Below, in pieces: positions 1 through 64,000 of a stretch of DNA of 64,000 bases. The position numbers and the translations under genes are program-made. The first letter of the stretch is position 1, and the number at the start of each line of letters is the position of its first letter. The notes beneath the pieces are model-generated. The model was not told the origin of the DNA. It saw only the letters and a list, made by a program, of their open reading frames with translations, and searched no databases. This DNA is from Dechloromonas hankyongensis (GTDB lineage Bacteria > Pseudomonadota > Gammaproteobacteria > Burkholderiales > Rhodocyclaceae), in the NCBI RefSeq assembly GCF_022012295.1, contig NZ_JAKLTN010000001.1, positions 558,001-622,000 on the forward strand, written 5' to 3'.

Positions 1-949
1 CCGGGGCGGTTCCCCGTAGTTGGGCGACATCGCTGGCCGGCGGGGTGCCGAACATGCGTCGGTATTCGCGGCTGAATTGCGAGGGGCTTTCGTAGCCGAC
101 ACGGTGGGCGGCCGAGGCCGCATCTTGGTTGTGGGTGAGCATGATGCGCCGGGCTTCCTGCAGACGGAGCTGCTTCTGGTATTGCAGCGGCGTCATGCCG
201 GTCAGCGCCTTGAAATGGTGGTGTAGCGACGACTTGCTCATGTTGGCCAGGGCCGCCATTTCGTCGATGCTGATGGTTTCCGCCAAGCGCATCTGGAGCA
301 GGGAAATAGTACGCACGATGCGGTGGCTGTGGCTGCCGTGGCTGGCGGCTTGGTGCAGGCGGGAGCCGAGGGCACCTGTGAGCAGGCGGTAGAGCAGTTC
401 CTGTTCGGCGAGCGGGGCGAGGACCGGGATGTCGGCCGGGGTGTCTAGCAGGCGGGCCAGGCGGAGCGCGGCTTCCTGGATTTCAACCGTTTGCGCGGCG
501 ACGCCGATGCCGCGATCGACCTCGCTGGGCAGGATATTTTTGGGCAAGCGAGCGCACAGCTCGCCCAGTTTGACCGGATCGAGGCGCAGGCCGAAGCCGA
601 GATAGGGTTCGAGCACCGAGGCGCGCGTCAGTTGCGAGAAAACCGGTAGCTCGACCGAGGAGACCAGGTAGTGCCCGGCGTCGTAGTCGTAGCAGTCGTC
701 GCCGACCTGGATGCGCTTGGCGCCCTGCGCCATCATCGCGAAGATGGACGAGGCGATGCCGCAGCTCGTCGTGCACGTGGTCGATCCGCGAAACACGCTG
801 AGGCCGGGAATGGCGGTTTCCTGGGCACCGTCGTGCGGGCAGTGGCGACGGACGATGTCCGCCAGCTCGGCACGCTGCTCGCGCATGCGCCGTGCTGGGT
901 CGATGACGGAATCATTTTGAGTGGCGGTGGTCTGAAGGCTGTTCTCCAT
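1..949 (-). CDS. AraC-family transcriptional regulator (3' end outside window)
   Basis: About 316 codons are visible with no stop, so only the last few residues are missing; the family is usually 300-320 aa. The start is the ATG at 949, giving MENSLQTTAT. The first two thirds match the AraC_N ligand-binding type. The C-terminal third carries two helix-turn-helix motifs (first around SIDEMAALANMSKSSLHHHF, second around ESPSQFSREYRRMFG), the usual AraC/XylS DNA-binding pair. It is transcribed away from the molybdenum hydroxylase operon starting at 1104, with 154 bp between the two starts, so it probably controls that operon; the inducer is unknown. Family assignment is secure; the target is inferred from position only. 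Confidence 0.85.
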   Translation of the reverse strand, partial: MENSLQTTATQNDSVIDPARRMREQRAELADIVRRHCPHDGAQETAIPGLSVFRGSTTCTTSCGIASSIFAMMAQGAKRIQVGDDCYDYDAGHYLVSSVELPVFSQLTRASVLEPYLGFGLRLDPVKLGELCARLPKNILPSEVDRGIGVAAQTVEIQEAALRLARLLDTPADIPVLAPLAEQELLYRLLTGALGSRLHQAASHGSHSHRIVRTISLLQMRLAETISIDEMAALANMSKSSLHHHFKALTGMTPLQYQKQLRLQEARRIMLTHNQDAASAAHRVGYESPSQFSREYRRMFGTPPASDVAQLRGTAP

Positions 950-1103
950 GCCAAGCAGCGTAACGCGTTTGCCTATTCGAGGCGAGTGCTGATCAAGGAA
1001 TTATGGAGGATCAGGCAAGAAGTTTGCAGCTTTGGGTTACCGTCGGCCGGGTGGCGGCGCGCACACTGGGCATCGATTCATTCCGGACATCACAGGAGGC
1101 AAG

Positions 1104-1562
1104 ATGATTACCCTCAACGTTAATGGTCGGCGCCAGCAGGCCGATGTCGATCCCGATACCCCCTTGCTCTGGGTCCTGCGCGACACGCTGCAGCTGACCG
1201 GTACCAAGTACGGCTGCGGCCAAGGCCTATGCGGTGCCTGTACCGTGCATGTGGACGGCGTACCGATGCGCTCCTGCTCGCTGCCCGTGTCGGCGGCGGT
1301 CGGCAAGAAGATCACCACCATCGAGACGGTCGATGCCGGCCGCATCGGCAAGGCCGTCCAGGCGGCCTGGGAAAAGCTCGACGTCGTGCAGTGCGGCTAC
1401 TGCCAGTCGGGCCAGGTGATGAGCGCCGTGGCGCTGCTCGCCAGGAACCGCAAGCCGAGCGATGCCGACATCGACGCCGCCATGTCGGGCAATCTCTGCC
1501 GCTGCGCGACCTACGTCCGCATCCGCGCGGCCATCCACGAAGCCGCCAAGTCCCTGGCCTAG
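1104..1562 (+). CDS. [2Fe-2S] subunit of a molybdenum hydroxylase (IorA-like)
   Basis: A 152-aa small subunit of the xanthine oxidase family, closest in layout to isoquinoline 1-oxidoreductase alpha (IorA). Residues C38, C43, C46 and C58 form the plant-type ferredoxin cluster. C97, C100, C132 and C134 form the second [2Fe-2S] cluster of the CO-dehydrogenase type. It passes electrons from the Mo site of the following subunit to an external acceptor. An AGGAGG at 1094-1099 five bases upstream fixes the ATG at 1104 rather than the in-frame upstream codon. The large subunit follows after 10 bp. No FAD subunit or cytochrome subunit is present nearby. The substrate (aldehyde or N-heterocycle) cannot be read from sequence. 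Confidence 0.88.
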
Positions 1563-1572
1563 GAGAACGCGC

Positions 1573-3780
1573 ATGGCTACCACTATCGAAAACATCTCCC
1601 GCCGCCGCTTCCTGCAGGGCGGGGCCGGGCTGACGCTCGGTTTCTGCCTGCCCGGTATCGCTGCTGCAGCGGCCGCCGGGCCGGGCAAGGCCGGCGAAGG
1701 CGTCGTTGCGCCGGTGACTTTTGAGCCCAACGCTTTTCTGCGTATCGGCGCCGACAACTCGGTGACGGTGATTTCCAAGCACCTCGAAATGGGCCAGGGC
1801 ACCTACACCGGCCTGGCCACCATGCTGGCAGAGGAACTGGACGCCGACTGGGCGCAGGTCCGCGTCGAAGGCGCGGCGGCCGATGCCAAGCGCTACAACA
1901 ACCTGTTCTGGGGCGCCGCCCAGGGCACCGGCGGCAGCACGGCGATGGCTAACTCGTGGGAGCAGATGCGCAAGGCGGGCGCCGCCGGCCGGGCCATGCT
2001 GGTTGCCGCGGCGGCCAAGCGCTGGCAGGTGCCAGCCGGCGAAATCACCGTCGAGCGCGGGGTGGTGCGCCATGCTGCCTCGAAACGCACGGCCACCTTC
2101 GGCGAACTGGCCGAAGCGGCGGCCCGGGAAACGGTACCGGCCGACGTGGTGCTGAAGAGTCCGGACCAGTTTAAGCTGATCGGCAAACAGGCCAGGCGCA
2201 AGGACACCCACGCCAAGGTCAACGGCACGGCGCAATTTACCCAGGACGTTCAGTTGCCCGGCATGCTGGTTGCCGTGGTCGCCCATCCGCCGCGCTTCGG
2301 CGGCAAGGTTAAGTCCTTCGACGCCAGCGCGGCGCGGGCCGTCAAGGGCGTCGTCGAGGTGGTGCAGATTCCGCAGGGCGTCGCCGTGCTGGCCCGCGAC
2401 ACGTGGACGGCGAAGAAGGGGCGCGATGCGCTGCGCGTCGAATGGGACGACAGCGCCGCCTTCAAGCTGGGCAGCGACGAAATCCTCGCCCGCTACCGCG
2501 AAATGGCCAAGAAGCCCGGCCTGACCGCCAAGAAGCAGGGCGACACCGATGCGGCGCTGGCCGGCGCGGCCAAGGTGGTCAGCGCCAGTTACGATTTCCC
2601 CTACCTCGCCCACGCGGCGATGGAGCCGATGAACTGCGTCGTGCAACTGACCGCCGCCGGCTGCGAGGTGTGGAACGGCGAGCAGTTGCATACCGGCGAC
2701 CAGTATGCGTTGGCCGGGTTGTTCGGCCTGAAGCCCGAGCAGGTCGTCATCCATATGCTGTACGCCGGCGGCAGCTTCGGCCGGCGCGCCTGCAAGGATT
2801 CGGATTACGTGCTGGAGGCCGCACACATCGTCAAGGCGATGCAGGCCAAGGCGCCGGTCAAGCTGGTCTGGCTGCGTGAGGACGACATGCGCGCCGGCTA
2901 TTACCGGCCGGCTTTCCACCACGCGCTGCAAGCCGGGCTCGACGCCCAGGGCAATGTCGTCGGCTGGACGCACCGGCTGGTCGGCCAGTCCATCCTGATC
3001 GGCTCACCCTTCGAGAAAATGCTGGTCAAGGACGGCATCGACGGCGTGTCGGTCGAAGGTGCCGCCAACCTGCCGTATGCCATTCCCAACCTGACCGTGG
3101 ACCTGCACACGCCGACCGACATCGGCGTGCCGGTGCTGTGGTGGCGTTCGGTCGGTTCGTCGCACACCGCCTTCTCGACCGAGGCCTTCCTCGACGAAGT
3201 GGCGGCGGCGGCCGGCAAGGACCCGCTGGCCCTGCGCCTCGAACTGCTCAAGGATCATCCCAAGTACGCTGCCGTGCTGCGCCTGGCCGCCGACAAGGCC
3301 GGCTGGGGGCAGCCGCTGAAGCCGGGCAAGGCCGGCGAGCGGCGCGGCCGGGGTGTCGCGGTGCATGAGTCGTTCAACAGCGTGGTCGCCCAGGTGGCCG
3401 AGGTGACGGTGAGTAAATCCGGTGACCTGCGCGTCGACCGCATGGTGTGTGCCGTCGACTGCGGCACGGCGATCAACCCGGACAACATCCGCTCCCAGGT
3501 CGAAGGCGGGGTCGGTTTCGCGCTGTCGGCCGTGCTGCACGGCGAAATCACCCTCAAGGACGGCATCGTCGAGCAGGGCAATTTCGATGGCTACCCGCCG
3601 CTCCGTATAGGCGAAATGCCCAGGGTGGAGGTGCATATCGTGCCGTCTACCGCGGCGCCGACCGGGATCGGCGAACCGGGTGTGCCGCCGGTGGCGCCGG
3701 CCGTGGCCAACGCCATCGCGGCGGCGACCGGCAAGCGCCTGCACCGCCTGCCCATCCGCAGCACGGACCTCGCCGCCTGA
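1573..3780 (+). CDS. Molybdopterin-binding subunit of a Tat-exported hydroxylase (IorB-like)
   Basis: A 735-aa large subunit of the xanthine dehydrogenase/aldehyde oxidase family. The N terminus has a twin-arginine signal (SRRRFLQGG followed by a hydrophobic stretch ending in AAAA), so the complex acts in the periplasm or on the outer face of the membrane after folding with its cofactors. The C-terminal GIGEPG motif holds the glutamate expected to act as the catalytic base at the Mo site. The family pattern is the two-subunit IorAB type, in which the Tat signal sits on the large subunit and the small one is carried along. XdhC and MobA-like genes follow, consistent with local maturation. The substrate is unknown. 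Confidence 0.88.
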
Positions 3781-3790
3781 GGAGGGCGCC

Positions 3791-4789
3791 ATGGACAATC
3801 TCGACACGCAAGTGCTCGACGCCGCCCGCCGCTGGGCGGCAGACGGCCACCGCTTCGCATTAGTCACCGTGGCCCGCACCTGGGGCTCGGCGCCACGCCC
3901 GCCCGGCGCGTGGATGGCGATCCGCGACGACGGCCGCGTCCAGGGCTCGGTGTCCGGTGGCTGCATCGAGGACGACCTGATCGACCGCATGGCGGCCGGT
4001 GAGTTTGCCGGGCCGGCCATGCAGGTCGTCCGTTACGGCGTGACAGCCGACGAGGCCCATCGCTTCGGCCTGCCCTGCGGCGGCACGCTCGAACTGGTCG
4101 TCGAACCGGCGCCTGAGATTGCGCTGCTCGACACCATGGCCGGGCGCATCGCCGCCGGCCAGTTGGTCGAACGCCGGCTCGATATGACGGCCAACCGGGT
4201 GAGCATTGCCGGCGGCCAGTGCGGCGCGCAGTTGTCGTGGAACGGTAGCTTGCTCGTTACCCAGCACGGCCCGGCCTGGCGGCTGCTGATCATCGGTGCC
4301 GGCCAGATTTCCCGCTTTCTGGCCAACATGGCGCAACAGCTCGGCTACCGTGTTGTGGTCTGCGATCCGCGCGAGGAATACGGCACGGAATGGGATGTGC
4401 CGGGGGCCGACCTGCTCACCTGCATGCCTGACGACGCCGTACTCGAACTGGCGCTCGATCCGCACAGCGCGGTGGTGGCGCTGACCCACGATCCCAAGCT
4501 CGACGACCTGGTGCTGCTCGAAGCCCTGAAATCGCCGGCTTTCTATGTCGGCGCGCTGGGCTCGAAAGCGAATACGGCCAAGCGCCGCGAGCGCCTGCAC
4601 CAGTATTTCGACCTGTCGCAAGCCGAACTCGACCGCCTGCACGGCCCGGTCGGCCTGCCCATCGGTAGCCGGACGCCGCCCGAGATTGCGGTGTCCATCC
4701 TGGCCGAGATGACGGCGGTCAAGAACGCGGCGATGGCCCGCGAAAGCGCGGCAGAGGCCGTGGCCGACCCGCTGGCCTGCCGAGCCTGA
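3791..4789 (+). CDS. XdhC/CoxI-family molybdenum cofactor maturation protein
   Basis: A 332-aa XdhC-family protein, which binds molybdenum cofactor, protects its sulfurated form and hands it to a xanthine-oxidase-family enzyme. The N-terminal XdhC_CoxI domain has the conserved GSVSGGCIED segment with a likely cofactor-binding cysteine. The C-terminal half is a Rossmann-like domain starting at LLIIGAGQISRF and carrying the family motif YVGALGSKANTAKRRERL. The ATG at 3791 follows GGAGG by 5 bp and lies 10 bp after the large-subunit stop, so it is in the same operon. The partner is almost certainly the hydroxylase encoded just upstream. Confidence 0.88.
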   Translation: MDNLDTQVLDAARRWAADGHRFALVTVARTWGSAPRPPGAWMAIRDDGRVQGSVSGGCIEDDLIDRMAAGEFAGPAMQVVRYGVTADEAHRFGLPCGGTLELVVEPAPEIALLDTMAGRIAAGQLVERRLDMTANRVSIAGGQCGAQLSWNGSLLVTQHGPAWRLLIIGAGQISRFLANMAQQLGYRVVVCDPREEYGTEWDVPGADLLTCMPDDAVLELALDPHSAVVALTHDPKLDDLVLLEALKSPAFYVGALGSKANTAKRRERLHQYFDLSQAELDRLHGPVGLPIGSRTPPEIAVSILAEMTAVKNAAMARESAAEAVADPLACRA

Positions 4790-4794
4790 CGCGC

Positions 4795-5388
4795 ATGCGC
4801 GGCATCGTCGGCTTGTTGCTGGCGGCCGGACAAGGCCGGCGTTTCGGCGCCGACAAGCGCTGGCAGCCGCTGGCCGACGGTATGCCGATGGTGCTGGCCA
4901 GCGCCATGCGTTTGCGGGCAGCATGCCCCGACGTGCTGGCGGTACTGCGCCCGGACGATGCAGCCCTGTCCGAGCGTTTGCAGGACTTGGGTTGCCGCGT
5001 GGTGGTCAATGCGCAGGCGGAAGCCGGGCTCGGCAGTAGTCTGGCCGCCGGCGTGCGCGCCTCGGCCGATGCCGCCGGCTGGCTGGTGGCGCTCGCCGAC
5101 ATGCCCTTCATCGCCAGCACCAGCCATCGCGCCGTGCACGACCGCCTGCTGGCCGGCGCTTCGCTGGTCGTCCCGGCCTATCGCGGGCAACGCGGCCATC
5201 CGGTCGGTTTCTCGCGGGAGTGGCTATCAGAATTGAGCGGGCTCGACGGCGATGTCGGGGCGCGCCATATCCTGCGCAATAACCCGGACTTGGTGGATCT
5301 ATTGGCGATGGACGATGCGGGGATATTGGCCGATGTCGATCGGCCTGAAGATCTGGAGCGCAGTGGCGAGAAGCTACCAGCCGGTTAA
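4795..5388 (+). CDS. MobA-like nucleotidyltransferase (MocA type)
   Basis: A 197-aa NTP-transferase of the MobA/MocA group. The N terminus LLAAGQGRRFGADKRWQPL is the nucleotide-binding signature of the fold. Members next to xdhC in hydroxylase operons usually act as molybdenum cofactor cytidylyltransferases, making the MCD cofactor used by xanthine-oxidase-family enzymes; that activity is inferred here from context. It starts 5 bp after the xdhC stop and is the last gene of the operon. An imperfect transcription-stop-like hairpin lies directly downstream (5391-5442). The protein could instead be a GTP-specific MobA, but the genome position argues for the cytidylyl type. Confidence 0.82.
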   Translation: MRGIVGLLLAAGQGRRFGADKRWQPLADGMPMVLASAMRLRAACPDVLAVLRPDDAALSERLQDLGCRVVVNAQAEAGLGSSLAAGVRASADAAGWLVALADMPFIASTSHRAVHDRLLAGASLVVPAYRGQRGHPVGFSREWLSELSGLDGDVGARHILRNNPDLVDLLAMDDAGILADVDRPEDLERSGEKLPAG

Positions 5389-5390
5389 GC

Positions 5391-5442
5391 GTCGTTCCCG
5401 CCTCCGCACCCCAAGGGCACTTCCTACGGGCGCGGGAACGAC
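5391..5442. repeat. Inverted repeat between convergent genes
   Basis: Perfect 11-bp arms GTCGTTCCCGC (5391-5401) and GCGGGAACGAC (5432-5442) separated by 30 bp. It sits between the MobA-like gene and the LON-domain gene, which converge here. The arm sequence resembles the dispersed CATTCCCGC/GCGGGAATG palindromes seen again at 8613-8666 and 9882-9917. It may serve as a bidirectional transcription stop or be a member of a small REP-like family. Confidence 0.6.
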
Positions 5443-5450
5443 AAATCAAA

Positions 5451-6083
5451 TTACCCCAGCAACTTCCGCTGGCTCAGGTACTTTTCCAGGATTTCCAGCC
5501 GTGCCAGCGGATCGTCCAATTCGAGCAGCTTCTGCTTGGCCAGGTTCTGGATGGGCAGCACTTCGGTGATCCGGTAGCCGACCCACTCCGCGTCGTCGTA
5601 GCGGTGCGGTTCCGGGATGCGTTCCGGGCCGAGGTCGCCGACGATGCGCTGGAGCAGCGGCAGCAGGCGTTCGCGTTCCTGCGGCAAGGCGGTGTGGCCG
5701 GTTTCCGGCAGCAGTTCGACGGTGCCTTCGAGCAGGTTGGCCGGGCCGAGCTTGGTGTCGATGATGCGGAAGCGCCGGCCGCCGCGGGCAGTGATCATCA
5801 GGATGCCGAGCTGCTCCATTTCCCAGCTGGCGATGGTGGCCAAGGTGCCGACGCCGTGCGGCACGGCCGTTTCGCCGACCTCGCCGCCCTTGTCGATCAG
5901 GCAGATGCCGAAAGGCGTGTTCTCCTTCAGGCAGGCGGCGGCCATGTCGAGGTAGCGCTGCTCGAAGATCTTCAGCGGCTGCAGGCCGCCCGGGAACAGC
6001 ACGGTGTTGAGCGGAAAGAGCGGCAGGCGCAGGGTTTCGACCGAAGTGCCGCCGGGCGAGCGGACGAAATCGAACCAGCCCAT
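5451..6083 (-). CDS. LON substrate-binding-domain protein (YbaM/COG2802 type)
   Basis: A 210-aa protein made only of the N-terminal LON substrate-binding domain. The characteristic LPLFPLNTVLFPGG at the N terminus is followed by the EQRY segment. There is no AAA module and no Ser-Lys peptidase domain, so it is not a protease by itself; the cellular role of these stand-alone domains is poorly known. The ATG at 6083 is 1 bp downstream of the ubiX stop, so the gene is the last of the rapZ-nusGII-Gx-ubiX minus-strand run. No alternative ATG or GTG exists between residue 1 and the conserved LPLF. Confidence 0.85.
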   Translation of the reverse strand: MGWFDFVRSPGGTSVETLRLPLFPLNTVLFPGGLQPLKIFEQRYLDMAAACLKENTPFGICLIDKGGEVGETAVPHGVGTLATIASWEMEQLGILMITARGGRRFRIIDTKLGPANLLEGTVELLPETGHTALPQERERLLPLLQRIVGDLGPERIPEPHRYDDAEWVGYRITEVLPIQNLAKQKLLELDDPLARLEILEKYLSQRKLLG

Positions 6084-6084
6084 G

Positions 6085-6696
6085 TCAGCGCGCCTCGCCC
6101 CAGCGCTGCATCAGGGTGTGCGGCACGCCGACCTGGTCAAGGACGCGGGCGACGACGAAATCGACGATGTCCTGCACGCTTTGCGGGTGCTGGTAGAAGC
6201 CCGGGCTGGGCGGCAGGATGACGGCGCCGGCGCGGGAGAGGCGCAACATGTTCTCAAGGTGGATGGCCGAGAAGGGGGTTTCGCGCGGCACGAGGACCAG
6301 CTTGCGGCCTTCCTTGAGCACGACGTCGGCGGCACGTTCGATCAGGTTGTCGGCCAGGCCCTGGGCGATGGCGGCGAGGGTGCCCATGCTGCACGGGCAG
6401 ACGATCATGGCATCCGGCGGATTGGAGCCGGATGCAACCGGGGCGAACCATTCCTCGCGGCCGTAGACGGCCAGCTTGTCGGGATCGGCGGCGGGCAAAC
6501 GGGCGAGCAGGGCGGCCTTGGCATCGGCCGGGCGCGACGGCAGGTCGACGTCCATTTCCTGCTTGGCGACGACCTGGGCGGCCTGCGAATAGAGCAATTG
6601 CACCTTGCAGCCGGCGGCGAGCAGGCAGTCGAGCAGGCGCAGGCCGTAAGGCATGCCGGAGGCACCGGTCAGGGCGAGGCAGATGGTCTTGGTCAT
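6085..6696 (-). CDS. ubiX: Flavin prenyltransferase UbiX
   Basis: A 203-aa UbiX/Pad1 protein, which adds a dimethylallyl unit to FMN to make prenylated FMN, the cofactor of the decarboxylase UbiD in ubiquinone synthesis. The N-terminal [20 protein letters not shown] is the FMN-binding Rossmann signature, and the later [14 protein letters not shown] and [15 protein letters not shown] segments are family hallmarks. Length fits the family (about 190-210 aa). Its start overlaps the stop of the Gx transporter gene by 4 bp (ATGA). ubiD is not in this window. UbiX homologues can also serve other UbiD-like decarboxylases. Confidence 0.93.
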
Positions 6697-7349
6697 GGGG
6701 CGGGTTCCGCAGACTCCGTTTCAGCTAGCAGTTTAGCCGCGATCAGGCCGTTGATGGTGCCGAATACCAGCGCCGCGCCGGCGAACACCGGGGTGAGCAG
6801 GAAGACGCCGTCGTGCGGGATCAGCCAGGCGCGGGCCAGCAGCAGCTGGCCGCCGATGTGGGCGAAGGCGGCGAAGATGGACAGGCTGACTGGACCGAAC
6901 CAGCGCTTTGGCAGGTGGCGGGCGAGGCCGAGGGTGAGCAGGCTGAGGGTGGTGCCGGTCAGCGACAGGAAGAAGCCGGGGGCGAGGAAGTAGCCGAGCA
7001 GCAGGCTGCCGGCCAGCACCCGCAGGCCGCTGACCCACACCGCGGTACCCCAGCCGTAGCGGGCCAGCACGACCAGGGTGACGATGTTGGCCAGCCCCGG
7101 CTTGACGCCGGGCAGCGGCGACGGGATGGCGGCATCGACCAGCGACAGGGCAACCGCCGCGGTGGCCAGCCAGGCGACGCGGCGGTCTTCCTCGGTGACC
7201 GCGAGTTGAGTCACCTCGGGCTCAGGGCCGGTGCCTTCTCGCCACGAGTTTGCCGCGCCTTGGGCGCCGGGGTTGCCGGTATCGCTGCTCGCTTCGCCGC
7301 GAATGGCAGCACTGGCGCCAGACTTGTGTTCAGTAACTGATCGAGTCAT
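6693..7349 (-). CDS. Gx transporter family membrane protein (HepT-like, COG4769)
   Basis: An integral membrane protein of the family once labelled heptaprenyl diphosphate synthase component I. The core begins near [25 protein letters not shown]-type sequence and has the typical [14 protein letters not shown] motif plus about five hydrophobic segments. As called from the only ATG (7349) it has 218 aa and an unusual hydrophilic 45-residue N-terminal extension rich in Gly, Ala and Ser. A GTG at 7214 would give 173 aa, closer to the family norm, so the start is uncertain. It follows the NusG-II gene, a pairing also seen in flavinylation/electron-transfer loci elsewhere. Its substrate is not known. 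Confidence 0.75.
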
Positions 7350-7707
7350 AGACCTTGGTCCGGCCAGTGATCTGGACGCTGACGCGGTTGGGGGCGCAGA
7401 TGGCGATTTCGCCGGGGCGCATCAGCCAGCCCTGCTTGACGCAATACTGGCGCGGGCTGGGGTCGGCCACGACGCGGGCGCGGCCCGGCTCGACGGCGAT
7501 CAGCGTGGTGCCGAGCGGACCGGATACTTCGAATTGCTTGCGCGCCTTGAGATCGACCTCGGCGAAGACGCGGCCTTCCTGGCGGATGATGGCCCGGTCG
7601 GCCATGCCGCCCTGCCAGAAAACCGGGACGCTGGCGCCGACCAGCGCGGCGCTGCCGAGCATGACCAGCCAGTCGCCCGGCCGGATCAGGGGCAACCAAG
7701 CCTTCAA
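7330..7707 (-). CDS. NusG domain II-containing membrane-anchored protein
   Basis: About 125 aa. A single N-terminal transmembrane helix (around residues 10-30, GDWLVMLGSAALVGASVPVF) is followed by a small NusG-II/DUF1312-type beta domain ending in VYDSISY. It is not the transcription factor NusG: the NGN domain is absent and the protein is predicted to face the periplasm. The start is taken as the TTG at 7707, which overlaps the rapZ stop (TTGA) and leaves the expected short N terminus. The neighbouring Gx transporter is its usual partner. The role is unknown; related proteins occur in extracytosolic flavin and redox loci. Confidence 0.75.
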   Translation of the reverse strand: MKAWLPLIRPGDWLVMLGSAALVGASVPVFWQGGMADRAIIRQEGRVFAEVDLKARKQFEVSGPLGTTLIAVEPGRARVVADPSPRQYCVKQGWLMRPGEIAICAPNRVSVQITGRTKVYDSISY

Positions 7708-8549
7708 GCGCCGGCCAGCGTACGGTGGCGGACCAGGACCCGGGCCCGGTTGGAGAATTCCTCGGCCAGCCACTCGGCGATGTAGACGGAGCGATGCTGG
7801 CCGCCGGTGCAGCCGATGGCCACCGTCAGGTAATTGCGGTTGTCGCGGATGTAGCAGGGCAGCCAGGTGGCGACGAAGCGGGCGATGTCGTCGCGCATGC
7901 GGCGGACTTCCTCCTCGGCTTCGAGGAAGGCGATGACCGGCTGGTCCTTGCCGGTCAGCGGGCGCAGGTCGGGGTCGTAGTGGGGGTTGGGCAGGCAGCG
8001 CACGTCGAAGACGAGGTCGGCGTCGAGCGGGATGCCGTGCTTGAAGCCGAAGGATTCGAACATCAGGGTCAGGCCGTGGCTCGGTTCGGCCTCGATGAAC
8101 TGGCGCACCCACTCGCGCAGGCCGGCAGCCTTCATGCCACTGGTGTCGATGCGGTGGCCGAGGCCGGAAATCGGCTCCAGCGTGTCGCGCTCGGCGCGGA
8201 TGGCTTCGAGCAGAGTCTGGTCGGCGGTGGCCAGCGGATGGCGGCGGCGCGATTCGGAATACCGCTTGAGCAGCGTTTCCTCGGTCGAGTGCAGGAACAG
8301 GAAGGTCAGGTTGATGCCTGAATCCTTCAGGCTTTTCATCTTGGTCGCCAGCAGGTCGATGCCGTGGCCGGAGCGGGCGTCGATCGCGACCGCGACCTTG
8401 CGCACGTTCTCTTCCTTGAGCATGCGGACGAGCACGGTCAGCATGATCACCGGCAGGTTGTCCACGCAGTAGTAGCCGGAATCTTCCAGCAAATTGAGGG
8501 CAACCGACTTGCCGGAACCGGACAGGCCGCTGATCAGAATGAGTTCCAT
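7704..8549 (-). CDS. rapZ: RNase adapter protein RapZ
   Basis: A 281-aa RapZ (YvcJ/YhbJ) protein. The N-terminal P-loop GLSGSGKS spans residues 8-15, and the C-terminal domain shows the conserved FDVRCLPNPHYDP and IGCTGGQHRSVYIAE motifs. In enterics RapZ presents the sRNA GlmZ to RNase E and so controls glucosamine-6-phosphate synthase; whether that circuit exists here cannot be seen. The start at 8549 gives MELILISGLSG, matching homologues, although ATG codons at 8552 and 8561 are also in frame. Unlike the common hprK/ptsN setting, it heads a run with NusG-II, Gx transporter and ubiX genes. Confidence 0.93.
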   Translation of the reverse strand: MELILISGLSGSGKSVALNLLEDSGYYCVDNLPVIMLTVLVRMLKEENVRKVAVAIDARSGHGIDLLATKMKSLKDSGINLTFLFLHSTEETLLKRYSESRRRHPLATADQTLLEAIRAERDTLEPISGLGHRIDTSGMKAAGLREWVRQFIEAEPSHGLTLMFESFGFKHGIPLDADLVFDVRCLPNPHYDPDLRPLTGKDQPVIAFLEAEEEVRRMRDDIARFVATWLPCYIRDNRNYLTVAIGCTGGQHRSVYIAEWLAEEFSNRARVLVRHRTLAGA

Positions 8550-8612
8550 CATGTAAAGCATAATCAAGGCGGCGCGCCGCAGCAACCCGCGGCATAATGA
8601 TGGGTCGGCAAT

Positions 8613-8666
8613 CCGGCGTCCCGCCCCGCAAGAAGCGGGATTTCCCCGCTGCGGGAATGATGCCGG
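8613..8666. repeat. Nested inverted repeat between divergent genes
   Basis: Inner hairpin CCCGC (8625-8629), loop AAGAA, GCGGG (8635-8639). An outer stem pairs CCGGC (8613-8617) and CCCGC (8620-8624) with GCGGG (8651-8655) and GCCGG (8662-8666). It contains GCGGGAATGAT, the same core as the palindromes at 5391 and 9882. It lies in the short divergent spacer between rapZ and the M20 amidohydrolase, so it is not simply a terminator and may be a REP-like repeat. Confidence 0.5.
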
Positions 8667-8702
8667 ACCGTGCCGGTCCAATGAAAAAAGCAGGAGACGA
8701 CC

Positions 8703-9872
8703 ATGCCCCCGACATTACCTCTGCTCGATCTACCTTTTCTGTCCGAACTGACGGCGCTGCGCCGCGACATCCACGCCCACCCGGAGTTGGCTTTCGACGA
8801 GAACCGCACGGCCGATATCGTGGCGCGCGAACTGGAGCGCTACGGCCTGGAAGTGCATCGCGGCATCGCAAAGACCGGCGTCGTCGGCGTGCTGCGCGCC
8901 GGCACCTCGCCACGGATGGTCGGCCTGCGCGCCGACATGGATGCCTTGCCCCTGGCCGAACTGAACGAATTCCCGCATCACTCCAAACACCACGGCAAGA
9001 TGCACGCCTGCGGCCACGACGGGCACACCGCCATGCTGCTCGGCGCGGCACGTCACCTGGCGGCGCACCCGGATTTCGACGGCATCGCCGTGTTCATTTT
9101 CCAGCCGGCCGAGGAATCGGAGGGCGGGGCGGCGGTGATGATCGAGGACGGTCTGTTCGAGCGCTTCCCGGTCGAGGCGGTGTTCGGCCTGCACAACTGG
9201 CCGGGGATTCCGGTCGGCGAGATGATGGCCATGCCGGGGCCGGTGATGGCCGGCACCTGTGCCTTCGAGATCGTCGTGCGCGGCCACGGCTGCCATGCCG
9301 CCATGCCGCACCAGGGCGTCGATTCCATCGTCGCCGGCGCGCAGCTGGTACAGGCGTTGCAGACGGTGGTGGCGCGCACGCTGCATCCCTGCGAATCGGC
9401 AGTAGTTAGCGTCACGCAGTTCCATGCCGGCGAAGCGTGGAACATCATCCCGGAAGAGGTGGTACTGCGCGGCACCATCCGCACCTTCAAGCCGGAGGTC
9501 CAGGAAGCGGTCGAACGCGCCATCGAGCGCCTGTGCAGCGGCATTGCAGCGGCCAACGGGGCGCAGATCAGCGTCGTTTTCGACCATCGCTACCCGCCGA
9601 CGGTGAATAGCGCGGCCGAGGCCAAGTTCTGCCAGCAGGTCGCCGCCGAGGTGTTCGGCCAGGCCAAGGTGCTGACCGACATCCTGCCGTCGATGGGCGC
9701 CGAGGACTTCGCCTACATGCTGCGCGAGAAGCCGGGCTGCTACGTCTGGCTGGGCAATGGCCCGGGCACCGGCGGCTGCACGCTGCACAACCCGCACTAC
9801 GACTTCAACGACGAACTGCTGACCCTGGGCGCCAGCTACTGGGTCCATCTGGTTCGCCGCTGGCTGGCCTGA
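8703..9872 (+). CDS. M20-family amidohydrolase (hippurate hydrolase-like)
   Basis: A 389-aa metallo-amidohydrolase of the M20D group (hippurate or N-acyl-amino-acid hydrolases). HACGHDGH at residues 101-108 and PAEE at 135-138 supply metal ligands and the catalytic acid; the lid (dimerisation) domain follows from about residue 185. No signal peptide is present, so it is cytoplasmic. An AGGAGA about 7 bp upstream supports the ATG at 8703. It stands alone on the plus strand, converging with the metallo-beta-lactamase gene, with a strong hairpin at 9882-9917 between them. The actual substrate could be an N-acyl amino acid, hippurate or indole-amino-acid conjugate. Confidence 0.88.
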   Translation: MPPTLPLLDLPFLSELTALRRDIHAHPELAFDENRTADIVARELERYGLEVHRGIAKTGVVGVLRAGTSPRMVGLRADMDALPLAELNEFPHHSKHHGKMHACGHDGHTAMLLGAARHLAAHPDFDGIAVFIFQPAEESEGGAAVMIEDGLFERFPVEAVFGLHNWPGIPVGEMMAMPGPVMAGTCAFEIVVRGHGCHAAMPHQGVDSIVAGAQLVQALQTVVARTLHPCESAVVSVTQFHAGEAWNIIPEEVVLRGTIRTFKPEVQEAVERAIERLCSGIAAANGAQISVVFDHRYPPTVNSAAEAKFCQQVAAEVFGQAKVLTDILPSMGAEDFAYMLREKPGCYVWLGNGPGTGGCTLHNPHYDFNDELLTLGASYWVHLVRRWLA

Positions 9873-9881
9873 AACGCTCCA

Positions 9882-9917
9882 TCATTCCCGCTTTCGACCA
9901 ACGGAAGAAGGGAATGA
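9882..9917. terminator. Hairpin between convergent genes (likely bidirectional stop)
   Basis: The outer stem is TCATTCCC (9882-9889) with GGGAATGA (9910-9917). An inner stem pairs CTTTCG (9891-9896) with CGGAAG (9902-9907) around a 5-nt loop. It lies between the stop of the M20 gene (9872) and the stop of the convergent hydrolase (9931). There is no long U-tract, so it is a weak intrinsic terminator at best, but the position fits. The core matches the other CATTCCC palindromes in this window. Confidence 0.55.
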
Positions 9918-9930
9918 CCGTGTAGCCGGT

Positions 9931-10848
9931 TCAGCCGGCGACCAGCCGGCCGTCCTCCAGGCGCAGGGCATTGACCAGCAGCAGGTCGCGCTCGACCTTG
10001 GCCACCCATTGCTCGGCAGGCAGGTCGAGGAAGCGCGCATTGACGTCGACGGCGAAGGGCAGGCCGAGGACGAAGGCGGGGAAGTCGTCGCGGGCAATCT
10101 GCCGCCTTTCCAGCATGGCGAAGGAAACGATGACCTTGATGGCGTGCCAGGCCAGTTGCTGGATGTTGCTGGTGAACTGGTCTACGCGGCGGAAGGCGCG
10201 TTCGAAGGCGGCGTCGACGGTGTCGAAAGGCCGGCCGTGGCCAGGGATGACGATGTCGATAGGCAGGCGGGAGAGCATTTCCAGCGTCGCCCGGGTGTGG
10301 GCCAGGCCGTCGGCTTCGCCGAGCAGTTCGGGGAAGATGACGCCGAAGCCGTTTTCCCACAGCGCGTCGCCGGAGATCAGGATGCGCTTTTCCGGGTTGT
10401 AGTAGGCCAGCGCTTCCATGTCGTGGCCGGGGACGGCCAGCGCCTGCCAGTTGAGGCCGCCCATTTCGATTTCGCTGCCGGCGCCGATCAGGCTGTCGTG
10501 CTGGAAACGGGCATTCTGCTGGCCGAGCGGCGAAAGCAGCAGGGCGTCCTCGTCCCAGTCCGCAATGGCCGCATGCAGCCCGGCCGGGACGATGATTTCG
10601 CAGTCGAAGGCGGCCTTCAGCGCGGCATTGCCGCCGATGTGGTCGGAGTGCGAATGGGTGTTGATGAGGCGGGCCAGTCGGCGGCCCGCCAATGCGTGGC
10701 CGACCAGGTCTACGGTCTGCCCGGCGTGGCTGACATAGCCGCTGTCGACCAGCGTGGCGCGGTCGCTGCCGTCGAGGCACAGGATATTGTTGGCCGAGAG
10801 CCAGCCGCGTTCGAGGACGAGCAGGCTGTCCGGCAGTTGCGGGTTCAT
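9931..10848 (-). CDS. Metallo-beta-lactamase-fold hydrolase
   Basis: A 305-aa MBL-fold protein. The metal-binding motif THSHSDHIGG gives H65, H67, D69 and H70; a second His lies in VPGHDME and a third in VIPGHGRPF. The domain ends near residue 240, and the C-terminal 60 residues resemble the winged-helix-like tail found in BLACT/ribonuclease-Z-type hydrolases. The substrate is unknown (thioester or lactone hydrolases share this fold). Its ATG overlaps the stop of the small four-Cys gene by 4 bp, making it the last gene of a four-gene operon starting at 12213. Confidence 0.85.
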   Translation of the reverse strand: MNPQLPDSLLVLERGWLSANNILCLDGSDRATLVDSGYVSHAGQTVDLVGHALAGRRLARLINTHSHSDHIGGNAALKAAFDCEIIVPAGLHAAIADWDEDALLLSPLGQQNARFQHDSLIGAGSEIEMGGLNWQALAVPGHDMEALAYYNPEKRILISGDALWENGFGVIFPELLGEADGLAHTRATLEMLSRLPIDIVIPGHGRPFDTVDAAFERAFRRVDQFTSNIQQLAWHAIKVIVSFAMLERRQIARDDFPAFVLGLPFAVDVNARFLDLPAEQWVAKVERDLLLVNALRLEDGRLVAG

Positions 10849-11021
10849 TCCGGGCTATCCGGGTCGCCGGCCGGCTTTTGCAATTCCGGCACGCTCAGAG
10901 CGATTTCGACGTTAACTTCCGGGCCGCCCAGCGGAGGGCGGCCGCAGCCCATGCAGTAGCCGGTTTCCGGGTCGGACATGCAGACGCCGACGCATTGGTA
11001 GAGTTCTTCTTGTTCAGTCAT
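10845..11021 (-). CDS. Small four-cysteine protein, DUF1289-like paralogue
   Basis: A 58-aa protein starting at the ATG at 11021, which overlaps the preceding gene's stop (ATGA). It has the spacing C-x3-C-x8-C-x2-C (CVGVCMSDPETGYCMGC), exactly that of the DUF1289 protein encoded just upstream, but replaces the DUF1289 tail with a proline-rich GRPPLGGPEV stretch. The cysteines could bind zinc or an iron-sulfur cluster. The function is unknown. It was probably derived by tandem duplication from the neighbouring gene, or is a divergent member of the same family. Confidence 0.7.
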   Translation of the reverse strand: MTEQEELYQCVGVCMSDPETGYCMGCGRPPLGGPEVNVEIALSVPELQKPAGDPDSPE

Positions 11022-11224
11022 GTCGATTTGCCGTTGCTGACCGCTTTTCCTGCCTGTGGAGCATTGCCCTGGCGTCGTTGGGCAACAGCAGCCAGGATTT
11101 CGTTCCGGGCGGTGTCGTCGCAGCGCGACCAGGCGGTGATTTCGTCGAGGGTGCGGAAGCAGCCGACGCACAGGCCGCTGGTCGCATCCATCTTGCAGAC
11201 GTTGATGCAGGGTGAGGAAACCAT
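11018..11224 (-). CDS. DUF1289 family protein
   Basis: A 68-aa protein with the DUF1289 signature: SPCINVCKMDATSGLCVGC followed by RTLDEITAW. Four cysteines in C-x3-C-x8-C-x2-C spacing suggest a small metal-binding module. The family is widespread in proteobacteria and has no established function. It overlaps the upstream 329-aa gene by 1 bp and the downstream four-Cys gene by 4 bp, so translation is probably coupled. Confidence 0.85.
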   Translation of the reverse strand: MVSSPCINVCKMDATSGLCVGCFRTLDEITAWSRCDDTARNEILAAVAQRRQGNAPQAGKAVSNGKST

Positions 11225-12213
11225 CAGATGAGCATGAAACGGTGTTGTTGATCGCGGACCCGTTCGACTGCCTCGAGGGCTTCGTCGCGGCTGATGCGGG
11301 CCAGCATGGCGAGATGCAGACGGCGGTCGCGGGCGGTAAGTTCCGGGAATTTGAGGGTGTGGGCGTTCAGGTCGTCGGCCCCTTCGTCGCGGACGACGCC
11401 GAGGCGGTCCACCGTGATGGTGACCGGCGTCAGGTGGAGAGCCGCTTCCGGCGCCTGCAGATAGTCGGCCAGCGCGTCGAGCAGATGTTCAGGCAGCAGC
11501 GCTTCGGCGCATTGGCGCAGTTGGGCATCGAGTTCGGCCAGGTGGCGGGTGCCGACCTCGTAGGCCGGGCCGCCCGAGCTGCCGCGCAGAACCGTCAGGT
11601 GGGCGCGTTCGACCGACACGTCGTTGCGCAGCCCTTCACGTTCGTGGCGCAGGACTTGGAGATGTGCCTGGAAGGTGTGCAACAGGCTCTCGAACGCCTT
11701 GCTACGCAGGCCATGCAGCGTGTTATCCAGTTCGCAGCTCGGTTCGATCAGGGTTTGCCCGGAAAAATAGAGCACCAGCTGCGGCACGTCGTTGCGGATG
11801 ACCTCGCCCTGCTGTTCCATGCCCAGCTGCTTCTTCTGCTGGCGGCGGGCGGCAAACATGGCGTAGAAATGGTCGCTGTCCCAGCTGCATGGCTCGGCCA
11901 GGAAATCGCGTACCGCCTGGCTACGGCCGAGCATCTGGTCGATATCGTCGGCCGTGGCGAACAGGGCATGGACCAGCGGGTCGTTGGCGAAGGCATGGCG
12001 ATTGATGTCGATCGGCCCGGGCAGGGCGGCAACCAGTCCGTCGCAATAACCCAACGCATGTTCAAGCGGCCCGCCGAGCCGGTGTTCGAAGCCCGGGGCG
12101 AGCCTGAGCAGCGGATCGACCAGTTCGCCGACCCGCGCCAGTGCCTTGCGCAGCGCCGGGTCCGGGGGCGGCGCGGGCTTCAGGAAATCGGCAACGGCGG
12201 AAAGAAGGCTCAC
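11224..12213 (-). CDS. Conserved hypothetical protein, 329 aa
   Basis: I do not recognise a named family. It starts with GTG at 12213 (MSLLSAVADFLKPAP) and has no signal peptide or transmembrane segment. The sequence is Leu/Ala/Asp-rich and mostly helical by composition, with charged segments such as the stretch around AARRQQKKQLGMEQQGE. It opens the operon that continues with DUF1289, the second four-Cys protein and the MBL hydrolase, all overlapping. Codon use and GC look like the neighbours, so it is a normal resident gene. Confidence 0.7.
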   Translation of the reverse strand: MSLLSAVADFLKPAPPPDPALRKALARVGELVDPLLRLAPGFEHRLGGPLEHALGYCDGLVAALPGPIDINRHAFANDPLVHALFATADDIDQMLGRSQAVRDFLAEPCSWDSDHFYAMFAARRQQKKQLGMEQQGEVIRNDVPQLVLYFSGQTLIEPSCELDNTLHGLRSKAFESLLHTFQAHLQVLRHEREGLRNDVSVERAHLTVLRGSSGGPAYEVGTRHLAELDAQLRQCAEALLPEHLLDALADYLQAPEAALHLTPVTITVDRLGVVRDEGADDLNAHTLKFPELTARDRRLHLAMLARISRDEALEAVERVRDQQHRFMLI

Positions 12214-12244
12214 GAGAGGTCGGTTTCGTTACGTGCGACGCCGG

Positions 12245-13150
12245 CTATTCGGTCTTGGCGCACAGCGCCCGTCCGGCCTTGGCGCCGTTCGGACGATTGA
12301 GGGCGGTGGAAATCCAGTCGCCGATAGCCGCCAGTTTAGCCAGATCGATGCCGGTTTCAATGCCCAGGCCGTCGAGCAGATAGACCACGTCTTCGGTCGC
12401 CACGTTGCCGGAGGCGCCCTTGGCGTACGGGCAGCCGCCGAGGCCGGCCACCGAGGCGTCGAAAACGGCCATGCCGGCCTGCAGCGAGGCGTGGATATTG
12501 GCGATGGCCATGCCGTAGGTGTCGTGGTAGTGGCCGGCCAGCTTGGCTATGGGGATGGCCTTGGCGCAGGCATCGATCATGCGCCGGACGGTATCCGGAT
12601 TGCCGACGCCTATGGTGTCGCCGAGCGAGACTTCGTAGCAGCCCATGTCGAACAGCGTTTTGGCCACGCTGGCCACCTGTTCCGGCGCGATGGCCCCCTC
12701 GTAGGGGCAGCCGACGACGCAGGAAACGTAGCCGCGGACCGGGATTTCCAGCGCCGAAGCGGCGGAAACGACGGGTTCGAAGCGTTTCAGGCTCTCGGCG
12801 ATGGAGCAATTGATGTTTTTCCGGGAAAAACTCTCCGATGCGGCACCAAAAATGGCCACTTCGTTGGCGCCAGCCTGCACTGCGCCGTCAAAACCCTGCA
12901 GATTGGGGGTCAGCGCCGTGTAAATCGTTTGCGGATGGCGCTTGATGCCCTGCAGGATGGCGGCATTGTCGCCCATCTGCGGTACCCATTTCGGCGACAC
13001 GAAGGAGGTGGCCTCGATGACGCGTACGCCGGCCTCGGCCAGGCGCTCGATCAGCTCAATCTTGACTTCGGTCGGGACGACCTGCTTTTCGTTCTGCAGT
13101 CCGTCGCGCGGACCGACTTCGACGATTTTGACGCGGGAAGGTAGGGTCAT
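12245..13150 (-). CDS. mvaB: Hydroxymethylglutaryl-CoA lyase
   Basis: A 301-aa HMG-CoA lyase (LiuE role), which cleaves 3-hydroxy-3-methylglutaryl-CoA to acetoacetate and acetyl-CoA, the last step of leucine/isovalerate catabolism. The N terminus [12 protein letters not shown] is the metal/substrate site of the DRE-TIM superfamily, and [14 protein letters not shown] near residue 236 carries the catalytic-loop cysteine. The protein is full length and cytosolic. It is the most distal liu gene on the minus strand, separated from liuD by a 211-aa unknown membrane protein. Confidence 0.95.
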
Positions 13151-13168
13151 GGTGCGGGCAGTCGAATG

Positions 13169-13804
13169 TTAGTGGTTAGAGGAGATCACGAAGATCAGCA
13201 GCAAGGGCGCGGCCAGCAGGATCAGCACGCCGTCGGCGGCGAGCGTGATGGGGGTGAGCAGCAGCTTGCCGGCGGTCGATGCCGCCTTCGATCCGGCGGA
13301 TTTTTCGGCGGAAATGGTGATCGTGTAGGTCTTGCGCAGTTTTTGCGAAGCCGCCGTGGCCTGAATGCCGTTGGCGGCATAGCGCGTCCCGCTCAGGGTG
13401 CCGTTGTAGGTCAGCGTGCCGCCCGAGGGCTGGGGCTTGAAACCGGCGGCAAGCGCCTTGTCCTTCTGTTCCGGCGAGGCGTTCTTGCCCAGGCGCAGGA
13501 AATAGCCGCCCGAAATGTGCTGGTTGGCATCGACCATGAAGGTGTGGAAACTGGCGTCCACCACCTCGCGCAGGTCCGATTCCAGCAGCAGCTTGATGGC
13601 CGGCGGCGCCTCGAACAGGTAGTGATAGTCCTTGCCGAGGACGGCCAGCGTCTTGCCGTCGGCCGAGACGAGCACCGAGTCCACGGTTTCCGTGTAGGTT
13701 TCGCGGTCGCCGCCCGACATCACGGCCGCGGTGATGCAGCCCATGGACATCGGGATGGCGGCGGCGCCGCCGAGGAGTATCAGGGCCCTGCGCAAGGTAT
13801 TCAT
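13169..13804 (-). CDS. Predicted lipoprotein/membrane protein of unknown function
   Basis: 211 aa. The N terminus MNTLRRALILLGGAAAIPMSMGCI looks like a lipoprotein signal with a cysteine after MSMG, though the lipobox is imperfect. A hydrophobic segment of about 25 residues near the C terminus (LTLAADGVLILLAAPLLLIFVI type) is a likely transmembrane anchor followed by a short tail. The middle part is soluble and mixed in composition. No family is recognised. It sits between liuD and liuE on the same strand, but nothing links it to leucine catabolism except position. Confidence 0.7.
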   Translation of the reverse strand: MNTLRRALILLGGAAAIPMSMGCITAAVMSGGDRETYTETVDSVLVSADGKTLAVLGKDYHYLFEAPPAIKLLLESDLREVVDASFHTFMVDANQHISGGYFLRLGKNASPEQKDKALAAGFKPQPSGGTLTYNGTLSGTRYAANGIQATAASQKLRKTYTITISAEKSAGSKAASTAGKLLLTPITLAADGVLILLAAPLLLIFVISSNH

Positions 13805-13842
13805 GGCGATGTGAGCGGTCCGGAAAAGATGCTCGTCATTCT

Positions 13843-13870
13843 ATGCCTCGCCATGACAGCCGGGAGGCAT
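13843..13870. repeat. Short inverted repeat downstream of liuD
   Basis: Arms ATGCCTC (13843-13849) and GAGGCAT (13864-13870) with a 14-nt loop, located between liuD and the 211-aa gene on the minus strand. There is no U-tract, so its value as a terminator is doubtful. Confidence 0.35.
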
Positions 13871-13935
13871 TGCTCAGGCATACTGCGCTTCCTTGAGTTT
13901 GAATTCATCCTTCATCGCCTGGTGGATCATGACTT

Positions 13936-15936
13936 CTAGTTGGCCGCTTCGAACTCGACCAGCGGTGCGCCGTCGCTGACCTGCTCGCCGGCAGCGTAGC
14001 AGAAGGCCTTGACCACGCCGGCGGCGGGGGCGGTGATGGTGTGCTCCATCTTCATCGCCTCGAGGATGAGCAGCGGCGTGCCCTTGTCGACCTTCTGGCC
14101 GGCCTGGGCGAGCAGGGCGACGACCTTGCCGGGCATCGGCGCGGTCAGCCCGCCGCCGTGGCTGTCGCCGGCATCGACGCGGTGCAGCGGATCGTCGCGC
14201 AATAGCGAGTAGGTGCTGCCCTGCAGGAAGACGCTGCGCTTGTCGTCGACGGCAACGACGCTGGCCATCAGGCGGCGGTCGTCCAGTTCGACGGCGAAGC
14301 GATCGCCGTCCAGCTTTTTGCCGCGGGCGACGGTGGTCTGGCCGGCCAGCGTGATCTGCCACTGGTCGCCCTGATAGCGGACCTGGGCATCGACCAGCGC
14401 CTCGCCATCGCGGAAGCTGATGGTGCGTGCCGACGACAGGTTCATCCGCCAGCCGTCGCGGGCATGCCATGGCGACCACGGATCGCCGCTGGCTTTGGCC
14501 GCCTGCTTGGCGGCGCGCTGCTCCCACAGCAGTTCGCCGACCGTGGCGACGAGCAGCGCATCGCGGGGCACCGGCTGGGCTTCGGGGAACAGGAAGTCCT
14601 TCTGGCGTTCGATCAGCCCGGTGTCGAGGTCGGCGCCGGCAAAGGCCGGGCAGGCGACCAGGCGGGACAGGAAATCGATATTGGTGGTCAGGCCGGCCAC
14701 CTGGTAGTCGGCCAGGGCTTTGCGCATGCGGGCCAGGGCGCCGTCGCGGTTTTCGTCCCAGACGATGAGTTTGGCGATCATCGGGTCGTAGAAGGGCGTG
14801 ATTTCATCGCCTTCCTCGACGCCGGTATCGACCCGCACGTTGATCGACTCGGCCGGCGGGGCGAGGCGGATCAGCTTGCCGGTGGCGGGCAGGAAGCCCT
14901 TGTTGGCGTCCTCGGCGTAGATGCGCGCTTCCAGCGCATGGCCGCGGATGGCCAACTGTTCCTGGCGCAACGGCAGCGGCTGGCCGGCGGCGACGCGCAG
15001 CTGCCATTCGACCAGATCCTGGCCGGTGATCATTTCGGTGACCGGGTGCTCGACCTGCAGGCGGGTGTTCATCTCCATGAAGTAGAAGGTGCCGTCCTGC
15101 ATGGCGATGAACTCGACTGTGCCGGCGCCGACATAACCGACCGCCTTGGCCGCAGCGACGGCGGCTTCGCCCATCTGCCGGCGGCGTTCCTCCGGCATGC
15201 CGGGGGCGGGCGCTTCCTCGAGCACCTTCTGGTGGCGGCGTTGCACCGAGCAGTCGCGCTCGAACAGGTAGACGCAGTTGCCCAGCGTGTCGGCAAAGAC
15301 CTGGATTTCGACGTGGCGCGGCTTGGTGATGTATTTCTCGATCAGTACATGGTCGTCGCCGAAGCTGGAAATCGCCTCACGCTTGCAGGAGGCCAGCGCA
15401 TCGGGGAAATCGGCCGATTTCTCGACCAGGCGCATGCCCTTGCCGCCACCGCCGGCCGCTGCCTTGATCAGCACCGGGTAGCCGATCTGGTCGGCTTCCT
15501 TGTGCAGCAGATCCGGCGTCTGGTCGTCACCGTGGTAGCCCGGGGTGAGCGGCACGGCCGCCTTGCCCATCAGCTTCTTGGCTTCCGATTTCGAACCCAT
15601 GGCACGAATGGCCGAGGCCGGCGGGCCGATGAAGGTGATGCCGTTGGCGGCCAGTGCCTCGGCGAATTCCTCGTTCTCGGACAGGAAGCCGTAGCCGGGA
15701 TGAACGGCCTGGGCGCCAGTGCGCTTACAGGCGTCGATGATCTTGTCGGCGACCAGGTAGGACTCGCGGGCGGCGGCCGGGCCGAGCAGCACGGCCTCGT
15801 CGGCAAGACGGACATGGCGGGCGTTGGCATCGGCTTCGGAATAAACGGCGACGGTGCGGATGCCCATGCGGCGGGCAGTCTTGATGACCCGGCAGGCTAT
15901 TTCTCCGCGGTTGGCAATGAGGATTTTGTTAAACAT
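13936..15936 (-). CDS. liuD: Methylcrotonyl-CoA carboxylase, biotin-carrying alpha subunit
   Basis: A 666-aa biotin-dependent carboxylase subunit. The biotin carboxylase domain starts at MFNKILIANRGEIACRVI and spans to about residue 450. A linker/BT region and the C-terminal biotinyl domain follow, with the acceptor K629 in EAMKMEH. It fixes bicarbonate on biotin for transfer to 3-methylcrotonyl-CoA by the beta subunit (liuB). The substrate assignment comes from the surrounding liu genes; acetyl/propionyl-CoA carboxylases look alike. The ATG at 15936 is chosen because homologues start with this MFxKILIANRGE motif. A second copy of this start occurs at 16054 (see repeats). Confidence 0.93.
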   Translation of the reverse strand: MFNKILIANRGEIACRVIKTARRMGIRTVAVYSEADANARHVRLADEAVLLGPAAARESYLVADKIIDACKRTGAQAVHPGYGFLSENEEFAEALAANGITFIGPPASAIRAMGSKSEAKKLMGKAAVPLTPGYHGDDQTPDLLHKEADQIGYPVLIKAAAGGGGKGMRLVEKSADFPDALASCKREAISSFGDDHVLIEKYITKPRHVEIQVFADTLGNCVYLFERDCSVQRRHQKVLEEAPAPGMPEERRRQMGEAAVAAAKAVGYVGAGTVEFIAMQDGTFYFMEMNTRLQVEHPVTEMITGQDLVEWQLRVAAGQPLPLRQEQLAIRGHALEARIYAEDANKGFLPATGKLIRLAPPAESINVRVDTGVEEGDEITPFYDPMIAKLIVWDENRDGALARMRKALADYQVAGLTTNIDFLSRLVACPAFAGADLDTGLIERQKDFLFPEAQPVPRDALLVATVGELLWEQRAAKQAAKASGDPWSPWHARDGWRMNLSSARTISFRDGEALVDAQVRYQGDQWQITLAGQTTVARGKKLDGDRFAVELDDRRLMASVVAVDDKRSVFLQGSTYSLLRDDPLHRVDAGDSHGGGLTAPMPGKVVALLAQAGQKVDKGTPLLILEAMKMEHTITAPAAGVVKAFCYAAGEQVSDGAPLVEFEAAN

Positions 15937-15963
15937 GCTGGGTCTCCCGCGGAGAAATAGCCT
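15894..15963. repeat. 17-bp perfect inverted repeat around the liuD start
   Basis: AGGCTATTTCTCCGCGG at 15894-15910, inside the first codons of liuD, is repeated as its exact complement CCGCGGAGAAATAGCCT at 15947-15963 upstream of the start codon, 36 bp apart. The mRNA could fold into a stem that buries the start codon (15934-15936) and its ribosome-binding region in the loop. Confidence 0.75.
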
Positions 15964-16054
15964 GAGCGTGCTTCGCACGCAGGCGGTTTGACTTCGTCGC
16001 TGCGTCCCTGAGGGACTGGTCGCCGCGGTTGGCGATCAGGATTTTCGTAAACAT
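15929..16054 (-). pseudogene. Duplicated 5' end of liuD (41-codon remnant)
   Basis: Bases 16022-16054 repeat, with four or so changes, the first 11 codons of liuD at 15905-15936: both read MF(N/T)KILIANRG on the minus strand. After the repeat the copy runs on in frame for 41 codons through unrelated sequence and stops at 15929, overlapping the true liuD start. It begins only 3 bp after the liuC stop, where liuD itself would be expected to begin. This looks like a slipped or recombined duplication in which an insert of about 118 bp separates an old and a new start. The short peptide may still be translated and couple liuD translation to liuC. Confidence 0.65.
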
Positions 16055-16057
16055 GGC

Positions 16058-16846
16058 TTATTCCCCAATCCAGTTGGGCTGACGTTTATCGAGGAAGGCG
16101 GAAATACCTTCGCGGGCTTCCGGCGTGGCGCGCAGGTGGGCGATGCGGTGGGCGGTTTCCTCGACCAGCGTGTTGTTGATCGGCTGGTTGTTCACCGCGC
16201 GGATCAGGTCTTTGGCTGCGGCCTGGGCGAGCGGGCCGCCCTGCAGCAGGCAGGCGACGATTTCCTGCACCTTGGCGTCGAGCGCATCCGGCTCCACCAT
16301 CTCATGGACCAGGCCGATTTCACGGGCACGGACGGCATCGATGCGTTCGGCCGACTGGAAGTAGCGGGTCGCCTGGCGGGCGCCGATGGCGCGTAGCACA
16401 TAGGGCGAAATGGCCGACGGGATGATGCCGAACTTGACCTCGGACGTGGCGAACACGGCCTTGGTCGAGGCGACGGCGACATCGCAGGCCGAGGCCAGAC
16501 CCATGCCGCCGCCCAGCGCGGCGCCCTGGACGCGGGCGATGGTCGGCTTCTTCATCTCGGCCAGCGTGCGCAGCATGTGGGCCAGGGCGCGGGCACCGTT
16601 GAGATTGTCGTCGAGGCCGTTGTTGGCGGCGCGCTTCATCCAGTTGAGGTCGGCGCCGGCGGAGAAGCTCTTGCCGCGGCCGGCGAGGATTACTACGCGG
16701 ACGTCGTTGTCATCGTCTAGCGCCATGCAGGCGGCAGTCAGCTCGGTTATCAGGGTTTCGTCGAAGGCGTTGTGGAGGTCGGGGCGGTTCATCCAGATGG
16801 TGGCGACCGGGCCTTGTAGTTCGATTTCTAGGGTGGTGAAGGGCAT
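16058..16846 (-). CDS. liuC: Methylglutaconyl-CoA hydratase (enoyl-CoA hydratase family)
   Basis: A 262-aa crotonase-fold protein. SFSAGADLNWM supplies the first oxyanion-hole amide, and QGAALGGGMGLASACD is the second oxyanion-hole/acidic-residue segment. In the liu pathway it hydrates 3-methylglutaconyl-CoA to HMG-CoA. That substrate is inferred from its place between the two methylcrotonyl-CoA carboxylase genes. The ATG at 16846 is preceded by GGAGAC. Upstream, a 518-bp repeat element separates it from liuB, which is unusual because these genes normally sit a few bases apart. Confidence 0.9.
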   Translation of the reverse strand: MPFTTLEIELQGPVATIWMNRPDLHNAFDETLITELTAACMALDDDNDVRVVILAGRGKSFSAGADLNWMKRAANNGLDDNLNGARALAHMLRTLAEMKKPTIARVQGAALGGGMGLASACDVAVASTKAVFATSEVKFGIIPSAISPYVLRAIGARQATRYFQSAERIDAVRAREIGLVHEMVEPDALDAKVQEIVACLLQGGPLAQAAAKDLIRAVNNQPINNTLVEETAHRIAHLRATPEAREGISAFLDKRQPNWIGE

Positions 16847-16886
16847 TTTTGTTTGTCTCCTGCGTTTTCGTTGTTTTAGCGGTGGG

Positions 16887-17404
16887 TTCCGCCCTTGTGG
16901 GGCGCCTTACCTTCTTTTGCTTCGCCAAAAGAAAGTAAGCAAAGAAAAGGCGACCCTGGGTCGGTGCCCCGCTGCGCGGGGTTCCCTGCGCTACTCGGCT
17001 GACGCGGGGGCTGCGCAACTCGGGCTGCGCCCTCAAACAGTGCTCGCCCTTTTTCCGCGCCAGCCTGCGTTGCTCGGCACCTATCAAGGGGCCCGGTAAA
17101 CCGGCCGGCTGCTAGCAATGGGTTGGTGTTCGTGCATTCTTTTCGGCCAAACTTGGCACCCGATGTTTTGGGCAGCGCTTGAGCCCGAGACGCCTTCCCG
17201 GCACCCTTGAGAGGCGCTGAGCAACGCAGGCGGGCCGGGGGCAGTCGGCTTGCCTTGTCTGAGCCGCAGGCGAGTTCAGGCAAGCCGCCCGGCTCACCGA
17301 GTAGCGCAAGGAACCCCGAAGGGGCGCCGCCCCAGGGGTCGCCTTTTCTTTGGCTACTTTCTTTTGGCGAAGCAAAAGAAAGTACGCCCGCCCTCAAGGC
17401 GGAA
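16887..17404. repeat. 518-bp element with long imperfect terminal inverted repeats
   Basis: The left end (about 16887-17005) and the right end (about 17290-17404) are imperfect reverse complements over roughly 110 bp, both starting TTCCGCC. Each arm has its own hairpin: ACTTTCTTTTG (17356-17366) with CAAAAGAAAGT (17373-17383) on the right, and TTCTTTTG (16912-16919) with CAAAAGAA (16926-16933) on the left. The middle is GC-rich without a convincing gene; the open frames in it translate to low-complexity peptides. No transposase is present. The arm sequence resembles a repeat common in intergenic regions of beta- and gammaproteobacteria, by recollection only. It fills almost the whole liuB-liuC spacer. 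Confidence 0.8.
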
Positions 17405-17447
17405 TGCACTGCCAGCGACCGATAAGTACGCATATCCAGCACAACCA

Positions 17448-19055
17448 TCACATCCGGAAAATACCGAACTTCGTTTCTTCCGCCGGCGCATTCATCGAAG
17501 CCGACAACCCCAGCCCCAGCACCCGTCGCGTATCCGCCGGATCAATAATCCCGTCATCCCACAAGCGCGCCGAGGCGTAATACGGATGCCCCTGCGTCTC
17601 ATACTGCTCCCGAATCGGCGCCTTGAACGCCGCTTCCTCTTCGGCCGACCACGTCTTGCCGGAAGCCTCCATACCATCCCGCTTGACGGTAGCCAGCACC
17701 CCGGCCGCCTGTTCGCCGCCCATCACCGAGATGCGGGCATTCGGCCACATCCACAGGAAGCGCGGCGAGTAGGCACGGCCGCACATGCCGTAGTTGCCGG
17801 CGCCGAACGAGCCGCCGATGACGACAGTGAATTTCGGCACCTTGGCGGTGGCGACGGCGGTGACCATCTTGGCGCCGTCGCGGGCGATGCCGCCGTTTTC
17901 GTACTTGCGGCCGACCATGAAGCCGGTGATGTTCTGCAGGAAGACGAGCGGGATGCCGCGCTGGGCGCACAGTTCGATGAAGTGGGCACCCTTGAGCGCC
18001 GATTCGCTGAACAGGATGCCGTTGTTGGCGACGATGCCGACCGGGTATCCCCAGATGCGGGCGAAGCCGCAGACCAGCGTCGTGCCGTAGCGCGCCTTGA
18101 ATTCGTCGAAATCGGAGTCGTCGACGATGCGGGCGATGATTTCGCGCACGTCGAAGGGTTTTTTCGAGTCGGTCGGGATGACGCCGTACAGCTCCTGCGC
18201 CGGGTAGCGCGGTGCTAGCGGCTGGGTCAGGGTGACGGGCGGCGCCTTTTGCCAGTTCAGGTCCTTGATGATGCGGCGGGCGATGGCCAGCGCGTGGGCA
18301 TCGTTCTCGGCCAGATGGTCGACGACGCCGGAGATGCGGGTATGCACGTCGGCACCGCCGAGGTCTTCTGCCGACACCACTTCACCGGTCGCCGCCTTCA
18401 CTAGCGGCGGGCCGCCGAGAAAGATGGTGCCCTGGTTCTTGACTATGATCGACTCGTCGCACATGGCCGGCACGTAGGCGCCGCCGGCGGTACAGGAGCC
18501 GAGCACGGCGGCGATCTGCGGAATGCCCTCTGCCGACAGGTTGGCCTGGTTGAAGAAGATGCGGCCGAAATGCTCCTTGTCCGGGAAGACCTCGTCCTGC
18601 ATGGGCAGGAAGGCGCCGCCGGAATCGACCAGGTAGACGCAGGGCAGTCGGTTTTCCAGGGCGATTTCCTGGGCGCGCAGGTGCTTCTTGACGGTCAGCG
18701 GGTAGTAGGTGCCGCCCTTCACCGTCGCGTCATTAGCGACGATCATGCATTCGACGCCCTCGACGCGGCCGATGCCGGCGATCACCGAAGCCGCCGGCAC
18801 GTCGCCGCCGTACATGCCGTAGGCGGCGAACTGGCCGATCTCGAGGAAGGGCGTGCCGGGGTCGAGCAGGCCATTGACCCGCTCGCGCGGCAGCAGCTTG
18901 CCGCGCGCCAGGTGCTTCTGGCGGGCCGCTTCCGGGCCACCGAGGGCGATCTTGTCGACCTTGTCATGCAGGTCGGCAACGACCGTCTCCATGGCCGCCG
19001 CATTGGCCTGGAAATCGGCCGACCGCGGATTCAGTTGGGTTTTCAGGGTAGTCAT
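17448..19055 (-). CDS. liuB: Methylcrotonyl-CoA carboxylase, carboxyltransferase beta subunit
   Basis: A 535-aa carboxyltransferase subunit, the usual length for methylcrotonyl-CoA carboxylase beta. Both crotonase-like halves are present, including the acyl-CoA segment around [20 protein letters not shown] and the C-terminal [16 protein letters not shown] and GGEQAAGVL motifs that form the active site for biotin. It carboxylates 3-methylcrotonyl-CoA using carboxybiotin from LiuD. The start ATG at 19055 has GAGGAGAC upstream. It is a clear operon member with the LOG gene 52 bp upstream. Confidence 0.95.
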
Positions 19056-19107
19056 GTCTCCTCGCTTCTTTTATGTGTGCGTTACCTGAATTTGAATGTC
19101 GAAAGCG

Positions 19108-19707
<600 letters not shown>

Positions 19708-19728
19708 GATTCGTTCAATAAGCGCCGC

Positions 19729-20346
19729 TTAAAAACCGCCCGTTTGCAGCCAGTGCTCGATCTGCCCGAGGCGGTCGGCGCCGAAGAAGGCTTCGCCGTC
19801 GATGACCACATGTGGCGAACCGAAGACACCGGCGGCCAGCGCTCGCTCGCATTCGTCCTTGAGGCGGGCCTTGACCTCGGGCGTCTGCAGTGCCGCTGCC
19901 AGTGATGCACGGTCGATTTCCAGCCCGGCGGCGATATCGAGCACCGTGTCGGGCGAAGAAATATCCAGGTCGTCCACGAAGAAGCCGCGATAGACGGCAT
20001 GGGCGAAGCGGCGGGCCAGACCACAATCCTGGCTGTGTAGCCAGTAGTAGGCGCGGGCGGCATTCTGCGTCGGCAGCGGGAAACGGCTCGGCGGGTTGTA
20101 GGGAATGCCCAGGTGGCGGGCCGAGCGGTGGAAGTCCGTGAACATGTACTTCCCCTTGGCCGACACGCCGTCGGCCGGCGGGCGCGAACCGGTGGCCTGG
20201 AAAATGACGCCGAGCAGCACCGGGTGCCAGCGCACCTTGCGGCCGTACTTGGCGGCGAGGGCATCGATCTGCTCGCTCATCAGATAGCCGTAGGGGCTGG
20301 AAAAATCGAACCAGAAGTCGATCGGGCTCTTGTCGCTATCGGTCAC
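19729..20346 (-). CDS. 2-hydroxychromene-2-carboxylate isomerase-like (DsbA fold, kappa-GST type)
   Basis: A 205-aa protein. DFWFDFSSPYGYL at the N terminus is the HCCA isomerase/kappa glutathione transferase signature, where a serine takes the place of the DsbA CxxC. It keeps the alpha-helical insert and the C-terminal GSPHVVIDGEAFFGADR motif. HCCA isomerase works in naphthalene breakdown, but no such pathway is nearby, so a generic glutathione-dependent isomerase or transferase role is more likely. GTG start at 20346, preceded by AAGGAGA. Part of the liu run on the minus strand. Confidence 0.85.
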   Translation of the reverse strand: MTDSDKSPIDFWFDFSSPYGYLMSEQIDALAAKYGRKVRWHPVLLGVIFQATGSRPPADGVSAKGKYMFTDFHRSARHLGIPYNPPSRFPLPTQNAARAYYWLHSQDCGLARRFAHAVYRGFFVDDLDISSPDTVLDIAAGLEIDRASLAAALQTPEVKARLKDECERALAAGVFGSPHVVIDGEAFFGADRLGQIEHWLQTGGF

Positions 20347-20417
20347 GTCTTGTCTCCTTCTCTGTGGGGCAGCGGCCGCCGGAATTTCTTGGCTGTTCCG
20401 GTCGGCCGTGCTGAGGC

Positions 20418-21554
20418 TTATTCGCTGGCGATGCTGCGCCCGATGACCAGGCGCTGGATGTCGTTGGCGCCCTCGTATATCTGCGAAATGCGCACGTCGC
20501 GATAGATGCGCTCGACCGGGAAGTCGCTGGTGTAGCCGACGCCGCCGTGGATCTGGATAGCATCCGAGGCGATCTTCTCGGCGGCTTCCGAGGCGAACAT
20601 CTTGGCCATCGAGGCTTCCTTCAGGCAGGGCTTGCCGGCGTCCTTCAACTGCGCGGCGCGCCAGACCATCAGGCGGGCGGCGTCGAGCAGGGTATTCATG
20701 TCGGCGAGGCGGAAATTGACCGCCTGGTGCTCGATGATGGGCACGCCGAAAGTGACGCGCTCCTTGGCGTAGCGCACGGCAGCTTCAAAGGCGGCGCGGG
20801 CCATGCCGATGCTCTGGGCGGCGATGCCGATGCGGCCGGCTTCGAGGTTGGAGAGGGCGATCTTGTAGCCTTCGCCTTCCTTGCCGAGCAGGGCGGAAGC
20901 CGGCACGCGGCAGTTCTCGAGGATGATCTGCACGGTGTCGGAAGCATGCTGGCCCATCTTGTCTTCGGTGCGGCCGACGACGAAGCCCGGCGTGGCAGTC
21001 GGGATCAGGAAGCAGGAAATGCCCTTCTTGCCGGCCGCCTTGTCGGTCACCGCGAAGACGATGGCCATGTGGGCGTGCTTGCCGGTGGTGATGAACTGCT
21101 TGACGCCGTTGAGCACGAAATGGTCACCGTCGCGGTCGGCGCGGGTGGTGATCGCCGCGGCGTCGGAACCGGTGTGCGGCTCGGTCAGGCAGAAGCAGCC
21201 CCACTTCTCGCCACGGGCCAGCGGCTTCAGCCATTCTTCCTTCTGGGCGTCGGTCCCGTACTTCTGCGTGATGCCGCAGGCCAGCGAGTTCTGCACCGAG
21301 ACGATGGTCGAGGTGGCGCCGTCGCCGGCGGCGATTTCTTCCAGTGTCAGCACCAGCGACATGTAATCCATGCCGGCACCGTCCCATTCCTCGGGCACGC
21401 ACATGCCCATGGCGCCCAGTTCGCCCAGTTCCTTCAGCGCTGCGGCCGGGAAGGTGTGGTGCTTGTCCCATTCGGCGGCGAAGGGGGCAAGGCGCTCCTG
21501 CGCGAAGGCGCGCATCGAGTCGCGGATCATTTCCTGTTCTTGTGTGAGGATCAT
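20418..21554 (-). CDS. Acyl-CoA dehydrogenase (short/branched-chain type)
   Basis: A 378-aa FAD-dependent acyl-CoA dehydrogenase. The FAD/substrate segment CFCLTEPHTGSDAAAI and the C-terminal IYEGANDIQRLVIGR are diagnostic; E361 in the latter is at the usual catalytic-base position of short- and medium-chain enzymes. It differs from the isovaleryl-CoA dehydrogenase at 24892, which has its base elsewhere. A butyryl- or 2-methylbutyryl-CoA substrate would fit a branched-chain locus. The ATG overlaps the stop of the DMT transporter gene by 4 bp. Confidence 0.9.
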   Translation of the reverse strand: MILTQEQEMIRDSMRAFAQERLAPFAAEWDKHHTFPAAALKELGELGAMGMCVPEEWDGAGMDYMSLVLTLEEIAAGDGATSTIVSVQNSLACGITQKYGTDAQKEEWLKPLARGEKWGCFCLTEPHTGSDAAAITTRADRDGDHFVLNGVKQFITTGKHAHMAIVFAVTDKAAGKKGISCFLIPTATPGFVVGRTEDKMGQHASDTVQIILENCRVPASALLGKEGEGYKIALSNLEAGRIGIAAQSIGMARAAFEAAVRYAKERVTFGVPIIEHQAVNFRLADMNTLLDAARLMVWRAAQLKDAGKPCLKEASMAKMFASEAAEKIASDAIQIHGGVGYTSDFPVERIYRDVRISQIYEGANDIQRLVIGRSIASE

Positions 21555-22456
21555 GCAGTTCTCTCCGAAAAATTTGTTGTCAGCCAGACACCGGCGATGA
21601 CCAGCAGGCCACCGCCGAGCACGGCCAGGCCGAGCCGTTCGTCAAGCAGGACGGCGGCTTGCAGCACGGCGAAGACCGGGACCAGGTTGACGAAAACCGA
21701 GGCCTTGGCGGCGCCGATGCGGCGCACGCCGTCGGCAAACCAGGTGAAGGCGAGCGCCGTACCGCCGATGGCCAGGAAGACCACGCTGGCCCAGACGCGC
21801 CACGACCAGGCGCTGAGGTCGGTGCCGCCTTGCAGCAGGGCGGTGATGCCGAGCAGCAGCGCGCCGATCAGGCTGGCGTAGAGCGTCGCCGCCAACGGCG
21901 ACAGGGATTTGGTGGCCTGCCGGCCGATGAAGGTGTAGGCCGTCCAGCACAGCGCGCACCCGAGGATCAGCCATTCGCCGATGCCGACCCAACCGCGCAG
22001 CAGGGCGAGCGGATTACCGTGGCCGATGACGGTCAGGCAACCCAGGCTGGCGATGGCGATACCGGCCAGCTTGAGCGGCGTCATCCGCTCCTGGCCGAGG
22101 AACCAGGCGCTAAGGGCGACCAGCACCGGGTTCAGGGCGACGACCAGCGCGCCGTGGCCGGCGCCGATGTGCTTGAGGCCGTAAAAGAAACACAGGGCGT
22201 AGATGTAAATCCCGGTCATGGCCAGGCCAGTCACCACCCCCCATTCGCGGCCGGTTTGCGGGCGCGGGATGCGCCCCTCGGTCGCCAGCGCGAAGCCGGC
22301 CAGCGCCAGTCCGGCGAGCAGGAAACGGATGGCGGGGGCGGCTAGCGGCGCAGTCAGTTCCTGCGCCACGATACGCCCCGCAATCCAGGTTCCTCCCCAC
22401 ATGAACATAGCGCCGATCAGCTTGAGATAGGTGAGTGAGCCGGCCTGCTGCGGCAC
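21551..22456 (-). CDS. DMT-superfamily EamA transporter
   Basis: A 301-aa inner-membrane protein with ten hydrophobic segments in two EamA repeats, typical of drug/metabolite transporters that export amino acids or other small metabolites. The start is taken as the GTG at 22456, directly abutting the thiolase stop; no ATG lies nearby in frame. It is embedded in the liu run with a 4-bp overlap to the acyl-CoA dehydrogenase gene. The substrate is unknown; export of an organic acid or amino acid would be a reasonable guess only. Confidence 0.82.
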   Translation of the reverse strand: MPQQAGSLTYLKLIGAMFMWGGTWIAGRIVAQELTAPLAAPAIRFLLAGLALAGFALATEGRIPRPQTGREWGVVTGLAMTGIYIYALCFFYGLKHIGAGHGALVVALNPVLVALSAWFLGQERMTPLKLAGIAIASLGCLTVIGHGNPLALLRGWVGIGEWLILGCALCWTAYTFIGRQATKSLSPLAATLYASLIGALLLGITALLQGGTDLSAWSWRVWASVVFLAIGGTALAFTWFADGVRRIGAAKASVFVNLVPVFAVLQAAVLLDERLGLAVLGGGLLVIAGVWLTTNFSERTA

Positions 22457-23647
22457 TTACAGCATTTCCACAGCCAGTGCAGTCGCTTCGCCGCCGCCGA
22501 TGCACAGCGAGGCGATGCCGCGCTTGCCGCCGCGGGCCTTCAGCGCGCCGAGCAGGGTGACCAGGATACGGGCGCCGGAAGCGCCGATCGGGTGGCCCAG
22601 CGCACAGGCGCCGCCATTGACGTTGACCTTGGCCGGGTCGAGCTTCATGTCATGGATGCCCGCCATGGTGACGACGGCGAAGGCTTCGTTGATTTCCCAC
22701 AGATCGACGTCGTTCACCGTCCACCCGGCCTTGGCCAGCATCTTCTGCATGGCGCCGACCGGCGCGGTCGGGAACAGGGCCGGGGTGTTGGCGTTGGTGG
22801 TGTGGCCGACTATCTTGGCGATCGGCTTGAGGCCCAGTTCGGCCGCCTTGGAGGCGCGCATCAGGACCAGCGCGGCGGCACCGTCGGAAATCGACGAGGA
22901 GTTGGCGGCGGTGACCGTGCCGTCCTTCTTGAAGGCCGGCTTGAGGGTCGGGATCTTGTCGACATTGACGGCGAACGGGCCTTCGTCCTTGTCGACCACG
23001 ACATCGCCCTTGCGTCCGGCGACGGTGACCGGGGCGATTTCCCAAGCGAAGGCACCGTTGTTGGAAGCCTCGATGGCACGGTTGGTCGAGCGGATGGCGT
23101 AGGCGTCCTGGTCTTCACGGGTGAAGCCGTAGCTGCCGGCGCAGTCTTCGGCGAAGGTGCCCATCAGTCGGCCCTTGGTTTCCTTGCTGTAGGAATCTTC
23201 CAGGCCGTCGAAGAACATGTGGTCGAGCATCTGGCCGTGGCCCAGACGATAGCCGCCGCGCGCCTTGGGCAGCAGGTAGGGGGCGTTGGTCATCGACTCC
23301 ATGCCGCCGACCACGGTGATGGCTGACGAGCCGGCGAGGATGCCGTCGTGGCCGATCATGGTCGCCTTCATGCCAGAACCGCAGACCTTGCTGACCATGG
23401 CGCAACCGGCCGACAGCGGCAGGCCGGCGAGCAGGGCAGCCTGGCGAACCGGTGCCTGGCCGAGGCCGGCCGGCAACACGCAGCCCATCAGCACTTCCTC
23501 GACCAGCGCGGCGTCGATACCGGCACGCTCGACGGCGGCCTTGATCGCGGCGGCGCCGAGCTGCGGCGCGCTCAGGCTGGAAAAGCCTCCCTGGAAGCTG
23601 CCCATGGCGGTACGGGCGGCAGAAACGATAACGATGGGATCGGACAT
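22457..23647 (-). CDS. Acetyl-CoA C-acetyltransferase (thiolase)
   Basis: A 396-aa thiolase. The acyl-accepting C89 lies in SKVCGSGMK, H352 in GHPIGASG and the base C382 in CIGGG. Length and sequence fit the biosynthetic/degradative acetoacetyl-CoA thiolase group (AtoB/PhaA). In this setting it would split acetoacetyl-CoA from leucine breakdown or, in reverse, feed PHB synthesis with phaC at 29.9 kb; phaB is not in the window. It follows the GNAT-carbonic anhydrase gene after 35 bp on the minus strand. Confidence 0.92.
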   Translation of the reverse strand: MSDPIVIVSAARTAMGSFQGGFSSLSAPQLGAAAIKAAVERAGIDAALVEEVLMGCVLPAGLGQAPVRQAALLAGLPLSAGCAMVSKVCGSGMKATMIGHDGILAGSSAITVVGGMESMTNAPYLLPKARGGYRLGHGQMLDHMFFDGLEDSYSKETKGRLMGTFAEDCAGSYGFTREDQDAYAIRSTNRAIEASNNGAFAWEIAPVTVAGRKGDVVVDKDEGPFAVNVDKIPTLKPAFKKDGTVTAANSSSISDGAAALVLMRASKAAELGLKPIAKIVGHTTNANTPALFPTAPVGAMQKMLAKAGWTVNDVDLWEINEAFAVVTMAGIHDMKLDPAKVNVNGGACALGHPIGASGARILVTLLGALKARGGKRGIASLCIGGGEATALAVEML

Positions 23648-23682
23648 GGGAGGCTCTCCTTAGTGAGTTAGGGTTTAGTCAT

Positions 23683-24840
<1,158 letters not shown>

Positions 24841-24891
24841 GAAGTTTTGCTCCAGTTGCCGGACTCCCGTCGGAAGTCCGGCGGGAGCGAG

Positions 24892-26064
24892 TTATGCGGT
24901 TTCCGCGAACAGTTCGCGGCCGATCAGCATGCGGCGGATCTCGGAAGTGCCGGCGCCAATCTCATATAGTTTAGCGTCTCGCCACAGGCGGCCCGTCGGA
25001 TATTCGTTGGTATAACCGACACCACCCAGCGTCTGGATCGCCTCACCGGCCATCCAGGTCGCCTTTTCAGCAGAGTAGAGAATTGCCCCGGCCGCATCCT
25101 TGCGCAGGGTGCGGGCGTGATCGGCGGCATCGCAGGCGCGGCCCACGGCATAGACGTAGGCGCGGGTGGCCTGCCAGGTCGAATACATGTCGGCGACCTT
25201 GCCCTGCATCAACTGGAATTCGCCGATGGACTGGCCGAACTGCTTGCGCTCGTGCAGGTAGGGGACGACGACGTCCATGCAGGCCGCCATGATGCCGAGC
25301 GGGCCACCGCAGAGGACTGCCCGCTCGTAGTCCAGACCGGACATCAGCACTTTGGTTCCGTTGCCCACACCGCCCAGCACGTTTTCTTCCGGAATTTCGC
25401 AGTCGTCGAAGAACAGCGGGAAGGTGTTCGAGCCGCGCATGCCCAGCTTGTCGAGGTGGGTGCCGTGGGTGAAGCCCTTCATGCCCTTTTCGACGATGAA
25501 GGCGGTCATGCCCTTGGCGCCGGCGTTGAGGTCAGTCTTGGCATAGACGACCAGAGTGTCGGCGTCGCCGCCGTTGGTGATCCACATCTTGGCGCCGTTC
25601 AGCACGTAGCGGTCGCCCTTCTTGTCGGCTTTGAGCTTCATCGACACGACGTCGGAGCCGGCGTTCGGCTCGGACATGGCCAGCGCGCCGACGTGTTCGC
25701 CGGAAATCAGCTTGGGCAGGTATTTCTGGCGCTGGGCTTCGCTGCCGTTGCGGCGGATCTGATTTACGCACAGGTTGGAGTGGGCGCCATAGGACAGGCC
25801 GACCGACGCCGAGGCGCGCGAGATTTCCTCAAGGGCGACGATGTGGGCCAGGTAGCCCATGTTGGTGCCACCGTATTCCTCGCCGGCGGTCATGCCGAGC
25901 AGGCCCATGTCGCCGAATTTCCTCCACAGGTCGGCCGGGAATTCGTTGACGCGGTCGATCTCGGCGGCGCGCGGAGCGATCTCGGCATCGGCAAACGCCT
26001 TCACTGCATCGCGCAGCATATTGATGTCTTCGCCGAGTCCGAAGTCGAGGCTGGGTATGTTCAT
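24892..26064 (-). CDS. liuA: Isovaleryl-CoA dehydrogenase
   Basis: A 390-aa acyl-CoA dehydrogenase. The catalytic glutamate is in the isovaleryl-type position, E247 in [15 protein letters not shown], while the usual C-terminal site reads IGAGTSEI without a glutamate. That combination is diagnostic for isovaleryl-CoA dehydrogenase, which oxidises isovaleryl-CoA to 3-methylcrotonyl-CoA and passes electrons to ETF. The start ATG at 26064 has GGAGAC upstream. It is the second gene of the predicted liu transcript, 86 bp after the hotdog thioesterase. Confidence 0.95.
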
Positions 26065-26150
26065 GGTTGTCTCCGTTTGGTTATTGGTTGCCTGGTCGTC
26101 CAGAAGCTAGCGTAGTTTGCTGACAGTTCGAGTCCCTAGGCAACTCGATC

Positions 26151-26594
26151 CTATTTCTCGTCCTTGCCGTGCATGACCATGATGGTCTGCTGCATCAGGG
26201 CGCACAGCTTTTCCTCGCCATCCTTGACGGCGAAGACTTCGGCCTGGGTGACGATCAGGGTTTTGCCCGGGCGCACCACCTTGCCGCGGGCGATCAGCTT
26301 GTCGCCGTCGGCCGGGGCGACCAGGTTCATCTTGTATTCCACGGTCAGTACCGAAGCGGATGCCGGCACCATGGTCATCGCCGCATAGCCGGCCGCCGAG
26401 TCGGCGATCATGCTGACCACGCCGCCATGCACGAAGCCGTGCTGCTGCTCGACGCCCGACCAGTGCGGCAGGTGGATTTCGGTGCGGCCGTGCTCGACCA
26501 CCGGCAAGGTGGCGTGGATCAGGTCCATGGCGTGTTGTTTGGCAAAACTGGCCCGGACACGTTCGGCAAAATGGGGGTCGGATATTCGGCTCAT
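26151..26594 (-). CDS. PaaI-family hotdog thioesterase
   Basis: A 147-aa single-hotdog acyl-CoA thioesterase. HGGVVSMIADSAAGYAA is the PaaI/YbgC-type active-site helix, with the conserved acidic residue D in MIADSAAG. Such enzymes release CoA from unwanted acyl-CoAs and could relieve CoA trapping during branched-chain catabolism. It is the first gene of the liu run. The start ATG at 26594 matches homologues (SDPHFAERVRASF), yet the predicted promoter -10 box lies at 26603-26608, so the transcript would have almost no leader. Confidence 0.88.
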   Translation of the reverse strand: MSRISDPHFAERVRASFAKQHAMDLIHATLPVVEHGRTEIHLPHWSGVEQQHGFVHGGVVSMIADSAAGYAAMTMVPASASVLTVEYKMNLVAPADGDKLIARGKVVRPGKTLIVTQAEVFAVKDGEEKLCALMQQTIMVMHGKDEK

Positions 26595-26602
26595 AAAGTG
26601 TG

Positions 26603-26630
26603 ATTGTATTGACGTTTACGTTAACGTCAA
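26603..26630 (-). promoter_or_regulatory. liu promoter with LiuR-type MerR operator
   Basis: On the minus strand a -35 box TTGACG (26630-26625) and a -10 box TACAAT (26608-26603) are separated by 16 bp. The operator is a perfect palindrome over them: arms TTGACGTT and AACGTCAA spanning 26609-26630 with a 6-bp centre. It resembles the known LiuR consensus built on ACGTTAACGT. MerR proteins bind between -35 and -10, which is where this lies. The likely regulator is the MerR gene at 28333-28725. Confidence 0.75.
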
Positions 26631-26741
26631 CTCGTCTGCGAGAAATTGTTACGCTCGACAGTTTCGCGTCAGGATTTATGGAATAGACTGAGCACTGCGG
26701 CGTTGCGCCGCCTTTAACCAACCGCTCACGAGGAGATTCAA

Positions 26742-26768
26742 ATGGCCAAGAAGAAAAAGAAGAAGTAA
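26742..26768 (+). CDS. Eight-codon lysine mini-ORF (MAKKKKKK)
   Basis: ATG-GCC followed by six lysine codons and TAA. A textbook ribosome-binding site AGGAG sits at 26731-26735, six bases before the ATG, and a strong intrinsic terminator follows 19 bp after the stop. The isolated unit, with RBS, start, stop and terminator, looks like a deliberately expressed transcript rather than chance. It could be a leader peptide for the ABC exporter at 26835, a tiny cationic peptide, or part of a small RNA. No function is known to me. Confidence 0.5.
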   Translation: MAKKKKKK

Positions 26769-26787
26769 TCGCTGTATCGTGTTCGAC

Positions 26788-26816
26788 AAAAAAAGCAGGC
26801 GCAAGTCTGCTTTTTT
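26788..26816 (+). terminator. Intrinsic terminator after the lysine mini-ORF
   Basis: A-tract, stem GCAG (26795-26798) with CTGC (26807-26810) around GCGCAAGT, then six T residues (26811-26816). The flanking A and T tracts extend the pairing to ten base pairs, so it could also work on the minus strand. It stands only 18 bp before the start of the ABC exporter gene. Confidence 0.8.
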
Positions 26817-26834
26817 CATTTCCGCGTTGCCCTG

Positions 26835-28322
26835 ATGTCCCCGATGCCCGTTCCCCTTCCCTTCCAGCGCCAGGATTTCCTGCGCTTCCTGCTCGGCGGC
26901 GCCTTTGTCGCCATGCTCGCCCTGGTCATGCTGCAGGAACTGTTCGGGGCGGCCACGACCTGGCTGGTCATCCAGGTGGCCCGGGAAATCACCGAAGCAC
27001 AGCTGACGGCGGGCGATTTCCTGTGGATCATCGTCACCCAGACCCTGTCCTACCTGGCCGGGGCGGCGAGCTGGATCTACGCCGAACGGGCCGGCTTCGG
27101 CGCTTTCGGCAAATACCTGCTGCACTTCGCCCGCAGCAATCGCTTCCAGACGGCACTGCTTGGCGACAGCGAGGCGCGGGAAAGCGCCGAGCCTTTCCTG
27201 ACCAACGAAACCTTCCGCGTCTGTTTCGACCTGATGTACGACCTGCAGTTTTACCTGCGGCTGTTGTTCAATCTGATCTTCAACGCCGCGGTACTCGGCC
27301 TGGCCATCGACAGCGACTTGCCGGTAGCCTATGGCGCCGCCTTTGCGCTGCTCGTCGTGCTCCAGTGGTCGCTGCGCAAGCCGCTGGCCGCCGCCTACCT
27401 GCACAACCAGCGCATGACCAACCGGATGATGGCCCGCACCTACAACGCCTGGGACAACATCTTCAGCGGCAACCGCTACAACTTCGGGCTGTGGCACCGC
27501 GATTTCCGTGACCGGCTGCAGGGCGCGCTGAGCGCGCAGATCAAAGCCATCATGGCGCGCGAGGGGTGGAGCGCGGTGAGCGGCATTATCGCCCTGGTCA
27601 TTGTCTTGGCCGCCACCGCCTGGGTGGCGATGCACGATGCCGGCAACACTGCGCTGCTCATCGCCCTGGCGGCGACCTTGCCGCGGCAGATCGAAATGAC
27701 CCTCGACATGCACCAGCTGACCGCCGGCATGACCGACCTGCTCGCCATCTGGACGCGCATTAAGGGCGTCTGCGAACATATGCAGCCGGAGCCGAAGGCG
27801 GTCGGCGAGCGTATCGAATTCGGCCGTCTGGTGCTCAGGGTGGGGCGTCGGGAGACGACTTGCCGCGACCTGGCCGATGCCCTGCGCACCATTGCGGCCG
27901 TTCCGAACGGTTTGGTTTCCGTGCGCGGCGGCAACGGCGCCGGCAAATCGACCCTGCTCATCGCCCTGAAGGCCGCCTTCCGCGGCCAGGCCTACTACTG
28001 GCCGGCCCACGACCGGCTGAGCTTCCGTTTCAATACCGGCCTGCCGCAGCCCAGTGCCGAATGCGATCCGGACGGCGAGGCGGAGGAACCGGAAGATCTG
28101 AACGCCGAGGAACTGGACCAGGAAAAATCCGGCTACTCGTCCGGCGAACGGCAGTTGCAGGTCCTGCGCGAAGTGGTGGCGGAAACCGATCGCCCCATTT
28201 ATCTGCTCGACGAGTGGGACGCCAATCTCGACGCCGACAACCGGTCCAAGGCTCGTGCCCTGGTCGAGCAGCTCGCCGCGCGCGCCCTGGTGGTCGAGAT
28301 TTCACACCGCGACGCGGCGTGA
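26835..28322 (+). CDS. Single-chain ABC exporter (membrane plus ATPase domain)
   Basis: 495 aa. The N-terminal ~300 residues hold about five or six hydrophobic segments (starting FLRFLLGGAFVAMLALVM), followed by a compact ATPase domain. That domain has Walker A RGGNGAGKST, signature YSSGERQLQ, Walker B IYLLDEWDANLD and a switch histidine in VEISHRDAA at the extreme C terminus. It has an unusual acidic insert (EAEEPEDLNAEELDQEKSG) before the signature, and the ATPase domain is short. It likely dimerises as a half-transporter; the cargo is unknown. ATG at 26835 or 26844. It overlaps nothing and is followed by liuR on the other strand. Confidence 0.82.
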   Translation: MSPMPVPLPFQRQDFLRFLLGGAFVAMLALVMLQELFGAATTWLVIQVAREITEAQLTAGDFLWIIVTQTLSYLAGAASWIYAERAGFGAFGKYLLHFARSNRFQTALLGDSEARESAEPFLTNETFRVCFDLMYDLQFYLRLLFNLIFNAAVLGLAIDSDLPVAYGAAFALLVVLQWSLRKPLAAAYLHNQRMTNRMMARTYNAWDNIFSGNRYNFGLWHRDFRDRLQGALSAQIKAIMAREGWSAVSGIIALVIVLAATAWVAMHDAGNTALLIALAATLPRQIEMTLDMHQLTAGMTDLLAIWTRIKGVCEHMQPEPKAVGERIEFGRLVLRVGRRETTCRDLADALRTIAAVPNGLVSVRGGNGAGKSTLLIALKAAFRGQAYYWPAHDRLSFRFNTGLPQPSAECDPDGEAEEPEDLNAEELDQEKSGYSSGERQLQVLREVVAETDRPIYLLDEWDANLDADNRSKARALVEQLAARALVVEISHRDAA

Positions 28323-28332
28323 GGCGAAGCGT

Positions 28333-28725
28333 TCAGGCGGCGCCGCGCCGGCGCAGTTCTTCCTGGCACTGCGATTCGAACTGGCCGATTTCGCTTAGCA
28401 TGGCCTCGATGTCCTCGCGCTGCTGGACCAGTGCCACGCGGCGCTTTTCCATGATGCGCAGGCATTCGAGCAATTGCGGCGTCTCGTCCTCGGTCGATTC
28501 GTACATGCCGATCAGGTCCTTGATCTCGGCCAGCGACAGGCCGAGGCGCTTGCCGCGCAAGGCCATTTTCAGCCGGGCCCGGTCGCGGCGGGCAAAAACC
28601 CGCTTGTTGCCCTCGCGCTGCGGTGACAGGATGCCCTGATCCTCCCAGAATCGGATGGTGCGCGGGGTGATGCCGAATTCGCGGGCTAGGTCTGAAATGC
28701 CGAAGGTCGTCGCCGTCTGGCTCAT
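28333..28725 (-). CDS. liuR: MerR-family regulator, LiuR type
   Basis: A 130-aa MerR protein. The N-terminal winged helix-turn-helix reads ISDLAREFGITPRTIRFWEDQGILSP, followed by RGKRLGLSLAEIKDLI and a long C-terminal coiled coil for dimerisation. There are no cysteines in metal-binding positions. The sequence is of the LiuR type that controls branched-chain amino acid catabolism in proteobacteria. A palindromic MerR-type operator lies 1.7 kb away in the promoter of the liu run (26609-26630). It usually represses or activates the liu genes in response to a pathway intermediate; the effector here is inferred only. Confidence 0.85.
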   Translation of the reverse strand: MSQTATTFGISDLAREFGITPRTIRFWEDQGILSPQREGNKRVFARRDRARLKMALRGKRLGLSLAEIKDLIGMYESTEDETPQLLECLRIMEKRRVALVQQREDIEAMLSEIGQFESQCQEELRRRGAA

Positions 28726-28824
28726 TTTGTCTCCTGATGGTGCGGCGAAGTAAATCAGAAGCAGGGGCTTTTTTCAATCCGCTACCGTATGGTAAGTTGC
28801 CGTTTCATCATACAAGAACAATTT

Positions 28825-29850
28825 ATGGCCCTGCATTTTCCCCATTCCCATCCGCCGGCTGCCGGCGAGATGACAGAGCTGGCACCCGGTGTCTACTGGC
28901 TGCGCATGCCGCTGCCCTTCCAGCTCGACCACATCAACCTGTGGCTGCTGCGTGACGGCGACGGCTGGGTCATCGTAGATACCGGGTTTCCCGAGGACCA
29001 CGTCCGCGAAACTTGGTCGGCCATCCTCGACAAGCTGGACGGACCGGTCAACAAGCTGATCGTCACCCACTTCCATCCCGATCACCTCGGCCTCGCAACC
29101 TGGCTGCAGGAACAGACCGGCGCACCGCTGTGGATGAGCAGCGGCGAGTTCCTGACCGCGCACGTGGTGTGGAACGAGGTCGGCGGCCACGGGGCGCGGT
29201 TCATGGTCGAACAGTTCCGCCAGCATGGGCTGGATGCCGAGCATCTGGCCAAGTTCGAAAAGCGCGGTTCGGGCTACCGCAAGGCGGTCCCGGCCCTGCC
29301 CGACTACTACAACCGCCTGCTGGCCGGGGATTCCGTTTGCATCGACGGCCGCAACTGGAAAATATTGATCGGCTATGGCCACGCCCCGGAACATGTCGCG
29401 CTTTACTGTGTCGAACTCGGCGTGTTAATTTCCGGAGACATGCTTTTGCCGAGAATTTCCACCAATATCAGCGTTTTTGCGGCAACTCCCGAAGCTGACG
29501 CGCTGCGCTGGTATCTGGATTCGCTGGACGTGATGGCGCAGGAAATTCCGGCAGAAACGCTCGTGCTGCCCTCGCACGGGCTTCCCTTCACCGGGGTGCA
29601 GGAGAGGGTCGGAGCCTTGCATGCGCATCATGAGGAGCGACTGCAGGCCCTGGAAGCAAGTTGTGAGCAAGCGCCAAAGAGCGCCGCAGAGTTGCTGGAG
29701 ACATTGTTCAACCGCCAACTCGATACACACCAAACCATGTTCGCGATGGGCGAGGCAATCGCTCATCTGAACTACCTTGAGCAAGATGGTCGGCTTTTGC
29801 GTCACTGCGATGCCGAAGGGGTGATTCGCTATACGCGGACGGGACACTGA
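28825..29850 (+). CDS. Metallo-beta-lactamase-fold hydrolase
   Basis: A 341-aa MBL-fold enzyme. The zinc motif is THFHPDHLG, with further ligands in GYGHAPEHV and LPSHGLPF; a helical C-terminal tail of about 90 residues follows. The ATG at 28825 gives MALHFPHSHPP; the in-frame ATG 36 bp earlier has no better ribosome-binding site. It is divergent from liuR and lies 33 bp upstream of phaC, so the two may be cotranscribed. The substrate is unknown; a thioesterase or lactonase activity would be compatible with PHA or acyl-CoA metabolism. Confidence 0.85.
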   Translation: MALHFPHSHPPAAGEMTELAPGVYWLRMPLPFQLDHINLWLLRDGDGWVIVDTGFPEDHVRETWSAILDKLDGPVNKLIVTHFHPDHLGLATWLQEQTGAPLWMSSGEFLTAHVVWNEVGGHGARFMVEQFRQHGLDAEHLAKFEKRGSGYRKAVPALPDYYNRLLAGDSVCIDGRNWKILIGYGHAPEHVALYCVELGVLISGDMLLPRISTNISVFAATPEADALRWYLDSLDVMAQEIPAETLVLPSHGLPFTGVQERVGALHAHHEERLQALEASCEQAPKSAAELLETLFNRQLDTHQTMFAMGEAIAHLNYLEQDGRLLRHCDAEGVIRYTRTGH

Positions 29851-29883
29851 GCCGTCGCGCACTGACAGAGAGGGAGTTTGAAG

Positions 29884-31719
29884 ATGTCGCAGCAAACCGA
29901 AGAGCAGGGCATCAATTTGCCCAATCCGGCCGAAATGGCCAAGACCTACGCCGAAGTCGCCCAGCGCGCCTCCCGCGTGATCACCCAGTTCATGGAAAAG
30001 AAGGCCAAGGAAGGCGTGGACGCCCCGGCAGACGAACTGGGCGTGGCCAAGGCCTTCATGGACCTGTCCGCCCGCCTGATGGCCAATCCGTACAAGATGG
30101 CCCAGACCCAGATGAACATGATGTGGGACTACTTCTCGCTGTGGCAGGGTTCCATGATGAAGATGATGGGCATGCCCGGGGCTGCCCCGGTTGCCGCTCC
30201 GAAGAAGGGCGATAACCGCTTCCGCGACGAGGACTGGGAACAGCATTTCCTGTTCGACTTCGTCAAGCAGTCCTACCTTATCGCCGCTCGTCACATCCAT
30301 GACACCGTGGCCGGCACCGACGGCCTCGACGAAGCGACCCAGCAGAAGGTCAATTTCTTCACCCGCCAGTACATCGACGCCCTGTCGCCGTCCAACTTCG
30401 CGCTGACCAACCCGGAAGTCTTCCGCGAAACGGTCAAGAGCCACGGCCAGAACCTGATCAAGGGCCTCAACAACCTGCTGCACGACGTCGAGTCCGGCGA
30501 TGGCCAATTGCGCATCCGCATGACCGACACCTCGGCCTTCGAGATGGGCAAGAACGTCGCCACGACGCCGGGCAAGGTCGTCTTCCAGAACGAACTGTTC
30601 CAGCTCATCCAGTACGATCCGAAGACCCCGGACCAGTACAAGAAGCCCTTCCTGATCGTGCCGCCGTGGATCAACAAGTACTACATCCTCGACCTGCGCG
30701 AGAAGAACTCGATGGTCAACTGGGCGACCAGTCAGGGCCACACCACCTTCATCATGTCGTGGATCAACCCGGACGAGAAGCTGGCCCAGAAGTCCTTCGA
30801 GAACTACCTGCTCGAAGGCTCGCTGGAAGCCATCAACCAGGTTTGCGCCCACACCGGCGAAGATAGCGTCAATCTGGCCGGCTACTGCCTGGGCGGCACG
30901 CTGACCATGACCACGCTGGCCTACATGGCCGCCAAGAAGGACAAGCGCGCCAATTCCGCCACCTTCTTCACCACCATGCTCGACTTCTCCGAGCCGGGCG
31001 AACTGGGTGTCTTCCTCGATGAAGGCGCCGTTGCCGGCCTGGAAAAGAAGATGGCCGAACGCGGCTTCCTCGAAGGTTCGGAAATGGCCGGCACCTTCAA
31101 CATGCTGCGCGCCAACGACCTGATCTGGTCCTTCGTGGTCAATAACTACCTGATGGGCAAGGATCCGTTCCCCTTCGACCTTCTCTACTGGAACTCCGAC
31201 TCGACTCGCATGCCGGCCGCGATGCACAGCTTCTACCTGCGCAACATGTACCTCGGCAACAAGCTGAAGGATGCCGGCGGCGTCTCGCTGGGTGGCGTCA
31301 AGATCGACATCACCAAGGTCAAGACCCCGTGCTACTTCATCTCGACCATCGAAGACCACATCGCACCGTGGAAGAGCACTTACATGGGCGCCCGCCTGCC
31401 GTCCGGCAAGACCAAGTTCGTGCTCGGCGGCTCCGGCCACATCGCCGGTATCGTCAATCCGCCGGCAGCCAACAAGTACGGTTTCTGGACCAATGACGCC
31501 ACTGACGGCGACCTTCCGGAAAGCCCGGACGACTTCCTGGCCGGCGCCACGCAGAATGCCGGTTCGTGGTGGACGCACTGGCACCAGTGGGTGACCAGCC
31601 TGCCGGGCGGTTCCGCCAAGGTCAAGGCACGCCAGCCGGCCGACGGCACGCTGAAGGTCATCGAGGACGCGCCGGGGGCCTACGTCAAATTCCGTCTGGA
31701 TGCCCAGAAAAAGCATTGA
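29884..31719 (+). CDS. phaC: Class I poly(3-hydroxyalkanoate) synthase PhaC
   Basis: A 611-aa class I PHA synthase, which polymerises (R)-3-hydroxyacyl-CoA into storage granules in the cytoplasm. The lipase-like box GYCLGG places the catalytic C335; the catalytic aspartate lies in the WNSDSTRMP region and the histidine in GGSGHIAGIVNPP. Length fits class I (about 590-620 aa), and no phaE or phaR partner is seen. ATG at 29884 with GAGGGAG upstream is preferred over the TTG at 29878. A strong terminator follows at 31745. phaA may be the thiolase at 22.5 kb; phaB is not in this window. Confidence 0.96.
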   Translation: MSQQTEEQGINLPNPAEMAKTYAEVAQRASRVITQFMEKKAKEGVDAPADELGVAKAFMDLSARLMANPYKMAQTQMNMMWDYFSLWQGSMMKMMGMPGAAPVAAPKKGDNRFRDEDWEQHFLFDFVKQSYLIAARHIHDTVAGTDGLDEATQQKVNFFTRQYIDALSPSNFALTNPEVFRETVKSHGQNLIKGLNNLLHDVESGDGQLRIRMTDTSAFEMGKNVATTPGKVVFQNELFQLIQYDPKTPDQYKKPFLIVPPWINKYYILDLREKNSMVNWATSQGHTTFIMSWINPDEKLAQKSFENYLLEGSLEAINQVCAHTGEDSVNLAGYCLGGTLTMTTLAYMAAKKDKRANSATFFTTMLDFSEPGELGVFLDEGAVAGLEKKMAERGFLEGSEMAGTFNMLRANDLIWSFVVNNYLMGKDPFPFDLLYWNSDSTRMPAAMHSFYLRNMYLGNKLKDAGGVSLGGVKIDITKVKTPCYFISTIEDHIAPWKSTYMGARLPSGKTKFVLGGSGHIAGIVNPPAANKYGFWTNDATDGDLPESPDDFLAGATQNAGSWWTHWHQWVTSLPGGSAKVKARQPADGTLKVIEDAPGAYVKFRLDAQKKH

Positions 31720-31744
31720 TCGCCGACGCGATTCGATCACCGGA

Positions 31745-31772
31745 ACGGGAGGCTGCGGCCTCCCGTTTTTTT
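31745..31772 (+). terminator. Intrinsic terminator of phaC
   Basis: Perfect 9-bp stem ACGGGAGGC (31745-31753) with GCCTCCCGT (31758-31766), loop TGCG, followed by a run of seven T residues from 31766. It sits 26 bp after the phaC stop codon. Confidence 0.92.
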
Positions 31773-31826
31773 CGAACTTCCGTTTGCAGGCTTGTCAAAA
31801 GAGAACAGCAAGCAAGGAGGTACGCC

Positions 31827-32186
31827 ATGTTGATGAGCGAATTGCCTGTGGTATCGGTTCACATTCCCATGGAATTGCGAACCTTGGTGGGGGGGCACGA
31901 CGAGGTGATGGCTAGTGGCGAAACGGTGGGCGACGTGTTGCGCGCCGTGGGCAATACCTATCCCGAATTTGCCGTCCGCGTTCTGTGTGGCGACGGTCGT
32001 CTGGCGGAAGGGCTGAGTGTCTGTCTGGGCGGTTGTACCCAACCCCAGGATTTTTCTTCGCCAGTCGGCCAGGAAGAAGTGCTCACTATCGTCGCCACCG
32101 GCGTGGTGGCCTGTGCCGTGCCGGCGCCGGAAAAAGCGCGTCAGGCGGGAGCGCCCGTCGAGGCGCTGATTTCCATCGGTGACTGA
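31827..32186 (+). CDS. MoaD/ThiS-like beta-grasp protein without C-terminal Gly-Gly
   Basis: 119 aa. Residues 8 to about 90 look like the MoaD/ThiS fold (HDEVMASGETVGDVLRAV, then YPEFAVRVLCGDGRL and GQEEVLTIV near the end). Sulfur-carrier members end in Gly-Gly, but this one continues for about 25 residues and ends SIGD, so it cannot be thiocarboxylated in the usual way. The ATG at 31827 follows AAGGAGG by 6 bp, a strong start. It is alone between phaC and ubiT, which is on the other strand. It could be a MoaD relative with a different role; confidence in the fold is moderate. Confidence 0.6.
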   Translation: MLMSELPVVSVHIPMELRTLVGGHDEVMASGETVGDVLRAVGNTYPEFAVRVLCGDGRLAEGLSVCLGGCTQPQDFSSPVGQEEVLTIVATGVVACAVPAPEKARQAGAPVEALISIGD

Positions 32187-32234
32187 AGCCGCCGGGAGGA
32201 CATTGGCTGGCGGCCAGTCTGAGCTGCAGCCGGT

Positions 32235-32693
32235 CTAGCTGCTGGCCAGCGGCAGTTGGGGCAGCTTGGGCCACTCGACGGCGTCGAGCATATTCTTGAC
32301 GATCAGCCCCAGTTCGGTGTCGCCGGTGATTTCCAGTTCGCGGTTGAAGAACAGGGTGTCCGGGTCTTCCTGGCGGGCCAGCAACTGCAGAAAGGCTGAT
32401 AGGTTGGCGGCAAAGGCCAGGTCCGGCTCGCGCTGCGGGCGGAAAACCGGGCGAAACAGGCCGTTGCGGTAGGTGTAGCTGGCTTCGCCGCCGGTATCCA
32501 GCACGCGGACGCGAAACAGCTTGTCTTCGAGCAACGCCAGTTCGCTTTCTGGCAGCAGCTTCATTTTCAGTGCGGTGTTGAGGACGCCGACCAGGGCCAG
32601 CGCGTGCGGCCACTGCGGCAGCTTGTGGCCGAGGCTGGCGACGAAGCCGGGCAGTTTGAATTTGGGGATGGTGAAGTTGCCGTTCATGGTCAT
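32235..32693 (-). CDS. ubiT: Ubiquinone biosynthesis accessory factor UbiT (SCP2 domain)
   Basis: A 152-aa SCP2-domain lipid-binding protein. The central [23 protein letters not shown] and C-terminal [23 protein letters not shown] regions match the UbiT family, the anaerobic counterpart of UbiJ that binds ubiquinone intermediates. ATG at 32693 overlaps the ubiV stop (ATGA). UbiT acts with UbiU and UbiV in oxygen-independent ubiquinone synthesis, and the three are adjacent here, which makes the assignment secure. Confidence 0.92.
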
Positions 32694-33592
32694 GCTCCCA
32701 AGGTGGCGAGGGCTTGTGTATGGTGCTGGCGGATGCCGGCATCGCCGAACCAGTAGCCGTCGACCAGGCCGCTGTCGCTCCAGTTCCGGCTGTCGGCCGC
32801 TATGGGCTTGCCGTTCCGGGCGGCATCGAAGGCGGCGATGATCTCGGCGATGTGCTCCTTCTGCGGGCTGATGCGCACGGCGTCGATGCCCATGGCCAGC
32901 ATGTCGGGAATCTCGTGCAGCAGATTGTAGCTTTGCGCCGACATGGTCTGGATGCCGTTGATAGTCAGGAACTCCTGTCCTTCGCGGGTCTTCAGCGTCA
33001 GGCCCTCGGCGTGGTCGAGGCATTTGAACTGGCAGTCGTCCTTGTTCAGGCCGTAATGGCGGGCAGTGAAACAGCGGGCCGAGAAGGCGAGCGGGATCTT
33101 GCCGAAAACGAAGACTTCGGTTTCGACGCCGGCCGGCTTGCTGCGGTGCAGGGTGTCGACCAGCGTCCGCGTCGCTTCCAGCGGCGGCACCCAGCGCTTC
33201 AGACCAAAGCGGGCGAAGGTGGCCAGAGCCGACTCGTTGTAGATGTTCAGGTGCGGTCCGGCGACGAAGTCGCGGCCGGCCACCAGATTGACCGCGCCGA
33301 GGTCGTTGGCCTCGACCTTGCAACCGGCCTCGTCGATCAGCCGACGCAGGGCCTTGAGGTCGCTTTCTGATTCGAGCAGGGCCTGGGCGGAAACGACGAC
33401 TTCCTTGCCGGCATCGGTCAGGTCGCGGGCCAGGCCAATCCAGTCGGCGGTGCGCAACTGCTGGCGCCGCGAGCAGACGACTTCGCCGACGTAAACGATG
33501 TCCAGGGCGGGGTTCTGCGCCATTTCGGCGTAGAACTCCATGACTTCGGCCTTGGGCCAGAAATAGAGCAGGGGTCCGAGCGAAAGTTTCAT
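32690..33592 (-). CDS. ubiV: Oxygen-independent ubiquinone hydroxylase component UbiV
   Basis: A 300-aa U32-family protein. Cysteines C40, C174, C187 and C191 reproduce the [4Fe-4S] ligand spacing known for UbiV (13 and 4 residues between the last three). With UbiU it forms the complex that hydroxylates ubiquinone precursors without O2, using prephenate as the oxygen donor. ATG at 33592; a longer in-frame start exists but adds unrelated sequence overlapping ubiU. It lies 10 bp after the ubiU stop. Confidence 0.94.
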
Positions 33593-33602
33593 GCGGTCCT
33601 CG

Positions 33603-34610
33603 TTAGCGCCATGGCCGGTTGTAGGCGCCGAGCGTCGCTTGGCTGCCTTCGGAAACCTTGGCCAGTTCGGCCTGCCAGGCCGGTTTGACGTGGAAGCGTT
33701 CGGCGCTGCCGCCGGCCGCATCGAGGGCGGCGCGCAGCGTGCGGGTGACCTGGGCGACATAGGTCGGGCTGCGCTGGCGGCCTTCTACCTTGATTGCCTT
33801 GACGCCGATCTTGATGATCTCGGGCAGCAGTTCCAGCACGTTGAGGCTGGTCGGTTCCTCCAGGGCGTAATAGGTCTCGCCCTGGACCTCGAAGCGGCCC
33901 TTGCACAGGGTCGGATAGCCGGCCGGCTCGTCGTCGCCGAAACGGTCGATCAGGATGCCGTTGAGCCGGGTTTCCATGGTCCCCGGCTTCTTGTCCCACT
34001 TGACGTACTTGGCCGGCGAGCAGGCGCCGACGGTGTTCGGCGATTCGCCGCAGGCGTAGGAGGAGAGCCAGCAACGCCCTTCGTTCATGACGCACAGGCT
34101 GCCGAAACCGAAAACCTCGATTTCGACACTGGTGTTCTTGATCACGTGCTCGACCTGGGCCAGGGTCAGCACCCGCGGCAGCACGGCGCGGTGGACGCCG
34201 AATTCGCGCTGGCAGAAATTGATCGCCTCGTAGCTGGTAGCCGAACCCTGCACCGACAGGTGCAGCCGCTGTTGCGGATGGCGCTGGCGCGAGTAGTCGA
34301 GCAGGCCGATGTCGGCCAGGATGATGGCGTCGACGCCCTGGTCGACGGCGCCGTCGACCGCCTTGTGCCAGTCGGAGATGCGGCCGGCCTGCGGGAAGGT
34401 GTTGATGGCCATCAGCACTTCGCGGCCCTTGGCGTGGGCATAGCGGATGCCTTCGGCCATGGTCTTGGCGTCGAAATTCAGACCGGCGAAATTGCGGGCG
34501 TTGGTGTCGTTCTTGTAGCCGAGATAGACGGCGTCGGCGCCGTTGTCGACGGCTGCCTTGAGTGCCGGCAGGCTGCCGGCGGGACAGACGAGATCGGGCA
34601 GGGAGCTCAT
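33603..34610 (-). CDS. ubiU: Oxygen-independent ubiquinone hydroxylase component UbiU
   Basis: A 335-aa U32-family protein. C173, C180, C197 and C236 match exactly the 7-17-39 spacing of the [4Fe-4S] ligands in Escherichia coli UbiU. It works with UbiV and UbiT in anaerobic ubiquinone synthesis. The ATG at 34610 ([12 protein letters not shown]) is chosen because homologues start here and because a promoter with an FNR-like box sits immediately upstream; the in-frame start at 34790 would run through that promoter. First gene of the ubiUVT operon. Confidence 0.95.
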
Positions 34611-34637
34611 GGAGGACTCCAGAATATCAAGGGCAAA

Positions 34638-34678
34638 AGTATAGCCAGACCATTTTTCCGGCCATTGATCCTGGTCAA
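34638..34678 (-). promoter_or_regulatory. FNR/Anr-type promoter of ubiUVT
   Basis: The minus strand reads TTGACCAGGATCAA at 34678-34665, one mismatch from TTGAT-N4-ATCAA. A -10 box TATACT lies at 34643-34638, separated by 21 bp. With a start near 34631 the box centre falls at about -41, the class II activator position for FNR. The leader to the ubiU ATG (34610) would be about 20 nt. Anaerobic induction of oxygen-independent ubiquinone synthesis is just what would be expected. Confidence 0.75.
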
Positions 34679-34877
34679 ACGTGGGGTGCGTTGCAGGCCG
34701 GGAAGCGACCGACAACCAACCGGCAGTCGGCTCGGCCACGCCATTTGCCGGGAAATCATTCGCCGGCGTTGGGGTATGATCTACGCTCACGATCGGCCGA
34801 ACAGGGGTGCCTGTTTAACGGTGCTTCGGCGTGACGAGCACTGGGTGAGATGCCTGGCGAAGGGGAAAGACTGAACG

Positions 34878-35768
34878 ATGAATAAGGGACGTGTCCTCGT
34901 GGTCGATGACGAACAGCTCAACCTGTTCATCATCGAGGAGTTTCTCGAGCAGGAAGACATCGAACTGGAGATGCACAGCGATCCTCTGGCGGCATGGGCC
35001 AGCCTGAGTGCCGCGGATAGCGATTTCTCGCTCGTCGTGCTCGACCGGATGATGCCCGGGCTGGACGGCATGGAACTGCTGCGCCGCATGAAGCGCGAGG
35101 CCCGCTTTGCCGATATTCCGGTCATCATGCAGACGGCCGCATCGTCGCCCGACCAGGTGCGCGAGGGGTTGGAGGCCGGCGCCTACTACTATCTGACCAA
35201 GCCCTACGAACCGGAAGCGCTGATTTCCATCGTCCGGGCCGCTCTGGAGGACCGCCGGGCGCGTAGCCAGCTGCGCAGCCGGGCAGCGCACCTGGAGGAC
35301 GCGCAGGCGCTGATCCACAGCGTCGAGTATCGTTTCGTGACGCTGGAGGACGTGAATTCGCTGGTTCCCGTTCTTGCCGGCATGTGCCCGGCACCGGACG
35401 TCGTGGCGCCCGGCTTGTCGGACCTGATGGTCAATGCCGTCGAACACGGCAACCTGGGGGTGACCTACCAGGAAAAATCGCTGCTCAAGTGGGAGGGCGA
35501 TTGGGAGGCTGAGATCAAACGCCGCCTGGTCCTGCCGCAGTTCGCCGGGCGTTTCGCCTCGGTGCGCGTCGAGCGCACGGACGACAGCATCGTATTCACC
35601 ATCGCCGACCAGGGCGATGGTTTCGAATGGGCCAAATTCCTGAGCTTCGATCCCGACCGTGCCTTCGATCCGAACGGTCGCGGCATCGCAATGGCCAAGA
35701 TGATGAGCTTTGCTGCGCTGGAATACCAAGGCAAGGGCAACGTGGTGGTCGCCCAGGTGGGGCGCTGA
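34878..35768 (+). CDS. Response regulator with anti-sigma-type HATPase output
   Basis: 296 aa. The receiver domain (residues 5-125) has acidic D10-D11, phospho-acceptor D56 in VLDRMMPG and the conserved lysine in YYYLTKPYEP. From about residue 160 comes an HATPase_c domain with N box DLMVNAVEHGNLG, G1 box DQGDGFEW and G2 box NGRGIAMAKMM, most like RsbW/SpoIIAB-type protein kinases that bind anti-anti-sigma factors. There is no H-box for autophosphorylation. It probably acts in a partner-switching pathway with a STAS protein, as yet unidentified; a PilZ-plus-STAS-like protein is encoded at 53164. Alone on the plus strand, converging with rlpA. Confidence 0.82.
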   Translation: MNKGRVLVVDDEQLNLFIIEEFLEQEDIELEMHSDPLAAWASLSAADSDFSLVVLDRMMPGLDGMELLRRMKREARFADIPVIMQTAASSPDQVREGLEAGAYYYLTKPYEPEALISIVRAALEDRRARSQLRSRAAHLEDAQALIHSVEYRFVTLEDVNSLVPVLAGMCPAPDVVAPGLSDLMVNAVEHGNLGVTYQEKSLLKWEGDWEAEIKRRLVLPQFAGRFASVRVERTDDSIVFTIADQGDGFEWAKFLSFDPDRAFDPNGRGIAMAKMMSFAALEYQGKGNVVVAQVGR

Positions 35769-35781
35769 CTAGGAGACCCCG

Positions 35782-36780
35782 TCAGCGGGTCACGAAGGTC
35801 GGGCGAAAACCGAGGGCGGAGCGGATTTTCTCGGCGATTTTCTCGGCATCGCCGCGGCTGGCGTAGGGGCCGAGATGCAGGCGGTGGATGCCGCTGCCGG
35901 CATTGATCCGCATCGGTTCGCTGACCCAGTCCAGCTCGCGCAGCAGGTGGTTCTTCAGGCTCTCGGCGTTTTCGGCGCTGGAGAAGGCGCCCAACTGCAG
36001 ATAAACCCCTTTCGGAAATTCCGCATCGCCGCTCATGCCAGCTGCCGCCGCGGTCTGCACCGGCTTTTCCTCCATGGCCATGCGGCGGGCGAGTTGCGCG
36101 ATGTCGTCGTTGTCGCCGGCCACCGGGCGGGCCGGCGGTGTGACCTGGGCATAGGTGGCCGTTGTCATTTCGCCCGGAATGATCGCCTCGACCTCGACCT
36201 GCCCGCTGCCCCCGTTGATCAGGCCGAGCTTGTAGGCAGCGGTATAGGACAGATCGATGACCCGGTCGGCATGGAAGGGGCCACGATCGGTGATGCGCAC
36301 CACCACCGACTTGCCGGACTGCACGCTGGTGACGCGAACGTAGGAGGGCAGGGCCAGAGTCGGGTGGGCGGCGGTCATCGCGAACATGTCGTAAGGTTCG
36401 CCGATCGAGGTTTTCTGGCCGTGGAATTTCTTGCCGTACCAGCTGGCGATGCCGCGCACCTTGTACGGCTTGACCGCGGTATTCGGCACGTATTCCTTGC
36501 CGAGCACGACGTAGGGTTTGGTCGCCGGCTTGTGCAGTGGTTCCCACTTCGGTTCGGCGTCCGGGATGTCGTCGAGGCCGTCCGGGATGTCGTCGGCCGG
36601 GCCATCGTCCTTGTAGAAGCCGCCGCCGCGCTTGAGGACGGCGGTCGGTTTCCTGGTCGGGGTCGGCGTCTTGGCGGCCGGCCCCTTCGGGCTGTCGGCG
36701 CCGGGTTCGCGCACCGTTGAAGGCCCGCCGCAAGCGGCCAGCAGCAAGGCAACCGTGAGCGGGGCCAGCAGGCGCTTCAT
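35782..36780 (-). CDS. rlpA: RlpA-family septal ring lytic transglycosylase (lipoprotein with SPOR)
   Basis: A 332-aa lipoprotein; the signal ends LLLAACGG with the modified Cys at about 17. A Pro/Lys-rich linker leads to the double-psi beta-barrel domain (GIASWYGKKFHGQKTSIGEPYD to VRITDRGPFHADRVIDLS), whose aspartate in ITDRGPF is the expected catalytic acid. A C-terminal SPOR domain (about residues 250-332) binds denuded glycan at the septum. It cleaves peptidoglycan strands outside the inner membrane. Its ATG overlaps the rodA stop by 4 bp, so it closes the mre/rod operon, a common order in betaproteobacteria. Confidence 0.93.
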   Translation of the reverse strand: MKRLLAPLTVALLLAACGGPSTVREPGADSPKGPAAKTPTPTRKPTAVLKRGGGFYKDDGPADDIPDGLDDIPDAEPKWEPLHKPATKPYVVLGKEYVPNTAVKPYKVRGIASWYGKKFHGQKTSIGEPYDMFAMTAAHPTLALPSYVRVTSVQSGKSVVVRITDRGPFHADRVIDLSYTAAYKLGLINGGSGQVEVEAIIPGEMTTATYAQVTPPARPVAGDNDDIAQLARRMAMEEKPVQTAAAAGMSGDAEFPKGVYLQLGAFSSAENAESLKNHLLRELDWVSEPMRINAGSGIHRLHLGPYASRGDAEKIAEKIRSALGFRPTFVTR

Positions 36781-37889
36781 TTTTTGACCAGCATGCGGTG
36801 CGTATGGATCGACATCAGCATGCCGACGCCGAGGAATAGCGTGACCAGCGCCGTGCCGCCGTAGCTCATGAAGGGCAGTGGGACGCCGACGACGGGCAGG
36901 ATGCCGCTGACCATGCCCATGTTGATGAAGGCGTAGGTGAAGAAGCCGAGGGTGATGGCGCCGGCCAGCAGGCGCGAGAAGGTGGTCGGGGCGCCCGAGG
37001 CGATCATCAGGCCGCGGCCGATGAGCAGGGTGTACAGGAAGACCAGCGTGGCATTGCCGATCAGGCCCCATTCCTCGGAATAGACCGCGAAGATGAAGTC
37101 GGTGTGCTTTTCCGGAATGAATTCGAGGTGGGTCTGCGTGCCGTTCAGGTAGCCCTTGCCGATGGCACCGCCGGAGCCGATGGCGATGGTCGCCTGGATG
37201 ATGTGATAGCCGGCGCCGAGCGGGTCGGTGGTTGGGTCGAGCAGGGTCAGGATGCGCTTGCGCTGGTAGTCGTGCATCATGCTCCAGATCAGCGGCGCAG
37301 CCGAGGCGCCGGCGGCGATCAGGCCGACGATGACCTTCCACGGCAGGCCGGCGAAGAAGATGACGTAGAAGCCGGCGGCACCGACCAGCAGGGCGGTGCC
37401 GAGGTCGGGCTGCTTGGCGATCAGCGCGAAGGGCACGAGCAGCAGCAGGGCGGCGACGATGTAGTGCTTGAATTTGAGCGTCGCTTCATATTTCTGGAAA
37501 TACCAGGCCAGCATCAGCGGCATGGCGATCTTCATGATCTCGGATGGCTGGATGCGGGTGAAGCCCAGCGACAGCCAGCGTTTGGCGCCATTGACCTTGA
37601 TCCCGAACAGGAAGACGGCAATGAGCAGGATGACGCCCAGCACGTAGAGCGGGATGGCGAAACTCATCAGCTTTTGCGGCGGCAGCCGGGAGACGAACCA
37701 CATGATGGTCATCGCCACGCCCATGTTGCCGAGCTGGGAAAGCACCCGCTGATTGCCGTCGAAGGTTGCCGAATAAACGGTGCCCAGGCCGACCGCCATG
37801 ATCGCCAGGGTGATAAAGAGCAGCGGGAAGTCGATATGGGCGATCAGCTGCTGCCAGCCGCGCCGCAGGGTGCCGACGACGTCGATCAT
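36777..37889 (-). CDS. rodA: Peptidoglycan glycosyltransferase RodA
   Basis: A 370-aa SEDS-family integral membrane protein with about ten transmembrane segments. It polymerises lipid II during cell elongation with its partner transpeptidase PBP2, encoded just upstream. Family landmarks include LSLGFTRIQPSEIMKIAMPL, KQPDLGTALLV and the late GVPLPFMSYGGTALV, where the SYGG region is invariant in SEDS proteins. Starts and stops overlap both neighbours (ATGA each), indicating coupled translation in the mreBCD-mrdA-rodA-rlpA operon. Confidence 0.96.
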   Translation of the reverse strand: MIDVVGTLRRGWQQLIAHIDFPLLFITLAIMAVGLGTVYSATFDGNQRVLSQLGNMGVAMTIMWFVSRLPPQKLMSFAIPLYVLGVILLIAVFLFGIKVNGAKRWLSLGFTRIQPSEIMKIAMPLMLAWYFQKYEATLKFKHYIVAALLLLVPFALIAKQPDLGTALLVGAAGFYVIFFAGLPWKVIVGLIAAGASAAPLIWSMMHDYQRKRILTLLDPTTDPLGAGYHIIQATIAIGSGGAIGKGYLNGTQTHLEFIPEKHTDFIFAVYSEEWGLIGNATLVFLYTLLIGRGLMIASGAPTTFSRLLAGAITLGFFTYAFINMGMVSGILPVVGVPLPFMSYGGTALVTLFLGVGMLMSIHTHRMLVKK

Positions 37890-39796
37890 TCTTCGCTGTC
37901 CTCCTCGATGGCGGCCGGATCGTCCTTGGCCGCGCCCGCCGGCAGCTTGCCAAGCAGGTAGTAGTCGATGACCATACGGGCGATCGGCGCCGCCGACTGG
38001 GCACCGAAGCCGCCGTTTTCGACCAGCACGGCGAGGGCGATTTTCGGATTGTCGGCCGGGGCATAGGCGATGAACAGGGCGTGGTCGCGCAGTTCCTTCT
38101 TGGTGCCGCCTTCCTTGTACTGGGCGCCCTTCAGCGAGAAGACCTGCGCCGTCCCGGTCTTGCCGGCGGCTTCGTAGGGGGCGCCGGCAAAGGCGCGGGC
38201 ACCGGTGCCTTCCTTGTTGACGCCGACCATGGCGCGCTTGATGACTTCGATGTTTTGTGGTTTGAGGTTCAGGTCGCGGATCGGCTGCGGTTCGATCAAG
38301 CGTTTTTCGCCGCTCTTGGTGTCGACGATGTGGCGTACCAGGTGCGGCTTGAACATGACGCCGTTATTGGCCAGCGTGGCGACCGCCGAAGCCAGCTGGA
38401 TCGGGGTGTAGGCGTTGTAACCCTGGCCGATGCCGATGGAAATCGTCTCACCGGCATACCATTTCTGTTGCTCGGGCTTCTTGAATCGCTGTTTCTTCCA
38501 TTCCTGCGACGGCAGCACGCCTTTCGATTCGCCGGCGTCGTCCTTGCCCAGGTCGACCCCGGTGCGCTGGCCGAGGCCCAGCGAGCCCATGAACTTGGAG
38601 ATCGCGTCGATCCCCATGTCGTTGGCCAGCATGTAGTAGTAGGTGTCGCAGGAATGGACGATGGATTTGTACATGTCCACGCTGCCGTGGCCGCCCTTCT
38701 TGTCGTCGCGGAACTGGTGGTTGCCGAAATTGAAGTAGCCGGGGTCGCTGATCGCCTGGCCGGGGGTGCGCTTGCCCGTCTCCAGCGCGGCCAGTGCCAT
38801 GAAGGGCTTGAAGGTCGAACCCGGCGGGTAGGCGCCGTTTATCGCCCGGTTCACCATCGGTTTGCTCGGGTGATCGTTCAGATCCTTCCAGTTTTCCGGC
38901 GTGATGCCATCGACGAACAGGTTGGGATCGTAGGTCGGGGCCGACACCAGGGCCAGGATGCCCCCGGTCGACGGCTCGATGGCGACCAGGGCGCCCTTGC
39001 GGTCGCCGAAGGCCTGCTCGGTGATCTGCTGCAGCTTGGAATCCAGGGTCAGCGCCAGATTGTTGCCGGAAACCGGCGGAATGCGCTTCAGGCTGCGCAG
39101 GGCGCGGCCGCCGGCATCGATTTCCACTTCCTCGTAACCGGTTTCGCCGTGCAGTTCGAATTCGTAGTGCTGCTCGAGGCCGGTTTTGCCGATGTGATCG
39201 GTACCCTTGTAGTTGGCCTGGCGTTCGGACTCCTCGATCCATTTCAGGTCGCGATCGGTAATCCGGCCGATATAGCCGATGGCATGCGAGGCAATATCGG
39301 CGAGCGGGTATTGCCGGAACAGCCGGGCCTTCACCTCGACGCCGGGGAAGCGGTAACGGTGGGCCGAGAACTTGGCGACTTCCGTATCGGACAGCCGGGT
39401 GCGGATCGGGATGGACTCGAAGTTCTTGGCCTCGTCCATCAGGCGCTTGAAGCGCTTACGGTCCTTGGGCTGGATGTCGATGACTTCGGCCAGCGCATCG
39501 ATGGTCTCGTCGAGGTTGCCGGCTTGAGCCGGCGTGATTTCCAGCGTGAAGGCCGAGTAGTTGTGGGCTAGCACCACGCCGTTGCGGTCGGTGATGACGC
39601 CGCGGTTGGGGACGATGGGAATCAGCGCAATACGGTTGTCTTCGGCCCGCGTCTGGTAGAACTCATGCTGCAAGACCTGTAGCCAGACGAAGCGGCCGAT
39701 CAGGATGCCGAAGCAGATCAGGACGACGACGGCAGCGAAGCCGAGCCGGAAACGGAACCGGTCGAGATCGGCTTCCGGGTTGTTGAAATCGCCCAC
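37886..39796 (-). CDS. mrdA: Penicillin-binding protein 2 (elongation transpeptidase)
   Basis: A 636-aa class B PBP. One N-terminal transmembrane helix (about residues 18-38) is followed by the pedestal domain and the transpeptidase domain with STFK (catalytic Ser, in PPGSTFKPF), SCD (in VHSCDTYYY) and KTG (in GKTGTAQ). It cross-links peptidoglycan in the elongasome with RodA and MreC. GTG start at 39796 puts the short cytoplasmic tail right before the helix. It follows mreD by 12 bp on the minus strand. Confidence 0.96.
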   Translation of the reverse strand: MGDFNNPEADLDRFRFRLGFAAVVVLICFGILIGRFVWLQVLQHEFYQTRAEDNRIALIPIVPNRGVITDRNGVVLAHNYSAFTLEITPAQAGNLDETIDALAEVIDIQPKDRKRFKRLMDEAKNFESIPIRTRLSDTEVAKFSAHRYRFPGVEVKARLFRQYPLADIASHAIGYIGRITDRDLKWIEESERQANYKGTDHIGKTGLEQHYEFELHGETGYEEVEIDAGGRALRSLKRIPPVSGNNLALTLDSKLQQITEQAFGDRKGALVAIEPSTGGILALVSAPTYDPNLFVDGITPENWKDLNDHPSKPMVNRAINGAYPPGSTFKPFMALAALETGKRTPGQAISDPGYFNFGNHQFRDDKKGGHGSVDMYKSIVHSCDTYYYMLANDMGIDAISKFMGSLGLGQRTGVDLGKDDAGESKGVLPSQEWKKQRFKKPEQQKWYAGETISIGIGQGYNAYTPIQLASAVATLANNGVMFKPHLVRHIVDTKSGEKRLIEPQPIRDLNLKPQNIEVIKRAMVGVNKEGTGARAFAGAPYEAAGKTGTAQVFSLKGAQYKEGGTKKELRDHALFIAYAPADNPKIALAVLVENGGFGAQSAAPIARMVIDYYLLGKLPAGAAKDDPAAIEEDSEE

Positions 39797-39808
39797 GAAC
39801 GGTCAGCC

Positions 39809-40330
39809 TCAGATCGGACGGTTCGGGTCCTGCTCGACCGGTCGGTATTGCGGCAGCAGCAGGATGAAGGTGGCCGGAATCCACAGCAGCGTGGCTACGA
39901 AGGGGCCGGCGAAATAGCCCCAGCCGGGGAAGTCGGCACCGACGAGCAGGCGCATCACGGCCTGCAGGACTTGCGCCCCGAGAAGCAGGGGCATGATCTG
40001 CAAGGCCTGCTGGGCCAGCGGGAACCACAGGATGCGGCGCGACAGCGACGAGGCGGCAAAGGCAAGCAGCACATAAGCGAAGCAATGCTGGCCGAGCACC
40101 GCGCCGTCGGCGACGTCCATCAGCAGGCCGAGGACGAAGCCCCAGCCCATGCCGACCCGGCGGAATTCGCGCACGCTCCAGAAGCACAGCACCAGGGCGA
40201 CCCAGTCCGGCATGCCGGGCCAGTGCGCGGTGGGCAGGAAGTTGAGCACGGCGGCGGCGATCAGGCTCAGGAAAATGAACCACGGGCGAACCGGCAGCAG
40301 GATGCGGGATGAAGAAAAGGTCGGTTGCAT
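39809..40330 (-). CDS. mreD: Rod shape-determining protein MreD
   Basis: A 173-aa integral membrane protein with about five or six hydrophobic segments, of typical MreD length. The internal GFVLGLLMDVADGAVLGQHCFAY stretch matches the family G-x-x-x-D motif region. It is an inner-membrane part of the elongasome whose precise role is not settled. The ATG at 40330 touches the mreC stop (1-bp overlap). Confidence 0.92.
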   Translation of the reverse strand: MQPTFSSSRILLPVRPWFIFLSLIAAAVLNFLPTAHWPGMPDWVALVLCFWSVREFRRVGMGWGFVLGLLMDVADGAVLGQHCFAYVLLAFAASSLSRRILWFPLAQQALQIMPLLLGAQVLQAVMRLLVGADFPGWGYFAGPFVATLLWIPATFILLLPQYRPVEQDPNRPI

Positions 40331-41256
40331 CAGTTCTTGGCCATCCGTTTTTTCTTGACGCGCTGGCCGTCATTGGCCGTCGCCCGGCTGGCACTTTCCG
40401 GCGGCCGGTCGGGCAGGGCCTGGCGCGGCGTCAACACCATCACCTCGCCGAAGTTCTCGACGCCGGCAACCGGCACGCAGAAGATGCGGGCGAAGGAGTA
40501 GGCGCTGTCGCGCTCGATATTCACCACCTTGGCGACCGGGAAGCCGGGCAGGTAGATGCCGTCGAGGCCGGAGGTGACCAGCACGTCACCGGGCTGGATG
40601 TCGGCGTTGGCCGGCATGTAGCGCAGTTCGAGCTGGCCGTTGCCGAGACCGAAGACGACCGAGCGCTGTCCGGTGCGCACCACCTGCACCGGAACGACCT
40701 GGTCCTTGTCGGTGATCAACGTGATTTCGGCCGAGAACGGGAAGACGCGCGTCACCTGGCCGACGACGCCGGCTTCGTCGATGGCCGGCTGGCCGGCGAT
40801 GATGCCCGCCTGCTGGCCCTTGTCGACGATGACCTTACGGGAGAATGGGTCGCGGGCGGTGTAGAGAATTTGCGTGACCTGGCCGTTGGCCTTTTCGCGC
40901 TCCTTGACCGAGAGCAGCTTGCGCAGGCGCTCGTTTTCCACTTCCAGCTGCGCCAGGCGCTGCAGGTTGGGGGCGGTGGCCAGCTGCGCGTTCTTCAGTT
41001 CCAGATTTTCCTGCTGCATGGCGCGCATGCCCTGCAGGTAGGTGGCGGCGTAGTCGACCAGGCTGCCCGGCGTCTGCGCTACCCGCTGCACCGGATCGAC
41101 GACTAGGGCGATACTCTGGCGCAATAGTTCGAGGCTCTTGAAACGCAGGTCGACCACGAAAATCGCCACCGAAACGGCGATATAGAAAGTCAGAAGGGCC
41201 AGCGGTGCTGGCCCTCGCTTGAAGAACGGTGGTGGCGCGTGATCCATGCCGGCCAT
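40330..41256 (-). CDS. mreC: Rod shape-determining protein MreC
   Basis: A 308-aa bitopic protein. A transmembrane helix at about residues 18-38 is followed by a coiled coil (about 70-110) and the beta-rich periplasmic domain (GQVTQILYTARDPFSRKVIVDKG and following) that binds and activates PBP2. The C-terminal tail is basic (Lys/Arg rich). ATG at 41256; a second ATG three codons on (41247) is possible. It follows mreB by 30 bp. Confidence 0.94.
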   Translation of the reverse strand: MAGMDHAPPPFFKRGPAPLALLTFYIAVSVAIFVVDLRFKSLELLRQSIALVVDPVQRVAQTPGSLVDYAATYLQGMRAMQQENLELKNAQLATAPNLQRLAQLEVENERLRKLLSVKEREKANGQVTQILYTARDPFSRKVIVDKGQQAGIIAGQPAIDEAGVVGQVTRVFPFSAEITLITDKDQVVPVQVVRTGQRSVVFGLGNGQLELRYMPANADIQPGDVLVTSGLDGIYLPGFPVAKVVNIERDSAYSFARIFCVPVAGVENFGEVMVLTPRQALPDRPPESASRATANDGQRVKKKRMAKN

Positions 41257-41286
41257 CGCTCACTCCTGCCGAGCAGTGGTCAAGGT

Positions 41287-42330
<1,044 letters not shown>

Positions 42331-42398
42331 CTATAGCTCCGCGTTGGGGGGGTGCGGTAGGGAAAACTTTTATGATACCTTATAACGCTTTCCATTTT

Positions 42399-42426
42399 AA
42401 GACTTTGTGCACTGCAAAAAAGTCTT
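42399..42426 (+). other. Hairpin in the gatC leader
   Basis: Perfect 8-bp arms AAGACTTT (42399-42406) and AAAGTCTT (42419-42426) around a 12-nt loop, ending 8 bp before the gatC ATG at 42435. The divergent spacer upstream is AT-rich (TATGAT, TATAAC at 42371-42386) and probably holds the promoters of both mreB and gatC. No Shine-Dalgarno sequence is visible before gatC; the stem occupies that position. Confidence 0.45.
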
Positions 42427-42434
42427 TGGCACCC

Positions 42435-42722
42435 ATGTCGCTCACATTAGAACAGGTTAAGCGCATCGCCCATTTGGCTCGTATCGAGACCAGCGATGCC
42501 GAGGCACTTTCCACGCAGGGCCACCTCAACGGTATCTTCCAGTTGATCGAGCAGATGCAGGCGGTCGACACCACCGGCGTCGAGCCGATGGCGCATGCTC
42601 AGGACCTCGGCCAGCGCCTGCGCGAAGACGTTGTCAGCGAAGCCGATCGCCGCGCTGCCTACCAGGCCGTGGCGCCGGAAACCGAAGCCGGTCTTTATCT
42701 CGTGCCGAAGGTGATCGAATGA
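42435..42722 (+). CDS. gatC: Aspartyl/glutamyl-tRNA amidotransferase subunit C
   Basis: A 95-aa GatC. The N-terminal [13 protein letters not shown] and C-terminal YLVPKVIE are family motifs. It stabilises GatA and the GatCAB complex, which amidates mischarged Glu-tRNA(Gln) and/or Asp-tRNA(Asn). ATG at 42435; the longer in-frame start at 42372 would add unrelated sequence through the hairpin. It overlaps gatA by 4 bp (ATGA). Confidence 0.95.
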
Positions 42723-44176
42723 TCCACGCCAGCCTGAAAGAACTGTCGCAGGCCCTGGCCGCGAAGAAGATTTCCAGCGTCGAGCTGTCCACGCTGTTCC
42801 TCGATCGTATCGAGCGGCTGAATCCGGATATCAACGCCTTCGTCACGGTTGACCGCGAGAAGAGCCTGGCCATGGCGCGTGCCGCCGATGCCCGCATCGC
42901 CGCCGGCACGGCCGGCCCGCTGACCGGCATCCCGGTCGCCCAGAAGGACATCTTCTGTGCCGAAGGGTGGACGACGACCTGCGGCTCGAAGATGCTGGCC
43001 AATTTCGTGTCGCCCTATGACGCGACGGTGATCCGCAAGATGCACGCCGAAGGCGGTATGGTCTCGCTGGGCAAGACCAACATGGACGAATTTGCCATGG
43101 GTTCGTCCAACGAAACCTCGTTCTTCGGCCCGGTCAAGAACCCGTGGGGTCGCGCCCGCGTGCCGGGCGGCTCGTCCGGCGGTTCGGCGGCGGCCGTGGC
43201 GGCCCGCCTGGCGCCGGCGGCGACCGGCACCGACACCGGCGGCTCGATCCGCCAGCCGGCCGCGCTGTGCAACCTGACCGGCCTGAAGCCGACCTACGGC
43301 GTCGTGTCGCGCTACGGCATGATCGCCTTCGCCTCGTCGCTCGACCAGGGCGGCCCGATGGCGGCCAGCGCTGAGGACTGCGCGCTGCTGCTCAACACCA
43401 TGGTCGGCTTCGACGAGCGCGATTCGACCTCGCTCGAGCGCCCGGCCGAGGACTACACCCGCGATCTGGACAAACCGCTGGCTGGCCTGCGCATCGGCCT
43501 GCCCAAGGAATTCTTCGGCGAAGGTTGCGATGCCGAGGTGATGGCCGCCGTGCGCGCCGCCATCGCCGAATACGAAAAACTTGGCGCCACCTGCGTCGAG
43601 GTGTCGCTGCCCAATTCGCACCTGTCGGTGCCGGCCTATTACGTCATTGCGCCGGCCGAGGCCAGTTCCAACCTGAGCCGCTTCGACGGCGTGCGCTACG
43701 GCTATCGCGCGCCGCAATACGGCAACCTCGACGACATGTACATGAAGACCCGCGCCCAGGGCTTCGGTGCCGAGGTCAAGCGGCGCATCCTGATTGGCGC
43801 GTACGTGCTGTCGCACGGCTACTACGATGCCTACTACCTGCAGGCCCAGCGTATCCGCCGGCTGATCGCCAACGATTTCGTCGAGGCCTTCAAGTCCTGC
43901 GACGTGATCATGGGGCCGACCTCGCCGTCGACGGCGTTCAAGCTCGGCGAAAAGGCTGCCGATCCCGTCCAGATGTATCTGTCGGACATCTACACCATCG
44001 CCGTCAACCTGGCCGGCCTGCCCGGCATGTCGATTCCCTGCGGTTTCGCCGGCGGCTTGCCGGTCGGCCTGCAACTGATCGGCAGCTACTTCGCCGAAGG
44101 GCAACTGCTCAATGTCGCCCATCGTTACCAGCAGGCGACCGACTGGCATAGCCGCCGGCCGGCCGATATCGCCTGA
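42719..44176 (+). CDS. gatA: Aspartyl/glutamyl-tRNA amidotransferase subunit A
   Basis: A 485-aa amidase-signature glutaminase. The Ser-cisSer-Lys triad is visible: the lysine in PVAQKDIFC, the cis-serine in [13 protein letters not shown] and the nucleophilic serine in [12 protein letters not shown]. It frees ammonia from glutamine for transfer to GatB. Full length. It is followed 2 bp later by a lipoprotein gene that splits the usual gatCAB order. Confidence 0.97.
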
Positions 44177-44178
44177 CG

Positions 44179-44712
44179 ATGCGCTTTGCGCCGCTCCTGC
44201 TGGTCGCCCTGCTGGCGGCCGGTTGCGCCGAAAAGCCGGTGCCGCCGGAGGAGCCGGTTGCCGAGGTGAAGGCTGAAGCACCGGCGGCAGTGGTCGAGGA
44301 AACGCCGAAGTTCAAGAACTCGACCCTGAAATACCTGGCCGGGCGCAACCTGAAGCCGCAGCCGACGCGACCGCTCAATGTCCGCTCGCGCTGTACGCAC
44401 AAGGACGCCATCGGTACGCAGACGCGCCTCGACCTGCTGGTCAAGGAAGCGGAGGTCAAAACCTTCGATGCCCAGGTCAGCATGAAGGGCTACGGCGCCT
44501 GCCGCTTCAACCTGAACGAATTCGAGCAGGTAGAAAAACTGCCGCAGGCCCTGCTGCGCCACAAGAAGCAGTCCGACTGCCTGGTCCGCATGTGGGAGCA
44601 AGGCCCCAAAGTCACGATTGCCTTCAACAGTTGCCCCAAGTCCTGCGAAGGCCAGGCTTTCGACTACCTCTGGCCGATCATGGTCGAGGCGAAGAGTGGG
44701 CGTTGTTTCTGA
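44179..44712 (+). CDS. Predicted lipoprotein inside the gat operon
   Basis: 177 aa. The N terminus [20 protein letters not shown] is a clear lipoprotein signal (LAAGC, Cys 16). A Pro/Glu/Ala/Val-rich linker to about residue 45 leads to a conserved-looking soluble domain with five cysteines that could form disulfides in the periplasm. I do not recognise the family. It starts 2 bp after gatA and ends 13 bp before gatB on the same strand, so it is cotranscribed with them. Its neighbours are cytosolic translation enzymes, so the linkage is likely structural rather than functional. Confidence 0.75.
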
Positions 44713-44725
44713 AACGGATGAAGCT

Positions 44726-46180
44726 ATGAATCAGTGGGAAGTCGTCATTGGCATCGAAACGCACGCGCAGCTGGCGACGGTTTCGAAGATATTCTCGGGT
44801 GCCTCGACCGCCTTCGGCGCCGAGCCTAATACCCAGGCCTGCGCCGTCGATCTCGCGTTGCCCGGCGTCCTGCCCGTGCTGAACAAGAAAGCCGTCGATT
44901 GCGCCATCCGCTTCGGCTTGGCCATCGGCGCCGAGGTGGCGAAAAAATCGGTCTTCGCCCGCAAGAATTACTTCTATCCTGATCTGCCCAAGGGCTACCA
45001 GATCAGCCAGTTCGAACTGCCGGTAGTGGTCGGCGGCAACCTGACCCTGCAGGTCGGCAGTGGCGACAAGGCCTACGAGAAAGTAGTCCGCCTGACCCGT
45101 GCCCACCTCGAGGAGGATGCCGGCAAGTCGCTGCACGAGGATTTCCAGGGCAAATCCGGCATCGACCTTAACCGTGCCGGCACGCCGCTGCTCGAAATCG
45201 TTTCCGAGCCGGACATGCGTTCTTCCGATGAAGCCGTCGCCTACGCCAAGGTGCTGCACGGCCTGGTGCGCTGGATCGGCATTTGCGACGGCAACATGCA
45301 GGAAGGCTCCTTCCGCTGCGATGCCAACGTCTCGGTGCGCCCGAAAGGTCAGGCCGAGTTCGGCACCCGGCGCGAAATCAAGAATCTGAACTCCTTCCGT
45401 TTTCTGAAGGAAGCCATCGACTACGAAGTCCAGTGGCAGATCAACGAAATCGAGGAAGGCCGCAAGATCCAGCAGGCCACTGTGCTGTTCGACCCGGATA
45501 CCGGCGAAACGCGCACCATGCGGACCAAGGAAGACGCACACGACTACCGTTACTTCCCCGATCCCGACCTGCTGCCGCTGGTTATCGGCGCCGACTGGAT
45601 CGCCCGTGTCCAGGGCGAGTTGCCTGAACTGCCCGGCCAGAAGCGCGAGCGCTTCATGAGCGCTCTGGGGTTGTCGGCCTACGATGCCGGCACCCTGACC
45701 GCCAGCCAGGAAATTGCCGCCTATTTCGAGGCAACCGTCGCCGTTGCCGGTCAGGCTAACGCCAAGCCCTGCGCCAACTGGGTCATGGTCGATCTGGCTG
45801 CCCGCCTGAATAAGGATGGCAAGGATATCGCCGAAGCGCCGGTTTCCGCCCAGCAACTTGGTGGCCTGATCCAGCGTATCGCCGACAACACCATTTCCAA
45901 CAATATCGCCAAGAAGGTGTTCGAGGCGCTGTGGAATGGCGAAGGGGCGACGGCCGACGAGGTCATCGCTAAGCAGGGCCTGAAGCAGATTACCGACAGC
46001 GGCGCCATCGAGGCGCTGGTCGACGAGGTGCTCGCCGCCAATGCCGCCAACGTTGCCGAATTCAAGGCCGGCAAGGAAAAGGCCTTCAATGCGCTGGTCG
46101 GTCAGGTGATGAAGGCGGCCAAGGGCAAGGCCAACCCGCAGCAGGTCAACGACCTGCTGAAGAAGAAACTGGCCGGCTGA
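44726..46180 (+). CDS. gatB: Aspartyl/glutamyl-tRNA amidotransferase subunit B
   Basis: A 484-aa Gat[10 protein letters not shown] at the start and the [17 protein letters not shown] and [19 protein letters not shown] motifs define the kinase/amidotransferase core. The C-terminal tRNA-binding YqeY-like domain ends in [13 protein letters not shown]. It phosphorylates the mischarged aminoacyl-tRNA and transfers ammonia supplied by GatA. The ATG at 44726 follows a modest GGATGAAG-type site. It ends directly against the convergent 46181 gene. Confidence 0.97.
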
Positions 46181-46822
46181 TCAGCGCGGCGCCAGGCCGC
46201 TGCCCGGTGCGGCTGGGGAGCGGCGGGTCAGTTCGAAGTAACGCTTGCGATCAGCGTCGTACTTGGCCTTGATCGTATCGAACTCCTTCTTCTTGAGTTC
46301 GACGAGTTCCTGCTGCAGCTTGATCTCGTGATCGATGGCGCGCAGGTCTTTCTCGAGTTCGGGCGGCAGGGTCTTTTTCTTGTAGAACTCCGCTTCGTCG
46401 GCCAGTTTTTTGCGTTTTTTCTGGGCGGTCGCGATGCGATCATTGGTCGCCTGAATGGCGACATTGACGTCAGCTTCGGCTTTTTTCTGCGCCAGATCGA
46501 TGTCTTCCGTCGTCGTGTAGGTGTCGAGCAGCGCCTGGTCGCGGCGCCGTTGCTCGCGTCCGGCATCTTCAAGCTGCTTGCGGCGCTTGTTTTCCAGAAT
46601 CTGCTCAGCCTTCTGTTCCGGCGTCAGCGGCGCGCCGACTTCCTTGACGACGTTGCCACCACTGTCCAGCACCCGGTAGGCACGGCCGCGGCATTGATCG
46701 GGCAGGGTGTCGCCGCAGACGCGGCGGCCACTGGCCGGATCCTGGCAACAATAGAACTCGCCGGCCGCCTGGGCCGAGCCGGTCAGCAGCAGCGCGAGGA
46801 GCGGAAGGACGGCCTTACGCAT
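46181..46822 (-). CDS. Exported coiled-coil protein with DUF4124-like N terminus
   Basis: 213 aa. An N-terminal signal peptide ([20 protein letters not shown]) is followed by a four-cysteine module ([22 protein letters not shown]) that resembles the DUF4124 type. The rest is a long, highly charged Lys/Glu coiled coil (about residues 70-200). It is predicted to lie in the periplasm, function unknown. ATG at 46822 overlaps the end of pyrE by 8 bp. The stop abuts gatB, which converges. Confidence 0.75.
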
Positions 46823-47456
46823 CGACGCCGTACTGCTCGCGATAGCGGCTGACGGCATCGCGATGGGCCGCAAAGTCCGGGCGTTCGGCCAGGAAGGTCA
46901 TCAGGTCCTTCAGTCCGGCGACGGCAATGACCGGAATGCCATAGTCGCGCTGCACTTCCTGCACAGCCGACAACTCGCCCTGGCCACGTTCCTGGCGGTC
47001 GAGGGCGATCAGTACGCCGGCCGGTGTGGCACCGGCCGAACGGATCATTTCGACCGATTCGCGCACCGAGGTGCCGGCCGAAATGACGTCGTCGACGATC
47101 AGCACGCGGCCTTGCAGCGGCGCGCCGACGATGTTCCCGCCTTCGCCGTGGTCCTTGGCTTCCTTGCGGTTATAGGCAAACGGGAAATTGCGGCCACGTT
47201 GGGCGAGCGCCATGGCGATCGTGGCGACCAAGGGAATCCCCTTGTAGGCCGGCCCGAACAGCATGTCGAACTGGATGCCGCCCGCTTCGGCAGCTTTGGC
47301 GTAGAATTCAGCGAGTCGGCCGAGCGAATTGCCGTCGTTGAACAGCCCGGCATTGAAAAAGTAGGGCGACATCCGCCCCGCCTTGGTCTTGAATTCGCCA
47401 AAGCGCAATACTTGGCAGCCCAGCGCGAATTCGATGAAGTCCTGACGAAAATCCAT
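46815..47456 (-). CDS. pyrE: Orotate phosphoribosyltransferase
   Basis: A 213-aa PRTase that converts orotate and PRPP to OMP in pyrimidine synthesis. The PRPP-binding motif [16 protein letters not shown] lies near residue 115, with [11 protein letters not shown] upstream. The length fits the family. ATG at 47456; the divergent xthA starts 45 bp away, and the short spacer contains GACC and GGTC arms around an AT-rich core that may hold the promoters. Confidence 0.95.
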
Positions 47457-47501
47457 GGTTTCCTAATTATAACGACCTAAATATACGGTCTATTCCAAGC
47501 A

Positions 47502-48281
47502 ATGTTACGCATCATCTCCCTGAATCTCAATGGTATCCGCTCCGCGTGGAGCAAAAATGTGCTGCCGTGGGCTGCCGAGCAAAAAGCCGATGTCATTTGT
47601 CTGCAGGAACTGAAAGCCCAGCGCTCCGATTTGACGCCGGAAATGCTGGCGCCGGATGGTATGCATTCGTTCTACCACTGCGCCGAGAAAAAAGGCTACA
47701 GCGGGGTCGGCATCTGGAGCCGCCAGCAACCGGACCGGGTGGTCGAAGGCTTCGATGGCGGCGAATTCGACGCCGAAGGACGCTATATCCGCGCAGATTT
47801 TGGCAATCTGTCGGTGATTTCGCTTTATCTGCCTTCAGGTTCGTCTTCTTCTGACCGTCAGCAAGCCAAATTCCGATTTCTCGATGTGTTTTTCCCGCAT
47901 ATGCTGGCGTTGCGGGCTGAAGGTCGGGAAATCGTGCTGTGCGGCGACTGGAACATCGCTCACAAGGAAATCGACCTGAAGAACTGGAAATCAAATCAGA
48001 AAAATTCTGGGTTTCTGCCAGAAGAGCGGGCCTGGATGAGCAAGGTGTTCGACGAGCAGGGCTGGGTCGATGTCTATCGTCGCTTGCATCCTGACACCAC
48101 CGGCGAGGCCTATACGTGGTGGAGCAATCGGGGCCAGGCGTGGGCCAAGAACGTTGGGTGGCGGATCGATTACCAGATTGCCACGCCGGGCATGGCAGCG
48201 GCAGCATCGCGGGCGGAAATCTTCAAGGCGGCGCGTTTTTCCGACCATGCGCCGCTGATCGTCGATTACGCTGACAAATAA
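47502..48281 (+). CDS. xthA: Exodeoxyribonuclease III (AP endonuclease)
   Basis: A 259-aa EEP-fold nuclease of the ExoA/Xth type, which cuts DNA at abasic sites and trims 3' ends. Hallmarks are SLNLNGIRSAW, CLQELKAQ (catalytic Glu), CGDWNIAHKEIDLKNW and the terminal SDHAPLIVDY with the catalytic His. Full length, cytosolic. Divergent from pyrE. Confidence 0.94.
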   Translation: MLRIISLNLNGIRSAWSKNVLPWAAEQKADVICLQELKAQRSDLTPEMLAPDGMHSFYHCAEKKGYSGVGIWSRQQPDRVVEGFDGGEFDAEGRYIRADFGNLSVISLYLPSGSSSSDRQQAKFRFLDVFFPHMLALRAEGREIVLCGDWNIAHKEIDLKNWKSNQKNSGFLPEERAWMSKVFDEQGWVDVYRRLHPDTTGEAYTWWSNRGQAWAKNVGWRIDYQIATPGMAAAASRAEIFKAARFSDHAPLIVDYADK

Positions 48282-48363
48282 GTATTCAGAGTGAATTGAT
48301 TTCGACGCGGCCAAGGGATAACCTTGAATCGTCCCCATTAACCGACTAACCATGAGGTTGAAA

Positions 48364-48678
48364 ATGTCTGAGCAAATGTCTGTTGCCAATAAGGAAAAGC
48401 TGGTTTCCGATCTGAAGGTCGTGATCTCTGATACGGAAGAACTGCTGCGTGCCACGGCCGGTGCTGCCGGCGACAAGGTGGGCGAACTGCGCGAGCGTCT
48501 GGGTGTCCGTCTGCGCGATGCTAAGGAACGTCTGCTTGACCTGGAAGCTGCGGTCATCGACAAGACCAAGGCGGCGGCTCGCGCCACCGACGATTTCGTG
48601 CACGAAGAGCCGTGGAAGGCTGTGGGCGTTGCCGCTGCGCTGGGCCTGGCGCTCGGCGTGCTGATCGGCCGTCGCTAA
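48364..48678 (+). CDS. ElaB/YqjD/DUF883 family membrane-anchored protein
   Basis: 104 aa. An amphipathic, charged helical region (about 10-75) is followed by a C-terminal transmembrane anchor ending in GVAAALGLALGVLIGRR, the ElaB/YgaM/YqjD layout. In E. coli YqjD binds ribosomes at the inner membrane in stationary phase. ATG at 48364 is preferred because GAGG sits 6 bp upstream; the ATG at 48352 lacks a site. First of a four-gene YqjD-YqjE-YqjK-like run. Confidence 0.88.
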   Translation: MSEQMSVANKEKLVSDLKVVISDTEELLRATAGAAGDKVGELRERLGVRLRDAKERLLDLEAAVIDKTKAAARATDDFVHEEPWKAVGVAAALGLALGVLIGRR

Positions 48679-48682
48679 GCGA

Positions 48683-49078
48683 ATGTCCGGACAGGCGGGC
48701 GGTGAAGGCTTGTTCACCGCCTTGAAAAATTTCGTCGCGACCTTGCTGGCGATCGGCAAGACGCGTGCTGAACTTCTGGTCACCGAGCTGGAGGAGGAGA
48801 AACTCCGCTTCCTGTCGCTCTGTGCCAAGGCGCTCGGCGCGCTGTTCTTGCTCGCGCTGGGCGTGGTCATGACGGTCTGCTGCGTGGCGCTGGCCTTCTG
48901 GGAACAGCGGGTGGTCGTTTTCGGCGTTTTTGCCGTGCTGTTTGTCGGCGGCGGGCTGGCTCTCGTCGGTTCGCTGAAACGCCAGGCGGGCCAGCCGAGC
49001 AAGATGTTCAAGGCCAGCCTGTCCGAACTCGAAGCCGACATGGCGCAGTTGCGGCGCTATCGCAACAAGCCGGAATGA
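48683..49078 (+). CDS. YqjE-like phage-holin-family membrane protein
   Basis: 131 aa with two adjacent transmembrane helices (about 50-75 and 80-100), the layout of the putative actinobacterial holin-X/YqjE family. It is 4 bp after the YqjD-like gene and overlaps the next gene by 4 bp. Such proteins accompany YqjD and YqjK in many proteobacteria; lysis activity is not expected. Confidence 0.85.
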   Translation: MSGQAGGEGLFTALKNFVATLLAIGKTRAELLVTELEEEKLRFLSLCAKALGALFLLALGVVMTVCCVALAFWEQRVVVFGVFAVLFVGGGLALVGSLKRQAGQPSKMFKASLSELEADMAQLRRYRNKPE

Positions 49079-49371
49079 ACCCCAAGCTGCTCGAACTGGC
49101 GACTCGCCACGGTGCGCTCAAGGTGCGCATCGATCAGCAACGCCGCCAGTTGGCGCAGCATGCGCTACCGCTCGAGGCTGCCTTGGCCAAGGGCGACACG
49201 GTGCTCAAGGGTGTCGACTGGCTCAAGCATCATCCTGCGGCGGTCGGTGCGGCTGTGGTTGCGATTGTCATCGCCAAGCCGAAACGCGCCTGGCGCTGGG
49301 CACGGCGCGGCGTTTTCCTGTGGCGCGGCTGGCAGGCTGCCAAGAGCACAATACTCGGAGAGCGCGGCTAG
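49075..49371 (+). CDS. YqjK-like protein
   Basis: 98 aa with a central hydrophobic helix (HPAAVGAAVVAIVIA) and a basic C terminus (KPKRAWRWARRG). It has the length and position of YqjK in YqjD-YqjE-YqjK operons. It overlaps the upstream holin-like gene (ATGA) and the next gene by 1 bp. The function is unknown. Confidence 0.75.
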   Translation: MNPKLLELATRHGALKVRIDQQRRQLAQHALPLEAALAKGDTVLKGVDWLKHHPAAVGAAVVAIVIAKPKRAWRWARRGVFLWRGWQAAKSTILGERG

Positions 49372-49679
49372 TGGCTGGCGGCATCAACCGGGAGGCGGTA
49401 CTGCCGGTCTGGTGGCGCCAGGTCGTCTCGTCGCAGCGACGCGAGGTGCGGCGGATACTGGCCGAACTGATGCAGGCTCGGGGTCTCATGCCGCTGCTGA
49501 TGAAAGCCCGCAACGGCGAGTCGTGGACGCCGGCCGAGAAAGATCAGTTGCTGGCCCACTTGCGGCGGGTGGCGCATCTGTCGCCTTACCTGATTGCGCT
49601 GCTGTTGCCGGGTTCCGTCCTGTTGCTGCCCATCTATGCCTGGTGGCTGGACCGGCGGCGCCTCAAGCGGGGCGACTAG
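49371..49679 (+). CDS. Small LETM1-like membrane protein
   Basis: 102 aa from GTG 49371, which overlaps the previous stop (TAGTG). One strong C-terminal hydrophobic segment (LSPYLIALLLPGSVLLLPIYAWW) is followed by a basic tail. The preceding helical region resembles the ribosome-binding portion of LETM1-like proteins, a weak resemblance. It overlaps the convergent ampG stop by 17 bp. Confidence 0.65.
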   Translation: MAGGINREAVLPVWWRQVVSSQRREVRRILAELMQARGLMPLLMKARNGESWTPAEKDQLLAHLRRVAHLSPYLIALLLPGSVLLLPIYAWWLDRRRLKRGD

Positions 49680-50943
49680 CCTCATTGGCTCCCGCCCGGC
49701 TGGCACCCCAGGGTGCGACCTTCAAGAGCAGGACCATGCCCGGCACGGCGAGGACCGAACACAGCCAGAAGAAATTCAGCCAGCCCAGTTGCTCGACCAG
49801 CCAGCCGGCCGAGGCATTGATGAAGGTGCGCGGTACGGCGGCCAGGCTGGTGAACAGCGCCATCTGGGTTGCCGTGTAGGCTGGATGCGTGGCGCGGGCG
49901 ATGAAGGCGACGAAGGCGGCGGTACCCAGGCCGACACCGAGGGCTTCGAGTCCGATGACGAAAGCCAACGCGAAGCGCTCGCCGGCGCCGATGCTGTCGT
50001 AGTGCCCTTGGGCGGCGAGCCAGGCGAAGCCGAAGATCGACACCAGCTGCACCACGCCGAACAGCCAGAGGGCCCGGTTGATGCCCAGTTTGACCATCCA
50101 CAGCCCGCCGAGCAGGGCGCCGATCACCGCCGGCCACAGGCCGGCATGCTTGGCGATCAGGCCGATGTCGGTCTTGGTGAAGCCCATGTCGAGGTAGAAG
50201 GGGGTGGCCAGGGCGGTGCTCAGGCTGTCGCCGAGCTTGTACAGGAAGATGAAACCGAGGACCAGTACGGCGCCACGCCAGCCTTGGCGACCCATGAATT
50301 CGTGAAAGGGTTCGGTGACCGCCTGGCGCAGGGTTTTCGGTGCGCCCTTGACGCTCGGTTCGCTGACCAGCCAGGCCATGGCCATGCCGGGCAGCATGAA
50401 GGCGCCGGTGATCCAGAATACTTCGTTCCACGGCAGGCGGTCGGCCAGGATTAGCGACAGCGAGCCGGGAATCAGGCCGGCGATGCGGTAGGCGTTCACA
50501 TGCACGGCGTTGCCGAGGCCGAGTTCGTTGTCTGCCAGGATTTCGCGGCGGAAGGCGTCGACGGCGATGTCCTGGGTGGCCGAGAGCAGCGATAGCAGGG
50601 TCGCCAGCCACAGGATGGGCCAGATGTTGTCCTTCGGGCTGAGGCCACCGAGCGAGCCGATGGCGAACAGCAGGCCGATCTGGGTGAGCAGCATCCAGCC
50701 GCGCCGGCGGCCGAAGCCAGGCAGGGTGAAACGGTCGAGCAGCGGCGCCCACAAAAATTTCCAGGTGTAGGGAAACTGGATGAGGGCGAAGAAACCGATG
50801 GTCTTCAGGTCCACGCCTTCGCTGCGCAGCCAGGCGGGCAGCAGGTTAAGCAGCAGGTAGAGCGGCAGGCCCGACGAGAACCCGGTGAAGATGCAGATCA
50901 GCATCTTCCGGGTAAGCAGGGCGGCGAGCCAGGCTGGCATCAT
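49663..50943 (-). CDS. ampG: AmpG-family MFS muropeptide permease
   Basis: About 426 aa with twelve transmembrane segments. The N-terminal FTGFSSGLPLYLLLNLLPAWLRSEGVDLKTIGFFAL and later QFPYTWKFLWAPLLDRF and SATQDIAVDAFRREIL are AmpG signatures. It imports anhydro-muropeptides for cell wall recycling across the inner membrane. The start at 50943 (MMPAWL) is preferred; a GTG at 50967 is also in frame. No beta-lactamase gene is nearby. Confidence 0.9.
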   Translation of the reverse strand: MMPAWLAALLTRKMLICIFTGFSSGLPLYLLLNLLPAWLRSEGVDLKTIGFFALIQFPYTWKFLWAPLLDRFTLPGFGRRRGWMLLTQIGLLFAIGSLGGLSPKDNIWPILWLATLLSLLSATQDIAVDAFRREILADNELGLGNAVHVNAYRIAGLIPGSLSLILADRLPWNEVFWITGAFMLPGMAMAWLVSEPSVKGAPKTLRQAVTEPFHEFMGRQGWRGAVLVLGFIFLYKLGDSLSTALATPFYLDMGFTKTDIGLIAKHAGLWPAVIGALLGGLWMVKLGINRALWLFGVVQLVSIFGFAWLAAQGHYDSIGAGERFALAFVIGLEALGVGLGTAAFVAFIARATHPAYTATQMALFTSLAAVPRTFINASAGWLVEQLGWLNFFWLCSVLAVPGMVLLLKVAPWGASRAGANEASRPA

Positions 50944-50962
50944 CCTAAAAACCGTCGTTGGA

Positions 50963-51028
50963 CGCACCCGTGGGTGCGGTTGGGGAGGTTGGCGGCGCGA
51001 AGCGACGACGCGGCAGGCTCATGCCTGC
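50963..51028. repeat. Two small perfect hairpins upstream of ampG
   Basis: CGCACCC (50963-50969) with GGGTGCG (50972-50978), and GCAGGC (51013-51018) with GCCTGC (51023-51028). They lie in the 235-bp spacer between ampG and metW, both on the minus strand. The spacer has no convincing gene and no clear terminator U-tract. Confidence 0.45.
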
Positions 51029-51178
51029 AAGGCGGGGCGATAAAGCCGGCGGCCTGCCCGGCAGTGCCGACGGATGCGTAGCGGTATCAACTGGCGGGAG
51101 AGCCGTCACCAAGGAGCCAAAGCTTGTGTTCATCGAGCTTTCAGGGTGTGAACAAGCGGTCAACTGCGGTTTCTAGGT

Positions 51179-51793
51179 TCAACGTGCTTGGGTCAGGCGA
51201 TAGACCGCCAGGCTGCCGAGGAAATTCAGTTCGCGTTCGTCGTCGTTCTCGACCATGTTGCCGCCCTCGTCGAGGACGTGGCGTTCGCGGATGATGAGAC
51301 CCATCCGTGTGCACAGCGCCTCGAAGTCGAGCAGCGTGAAGAAGCGGACGTTGGGCGAGTCGTACCACTGGTAGGGCAGGTCTTCCGATACCGGCATGCG
51401 GCCGTCGAGGACCGAGCGCAGGTTCTTCCAGTAGGCGAAGTTGGGGAAGGAGATGACCGCCTCGCGGCCGACGCGCAGCATTTCGCGCAGGATACCTTCG
51501 GTGTGGCGCACCGTCTGCAGGGTACGCGACAGCACGACATGGTCGAAGGACTGGTCGGTAAATTCGTCGAGGCCTTTTTCCAGGTTGCCCTGCAGCACGT
51601 TGATGCCGTTCTTGATGGCGGCAAGGATGTTGGCATCGTCGATCTCGACGCCGACCCCGCGCACGCCGCGCGTGTCGATCAGGTGCTTGAGCAGCGTGCC
51701 GTCGCCGCAGCCGAGGTCGAGCACGCGATGACCGGGCTCGATCCAGGCGGAAATGATGTCGAAATCGGGGCGTCCCAGCGTGTGTGCCGTCAT
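51179..51793 (-). CDS. metW: Methionine biosynthesis protein MetW
   Basis: A 204-aa class I methyltransferase-like protein. The SAM-type motif [15 protein letters not shown] is near residue 24, followed by GVEIDDANI. MetW is required with MetX for homoserine acylation in bacteria that use the MetXW pair. ATG at 51793 overlaps the metX stop (ATGA), so the two are translated together. Confidence 0.93.
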
Positions 51794-52920
51794 AGCTTGA
51801 TGTTCCGCAGGTAGGCAGCGACGACGCCGTGGTAGTGGGCGTCATCCATCAGGAAGGAGTCGTGGCCGAAGTTGAGATCGATTTCGGCGTACGACACGTT
51901 GCGGTTGCAGGCGAGCAGGGCGGCGACGATCTCCTTCGAGCGGGCTGGTGTGAAGCGCCAGTCGGTGGTGAAGGAGGCGATCAGGAAGCCGGTGTTCGGG
52001 TTGCTGCGGGCCATGGCCTTGGTCAGGTCGCCGCCGTCGAGGCGGGCCGGGTCGAAGTAATCGAGCGCCTTGGTCATCAGCAGGTAGGTGTTGGCGTCGA
52101 AATAGCCGGCGAACTTGTCGCCCTGGTAGCGCAGGTAGGACTCGACTTCGAATTCGACGTCGAAATCGAAGCCGAAGGAACCGTTGCGCAGTTCGCGGCC
52201 GAATTTCTCGCCCATCTGGTCGTCGGACAGGTAGGTGATATGGCCGAGCATGCGTGCCAGACGCAGGCCGCGCACCGGACGGGTGTTGTGTTCGTAGTAG
52301 TTGCCGCCGTGGAAATCCGGGTCGGTCAGGATGGCCTGACGGGCGACGTCGTTGAACGCGATGTTCTGCGCCGACAGCTTGGGCGCCGAGGCGATGATGA
52401 TGGCGTGGCGGACGCGTTCCGGCTGGCTGATGGTCCATCGCATGGCCTGCATGCCGCCCAGGCTGCCGCCGATGACGGCGGCCCAGGCATCGATGCCGAG
52501 ATAGTCGGCGAGGCGGGCCTGGGCTTCGACCCAGTCGCTGACGGCGACGATGGGGAAGTCGGCGCCCCAGGGTTTGCCGGTGGCCGGATTGATCGACGAC
52601 GGGCCGGTCGAGCCGTGGCAGCCGCCGGGATTGTTCAGGCCGACGATGAAGAATTTGTCGGTATCGAGCGGTCGGCCGGGACCGACGATGTTGTCCCACC
52701 AGCCGACGTTGTTCGGTGCGTCGGCGTAATGGCCGGCGACGTGGTGGTGGCCGGACAGGGCGTGGCAGACGAGAATGGCGTTCGATTTGGCGGCGTTGAG
52801 TGTGCCATAGGTCTCGTAGACCAGATCGTAGGCCGGCAGAACGCCGCCACTGCGCAAGTGGAGCGGCTGATCGAAGTGGGCGCGCTGCGACGTGACGGCG
52901 CCGACGGATTGTCCTGGCAT
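51790..52920 (-). CDS. metX: Homoserine O-acyltransferase (MetX type)
   Basis: A 376-aa alpha/beta-hydrolase that acylates homoserine, the first committed step of methionine synthesis. The nucleophile serine is in [11 protein letters not shown]; the aspartate lies near [22 protein letters not shown] and the histidine in GHDSFLMDD. The acyl donor (acetyl- or succinyl-CoA) cannot be read with certainty; with MetW, betaproteobacterial enzymes often use succinyl-CoA. ATG at 52920. The 124-nt leader contains a SAM-II riboswitch and a terminator. Confidence 0.95.
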
Positions 52921-52930
52921 GCTGTTCCTG

Positions 52931-52969
52931 AAAACAAAAAACCCAGTTGGCCGAAAACGCGAACTGGGT
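52931..52969 (-). terminator. Intrinsic terminator in the metX leader
   Basis: On the minus strand ACCCAGTT (52969-52962) pairs with AACTGGGT (52948-52941) around a 13-nt loop, followed directly by six T residues (52940-52935). It sits between the SAM-II aptamer and the metX ATG, so it is the likely expression platform for attenuation. Confidence 0.88.
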
Positions 52970-52971
52970 GG

Positions 52972-53026
52972 TTCCCGTTTTAGCTGTATTTATAAGCGCC
53001 CGCAATCAGAGCTCAAATCGGCGCGG
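52972..53026 (-). promoter_or_regulatory. SAM-II riboswitch upstream of metX
   Basis: The minus-strand leader has a P1 stem GCGCC (53024-53020) with GGCGC (53000-52996). Its loop contains GATTTGAG and ATTGC, and it is followed by TATAAATACAGCTAAAA and CGGGAA. The order and the conserved strings match the compact SAM-II (SAM-alpha) H-type pseudoknot upstream of metX, in which the AGCTAAAA/GGGA tail folds back on the P1 loop. A small hairpin (53041-53027) precedes it. Binding of S-adenosylmethionine should switch off metXW. No sequence search was run. Confidence 0.88.
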
Positions 53027-53050
53027 CTGGAGGCCTTCCAGCGTCTGCAG

Positions 53051-53079
53051 ACGATACCGAGCAGGCAGCGAAAAGTCAA
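53051..53079 (-). promoter_or_regulatory. Sigma70-type promoter of metXW
   Basis: TTGACT (53079-53074) and TATCGT (53056-53051) on the minus strand are 17 bp apart. The predicted start near 53044 puts the SAM-II aptamer about 18 nt into the transcript. Confidence 0.7.
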
Positions 53080-53163
53080 TGAAACGAGTCCCTTATCGGG
53101 CTGATGCCCGTCATCAAGTTTTGTTAAAATCGTACCGATTAAATCTTTGGAAAGATCCCGACC

Positions 53164-53769
53164 ATGTTGGATCAACGAAGGCATCAACGTATCCGTTTCG
53201 GGGTGCCGCAGACCATCCGGATCGGCTATGGCGGGGTGATCGGCGAGGGCGTCATCGAGAATCTGTCGCTGTCCGGGCTGATGATGCGGACGACGATGTC
53301 ACTCGACATCTCGCACAACATCGGCTGCGAATTCAGCGTCTTCGATTCACCTGTCATCGACGTGCCGGCCGCGGTGGTCAGCCGGGTCTGCGATCTGTAC
53401 GGCGTGCGCTTCCAGCCCGGTCCGATCAGCCAGATCCTGATTGAGGATGCGATCAACTCGGCGCTGACCAAAGGCCAAGCCTCCATTCTGTCGGTGCATG
53501 AGTTGGGGGGACGCAAAACCATGCGCATTACCGGCGGTCTGTCCGCCGTATTGCGCAGTGATTTCATGCATGCCCTGACGCGCATGGGGGTCGATGAAAT
53601 CGATCTCGAAGGGGTCACGGCGGTCGAGCAGGCCGGTCTGGCGCTGTGCCTGGTAGCGACCAAGCGGCACGGCGTGGCGATTGGCGCGCAGTCTTCGTGT
53701 TTCGCCGAGGCCTGGGAATCCGCACTGGCCGTGCCCGGTGGCCTGGAGAGGATGGAAGCCGGGGTGTAA
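53164..53769 (+). CDS. PilZ-domain protein with C-terminal STAS-like domain
   Basis: 201 aa. The N-terminal PilZ domain keeps the c-di-GMP motifs RRHQRIRF (R5/R6, R9) and N33-x-S35-x-x-G38 (NLSLSG), so it should bind the second messenger. Residues about 105-195 resemble a STAS domain (sulfate-transporter/anti-sigma-antagonist type), which would allow partner switching; this part is less certain. The ATG at 53164 has GGAAAGATC upstream. Its stop overlaps the start of the TonB receptor gene (TAATG), so the two are coupled. Confidence 0.8.
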   Translation: MLDQRRHQRIRFGVPQTIRIGYGGVIGEGVIENLSLSGLMMRTTMSLDISHNIGCEFSVFDSPVIDVPAAVVSRVCDLYGVRFQPGPISQILIEDAINSALTKGQASILSVHELGGRKTMRITGGLSAVLRSDFMHALTRMGVDEIDLEGVTAVEQAGLALCLVATKRHGVAIGAQSSCFAEAWESALAVPGGLERMEAGV

Positions 53770-55847
53770 TGAGCGAAGTACAGCAGTTGTCGCCGACCTG
53801 GTGGGCGGCCGCCACGCTCGCGGTCATGAGCGCTCAGTCGTGGTCGGCTGACGAGGGGGCGTATTTCAGCGATCTGCCGGTCGTCGCCTCGGTCAGCCGC
53901 CTGCCGCAGCGCCTGGCCGATGCGCCGACGGCGGTGACGGTGATCGATCGCGACATGATTAAGGCCTCTGGTGCGCGCGAACTGAGCGACGTGTTTCGCC
54001 TGGTCCCCGGTTTCCAGACCTATCCGCACAGCACCGAGCCGGCCCGCGTCAGCTACCATGGCCTGAACGACGAGGACTACTCGCCGCGCGTGCAGGTGCT
54101 GATCGACGGCCGCTCGATGTATTCCCCGCTGTTTGGCAACGGGGTCAACTGGGCAACCTTGCCGGTAGCGCTGGAGGACATCGAGCGCATCGAAGTCGTG
54201 CGCGGAAGCAACAGCGTTTCCTACGGTAGCAACGCCTTCCTCGGCGTTATCAACATCATTACGATCGATCCGTCGCTGACGCGCGGCGTTTCCGTGTCGA
54301 CCAACTACGGTAGCCAGAACGTCCGCGACTACGGCCTGCGCGTCGGGGGGCGCGTCGGCGAGATCGGCGATTTCCGCTTCACCTACCGCCAGCAGAACGA
54401 CGATGCGCTGGCCAATCGCTATGACTGGATAGACGATTTCCGGTCGCGCCTGTTCGATTTGCGCTTCGACGCAACGCTGGATGAAAGAAATACGCTGCAA
54501 GTGAACGCCGGCCGTTCGGAAGGTATCAGTGGGGTCGGGCGGCTCAGCAGCAGTAGTTTTTTCGGCCAGTCGACCAACCCGATTCGCAGCATGCGGCAGA
54601 CGGATACCTATGCCCAGCTTACCTGGCGCCATGTCGTTTCGGCGACGAACGATTTCCAGATCCGCTATGCCTACGTCGCGGACCGCTCCGATGATGCCTT
54701 CAACATTGTCGTTCCGCTGGTGCCGGTGCAGACTTTCCATATTAACCAGTCGGGCGACGAGGGAACCCGTCACGAATTCGAGTTTCTGCACAATCTTCAC
54801 CTTGCCTCGGCCGGCCGCCTGGCGTGGGGGGCAAGCTGGCGCGAGGACGCCATGCGCTCGGCCTGGGTCCTGCCCGGGCAGGGTACGGTACATCGAGACA
54901 CGGGGCGCATATTCGGCAACTGGGAGGCCAAGCCGACCAGCTGGCTGACGACCAACCTCGGGCTGGCCGGCGAGAACGATTCCCTGGCCGGTTTCCATTG
55001 GTCGCCGCGGGCCAGCACCAATTTCCACCTGAGTCCTGAAAACACGGTTCGGGTGGGCTATTCCCGGGCGTATCGCTCGGGCAGCACCTACGATTACCGG
55101 GCCGACTATCGGCTCCGCGTGCAGAGTGGCGCGATCGTCCTCTACGACCGCTACTTGTTTGCGGCCGACCGCGATCTGAAGCCGGAACAACTGGATACCT
55201 GGGAACTCGGTTACCTCGGCGACTGGCGCGCCTGGCGGGCCAGCCTGGATGTGCGTCTGTACGATGAGACAATCAAGGATCGTCTCTATACCATCGACCG
55301 CAACGTGAATAGCGACACCGTGCCGTCCTTGACGACGCCGATTCAGGACGTGCATATCCACGGTCTGGAATACCAGCTCAAGTGGCAGCCCTTCGAGCCG
55401 ACCCGTCTGGTGTTGACCCAGTCGTTCCCGAGAATAAGCAGTGATTACCTGCCATCGGCGCTGTCCTACCCCCGCGGGACGCTCAGCCAGGCGACGGCCA
55501 ATCGCAATGTCGACGAGTTGACCGAACGCTCGGCACCGCGCCGGTCTACGTCATTGCTGTGGATGCAGGGTCTGCCTTACGGTCTGCAGTTCTCGCTGGC
55601 CGGCTACTGGCAGGACAAGATGAAGTGGACCTCCAATTCCTGGTCGGCCAAATACCGTCGTTTCGACGCCCGCCTGGCTTACCCGTTCCGGGTGGGCGCG
55701 ATCGGCGGCGAAGTGGCCTACGTCGTCCAGTCCTTGAACGGCGCCCATGGCGAATACAAGACCTACGACGGCAGCGGTACCGACCCCGACGGTTCGGGGC
55801 GCATAGTCGATCGCCGGCAGTGGGTGGCGCTGCGCCTCGATTTCTGA
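53769..55847 (+). CDS. TonB-dependent outer-membrane receptor
   Basis: A 692-aa TonB-dependent receptor. A signal-like N terminus ends near QSWSADEG, then a TonB-box-like LPVVASVSR. The plug domain (about 45-165, with VQVLIDGRSMYSPLF and IERIEVVRGSNSVSYGSNAFLGVINIIT) precedes the 22-strand barrel, which ends in an aromatic residue (LRLDF), as expected for BAM insertion. The ligand is unknown. It begins inside the stop of the PilZ gene and converges on the GGDEF-EAL gene. Confidence 0.92.
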   Translation: MSEVQQLSPTWWAAATLAVMSAQSWSADEGAYFSDLPVVASVSRLPQRLADAPTAVTVIDRDMIKASGARELSDVFRLVPGFQTYPHSTEPARVSYHGLNDEDYSPRVQVLIDGRSMYSPLFGNGVNWATLPVALEDIERIEVVRGSNSVSYGSNAFLGVINIITIDPSLTRGVSVSTNYGSQNVRDYGLRVGGRVGEIGDFRFTYRQQNDDALANRYDWIDDFRSRLFDLRFDATLDERNTLQVNAGRSEGISGVGRLSSSSFFGQSTNPIRSMRQTDTYAQLTWRHVVSATNDFQIRYAYVADRSDDAFNIVVPLVPVQTFHINQSGDEGTRHEFEFLHNLHLASAGRLAWGASWREDAMRSAWVLPGQGTVHRDTGRIFGNWEAKPTSWLTTNLGLAGENDSLAGFHWSPRASTNFHLSPENTVRVGYSRAYRSGSTYDYRADYRLRVQSGAIVLYDRYLFAADRDLKPEQLDTWELGYLGDWRAWRASLDVRLYDETIKDRLYTIDRNVNSDTVPSLTTPIQDVHIHGLEYQLKWQPFEPTRLVLTQSFPRISSDYLPSALSYPRGTLSQATANRNVDELTERSAPRRSTSLLWMQGLPYGLQFSLAGYWQDKMKWTSNSWSAKYRRFDARLAYPFRVGAIGGEVAYVVQSLNGAHGEYKTYDGSGTDPDGSGRIVDRRQWVALRLDF

Positions 55848-55861
55848 GGTAATCGTTCCGC

Positions 55862-57952
55862 TCAGGCCGAGCGCATCACCGCTCCCTCGAACCACACTTC
55901 GAACGGCTCGTTGGGAGCGACGGCCTTGCCCTGTGCGTAGTCGATACCGAGGTCGCGCAATTGCTCCAGCGTTTCCAGATCGTCGATGTCCTCGGCGATG
56001 GAATGGATGTTCTGGTCGGCGGTGATTTCCTGGACGGCGCGGAGCAGGGCGGTGGATGCCCGGCTGCCCCCGAGGTCGCGGGTCAGGCTTTGGCTGAGCT
56101 TGACGTGGCTAGGGTAGACGCTGCGCAGATGGCTGAAGGACGACAGCCCGCCGCCGAAGTCCTCGAGACCGATTTCGCAGCCGAGGGTGCGCATCTGGCG
56201 CGAAAAATCCATGGCCTGGCTGGTCAGGTGGGTCAGGATATCTTCCGAGAAGACGAAACACAGCTTGTCGCCGGACAGATTGTGGCTGTTCAGGCTGCGG
56301 GCGATGTATTCGACCGTTTCGCGGCTACTGATCGAGCCACGCGACAGCGGCACCAGGCAATACAGGTTGCGCTGCCGCTGCTTGGCACGGGCCAGCGCCT
56401 TGATGGCGGCATCGATCAGGCGGCGGTCGATGGCCGGCGCCAGATCGTAGCGTTCGGCGGCGTCGATCAGGGCAGACAGGGCGACCGGAGATTGGCCCGG
56501 CTCGGCGAGGCGGGCAGTCAATTCAGCCATATGGCCGCCGCTCGGTGTCTGCAGGGGGCGTAGCGGAATGGCTTCGACCAGCAGGCGATCTTCGGCCAGG
56601 GCAGTGGCGATCCGGCTCGCCCAGTTGCTGCTCTCCTGGCGGCGTTCCTGGGCGGGGGTGACTTCGCACTCGCAGACCCGGTTACGGCCGCTTTCCTTGG
56701 CGCGATGGCAGGCGGCATCGCCGGCGGCGAGGATTTCGTTGATGTTGTGCACCTTGCGGCTGACGGTCGTGACGCCGATGCTGGCCCCGATGGCAAAGAC
56801 CTTGTCCTGCCAGATGAAGCGGTAGGCGGCGGCCAGGCCGCAGATGTCCTCGGCCACCTGCAGCGCGCGCGGGCCGCCGCAGTTGGCCAGGATGATGCTG
56901 AATTCGTCGCCGCCCAGGCGGGCCAGGGTGTCCTCGTCGCGCAGGCGCCCCTGGAACAGCAGCCCCATCTGGCGTAGCAGTTCGTCACCGGCCAGGTAGC
57001 CGCAGGTATCGTTGACCTGCTTGAAGCGGTCAAGGTCGAGGAACAGGACGGCGAAATCGTCGTCGCCGGCATGTACGCTGGCAAGCGCCTTTTCCAGGCG
57101 ATGCTCGAATTCGCGCCGGTTGAGCAGGCCGGTCAGTGCATCGTGGCGGGCTTGGAAGGCGAGCTGGGCGGTGGCTTCCTCGATGCGCGACTGCATCGAC
57201 AGATGGACTTCTTCGATGCGCGAAGCCATCTGGTTGAAGCCGTTTTCGAGGACCCCAAGTTCGCCGCTCGAACTGGCCGGCACGCGGGTATCCAGTTTGC
57301 CGGAGGACATGTCATTGACGGCCTGGACCAGCCGCATCACCGGGCGCGCCAGGTTGTCGGCCATGGCGATAGCCAGAGCAGCGATGACCAGCATCCCGAA
57401 GAGAACGATCATCAGGCCGCGCTGCACCAGTTCGCGCTGCTTGTCGGCCAGTTCGCTCTTGTCGTATTCGACGAAGATGTAGCCGATGATTTCCGGGGTG
57501 CTTGGTTTGCTGGTGGCCGAAGTCGGTTCGAACAGCAGGTCGGTTTCGGTCATCGAGCGCTTGACCGGTGCGCCGAAGGCGATCCACTGATCCGTCTCGC
57601 TGACCTGCCGCGGTTCGCCCAGTTGCTGGCGGAGTTCCTCGGCCGACAGAGAAACCCGACCACTGACCGCGATCGTCCGGCCTTTCTGATTGACCACCAC
57701 GGCAGCCTTGACGCCGGACTCCTGAACGGTGGCCTGGGCCAGGCCATGCAGGCTTTCGACCTGGCCGGCGATGATGCCGTATTCGCTGATCGGCGCAAGG
57801 TAGCGCACGGTGGCCATCCCCTTGACGCGCAGCTCGCCTTCCAGGGTGCGGATGCCGCTGAAGGTGAAATAGGCGACCAGCGCGATGGCGATCAAGGCGC
57901 TGGGGAGCAGCGTCAGGAGCAGCAGGCGATGGCGCAAGGTGAGACGGTTCAT
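55862..57952 (-). CDS. Membrane HAMP-GGDEF-degenerate-EAL protein
   Basis: 696 aa. TM1 at about 8-32, a periplasmic sensor to about 175, TM2 at about 180-198, HAMP at about 198-250. The GGDEF domain has an intact GGDEF at 347-351 and an I-site R338-x-x-D341. The EAL domain (about 440-690) is degenerate: the EAL triad is not recognisable, DDFG reads EDFGGG and the metal-binding VNLS reads CLVPLS, while SEDI and IAED-like parts remain. It may make c-di-GMP and bind or sense it through the EAL, like LapD. It overlaps by 4 bp the gene of a periplasmic binding protein that could be its input. Confidence 0.88.
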   Translation of the reverse strand: MNRLTLRHRLLLLTLLPSALIAIALVAYFTFSGIRTLEGELRVKGMATVRYLAPISEYGIIAGQVESLHGLAQATVQESGVKAAVVVNQKGRTIAVSGRVSLSAEELRQQLGEPRQVSETDQWIAFGAPVKRSMTETDLLFEPTSATSKPSTPEIIGYIFVEYDKSELADKQRELVQRGLMIVLFGMLVIAALAIAMADNLARPVMRLVQAVNDMSSGKLDTRVPASSSGELGVLENGFNQMASRIEEVHLSMQSRIEEATAQLAFQARHDALTGLLNRREFEHRLEKALASVHAGDDDFAVLFLDLDRFKQVNDTCGYLAGDELLRQMGLLFQGRLRDEDTLARLGGDEFSIILANCGGPRALQVAEDICGLAAAYRFIWQDKVFAIGASIGVTTVSRKVHNINEILAAGDAACHRAKESGRNRVCECEVTPAQERRQESSNWASRIATALAEDRLLVEAIPLRPLQTPSGGHMAELTARLAEPGQSPVALSALIDAAERYDLAPAIDRRLIDAAIKALARAKQRQRNLYCLVPLSRGSISSRETVEYIARSLNSHNLSGDKLCFVFSEDILTHLTSQAMDFSRQMRTLGCEIGLEDFGGGLSSFSHLRSVYPSHVKLSQSLTRDLGGSRASTALLRAVQEITADQNIHSIAEDIDDLETLEQLRDLGIDYAQGKAVAPNEPFEVWFEGAVMRSA

Positions 57953-58851
57953 CGGCTCTCCCGGTCGGCGAGCAGGGCACGCCGGATGGCGGCTTCGTCA
58001 GGAATCTTGAGGCCCAATGCCTGAGCGACATTGGGATTGATAGCGATAGCGAACAGGTGGGGGCCGCTCGGCGGCGGCAGATTGGTCCCGTTGCTGATAA
58101 TCAGGTCGGCCGTCTGGCGGGCGATTTGCGGTGGGGTGGTGTGCAGCGCCGCCAGCGCGCCGGCCGTGACGAAGGCCGCCGAGTAGCCGATGATCGGCCG
58201 CTGATGGCGGAAGGCCGTGATCAGGATGGCCTTGATGTTGTTGCGCCGGTAGATGGTGTTGTCGGGCAGGGCGAGCAGGGCGGCCGAACGGTCGAGCACG
58301 GCGTTGAGGGCAGGCAGCAGCGCCTTGTCGGTATCGGCGTCTTCGATATCAAGGACCAGGCCGGCATTGCTGAACGCTTGCCGGTACGGGCCCAGCTGGC
58401 CGCGAGTTTCCGGGCTGGCGAGCAGGCCGAATCGCTTCTGGTCGGGGAACAGCTGGCGGAAAAACGCCGCCTGCCGGGCGGCCGGCTGATCGAGATAAAT
58501 GGCGGTAATGCGGCTCGGCCGACGATATTCGCCGAGGATGCGCTCGTAGCTTTGGCGAGGTATCAGCGTGGCGATGATGGGCGGGCTATCGACGCGGCTC
58601 AGGGCCTTGCGCAGGGCTTCGCTGCCGACGGCGACGACGAGGTCGGACGGGGCGGGGACAGATGGCGGGGCGTCGGCCAGGGTGGTCGACACGATGTTCC
58701 AGCTGGAACCGCTCAGCGTTTCTTCCAGGGTGCCGGCAAACTCCCCATAGGCGCCGCCGCTTTCGCTGAGGATGAGCGCCAGTCCGCCTCCCCATGCCGG
58801 CGTGACAAGGGAAAGCAGAAAAAACAGGGCGAATGTCGTCAGCTTGCGCAC
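57949..58851 (-). CDS. ABC transporter substrate-binding-like protein (ABC_sub_bind)
   Basis: About 300 aa. A signal peptide (LTTFALFFLLSLVTPAWGGG) is followed by a two-lobed periplasmic-binding fold of the ABC_sub_bind (PF04392) type, with DLVVAVGSEALR, FRQLFPDQKRFGLL and IIGYSAAFVTAGALAAL. No permease or ATPase is encoded nearby. Overlap with the GGDEF-EAL gene suggests a sensor-partner role instead of uptake. The start is taken as the GTG at 58851; a TTG at 58881 is in frame. Neither has a good ribosome-binding site. Confidence 0.8.
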   Translation of the reverse strand: MRKLTTFALFFLLSLVTPAWGGGLALILSESGGAYGEFAGTLEETLSGSSWNIVSTTLADAPPSVPAPSDLVVAVGSEALRKALSRVDSPPIIATLIPRQSYERILGEYRRPSRITAIYLDQPAARQAAFFRQLFPDQKRFGLLASPETRGQLGPYRQAFSNAGLVLDIEDADTDKALLPALNAVLDRSAALLALPDNTIYRRNNIKAILITAFRHQRPIIGYSAAFVTAGALAALHTTPPQIARQTADLIISNGTNLPPPSGPHLFAIAINPNVAQALGLKIPDEAAIRRALLADRESR

Positions 58852-58903
58852 GAGCGCAATATCGCACGACGGGTATGCCAAAGCAATGATCGATTGCAGC
58901 CGA

Positions 58904-59494
58904 TCAGCGACTATTTAACAGTGTGTCGATATGCGCCGCAATTTCCGCGGCTGGCGTGGCAAAGGCGAATTTCTTCAGGAACTCGCCGTGTGCTCCGAGC
59001 AGGATCATGCCGGCAGAGTGATCAACGGCGTAACGATCGGGCGGGTTGTCCGGTTCCCGGACCTTGGCATAGCGGATTTTGAAATTGTCGGCGGTTCGCC
59101 GCACCAGGGCCGGCGAACCGGTCAGGCCGAGAATGCGGGGGTCGAAGAATTCGGTGTAGGTCTTGAGGACCGCCGCCGTGTCGCGCTCCGGGTCGACCGT
59201 GATGAAAATGGCCTGGACCTGCGCCGCCCGGTCGCCCAGGGTTTTCAGGATTTCGGCCATCTCGACCAGGGTGGTCGGGCAGACGTCCGGGCAATAGGTG
59301 TAGCCGAAGGCGATCAGCTGGAAGCGGCCGCGAAAGTCCTCGTTGGTCAGCGCCCGGCCGTTCGGGTCCTGCAGCAGGTAGCGCGGGTTGATGGCGGCGT
59401 TCTTGCCGCGCAGCAATTCCTGGGTGGGCGTGGATTGGGCGATGGCCGGCCCCCCCAGGAGCAGGGCGAGGAGGACGGCACCGAGGCGGATCAT
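58904..59494 (-). CDS. SCO1/SenC family copper chaperone
   Basis: A 196-aa thioredoxin-like protein. A signal peptide (ALLLGGPAIAQS) precedes the copper motif C68-x3-C72 (YCPDVCPTT) and the ligand H159 (AVDHSAG). SCO proteins deliver copper or reducing equivalents to cytochrome oxidase CuA sites. ATG at 59494 overlaps the upstream exported-protein gene by 4 bp. No oxidase genes are in the window. Confidence 0.93.
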   Translation of the reverse strand: MIRLGAVLLALLLGGPAIAQSTPTQELLRGKNAAINPRYLLQDPNGRALTNEDFRGRFQLIAFGYTYCPDVCPTTLVEMAEILKTLGDRAAQVQAIFITVDPERDTAAVLKTYTEFFDPRILGLTGSPALVRRTADNFKIRYAKVREPDNPPDRYAVDHSAGMILLGAHGEFLKKFAFATPAAEIAAHIDTLLNSR

Positions 59495-59826
59495 GGCTTG
59501 GGGAAAGCGGCCTGCAGGCGTTTTTCGGTCGCCGCCATGCGGTTGGCCAGGGTCGCGCCGTCGGGGCAGGTGGCCTGGCTCTTGCCCTGTTCGAGATAGG
59601 CGGCGTTGGTGGCGTTCTCGAAGACCTCGCCGATGTCGCGCGTCTTCGGGGCGGTGGTGACCACCGCATTGCGGGCGCGGCTGACCAGGGCGGGCTGCTT
59701 GCAGGCGAGGGCGATGCCGTTCAGCTGGCCGAGTTCGGCGACGGCGGCGCTACCCTCGTCGGCGGCGACGCCCGGGGTAGTCAGGGTGGCGAGGGCCAGG
59801 GCAAACAGCGGGACGATCATCTTCAT
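59491..59826 (-). CDS. Small exported protein upstream of sco
   Basis: 111 aa. A signal peptide (IVPLFALALATLTTPGVAA) is followed by a soluble domain with two cysteines (ALACKQPA and ATCPDGA) that may form a disulfide. ATG at 59826 follows GAGGAAA; the TTG at 59832 is less likely. It is the first gene of a two-gene unit with SCO. A -10-like TATAAT lies at 59859-59854. The family is not recognised; a periplasmic helper in metal or redox handling is only a guess. Confidence 0.75.
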   Translation of the reverse strand: MKMIVPLFALALATLTTPGVAADEGSAAVAELGQLNGIALACKQPALVSRARNAVVTTAPKTRDIGEVFENATNAAYLEQGKSQATCPDGATLANRMAATEKRLQAAFPKP

Positions 59827-59853
59827 GGTCAATTTCCTCAGGAGAGGCCGCCG

Positions 59854-59859
59854 ATTATA
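59854..59859 (-). promoter_or_regulatory. -10 box of the exported protein-sco unit
   Basis: A consensus TATAAT on the minus strand, 27 bp before the ATG at 59826, without a clear -35 box 17 bp upstream. It lies in the 57-bp gap after the BtuF-like gene. Confidence 0.45.
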
Positions 59860-59883
59860 GGCTTTGCCGCCGGCCCGGCTTTT

Positions 59884-60675
59884 TCACAGATCAAAAATGT
59901 CGAGCAATGCCGGCAGGCCTTCGCTGATCGCCACCGGGCCGGGGGTCAGGATGACGGCCGACTTGATTTCGTGCAGCCGGCCGTGGCGCACGGCGGGGAC
60001 ATTTGCCCAGCCCGGCCGGGCGGCGACGCGCTCGGGACGGAAATGCTTGCCGCACCACGAGCCGATGATAATGTCCGGGGCGGTGGCAATGACCTCCTCG
60101 GCGGTCGGTCGGCGATCCTTGGCCAACGGCGAGCGGGCGCGCTCGGCGAAGACGTCTTCGCCGCCGGCCATTTCGATCAGTTCCGAAGCCCAGCGGATGC
60201 TGCTGATCAGCGGCTCGTCCCATTCCTCGAAATAGACGCGCGGCTTCCTGCCGGTGCGGGCCAGGCGTTCGGCGGCGATGGCGCGGGTCCTGGCGATTTC
60301 GGCTTCCAGTCCGGCGACGATGGCCTGCGCTCTGGCTTCGGCGCCGACCAGGCGGCCGACGGTCTCGATCATGCCCAGTATGTCCTCGACGCTGCGCGTA
60401 TTGAAGGCATAGACGGGCACGCCGGCCTTGATCAGGTCGCGCGAGATATCGCTTTGCAGGTCGGAAAAAGTGAGAACCAGATCCGGCTGCGTAGCAAGAA
60501 TCTTCTCGATATCACCGCTGGTGAAGGCGAAGACCTTGGGTTTTTCCTTACGCGCCTCGGGCGGCCGGACGGTATAGCCGGAAATGCCGACGATGCGCTC
60601 CTGTTCGCCGAGGGCATAGAGGACTTCGACGGTTTCGGTGGTCAGGCAGACGATGCGCTGGGGCAGACGGGGCAT
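59884..60675 (-). CDS. BtuF-like cobalamin-binding protein without signal peptide
   Basis: A 263-aa periplasmic-binding-fold protein of the BtuF/FecB type. VCLTTETVEVLYALGEQERIVGIS and the later FEEWDEPLISSIRW and SAVILTPGPVA match cobalamin-binding relatives. It has no signal peptide from the ATG at 60675, so as annotated it would stay in the cytoplasm. It lies 6 bp downstream of a second BtuF paralogue that does have a signal. It may be a cobamide-handling protein inside the cell or be exported by other means. Confidence 0.82.
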   Translation of the reverse strand: MPRLPQRIVCLTTETVEVLYALGEQERIVGISGYTVRPPEARKEKPKVFAFTSGDIEKILATQPDLVLTFSDLQSDISRDLIKAGVPVYAFNTRSVEDILGMIETVGRLVGAEARAQAIVAGLEAEIARTRAIAAERLARTGRKPRVYFEEWDEPLISSIRWASELIEMAGGEDVFAERARSPLAKDRRPTAEEVIATAPDIIIGSWCGKHFRPERVAARPGWANVPAVRHGRLHEIKSAVILTPGPVAISEGLPALLDIFDL

Positions 60676-60681
60676 GGCTTT

Positions 60682-61572
60682 TTACTTGGCGGGACGATGG
60701 CTTCTTGCGACATCGAGGTGGGCGCAAAGTTTCTCGGCGCCGTCGAGGATGCGCGGCGTGTGCCGCTGCATGATGTCGGGGTTGATGTGGAACAGGTTGT
60801 CGCGCTTGACGGCGGTCAGCTTGGTCCATTTATCCCAGTCGTGCAGCCATTCCGGTTTCGAATCGCCCATGCCGGTGGCGACGATGGCTTCGGGGTCGGC
60901 TTCGAGCACGGCTTCGACGCTGACCGTCGGCGCCATCTTGCCGAGGTGGCCGAAGACGTTGTCGCCTCCGCACAGCTTGATGGCGTCGCTAATGATCTGC
61001 GGACCGCCGACAGTCATCAGCGGCGTTTTCCAGATCTGGTAGAAGACGCGCACCTTGGGCTTGGCGGCATTGGCCTTGCGCAGGCTTTCCAGTTTCTGGC
61101 GGAAACGCTCGGCCGCCGGTTTGGCGACGGCTTCGGTGCCGGCCAGCTCGCCGAGGCGTTCGAGCTGGTCGGCGACGTTTTCCATCTTGTTCGGCTGTGA
61201 CACGTAGACGGTCAGGCCGAGCCCCTTCAGCTTGTTGATCTGCGGCATGTTGTTGCCGCTTTCCCAGGCCAGCACGAGGTCGGGCCGGAGGGCGGCGACG
61301 GCTTCGAGATCGACGCGCGAATAGCCGCCGACGCGGGGCAGCTTTTTCGCCGCCGGCGGATAGTCGCTGTAATCGACCGTGCCGACCAGCTTGTCGCCGG
61401 CGCCGGCGGCATAGACGCTTTCGGCAATATGCGGGGCGAGGGCGACGATGCGCTGAGCCGGACCCTTGAGGCGGACTTCCTGGCCGGTGTCGTCCTTGAC
61501 GACGAGGTCGGCGTGGGCGAAGCCGGCGACCGCGAGGGCAGCAGCGAGGGCCGTGAGCTGGCGAATCTTCAT
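60682..61572 (-). CDS. btuF: Periplasmic cobalamin-binding protein BtuF-like
   Basis: A 296-aa binding protein. The signal peptide (QLTALAAALAVAGFAHA) and the two-lobed fold are clear: AQRIVALAPHIAESVYAAGAGDKLVG, then GYSRVDLEAVAALRPDLVLAWE and FYQIWKTPLMTVGG. Members deliver B12 or corrinoids to BtuCD; no btuC or btuD is in this window. ATG at 61572 overlaps the stop of the decarboxylase gene by 4 bp. The block around it is for the lower part of cobalamin assembly, so B12 or cobinamide is the likely ligand. Confidence 0.85.
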   Translation of the reverse strand: MKIRQLTALAAALAVAGFAHADLVVKDDTGQEVRLKGPAQRIVALAPHIAESVYAAGAGDKLVGTVDYSDYPPAAKKLPRVGGYSRVDLEAVAALRPDLVLAWESGNNMPQINKLKGLGLTVYVSQPNKMENVADQLERLGELAGTEAVAKPAAERFRQKLESLRKANAAKPKVRVFYQIWKTPLMTVGGPQIISDAIKLCGGDNVFGHLGKMAPTVSVEAVLEADPEAIVATGMGDSKPEWLHDWDKWTKLTAVKRDNLFHINPDIMQRHTPRILDGAEKLCAHLDVARSHRPAK

Positions 61573-62561
61573 GCGGGTTTCCATTCGTTCAGGGCGCCGG
61601 TCAGGCGCAGCCAGCAGGCTTCGTCGCCGGGCAGGCCGAAGCGGAGCAGGGCTTGCTGGTCGAAGCGCCGGGTCAGGATGGCGCGGCGCGCCAGGTAGTC
61701 GTGCAGTTCGGCGGCGTGCGGCGAGGTCAGGGTGGCGAACAGGGCGGTCGATTTGACTTCGCCGAGCGGGGCGAGTAAGGCGTGCAGGCGTTGCCCGGCG
61801 GCCTGCAGGCGGGGCCGGGTTGCCGCTTGCCAAGTGGTATCGAGTAGCGCCTGACGGGCGACTTCGCGGGCCGGGCCGCTGATGGTCCACGGTCCCATCG
61901 CCTCGCTCATCCGGTTGAGCAGGTCGGGCGCCGCGAAGACGAAGCCGACCCGGGCGCCGGCCAGACCAAAGAATTTGCCGAGCGAGCGGAAGACGATCAG
62001 GTTCGGCGCCTCGTCAGTGCCGGCCAGCGGCGTCAGGCTCAGCTCCGGCGTGGCATCGACGAAAGCCTCGTCGACAATCAACCAGCCGCCGCGCTTCTTC
62101 AACTGCTGGGCGGCATCGACGACCACGTCGTGCGGGTGGCGGTCGGCGGTTGGATTGTTCGGATTGCACAGCAGCACGTAGGGCGTCGCCGCGGTCAGGG
62201 CACGCGGCAGGGTGGCGTTCTGCAGGAAGCGAAGCTTGTGGCCGGCATGTTGCCAGGCCTGCGGATGTTCGGCGTAGAGGGGGGCGATGCAGGCGACGAC
62301 GGCCTTGGGCAGCAGCGCAGGCAGCCACTGAATGGCGGCCTGCGAGCCGGCCACCGGCAGCAGGTTGGCGTTGCCGTAATAGCCGGCGGCAGCGGCCTCC
62401 AGTCCGTCACCGTGTTCCGGCAGGCGCTGCCAGGCGGCGGCAGGCAAGGCCGGTACCGGCCAGGCTTCGGGGTTGATGCCGGTGGACAGGTCGAGCCAGT
62501 CGAGCAGCGGAATGTCGTAGTGCGCTGCGGCTTCGCGCAGCCGGCCGCCATGTTCAAGCAT
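61569..62561 (-). CDS. cobD: Threonine-phosphate decarboxylase (CobD/CobC type)
   Basis: A 330-aa PLP-dependent aminotransferase-fold enzyme, which makes (R)-1-amino-2-propanol phosphate for the nucleotide loop of cobalamin. NPNNPTADRH and the lysine in FRSLGKFFGLAGARVGF (Schiff base) are visible. ATG at 62561 (MLEHGGRLREAA) overlaps the end of cbiB by 8 bp; a TTG at 62573 is possible. Called cobD in Salmonella nomenclature, cobC in Pseudomonas. Confidence 0.9.
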   Translation of the reverse strand: MLEHGGRLREAAAHYDIPLLDWLDLSTGINPEAWPVPALPAAAWQRLPEHGDGLEAAAAGYYGNANLLPVAGSQAAIQWLPALLPKAVVACIAPLYAEHPQAWQHAGHKLRFLQNATLPRALTAATPYVLLCNPNNPTADRHPHDVVVDAAQQLKKRGGWLIVDEAFVDATPELSLTPLAGTDEAPNLIVFRSLGKFFGLAGARVGFVFAAPDLLNRMSEAMGPWTISGPAREVARQALLDTTWQAATRPRLQAAGQRLHALLAPLGEVKSTALFATLTSPHAAELHDYLARRAILTRRFDQQALLRFGLPGDEACWLRLTGALNEWKPA

Positions 62562-63465
62562 GCAGGAATCCAATCACGAAAAAAGCGGCCAGCCACAGCC
62601 ACAGGCTGCGCCGGATCAGGCGGATGGCACGGCCGAGATCGGCGGCAGCCGGGGCAGGGCCGGTGCCGAGCGGGGGGCGTATCTCTTCCTCGCCATGGTA
62701 GATCGCGGCGCCGCCGAGCTGCACGCCCAGGCTGCCGGCACCGGAGGCCATGACCGGGCCGGCGTTCGGGCTTTCCCAGCCGGGCGCCTGGGTGCGCCAG
62801 CAGGTCAGCGCCTGGCGGGTGTGGCCGAGCAGGGCGTAGGTCAGGGCGGTGAGGCGGGCGGGCAGCCAGTTCAGCGCATCGTCGACGCGGGCGGCCGGGC
62901 GGCCGAACAGGTTGTAGCGTTCAGTGCGGTAACCCCACATGGCGTCCAGCGTATTGGCCAGCCGGAAGAGCAGGGCGCCGGGGCCGCCGAGCAGGGCGAA
63001 CCAGAACAGGGTGCCGAAAATGGCGTCGTTGCCGTTTTCGAGCACCGATTCCATGCCGGCCTTGGCGACGCCGGATTCATCGAGGGCCGAGGTGTCGCGC
63101 GAAACGATCCACCCGACGCGTTGCCGGGCTTCGTCGAGGCGCCCTTCCTGCAAGGGTTGGGCGATGGCCTCGGCGTGCTCGTACAGGCTCTGCGCACCGA
63201 GGGCGAAGTAGAGCAGCACGACGTCGACGACGAAGGGCGCAAAAGAGCGCAGATAGAAAGCCAGGGCCACGAAGGGCAGCACGACCAGGGCCCAGGCGAA
63301 CAGGCCGGCCGGCAGCCGGCGCTGGTTCAGGCGTTGTTCGACGGCGGCGGCCAGGCGGCCGAAGCCGACCAGCGGATGGAAACGGCGCGGCTCGCCGAGC
63401 AGGCGGTCGAGCAGCACGGCGGCCAGGGTGGCAGCCGGCATGGCGAGCGCGCCCTCCGGCATCAT
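62554..63465 (-). CDS. cbiB: Adenosylcobinamide-phosphate synthase CbiB
   Basis: A 303-aa membrane protein with several hydrophobic segments. LLDRLLGEPRRFHPLVGFGRL at the start and the VGWIVSRDTSALDESGVAKAGMESVLENGNDA motif are diagnostic. It joins aminopropanol phosphate to adenosylcobyric acid, using the product of the adjacent decarboxylase. ATG at 63465 overlaps the bluB stop by 4 bp (ATGA). Confidence 0.94.
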   Translation of the reverse strand: MMPEGALAMPAATLAAVLLDRLLGEPRRFHPLVGFGRLAAAVEQRLNQRRLPAGLFAWALVVLPFVALAFYLRSFAPFVVDVVLLYFALGAQSLYEHAEAIAQPLQEGRLDEARQRVGWIVSRDTSALDESGVAKAGMESVLENGNDAIFGTLFWFALLGGPGALLFRLANTLDAMWGYRTERYNLFGRPAARVDDALNWLPARLTALTYALLGHTRQALTCWRTQAPGWESPNAGPVMASGAGSLGVQLGGAAIYHGEEEIRPPLGTGPAPAAADLGRAIRLIRRSLWLWLAAFFVIGFLHA

Positions 63466-64000
63466 TTCGGGAAGATGCCCCGTTGCTGGATGTCGTCCTG
63501 CATGGTGGCGAGTGCGCCGGTCAGCGATTCCTTCTGCTCGGCGTCGGCCTGGCCCCACTGGTCGTAGTAGAGCAGGTCGGCGATGGGCAGGCGGGGCAAC
63601 CAGCCGGCTTTCTCCAGTTCGGGTTTTTCGTGGAAATGGCTGACGTAGCCGATGCACAGATAGGCGATAGGCACGATGTCGGCCGGCATGCCGAGCGCTG
63701 CCTGCAGTTCGGGCTGGTTGAAGATGCTCACCCAGCCGACGCCCAGGCCTTCGGCGCGGGCCGCCAGCCACAGGTTCTGCACGGCGCAGACGCTGGAGTA
63801 GAGGTCCATCGTCTTGATGTGGGTACGGCCGACGACCACCGGACCGGTACGTTCGCGGTCGCAGGTGATGCACAGGTTGATCGGCGACTCGACGATGCCT
63901 TCGAGCTTGAGCTGGCTGTAGGTTTCCCGCTTGCCTTCCGGGAACATCAATGCGGCCTCGGCGTGGGCTTTGGCGAACACGTCGCGCACCCGCTGCTTGA
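63462..64000 (-). CDS. bluB: 5,6-dimethylbenzimidazole synthase BluB (5' end outside window)
   Basis: About 179 residues are visible, missing roughly 35-45 at the N terminus. The nitroreductase-fold enzyme cleaves FMNH2 with O2 to make the lower ligand of B12. CITCDRERTGPVVVGR, VQNLWLAARAEGLGVGWVSIF and VAYLCIGYV-type segments match BluB. The frame continues past the window end without a start. It opens the visible bluB-cbiB-cobD-btuF chain, all overlapping, so they are one operon. A cobalamin riboswitch would lie outside the window. Confidence 0.9.
   Translation of the reverse strand, partial: KQRVRDVFAKAHAEAALMFPEGKRETYSQLKLEGIVESPINLCITCDRERTGPVVVGRTHIKTMDLYSSVCAVQNLWLAARAEGLGVGWVSIFNQPELQAALGMPADIVPIAYLCIGYVSHFHEKPELEKAGWLPRLPIADLLYYDQWGQADAEQKESLTGALATMQDDIQQRGIFPK

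Follow-up and report, generated by a model that had tools for sequence, protein, structure and literature searches.

In the window, i.e. the whole 64,000-nucleotide stretch of Dechloromonas hankyongensis DNA analyzed here, the minus-strand leader of metX and metW is very likely a SAM-II riboswitch that acts as a SAM-OFF transcription attenuator of metXW. What appears to be new is the specific switch, in which a predicted antiterminator is built from the SAM-binding strand. In the order of transcription, a promoter is followed by a 5′ hairpin (P0), the aptamer, an intrinsic terminator, the Shine-Dalgarno sequence CAGGAA of metX (52925–52930, minus strand; outside the aptamer and the terminator stem), the metX start at 52920 and metW. 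metX (51790–52920, minus strand) encodes an enzyme of the homoserine O-succinyltransferase type (NF047916, 666.7 bits; cut-off 560), and metW (51179–51793, minus strand; TIGR02081, 248.7 bits; cut-off 189.5) overlaps the metX stop. MetX shares 98% identity with a Dechloromonas sp. CZR5 protein; its next named relatives are mostly from Dechloromonas and Azonexus, which places the host in that group of betaproteobacteria. A sequence-only reading of this DNA had placed metX directly after the leader, and the gene start, with metW behind, agrees with it. The element lies upstream of methionine genes and has a promoter shortly before stem P1, which is the context expected of SAM-II.

The window carries the core letters of SAM-II: stem P1 (52996–53024, minus strand; GCGCC at 53024–53020 with GGCGC at 53000–52996), GAUUUGA in loop L1, UUGC and GCUAAA. 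GAUUU in L1, UUGC in the 5′ strand of P2 and GCUAAA in the 3′ strand of P2, as in the Rfam consensus, are the hallmarks of this class. Behind P1, whose assignment is based on the sequence, the match to RF00521 and the family alignment, comes the linker UUAUAAAUACA and then the SAM-binding strand GCUAAAACGGG (52984–52974), the 3′ strand of the pseudoknot P2 (linker and strand together 52974–52995, minus strand). The P1 stem with the SAM-II loop strings had been proposed from the letters, and all of these parts were found; the aptamer, however, had been given as 53026–52972, and its ends needed correction, as the aptamer proper covers about 53024–52974.

Rfam at its gathering cut-off gave no match in the window. 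In permissive mode, SAM_alpha (RF00521) matched 53034–52963 from end to end, so that the covariance hit suggested as a check was obtained, but at 23.9 bits (E 0.0016) it stays below the cut-off of 36; the long-loop SAM-II model (RF01726) scored 18.2 bits (E 0.4) at the same site. Across the 4.1-Mb genome, RF00521 ranks this site first (E 0.0056; runner-up 0.31). Taken alone, the 23.9-bit score is suggestive; the relatives settle membership. A model built from 50 relatives without the window's genus gave the window 61.4 bits (E about 2e-18), and model R1, built from 52 sequences with the window's own among them, gave 64.9 bits; E-values from such relatives-based models are optimistic, as a coding stretch at 47617–47708 reaches E 0.004. 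This second match in the window (plus strand, E 0.002–0.004), which lies inside a 259-aa reading frame (47502–48281) and is without GCUAAA, was rejected as a chance match.

metX was found in 98 of the 101 genomes of the family, from which 97 leaders were taken, one genome having only a C-terminal fragment. The same leader stands directly before metX in 72 of the 97. An RF00521 site at E ≤ 0.05 is present in 73 of the 101 genomes and exceeds the cut-off in 18, and by coordinates at least ten of the above-cut-off sites are directly before metX (G059, G050, G030, G077, G058, G036, G073, G031, G074 and G090). Because of the 61.4-bit score, the 72 of 97 metX leaders and the ten or more leaders above the Rfam cut-off, the window leader can be securely assigned, by homology, as an ordinary member of SAM-II, and the conserved order of parts in the relatives supports the class that the RF00521 match indicates and that had been proposed. 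We take the sub-cut-off score to mean that the leader has diverged from a model that carries the alphaproteobacteria in its name, with homology retained; it also accounts for the element being unannotated. Family leaders are nearly frozen in sequence (GCGCCGATTTGA..CAGCTTGCGGGCGC..AAAT..GGCTAAAGCGAGG). In alignment A1, which holds 52 of 67 leaders, those with an insertion or a misplaced 5′ end being left out, UUGC and GCUAA are invariant in all 52 sequences, the window's included. Covariation was sought for P1 and P2 in this alignment and 0 pairs changed on both sides, the family showing next to no variation at these pairs. There, 98.3% of the P1 and P2 cells pair, and the window has one A·A mismatch in P2; the window's pseudoknot is thus a prediction from SAM-II homology and the fit of the letters. 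Long insertions or extra hairpins in L1 or in the linker from P1 to GCUAAA occur in four loci (L015, L016, L028 and L182), which suggests where SAM-II tolerates added sequence.

The intrinsic terminator (52931–52969, minus strand) has a stem of 8 perfect pairs between ACCCAGUU (52969–52962) and AACUGGGU (52948–52941), a 13-nt loop and the U-tract UUUUUGUUUU at 52940–52931. The perfect 8-bp stem with a U-tract had been recognized from the letters, and only its end, put at 52935, was too early, as the U-tract runs to 52931. The pattern scan has no entry for this terminator, presumably because the scan's loops are at most 8 nt. The predicted antiterminator (52950–52984, minus strand) joins GCUAAAACGGGAAC (52984–52971) to GUUCGCGUUUUCGGC (52964–52950) in 13 pairs with one G·G mismatch and one bulged C, and in the computed folds it excludes the bound aptamer and the terminator alike.

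We propose that P0 and P1 would fold first as the polymerase leaves the promoter. At low SAM, GCUAAAACGGGAAC would then pair with the next stretch, GUUCGCGUUUUCGGC, and this antiterminator would hold the SAM-binding strand and part of the 5′ arm of the terminator, leading to readthrough into metX and metW. With enough SAM, GCUAAAACGGG would be held in P2, the pseudoknot that encloses the ligand, and the antiterminator would be blocked, leaving ACCCAGUU free for AACUGGGU, so that transcription would end at the U-tract. SAM as the ligand, the direction of the response and kinetic control are what we infer. Folds of the nascent RNA revealed that the antiterminator starts to form once the 3′ end is at 52958, has all its pairs by 52950 and is optimal through 52942, and that the terminator is optimal at 52940, its 3′ arm then being finished. 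With 3′ ends from 52954 to 52944, the probability of the antiterminator was 0.994–0.995 and that of the terminator about 0. When the P2 strands were blocked in silico, the antiterminator was at most 0.043 at 3′ ends 52954–52944, and the terminator rose to 0.61 at 52944, 0.86 at 52942 and 0.97 at 52940. At equilibrium without ligand, the terminator reached 0.12 at 52942, 0.68 at 52940 (antiterminator 0.30) and 0.98 at 52931, and at full length it wins with or without ligand (0.976 and 0.973). Since equilibrium favors the terminator regardless of ligand, a working switch requires a kinetic decision. As a whole, the leader has an unremarkable folding energy (z −1.24). The attenuation of metXW put forward by the sequence-only reading receives computational support from the conserved order, the exclusive antiterminator and the position of the Shine-Dalgarno sequence outside the aptamer.

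Two other structures were considered and not adopted. The optimal full-leader fold contains a long hairpin of GCUAAAACGGGAA with the U-tract and GUUUUCAG, which was set aside as a regulatory structure because it can form only after the termination decision. Pairing of GCGGGC, on the 3′ side of P1, with GUCCGC of the terminator was first considered as the antiterminator and then dropped, because the window's nascent folds, with P1 included, prefer the GCUAAA tail; the prefix folds of relatives begin at GCUAAA, hence they are blind to this alternative.

Shuffles of the window's terminator loop equaled its pairing strength in 58 of 5000 cases. With the window tail, 23 other terminator-like hairpins from the DNA analyzed all pair less well, although their arms are shorter (mean 14.9 against 21 nt), so that this comparison favors the window. 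A terminator follows the element in 69 of the 72 element-bearing family leaders (70 before a hairpin call inside the coding region in L034 was excluded, from this count and from the antiterminator statistics). Of the three others, L034 has none near metX, and L135 and L152 have a stem with a weak U-run. In the 69, pairing of each tail with the arm and loop of its own terminator ranges from −6.5 to −21.3 kcal. Own pairs of tail and arm gave a total of −841.5 kcal against −793 ± 12.5 kcal for permuted pairs (1 of 20,000 permutations), where the permutations ignore relatedness and family members are phylogenetically non-independent; with one member per distinct tail (19 members), the own pairs were matched in 347 of 20,000 permutations. 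Swapped antiterminators averaged only slightly weaker (−11.4 against −12.2), since the consensus is common to most members. In a loop-shuffle test over the 69 members, the median p was 0.12, with 20 of 69 at ≤0.05. For the median member, 20% of a roughly length-matched background pairs as strongly, and 23 of the 69 members are at ≤5%. Among 54 Dechloromonas/Azonexus loci, pairing averages −13.1 kcal and is −7.3 kcal at its weakest, with two loop solutions, GUUCGCGUUUU and GUUCGCCCG. At the level of the order, a terminator is present in all 30 loci studied, which are top scorers and so a non-random sample, and pairing lies between −9.1 and −15.7 kcal. The terminator region of 8 of these 30 loci contains UUUAGC, which is exactly complementary to the core GCUAAA; of the 69 family members, just 1 has it.

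Transcription is expected to start near 53044. The claimed promoter with a 17-bp spacer (53051–53079, minus strand) was recovered as TTGACT-17-TATCGT, a sigma-70-like site with 9 of 12 consensus matches, and it is the sole promoter-like site in a 1-kb stretch (0.2 expected from shuffles). Of 67 family leaders, 62 have a promoter site of at least 8 of 12 matches ahead of the aptamer, against 51 of 1340 after letter shuffling; so do all 54 Dechloromonas/Azonexus loci, which were not de-duplicated. The description of the leader as promoter, aptamer and terminator holds in these three parts, but it passed over the hairpin between promoter and P1, namely P0 (53026–53042, minus strand), in which GCUGGA (53042–53037) pairs with UCCAGC (53031–53026). 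P0 was recognized by folding against its own shuffles. In the Dechloromonas/Azonexus clade, the 24 nt before P1 fold at a mean of −8.6 kcal against −4.5 kcal in shuffles, and z is below −1 in 45 of 49 distinct clade leaders, against 14 of 65 in other genera. The stem letters are diverse (GCUGGA/UCCAGC, GCUGAA/UUCAGC, GCCGGA/UCCGGC, AGUCCA/UGGACU and others). All 54 clade loci have 22–27 nt between the −10 box and P1, and 53 of 60 non-clade loci with a promoter call have no more than 13 nt. This fold strength and the longer spacing mark P0 as a clade-specific insertion at the extreme 5′ end of the transcript, where it may protect or stabilize the leader against 5′-end-dependent decay.

Other readings of the locus have to be weighed against attenuation by SAM. 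The element might mostly control translation, SAM masking the ribosome-binding site in the way suggested for the compact SAM-II RNA from the Sargasso Sea. Direct occlusion is the standard SAM-II model in the available text of PMC10907184, and metK elements in this genus have a hairpin over the Shine-Dalgarno sequence and no U-run; at metX, however, the Shine-Dalgarno sequence (52930–52925) is about 45 nt beyond the 3′ end of the aptamer and outside the terminator stem, and between the two, in this leader as in 69 of 72 relatives, there is a stem with a U-tract. We regard mainly translational control of metX as very unlikely. Ranked lower again is a constitutive attenuator, or a chance terminator, that ignores SAM, the aptamer merely tuning stability or making an sRNA. 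In its favor, the terminator is the equilibrium structure in both ligand states as soon as the U-tract exists, and, in the part of the S. meliloti study seen here (PMC9373788), the metA terminator behind a SAM-II element has no predicted response. Against it, an antiterminator that uses the SAM-binding strand, here and recurrently across the order, would be needless for a purely constitutive terminator.

The least credible reading is that a betaproteobacterial RNA derived from SAM-II now answers another ligand, e.g. SAH or methionine, with the "metXZ" element as a separate class. P1 is almost frozen in this branch, and Leyn 2014, in its available sections, treated metXZ as a separate element and assigned it no ligand (PMC4239095). 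Against this, the core letters shared with the SAM_alpha consensus are intact, homologous metX leaders exceed the SAM_alpha cut-off, and in other genera within the order a dedicated riboswitch for SAH is present (RF01057 in L192, L196 and L200).

Attenuation by SAM-II is not a new idea. Corbino 2005 (PMC1273637), in the text accessible to us, named SAM-II, described terminators after P2 in many members and gave few occurrences outside alphaproteobacteria, with Bordetella bronchiseptica in a figure legend. In the accessible part of Barrick and Breaker 2007 (PMC2258182), attenuation was already reported: SAM-II was the aptamer most often linked to terminators, in alpha- and betaproteobacteria, and its control mechanism had not been established experimentally. 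Thus the contrast that the sequence-only reading drew between this locus and a translational norm for SAM-II was mistaken, since the 2007 paper had SAM-II linked to terminators. The window leader resembles SAM-II as modeled in RF00521 and RF01726 in its core letters, P1 with an H-type pseudoknot P2, upstream promoter, methionine gene and terminator after P2; it differs from the Rfam families in its sub-cut-off score, near-frozen P1, extra P0 and an explicit antiterminator formed from the SAM-binding strand. In S. meliloti, Scheuer 2022 (PMC9373788) studied metA and metZ, and from the part available, metZ also has SAM-II and then a terminator predicted to form on SAM binding, with its terminated sRNA more abundant under high-SAM conditions; unlike the window leader, it belongs to an alphaproteobacterium, and that part describes no antiterminator of the window's form.

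Two further names concern the same genes. According to the accessible text of Leyn 2014 (PMC4239095), metXZ, described as new, is located ahead of metXW or metZ of betaproteobacteria, with one copy per genome and neither class nor ligand given, and SAM_alpha is found only in Rhizobiales and Rhodobacterales. Like the window leader, metXZ precedes metXW and metZ in the same bacterial group and has pseudoknot-forming blocks followed by a terminator, with an antiterminator proposed. From genes, clade and architecture, it is probably the same RNA as the window's; the branch blocks for matching alignment A1 to it are GATTTG, CTTGCGGGCGC and GCTAAA. Khoo 2012 (PMC3521395), as far as available, placed Bp2_Cand287 before metZ/metX and proposed a cis element, and "SAM-II", "SAM_alpha" and "SAM riboswitch" are absent from its main text. 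RF02424 (Bp2_287, "Burkholderia sRNA"), whose description names Khoo's candidate, matches 13 of 32 SAM-II loci at E ≤ 0.1 (L191, L192, L196, L198–L201, L205, L208, L209, L242, L245 and L246). All 13 matches are antisense to the SAM-II element, and the best reaches 43.6 bits against a family cut-off of 70; the five Rfam matches listed at the window do not include RF02424. When its consensus is reverse-complemented, a SAM-II aptamer, core included, with a terminator can be read. Hence RF02424, unlike the window's element modeled on the other strand and filed as an sRNA, appears to be the opposite strand of a SAM-II attenuator. Across the mainly open-access literature covered (SAM-II with metX, metK, Dechloromonas or antiterminators; metXZ; RF02424), the available text leaves these names unlinked and the window's antiterminator unstated, and the same holds for the available parts of PMC2704228, PMC10907184, PMC6337395, PMC10987360, PMC13273304 and PMC7266159.

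On balance, we lean slightly toward a joint reading, in which betaproteobacterial SAM-II, metXZ and RF02424 are one order-wide family of SAM-II attenuators, the antiterminator being the complement of the SAM-binding strand, and P0 having been added in Dechloromonas/Azonexus, where it shields or insulates the leader. If this is true, the ligand pocket and the switch would be the same nucleotides, since the antiterminator complements the SAM-binding strand. The element is ordinary in kind, but RF00521 mostly misses this branch at its cut-off. Within the order, model R1 at E ≤ 0.01 has matches in 194 of 250 genomes, which cover 99 of 120 genera, and many of these genomes have two or more; this compares with 18 of 101 for RF00521, with a laxer threshold and a different, wider sample for R1. 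In 10 of the 194, the best E exceeds 1e-4, and these may be chance matches, given that the E-values are optimistic. The gene behind the 30 order-level loci is metZ in 15, metX in 3, metK in 3, metH in 2 and a distant metZ-like gene in one, and the remaining 6 have a downstream gene without assignment against four reference proteins. Recognizing the branch would give the orphan metXZ motif a likely ligand, suggests a strand correction for RF02424 and supplies a concrete antiterminator model for SAM-II; the added value lies in the antiterminator, in P0 and in bringing together names that had been scattered.

Besides these loci, several arrangements deviate from that at metXW. In L034/L108 (L108 from a Uliginosibacterium gangwonense MAG), a SAM-II aptamer stands before metX with no nearby terminator, and it may act differently. 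L021 is a metX leader with a CCCGGUC..GACCGGG terminator and no recognizable aptamer, possibly a decayed riboswitch. Outside the window, the same genome has a SAM-II-like element directly before metK (L222, C1:675603–675664, minus strand; 36.4 bits with R1). It has no U-run, and a hairpin, UGCUC-GUGGUCC..GGACCAC-UG-GAGCA, covers the Shine-Dalgarno sequence, as is similar in L244 and L250; L222 is apparently a translational form of SAM-II in the same genome. A weaker third SAM-II-like element (L223, C8:930594, 17 bits, E 0.05) has a GCUCC..CUCCCC/GGGGAG..GGAGC hairpin ahead of a start codon, and so does L252, from another genome of this genus. Tandems of SAM-II that combine different platforms have been reported, according to the available text of PMC9481103. 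In other genera of the order, L246/L253, L245 and L242 are tandem SAM-II elements with starts about 100–140 nt apart, the first, as judged by eye, with a terminator and the second without.
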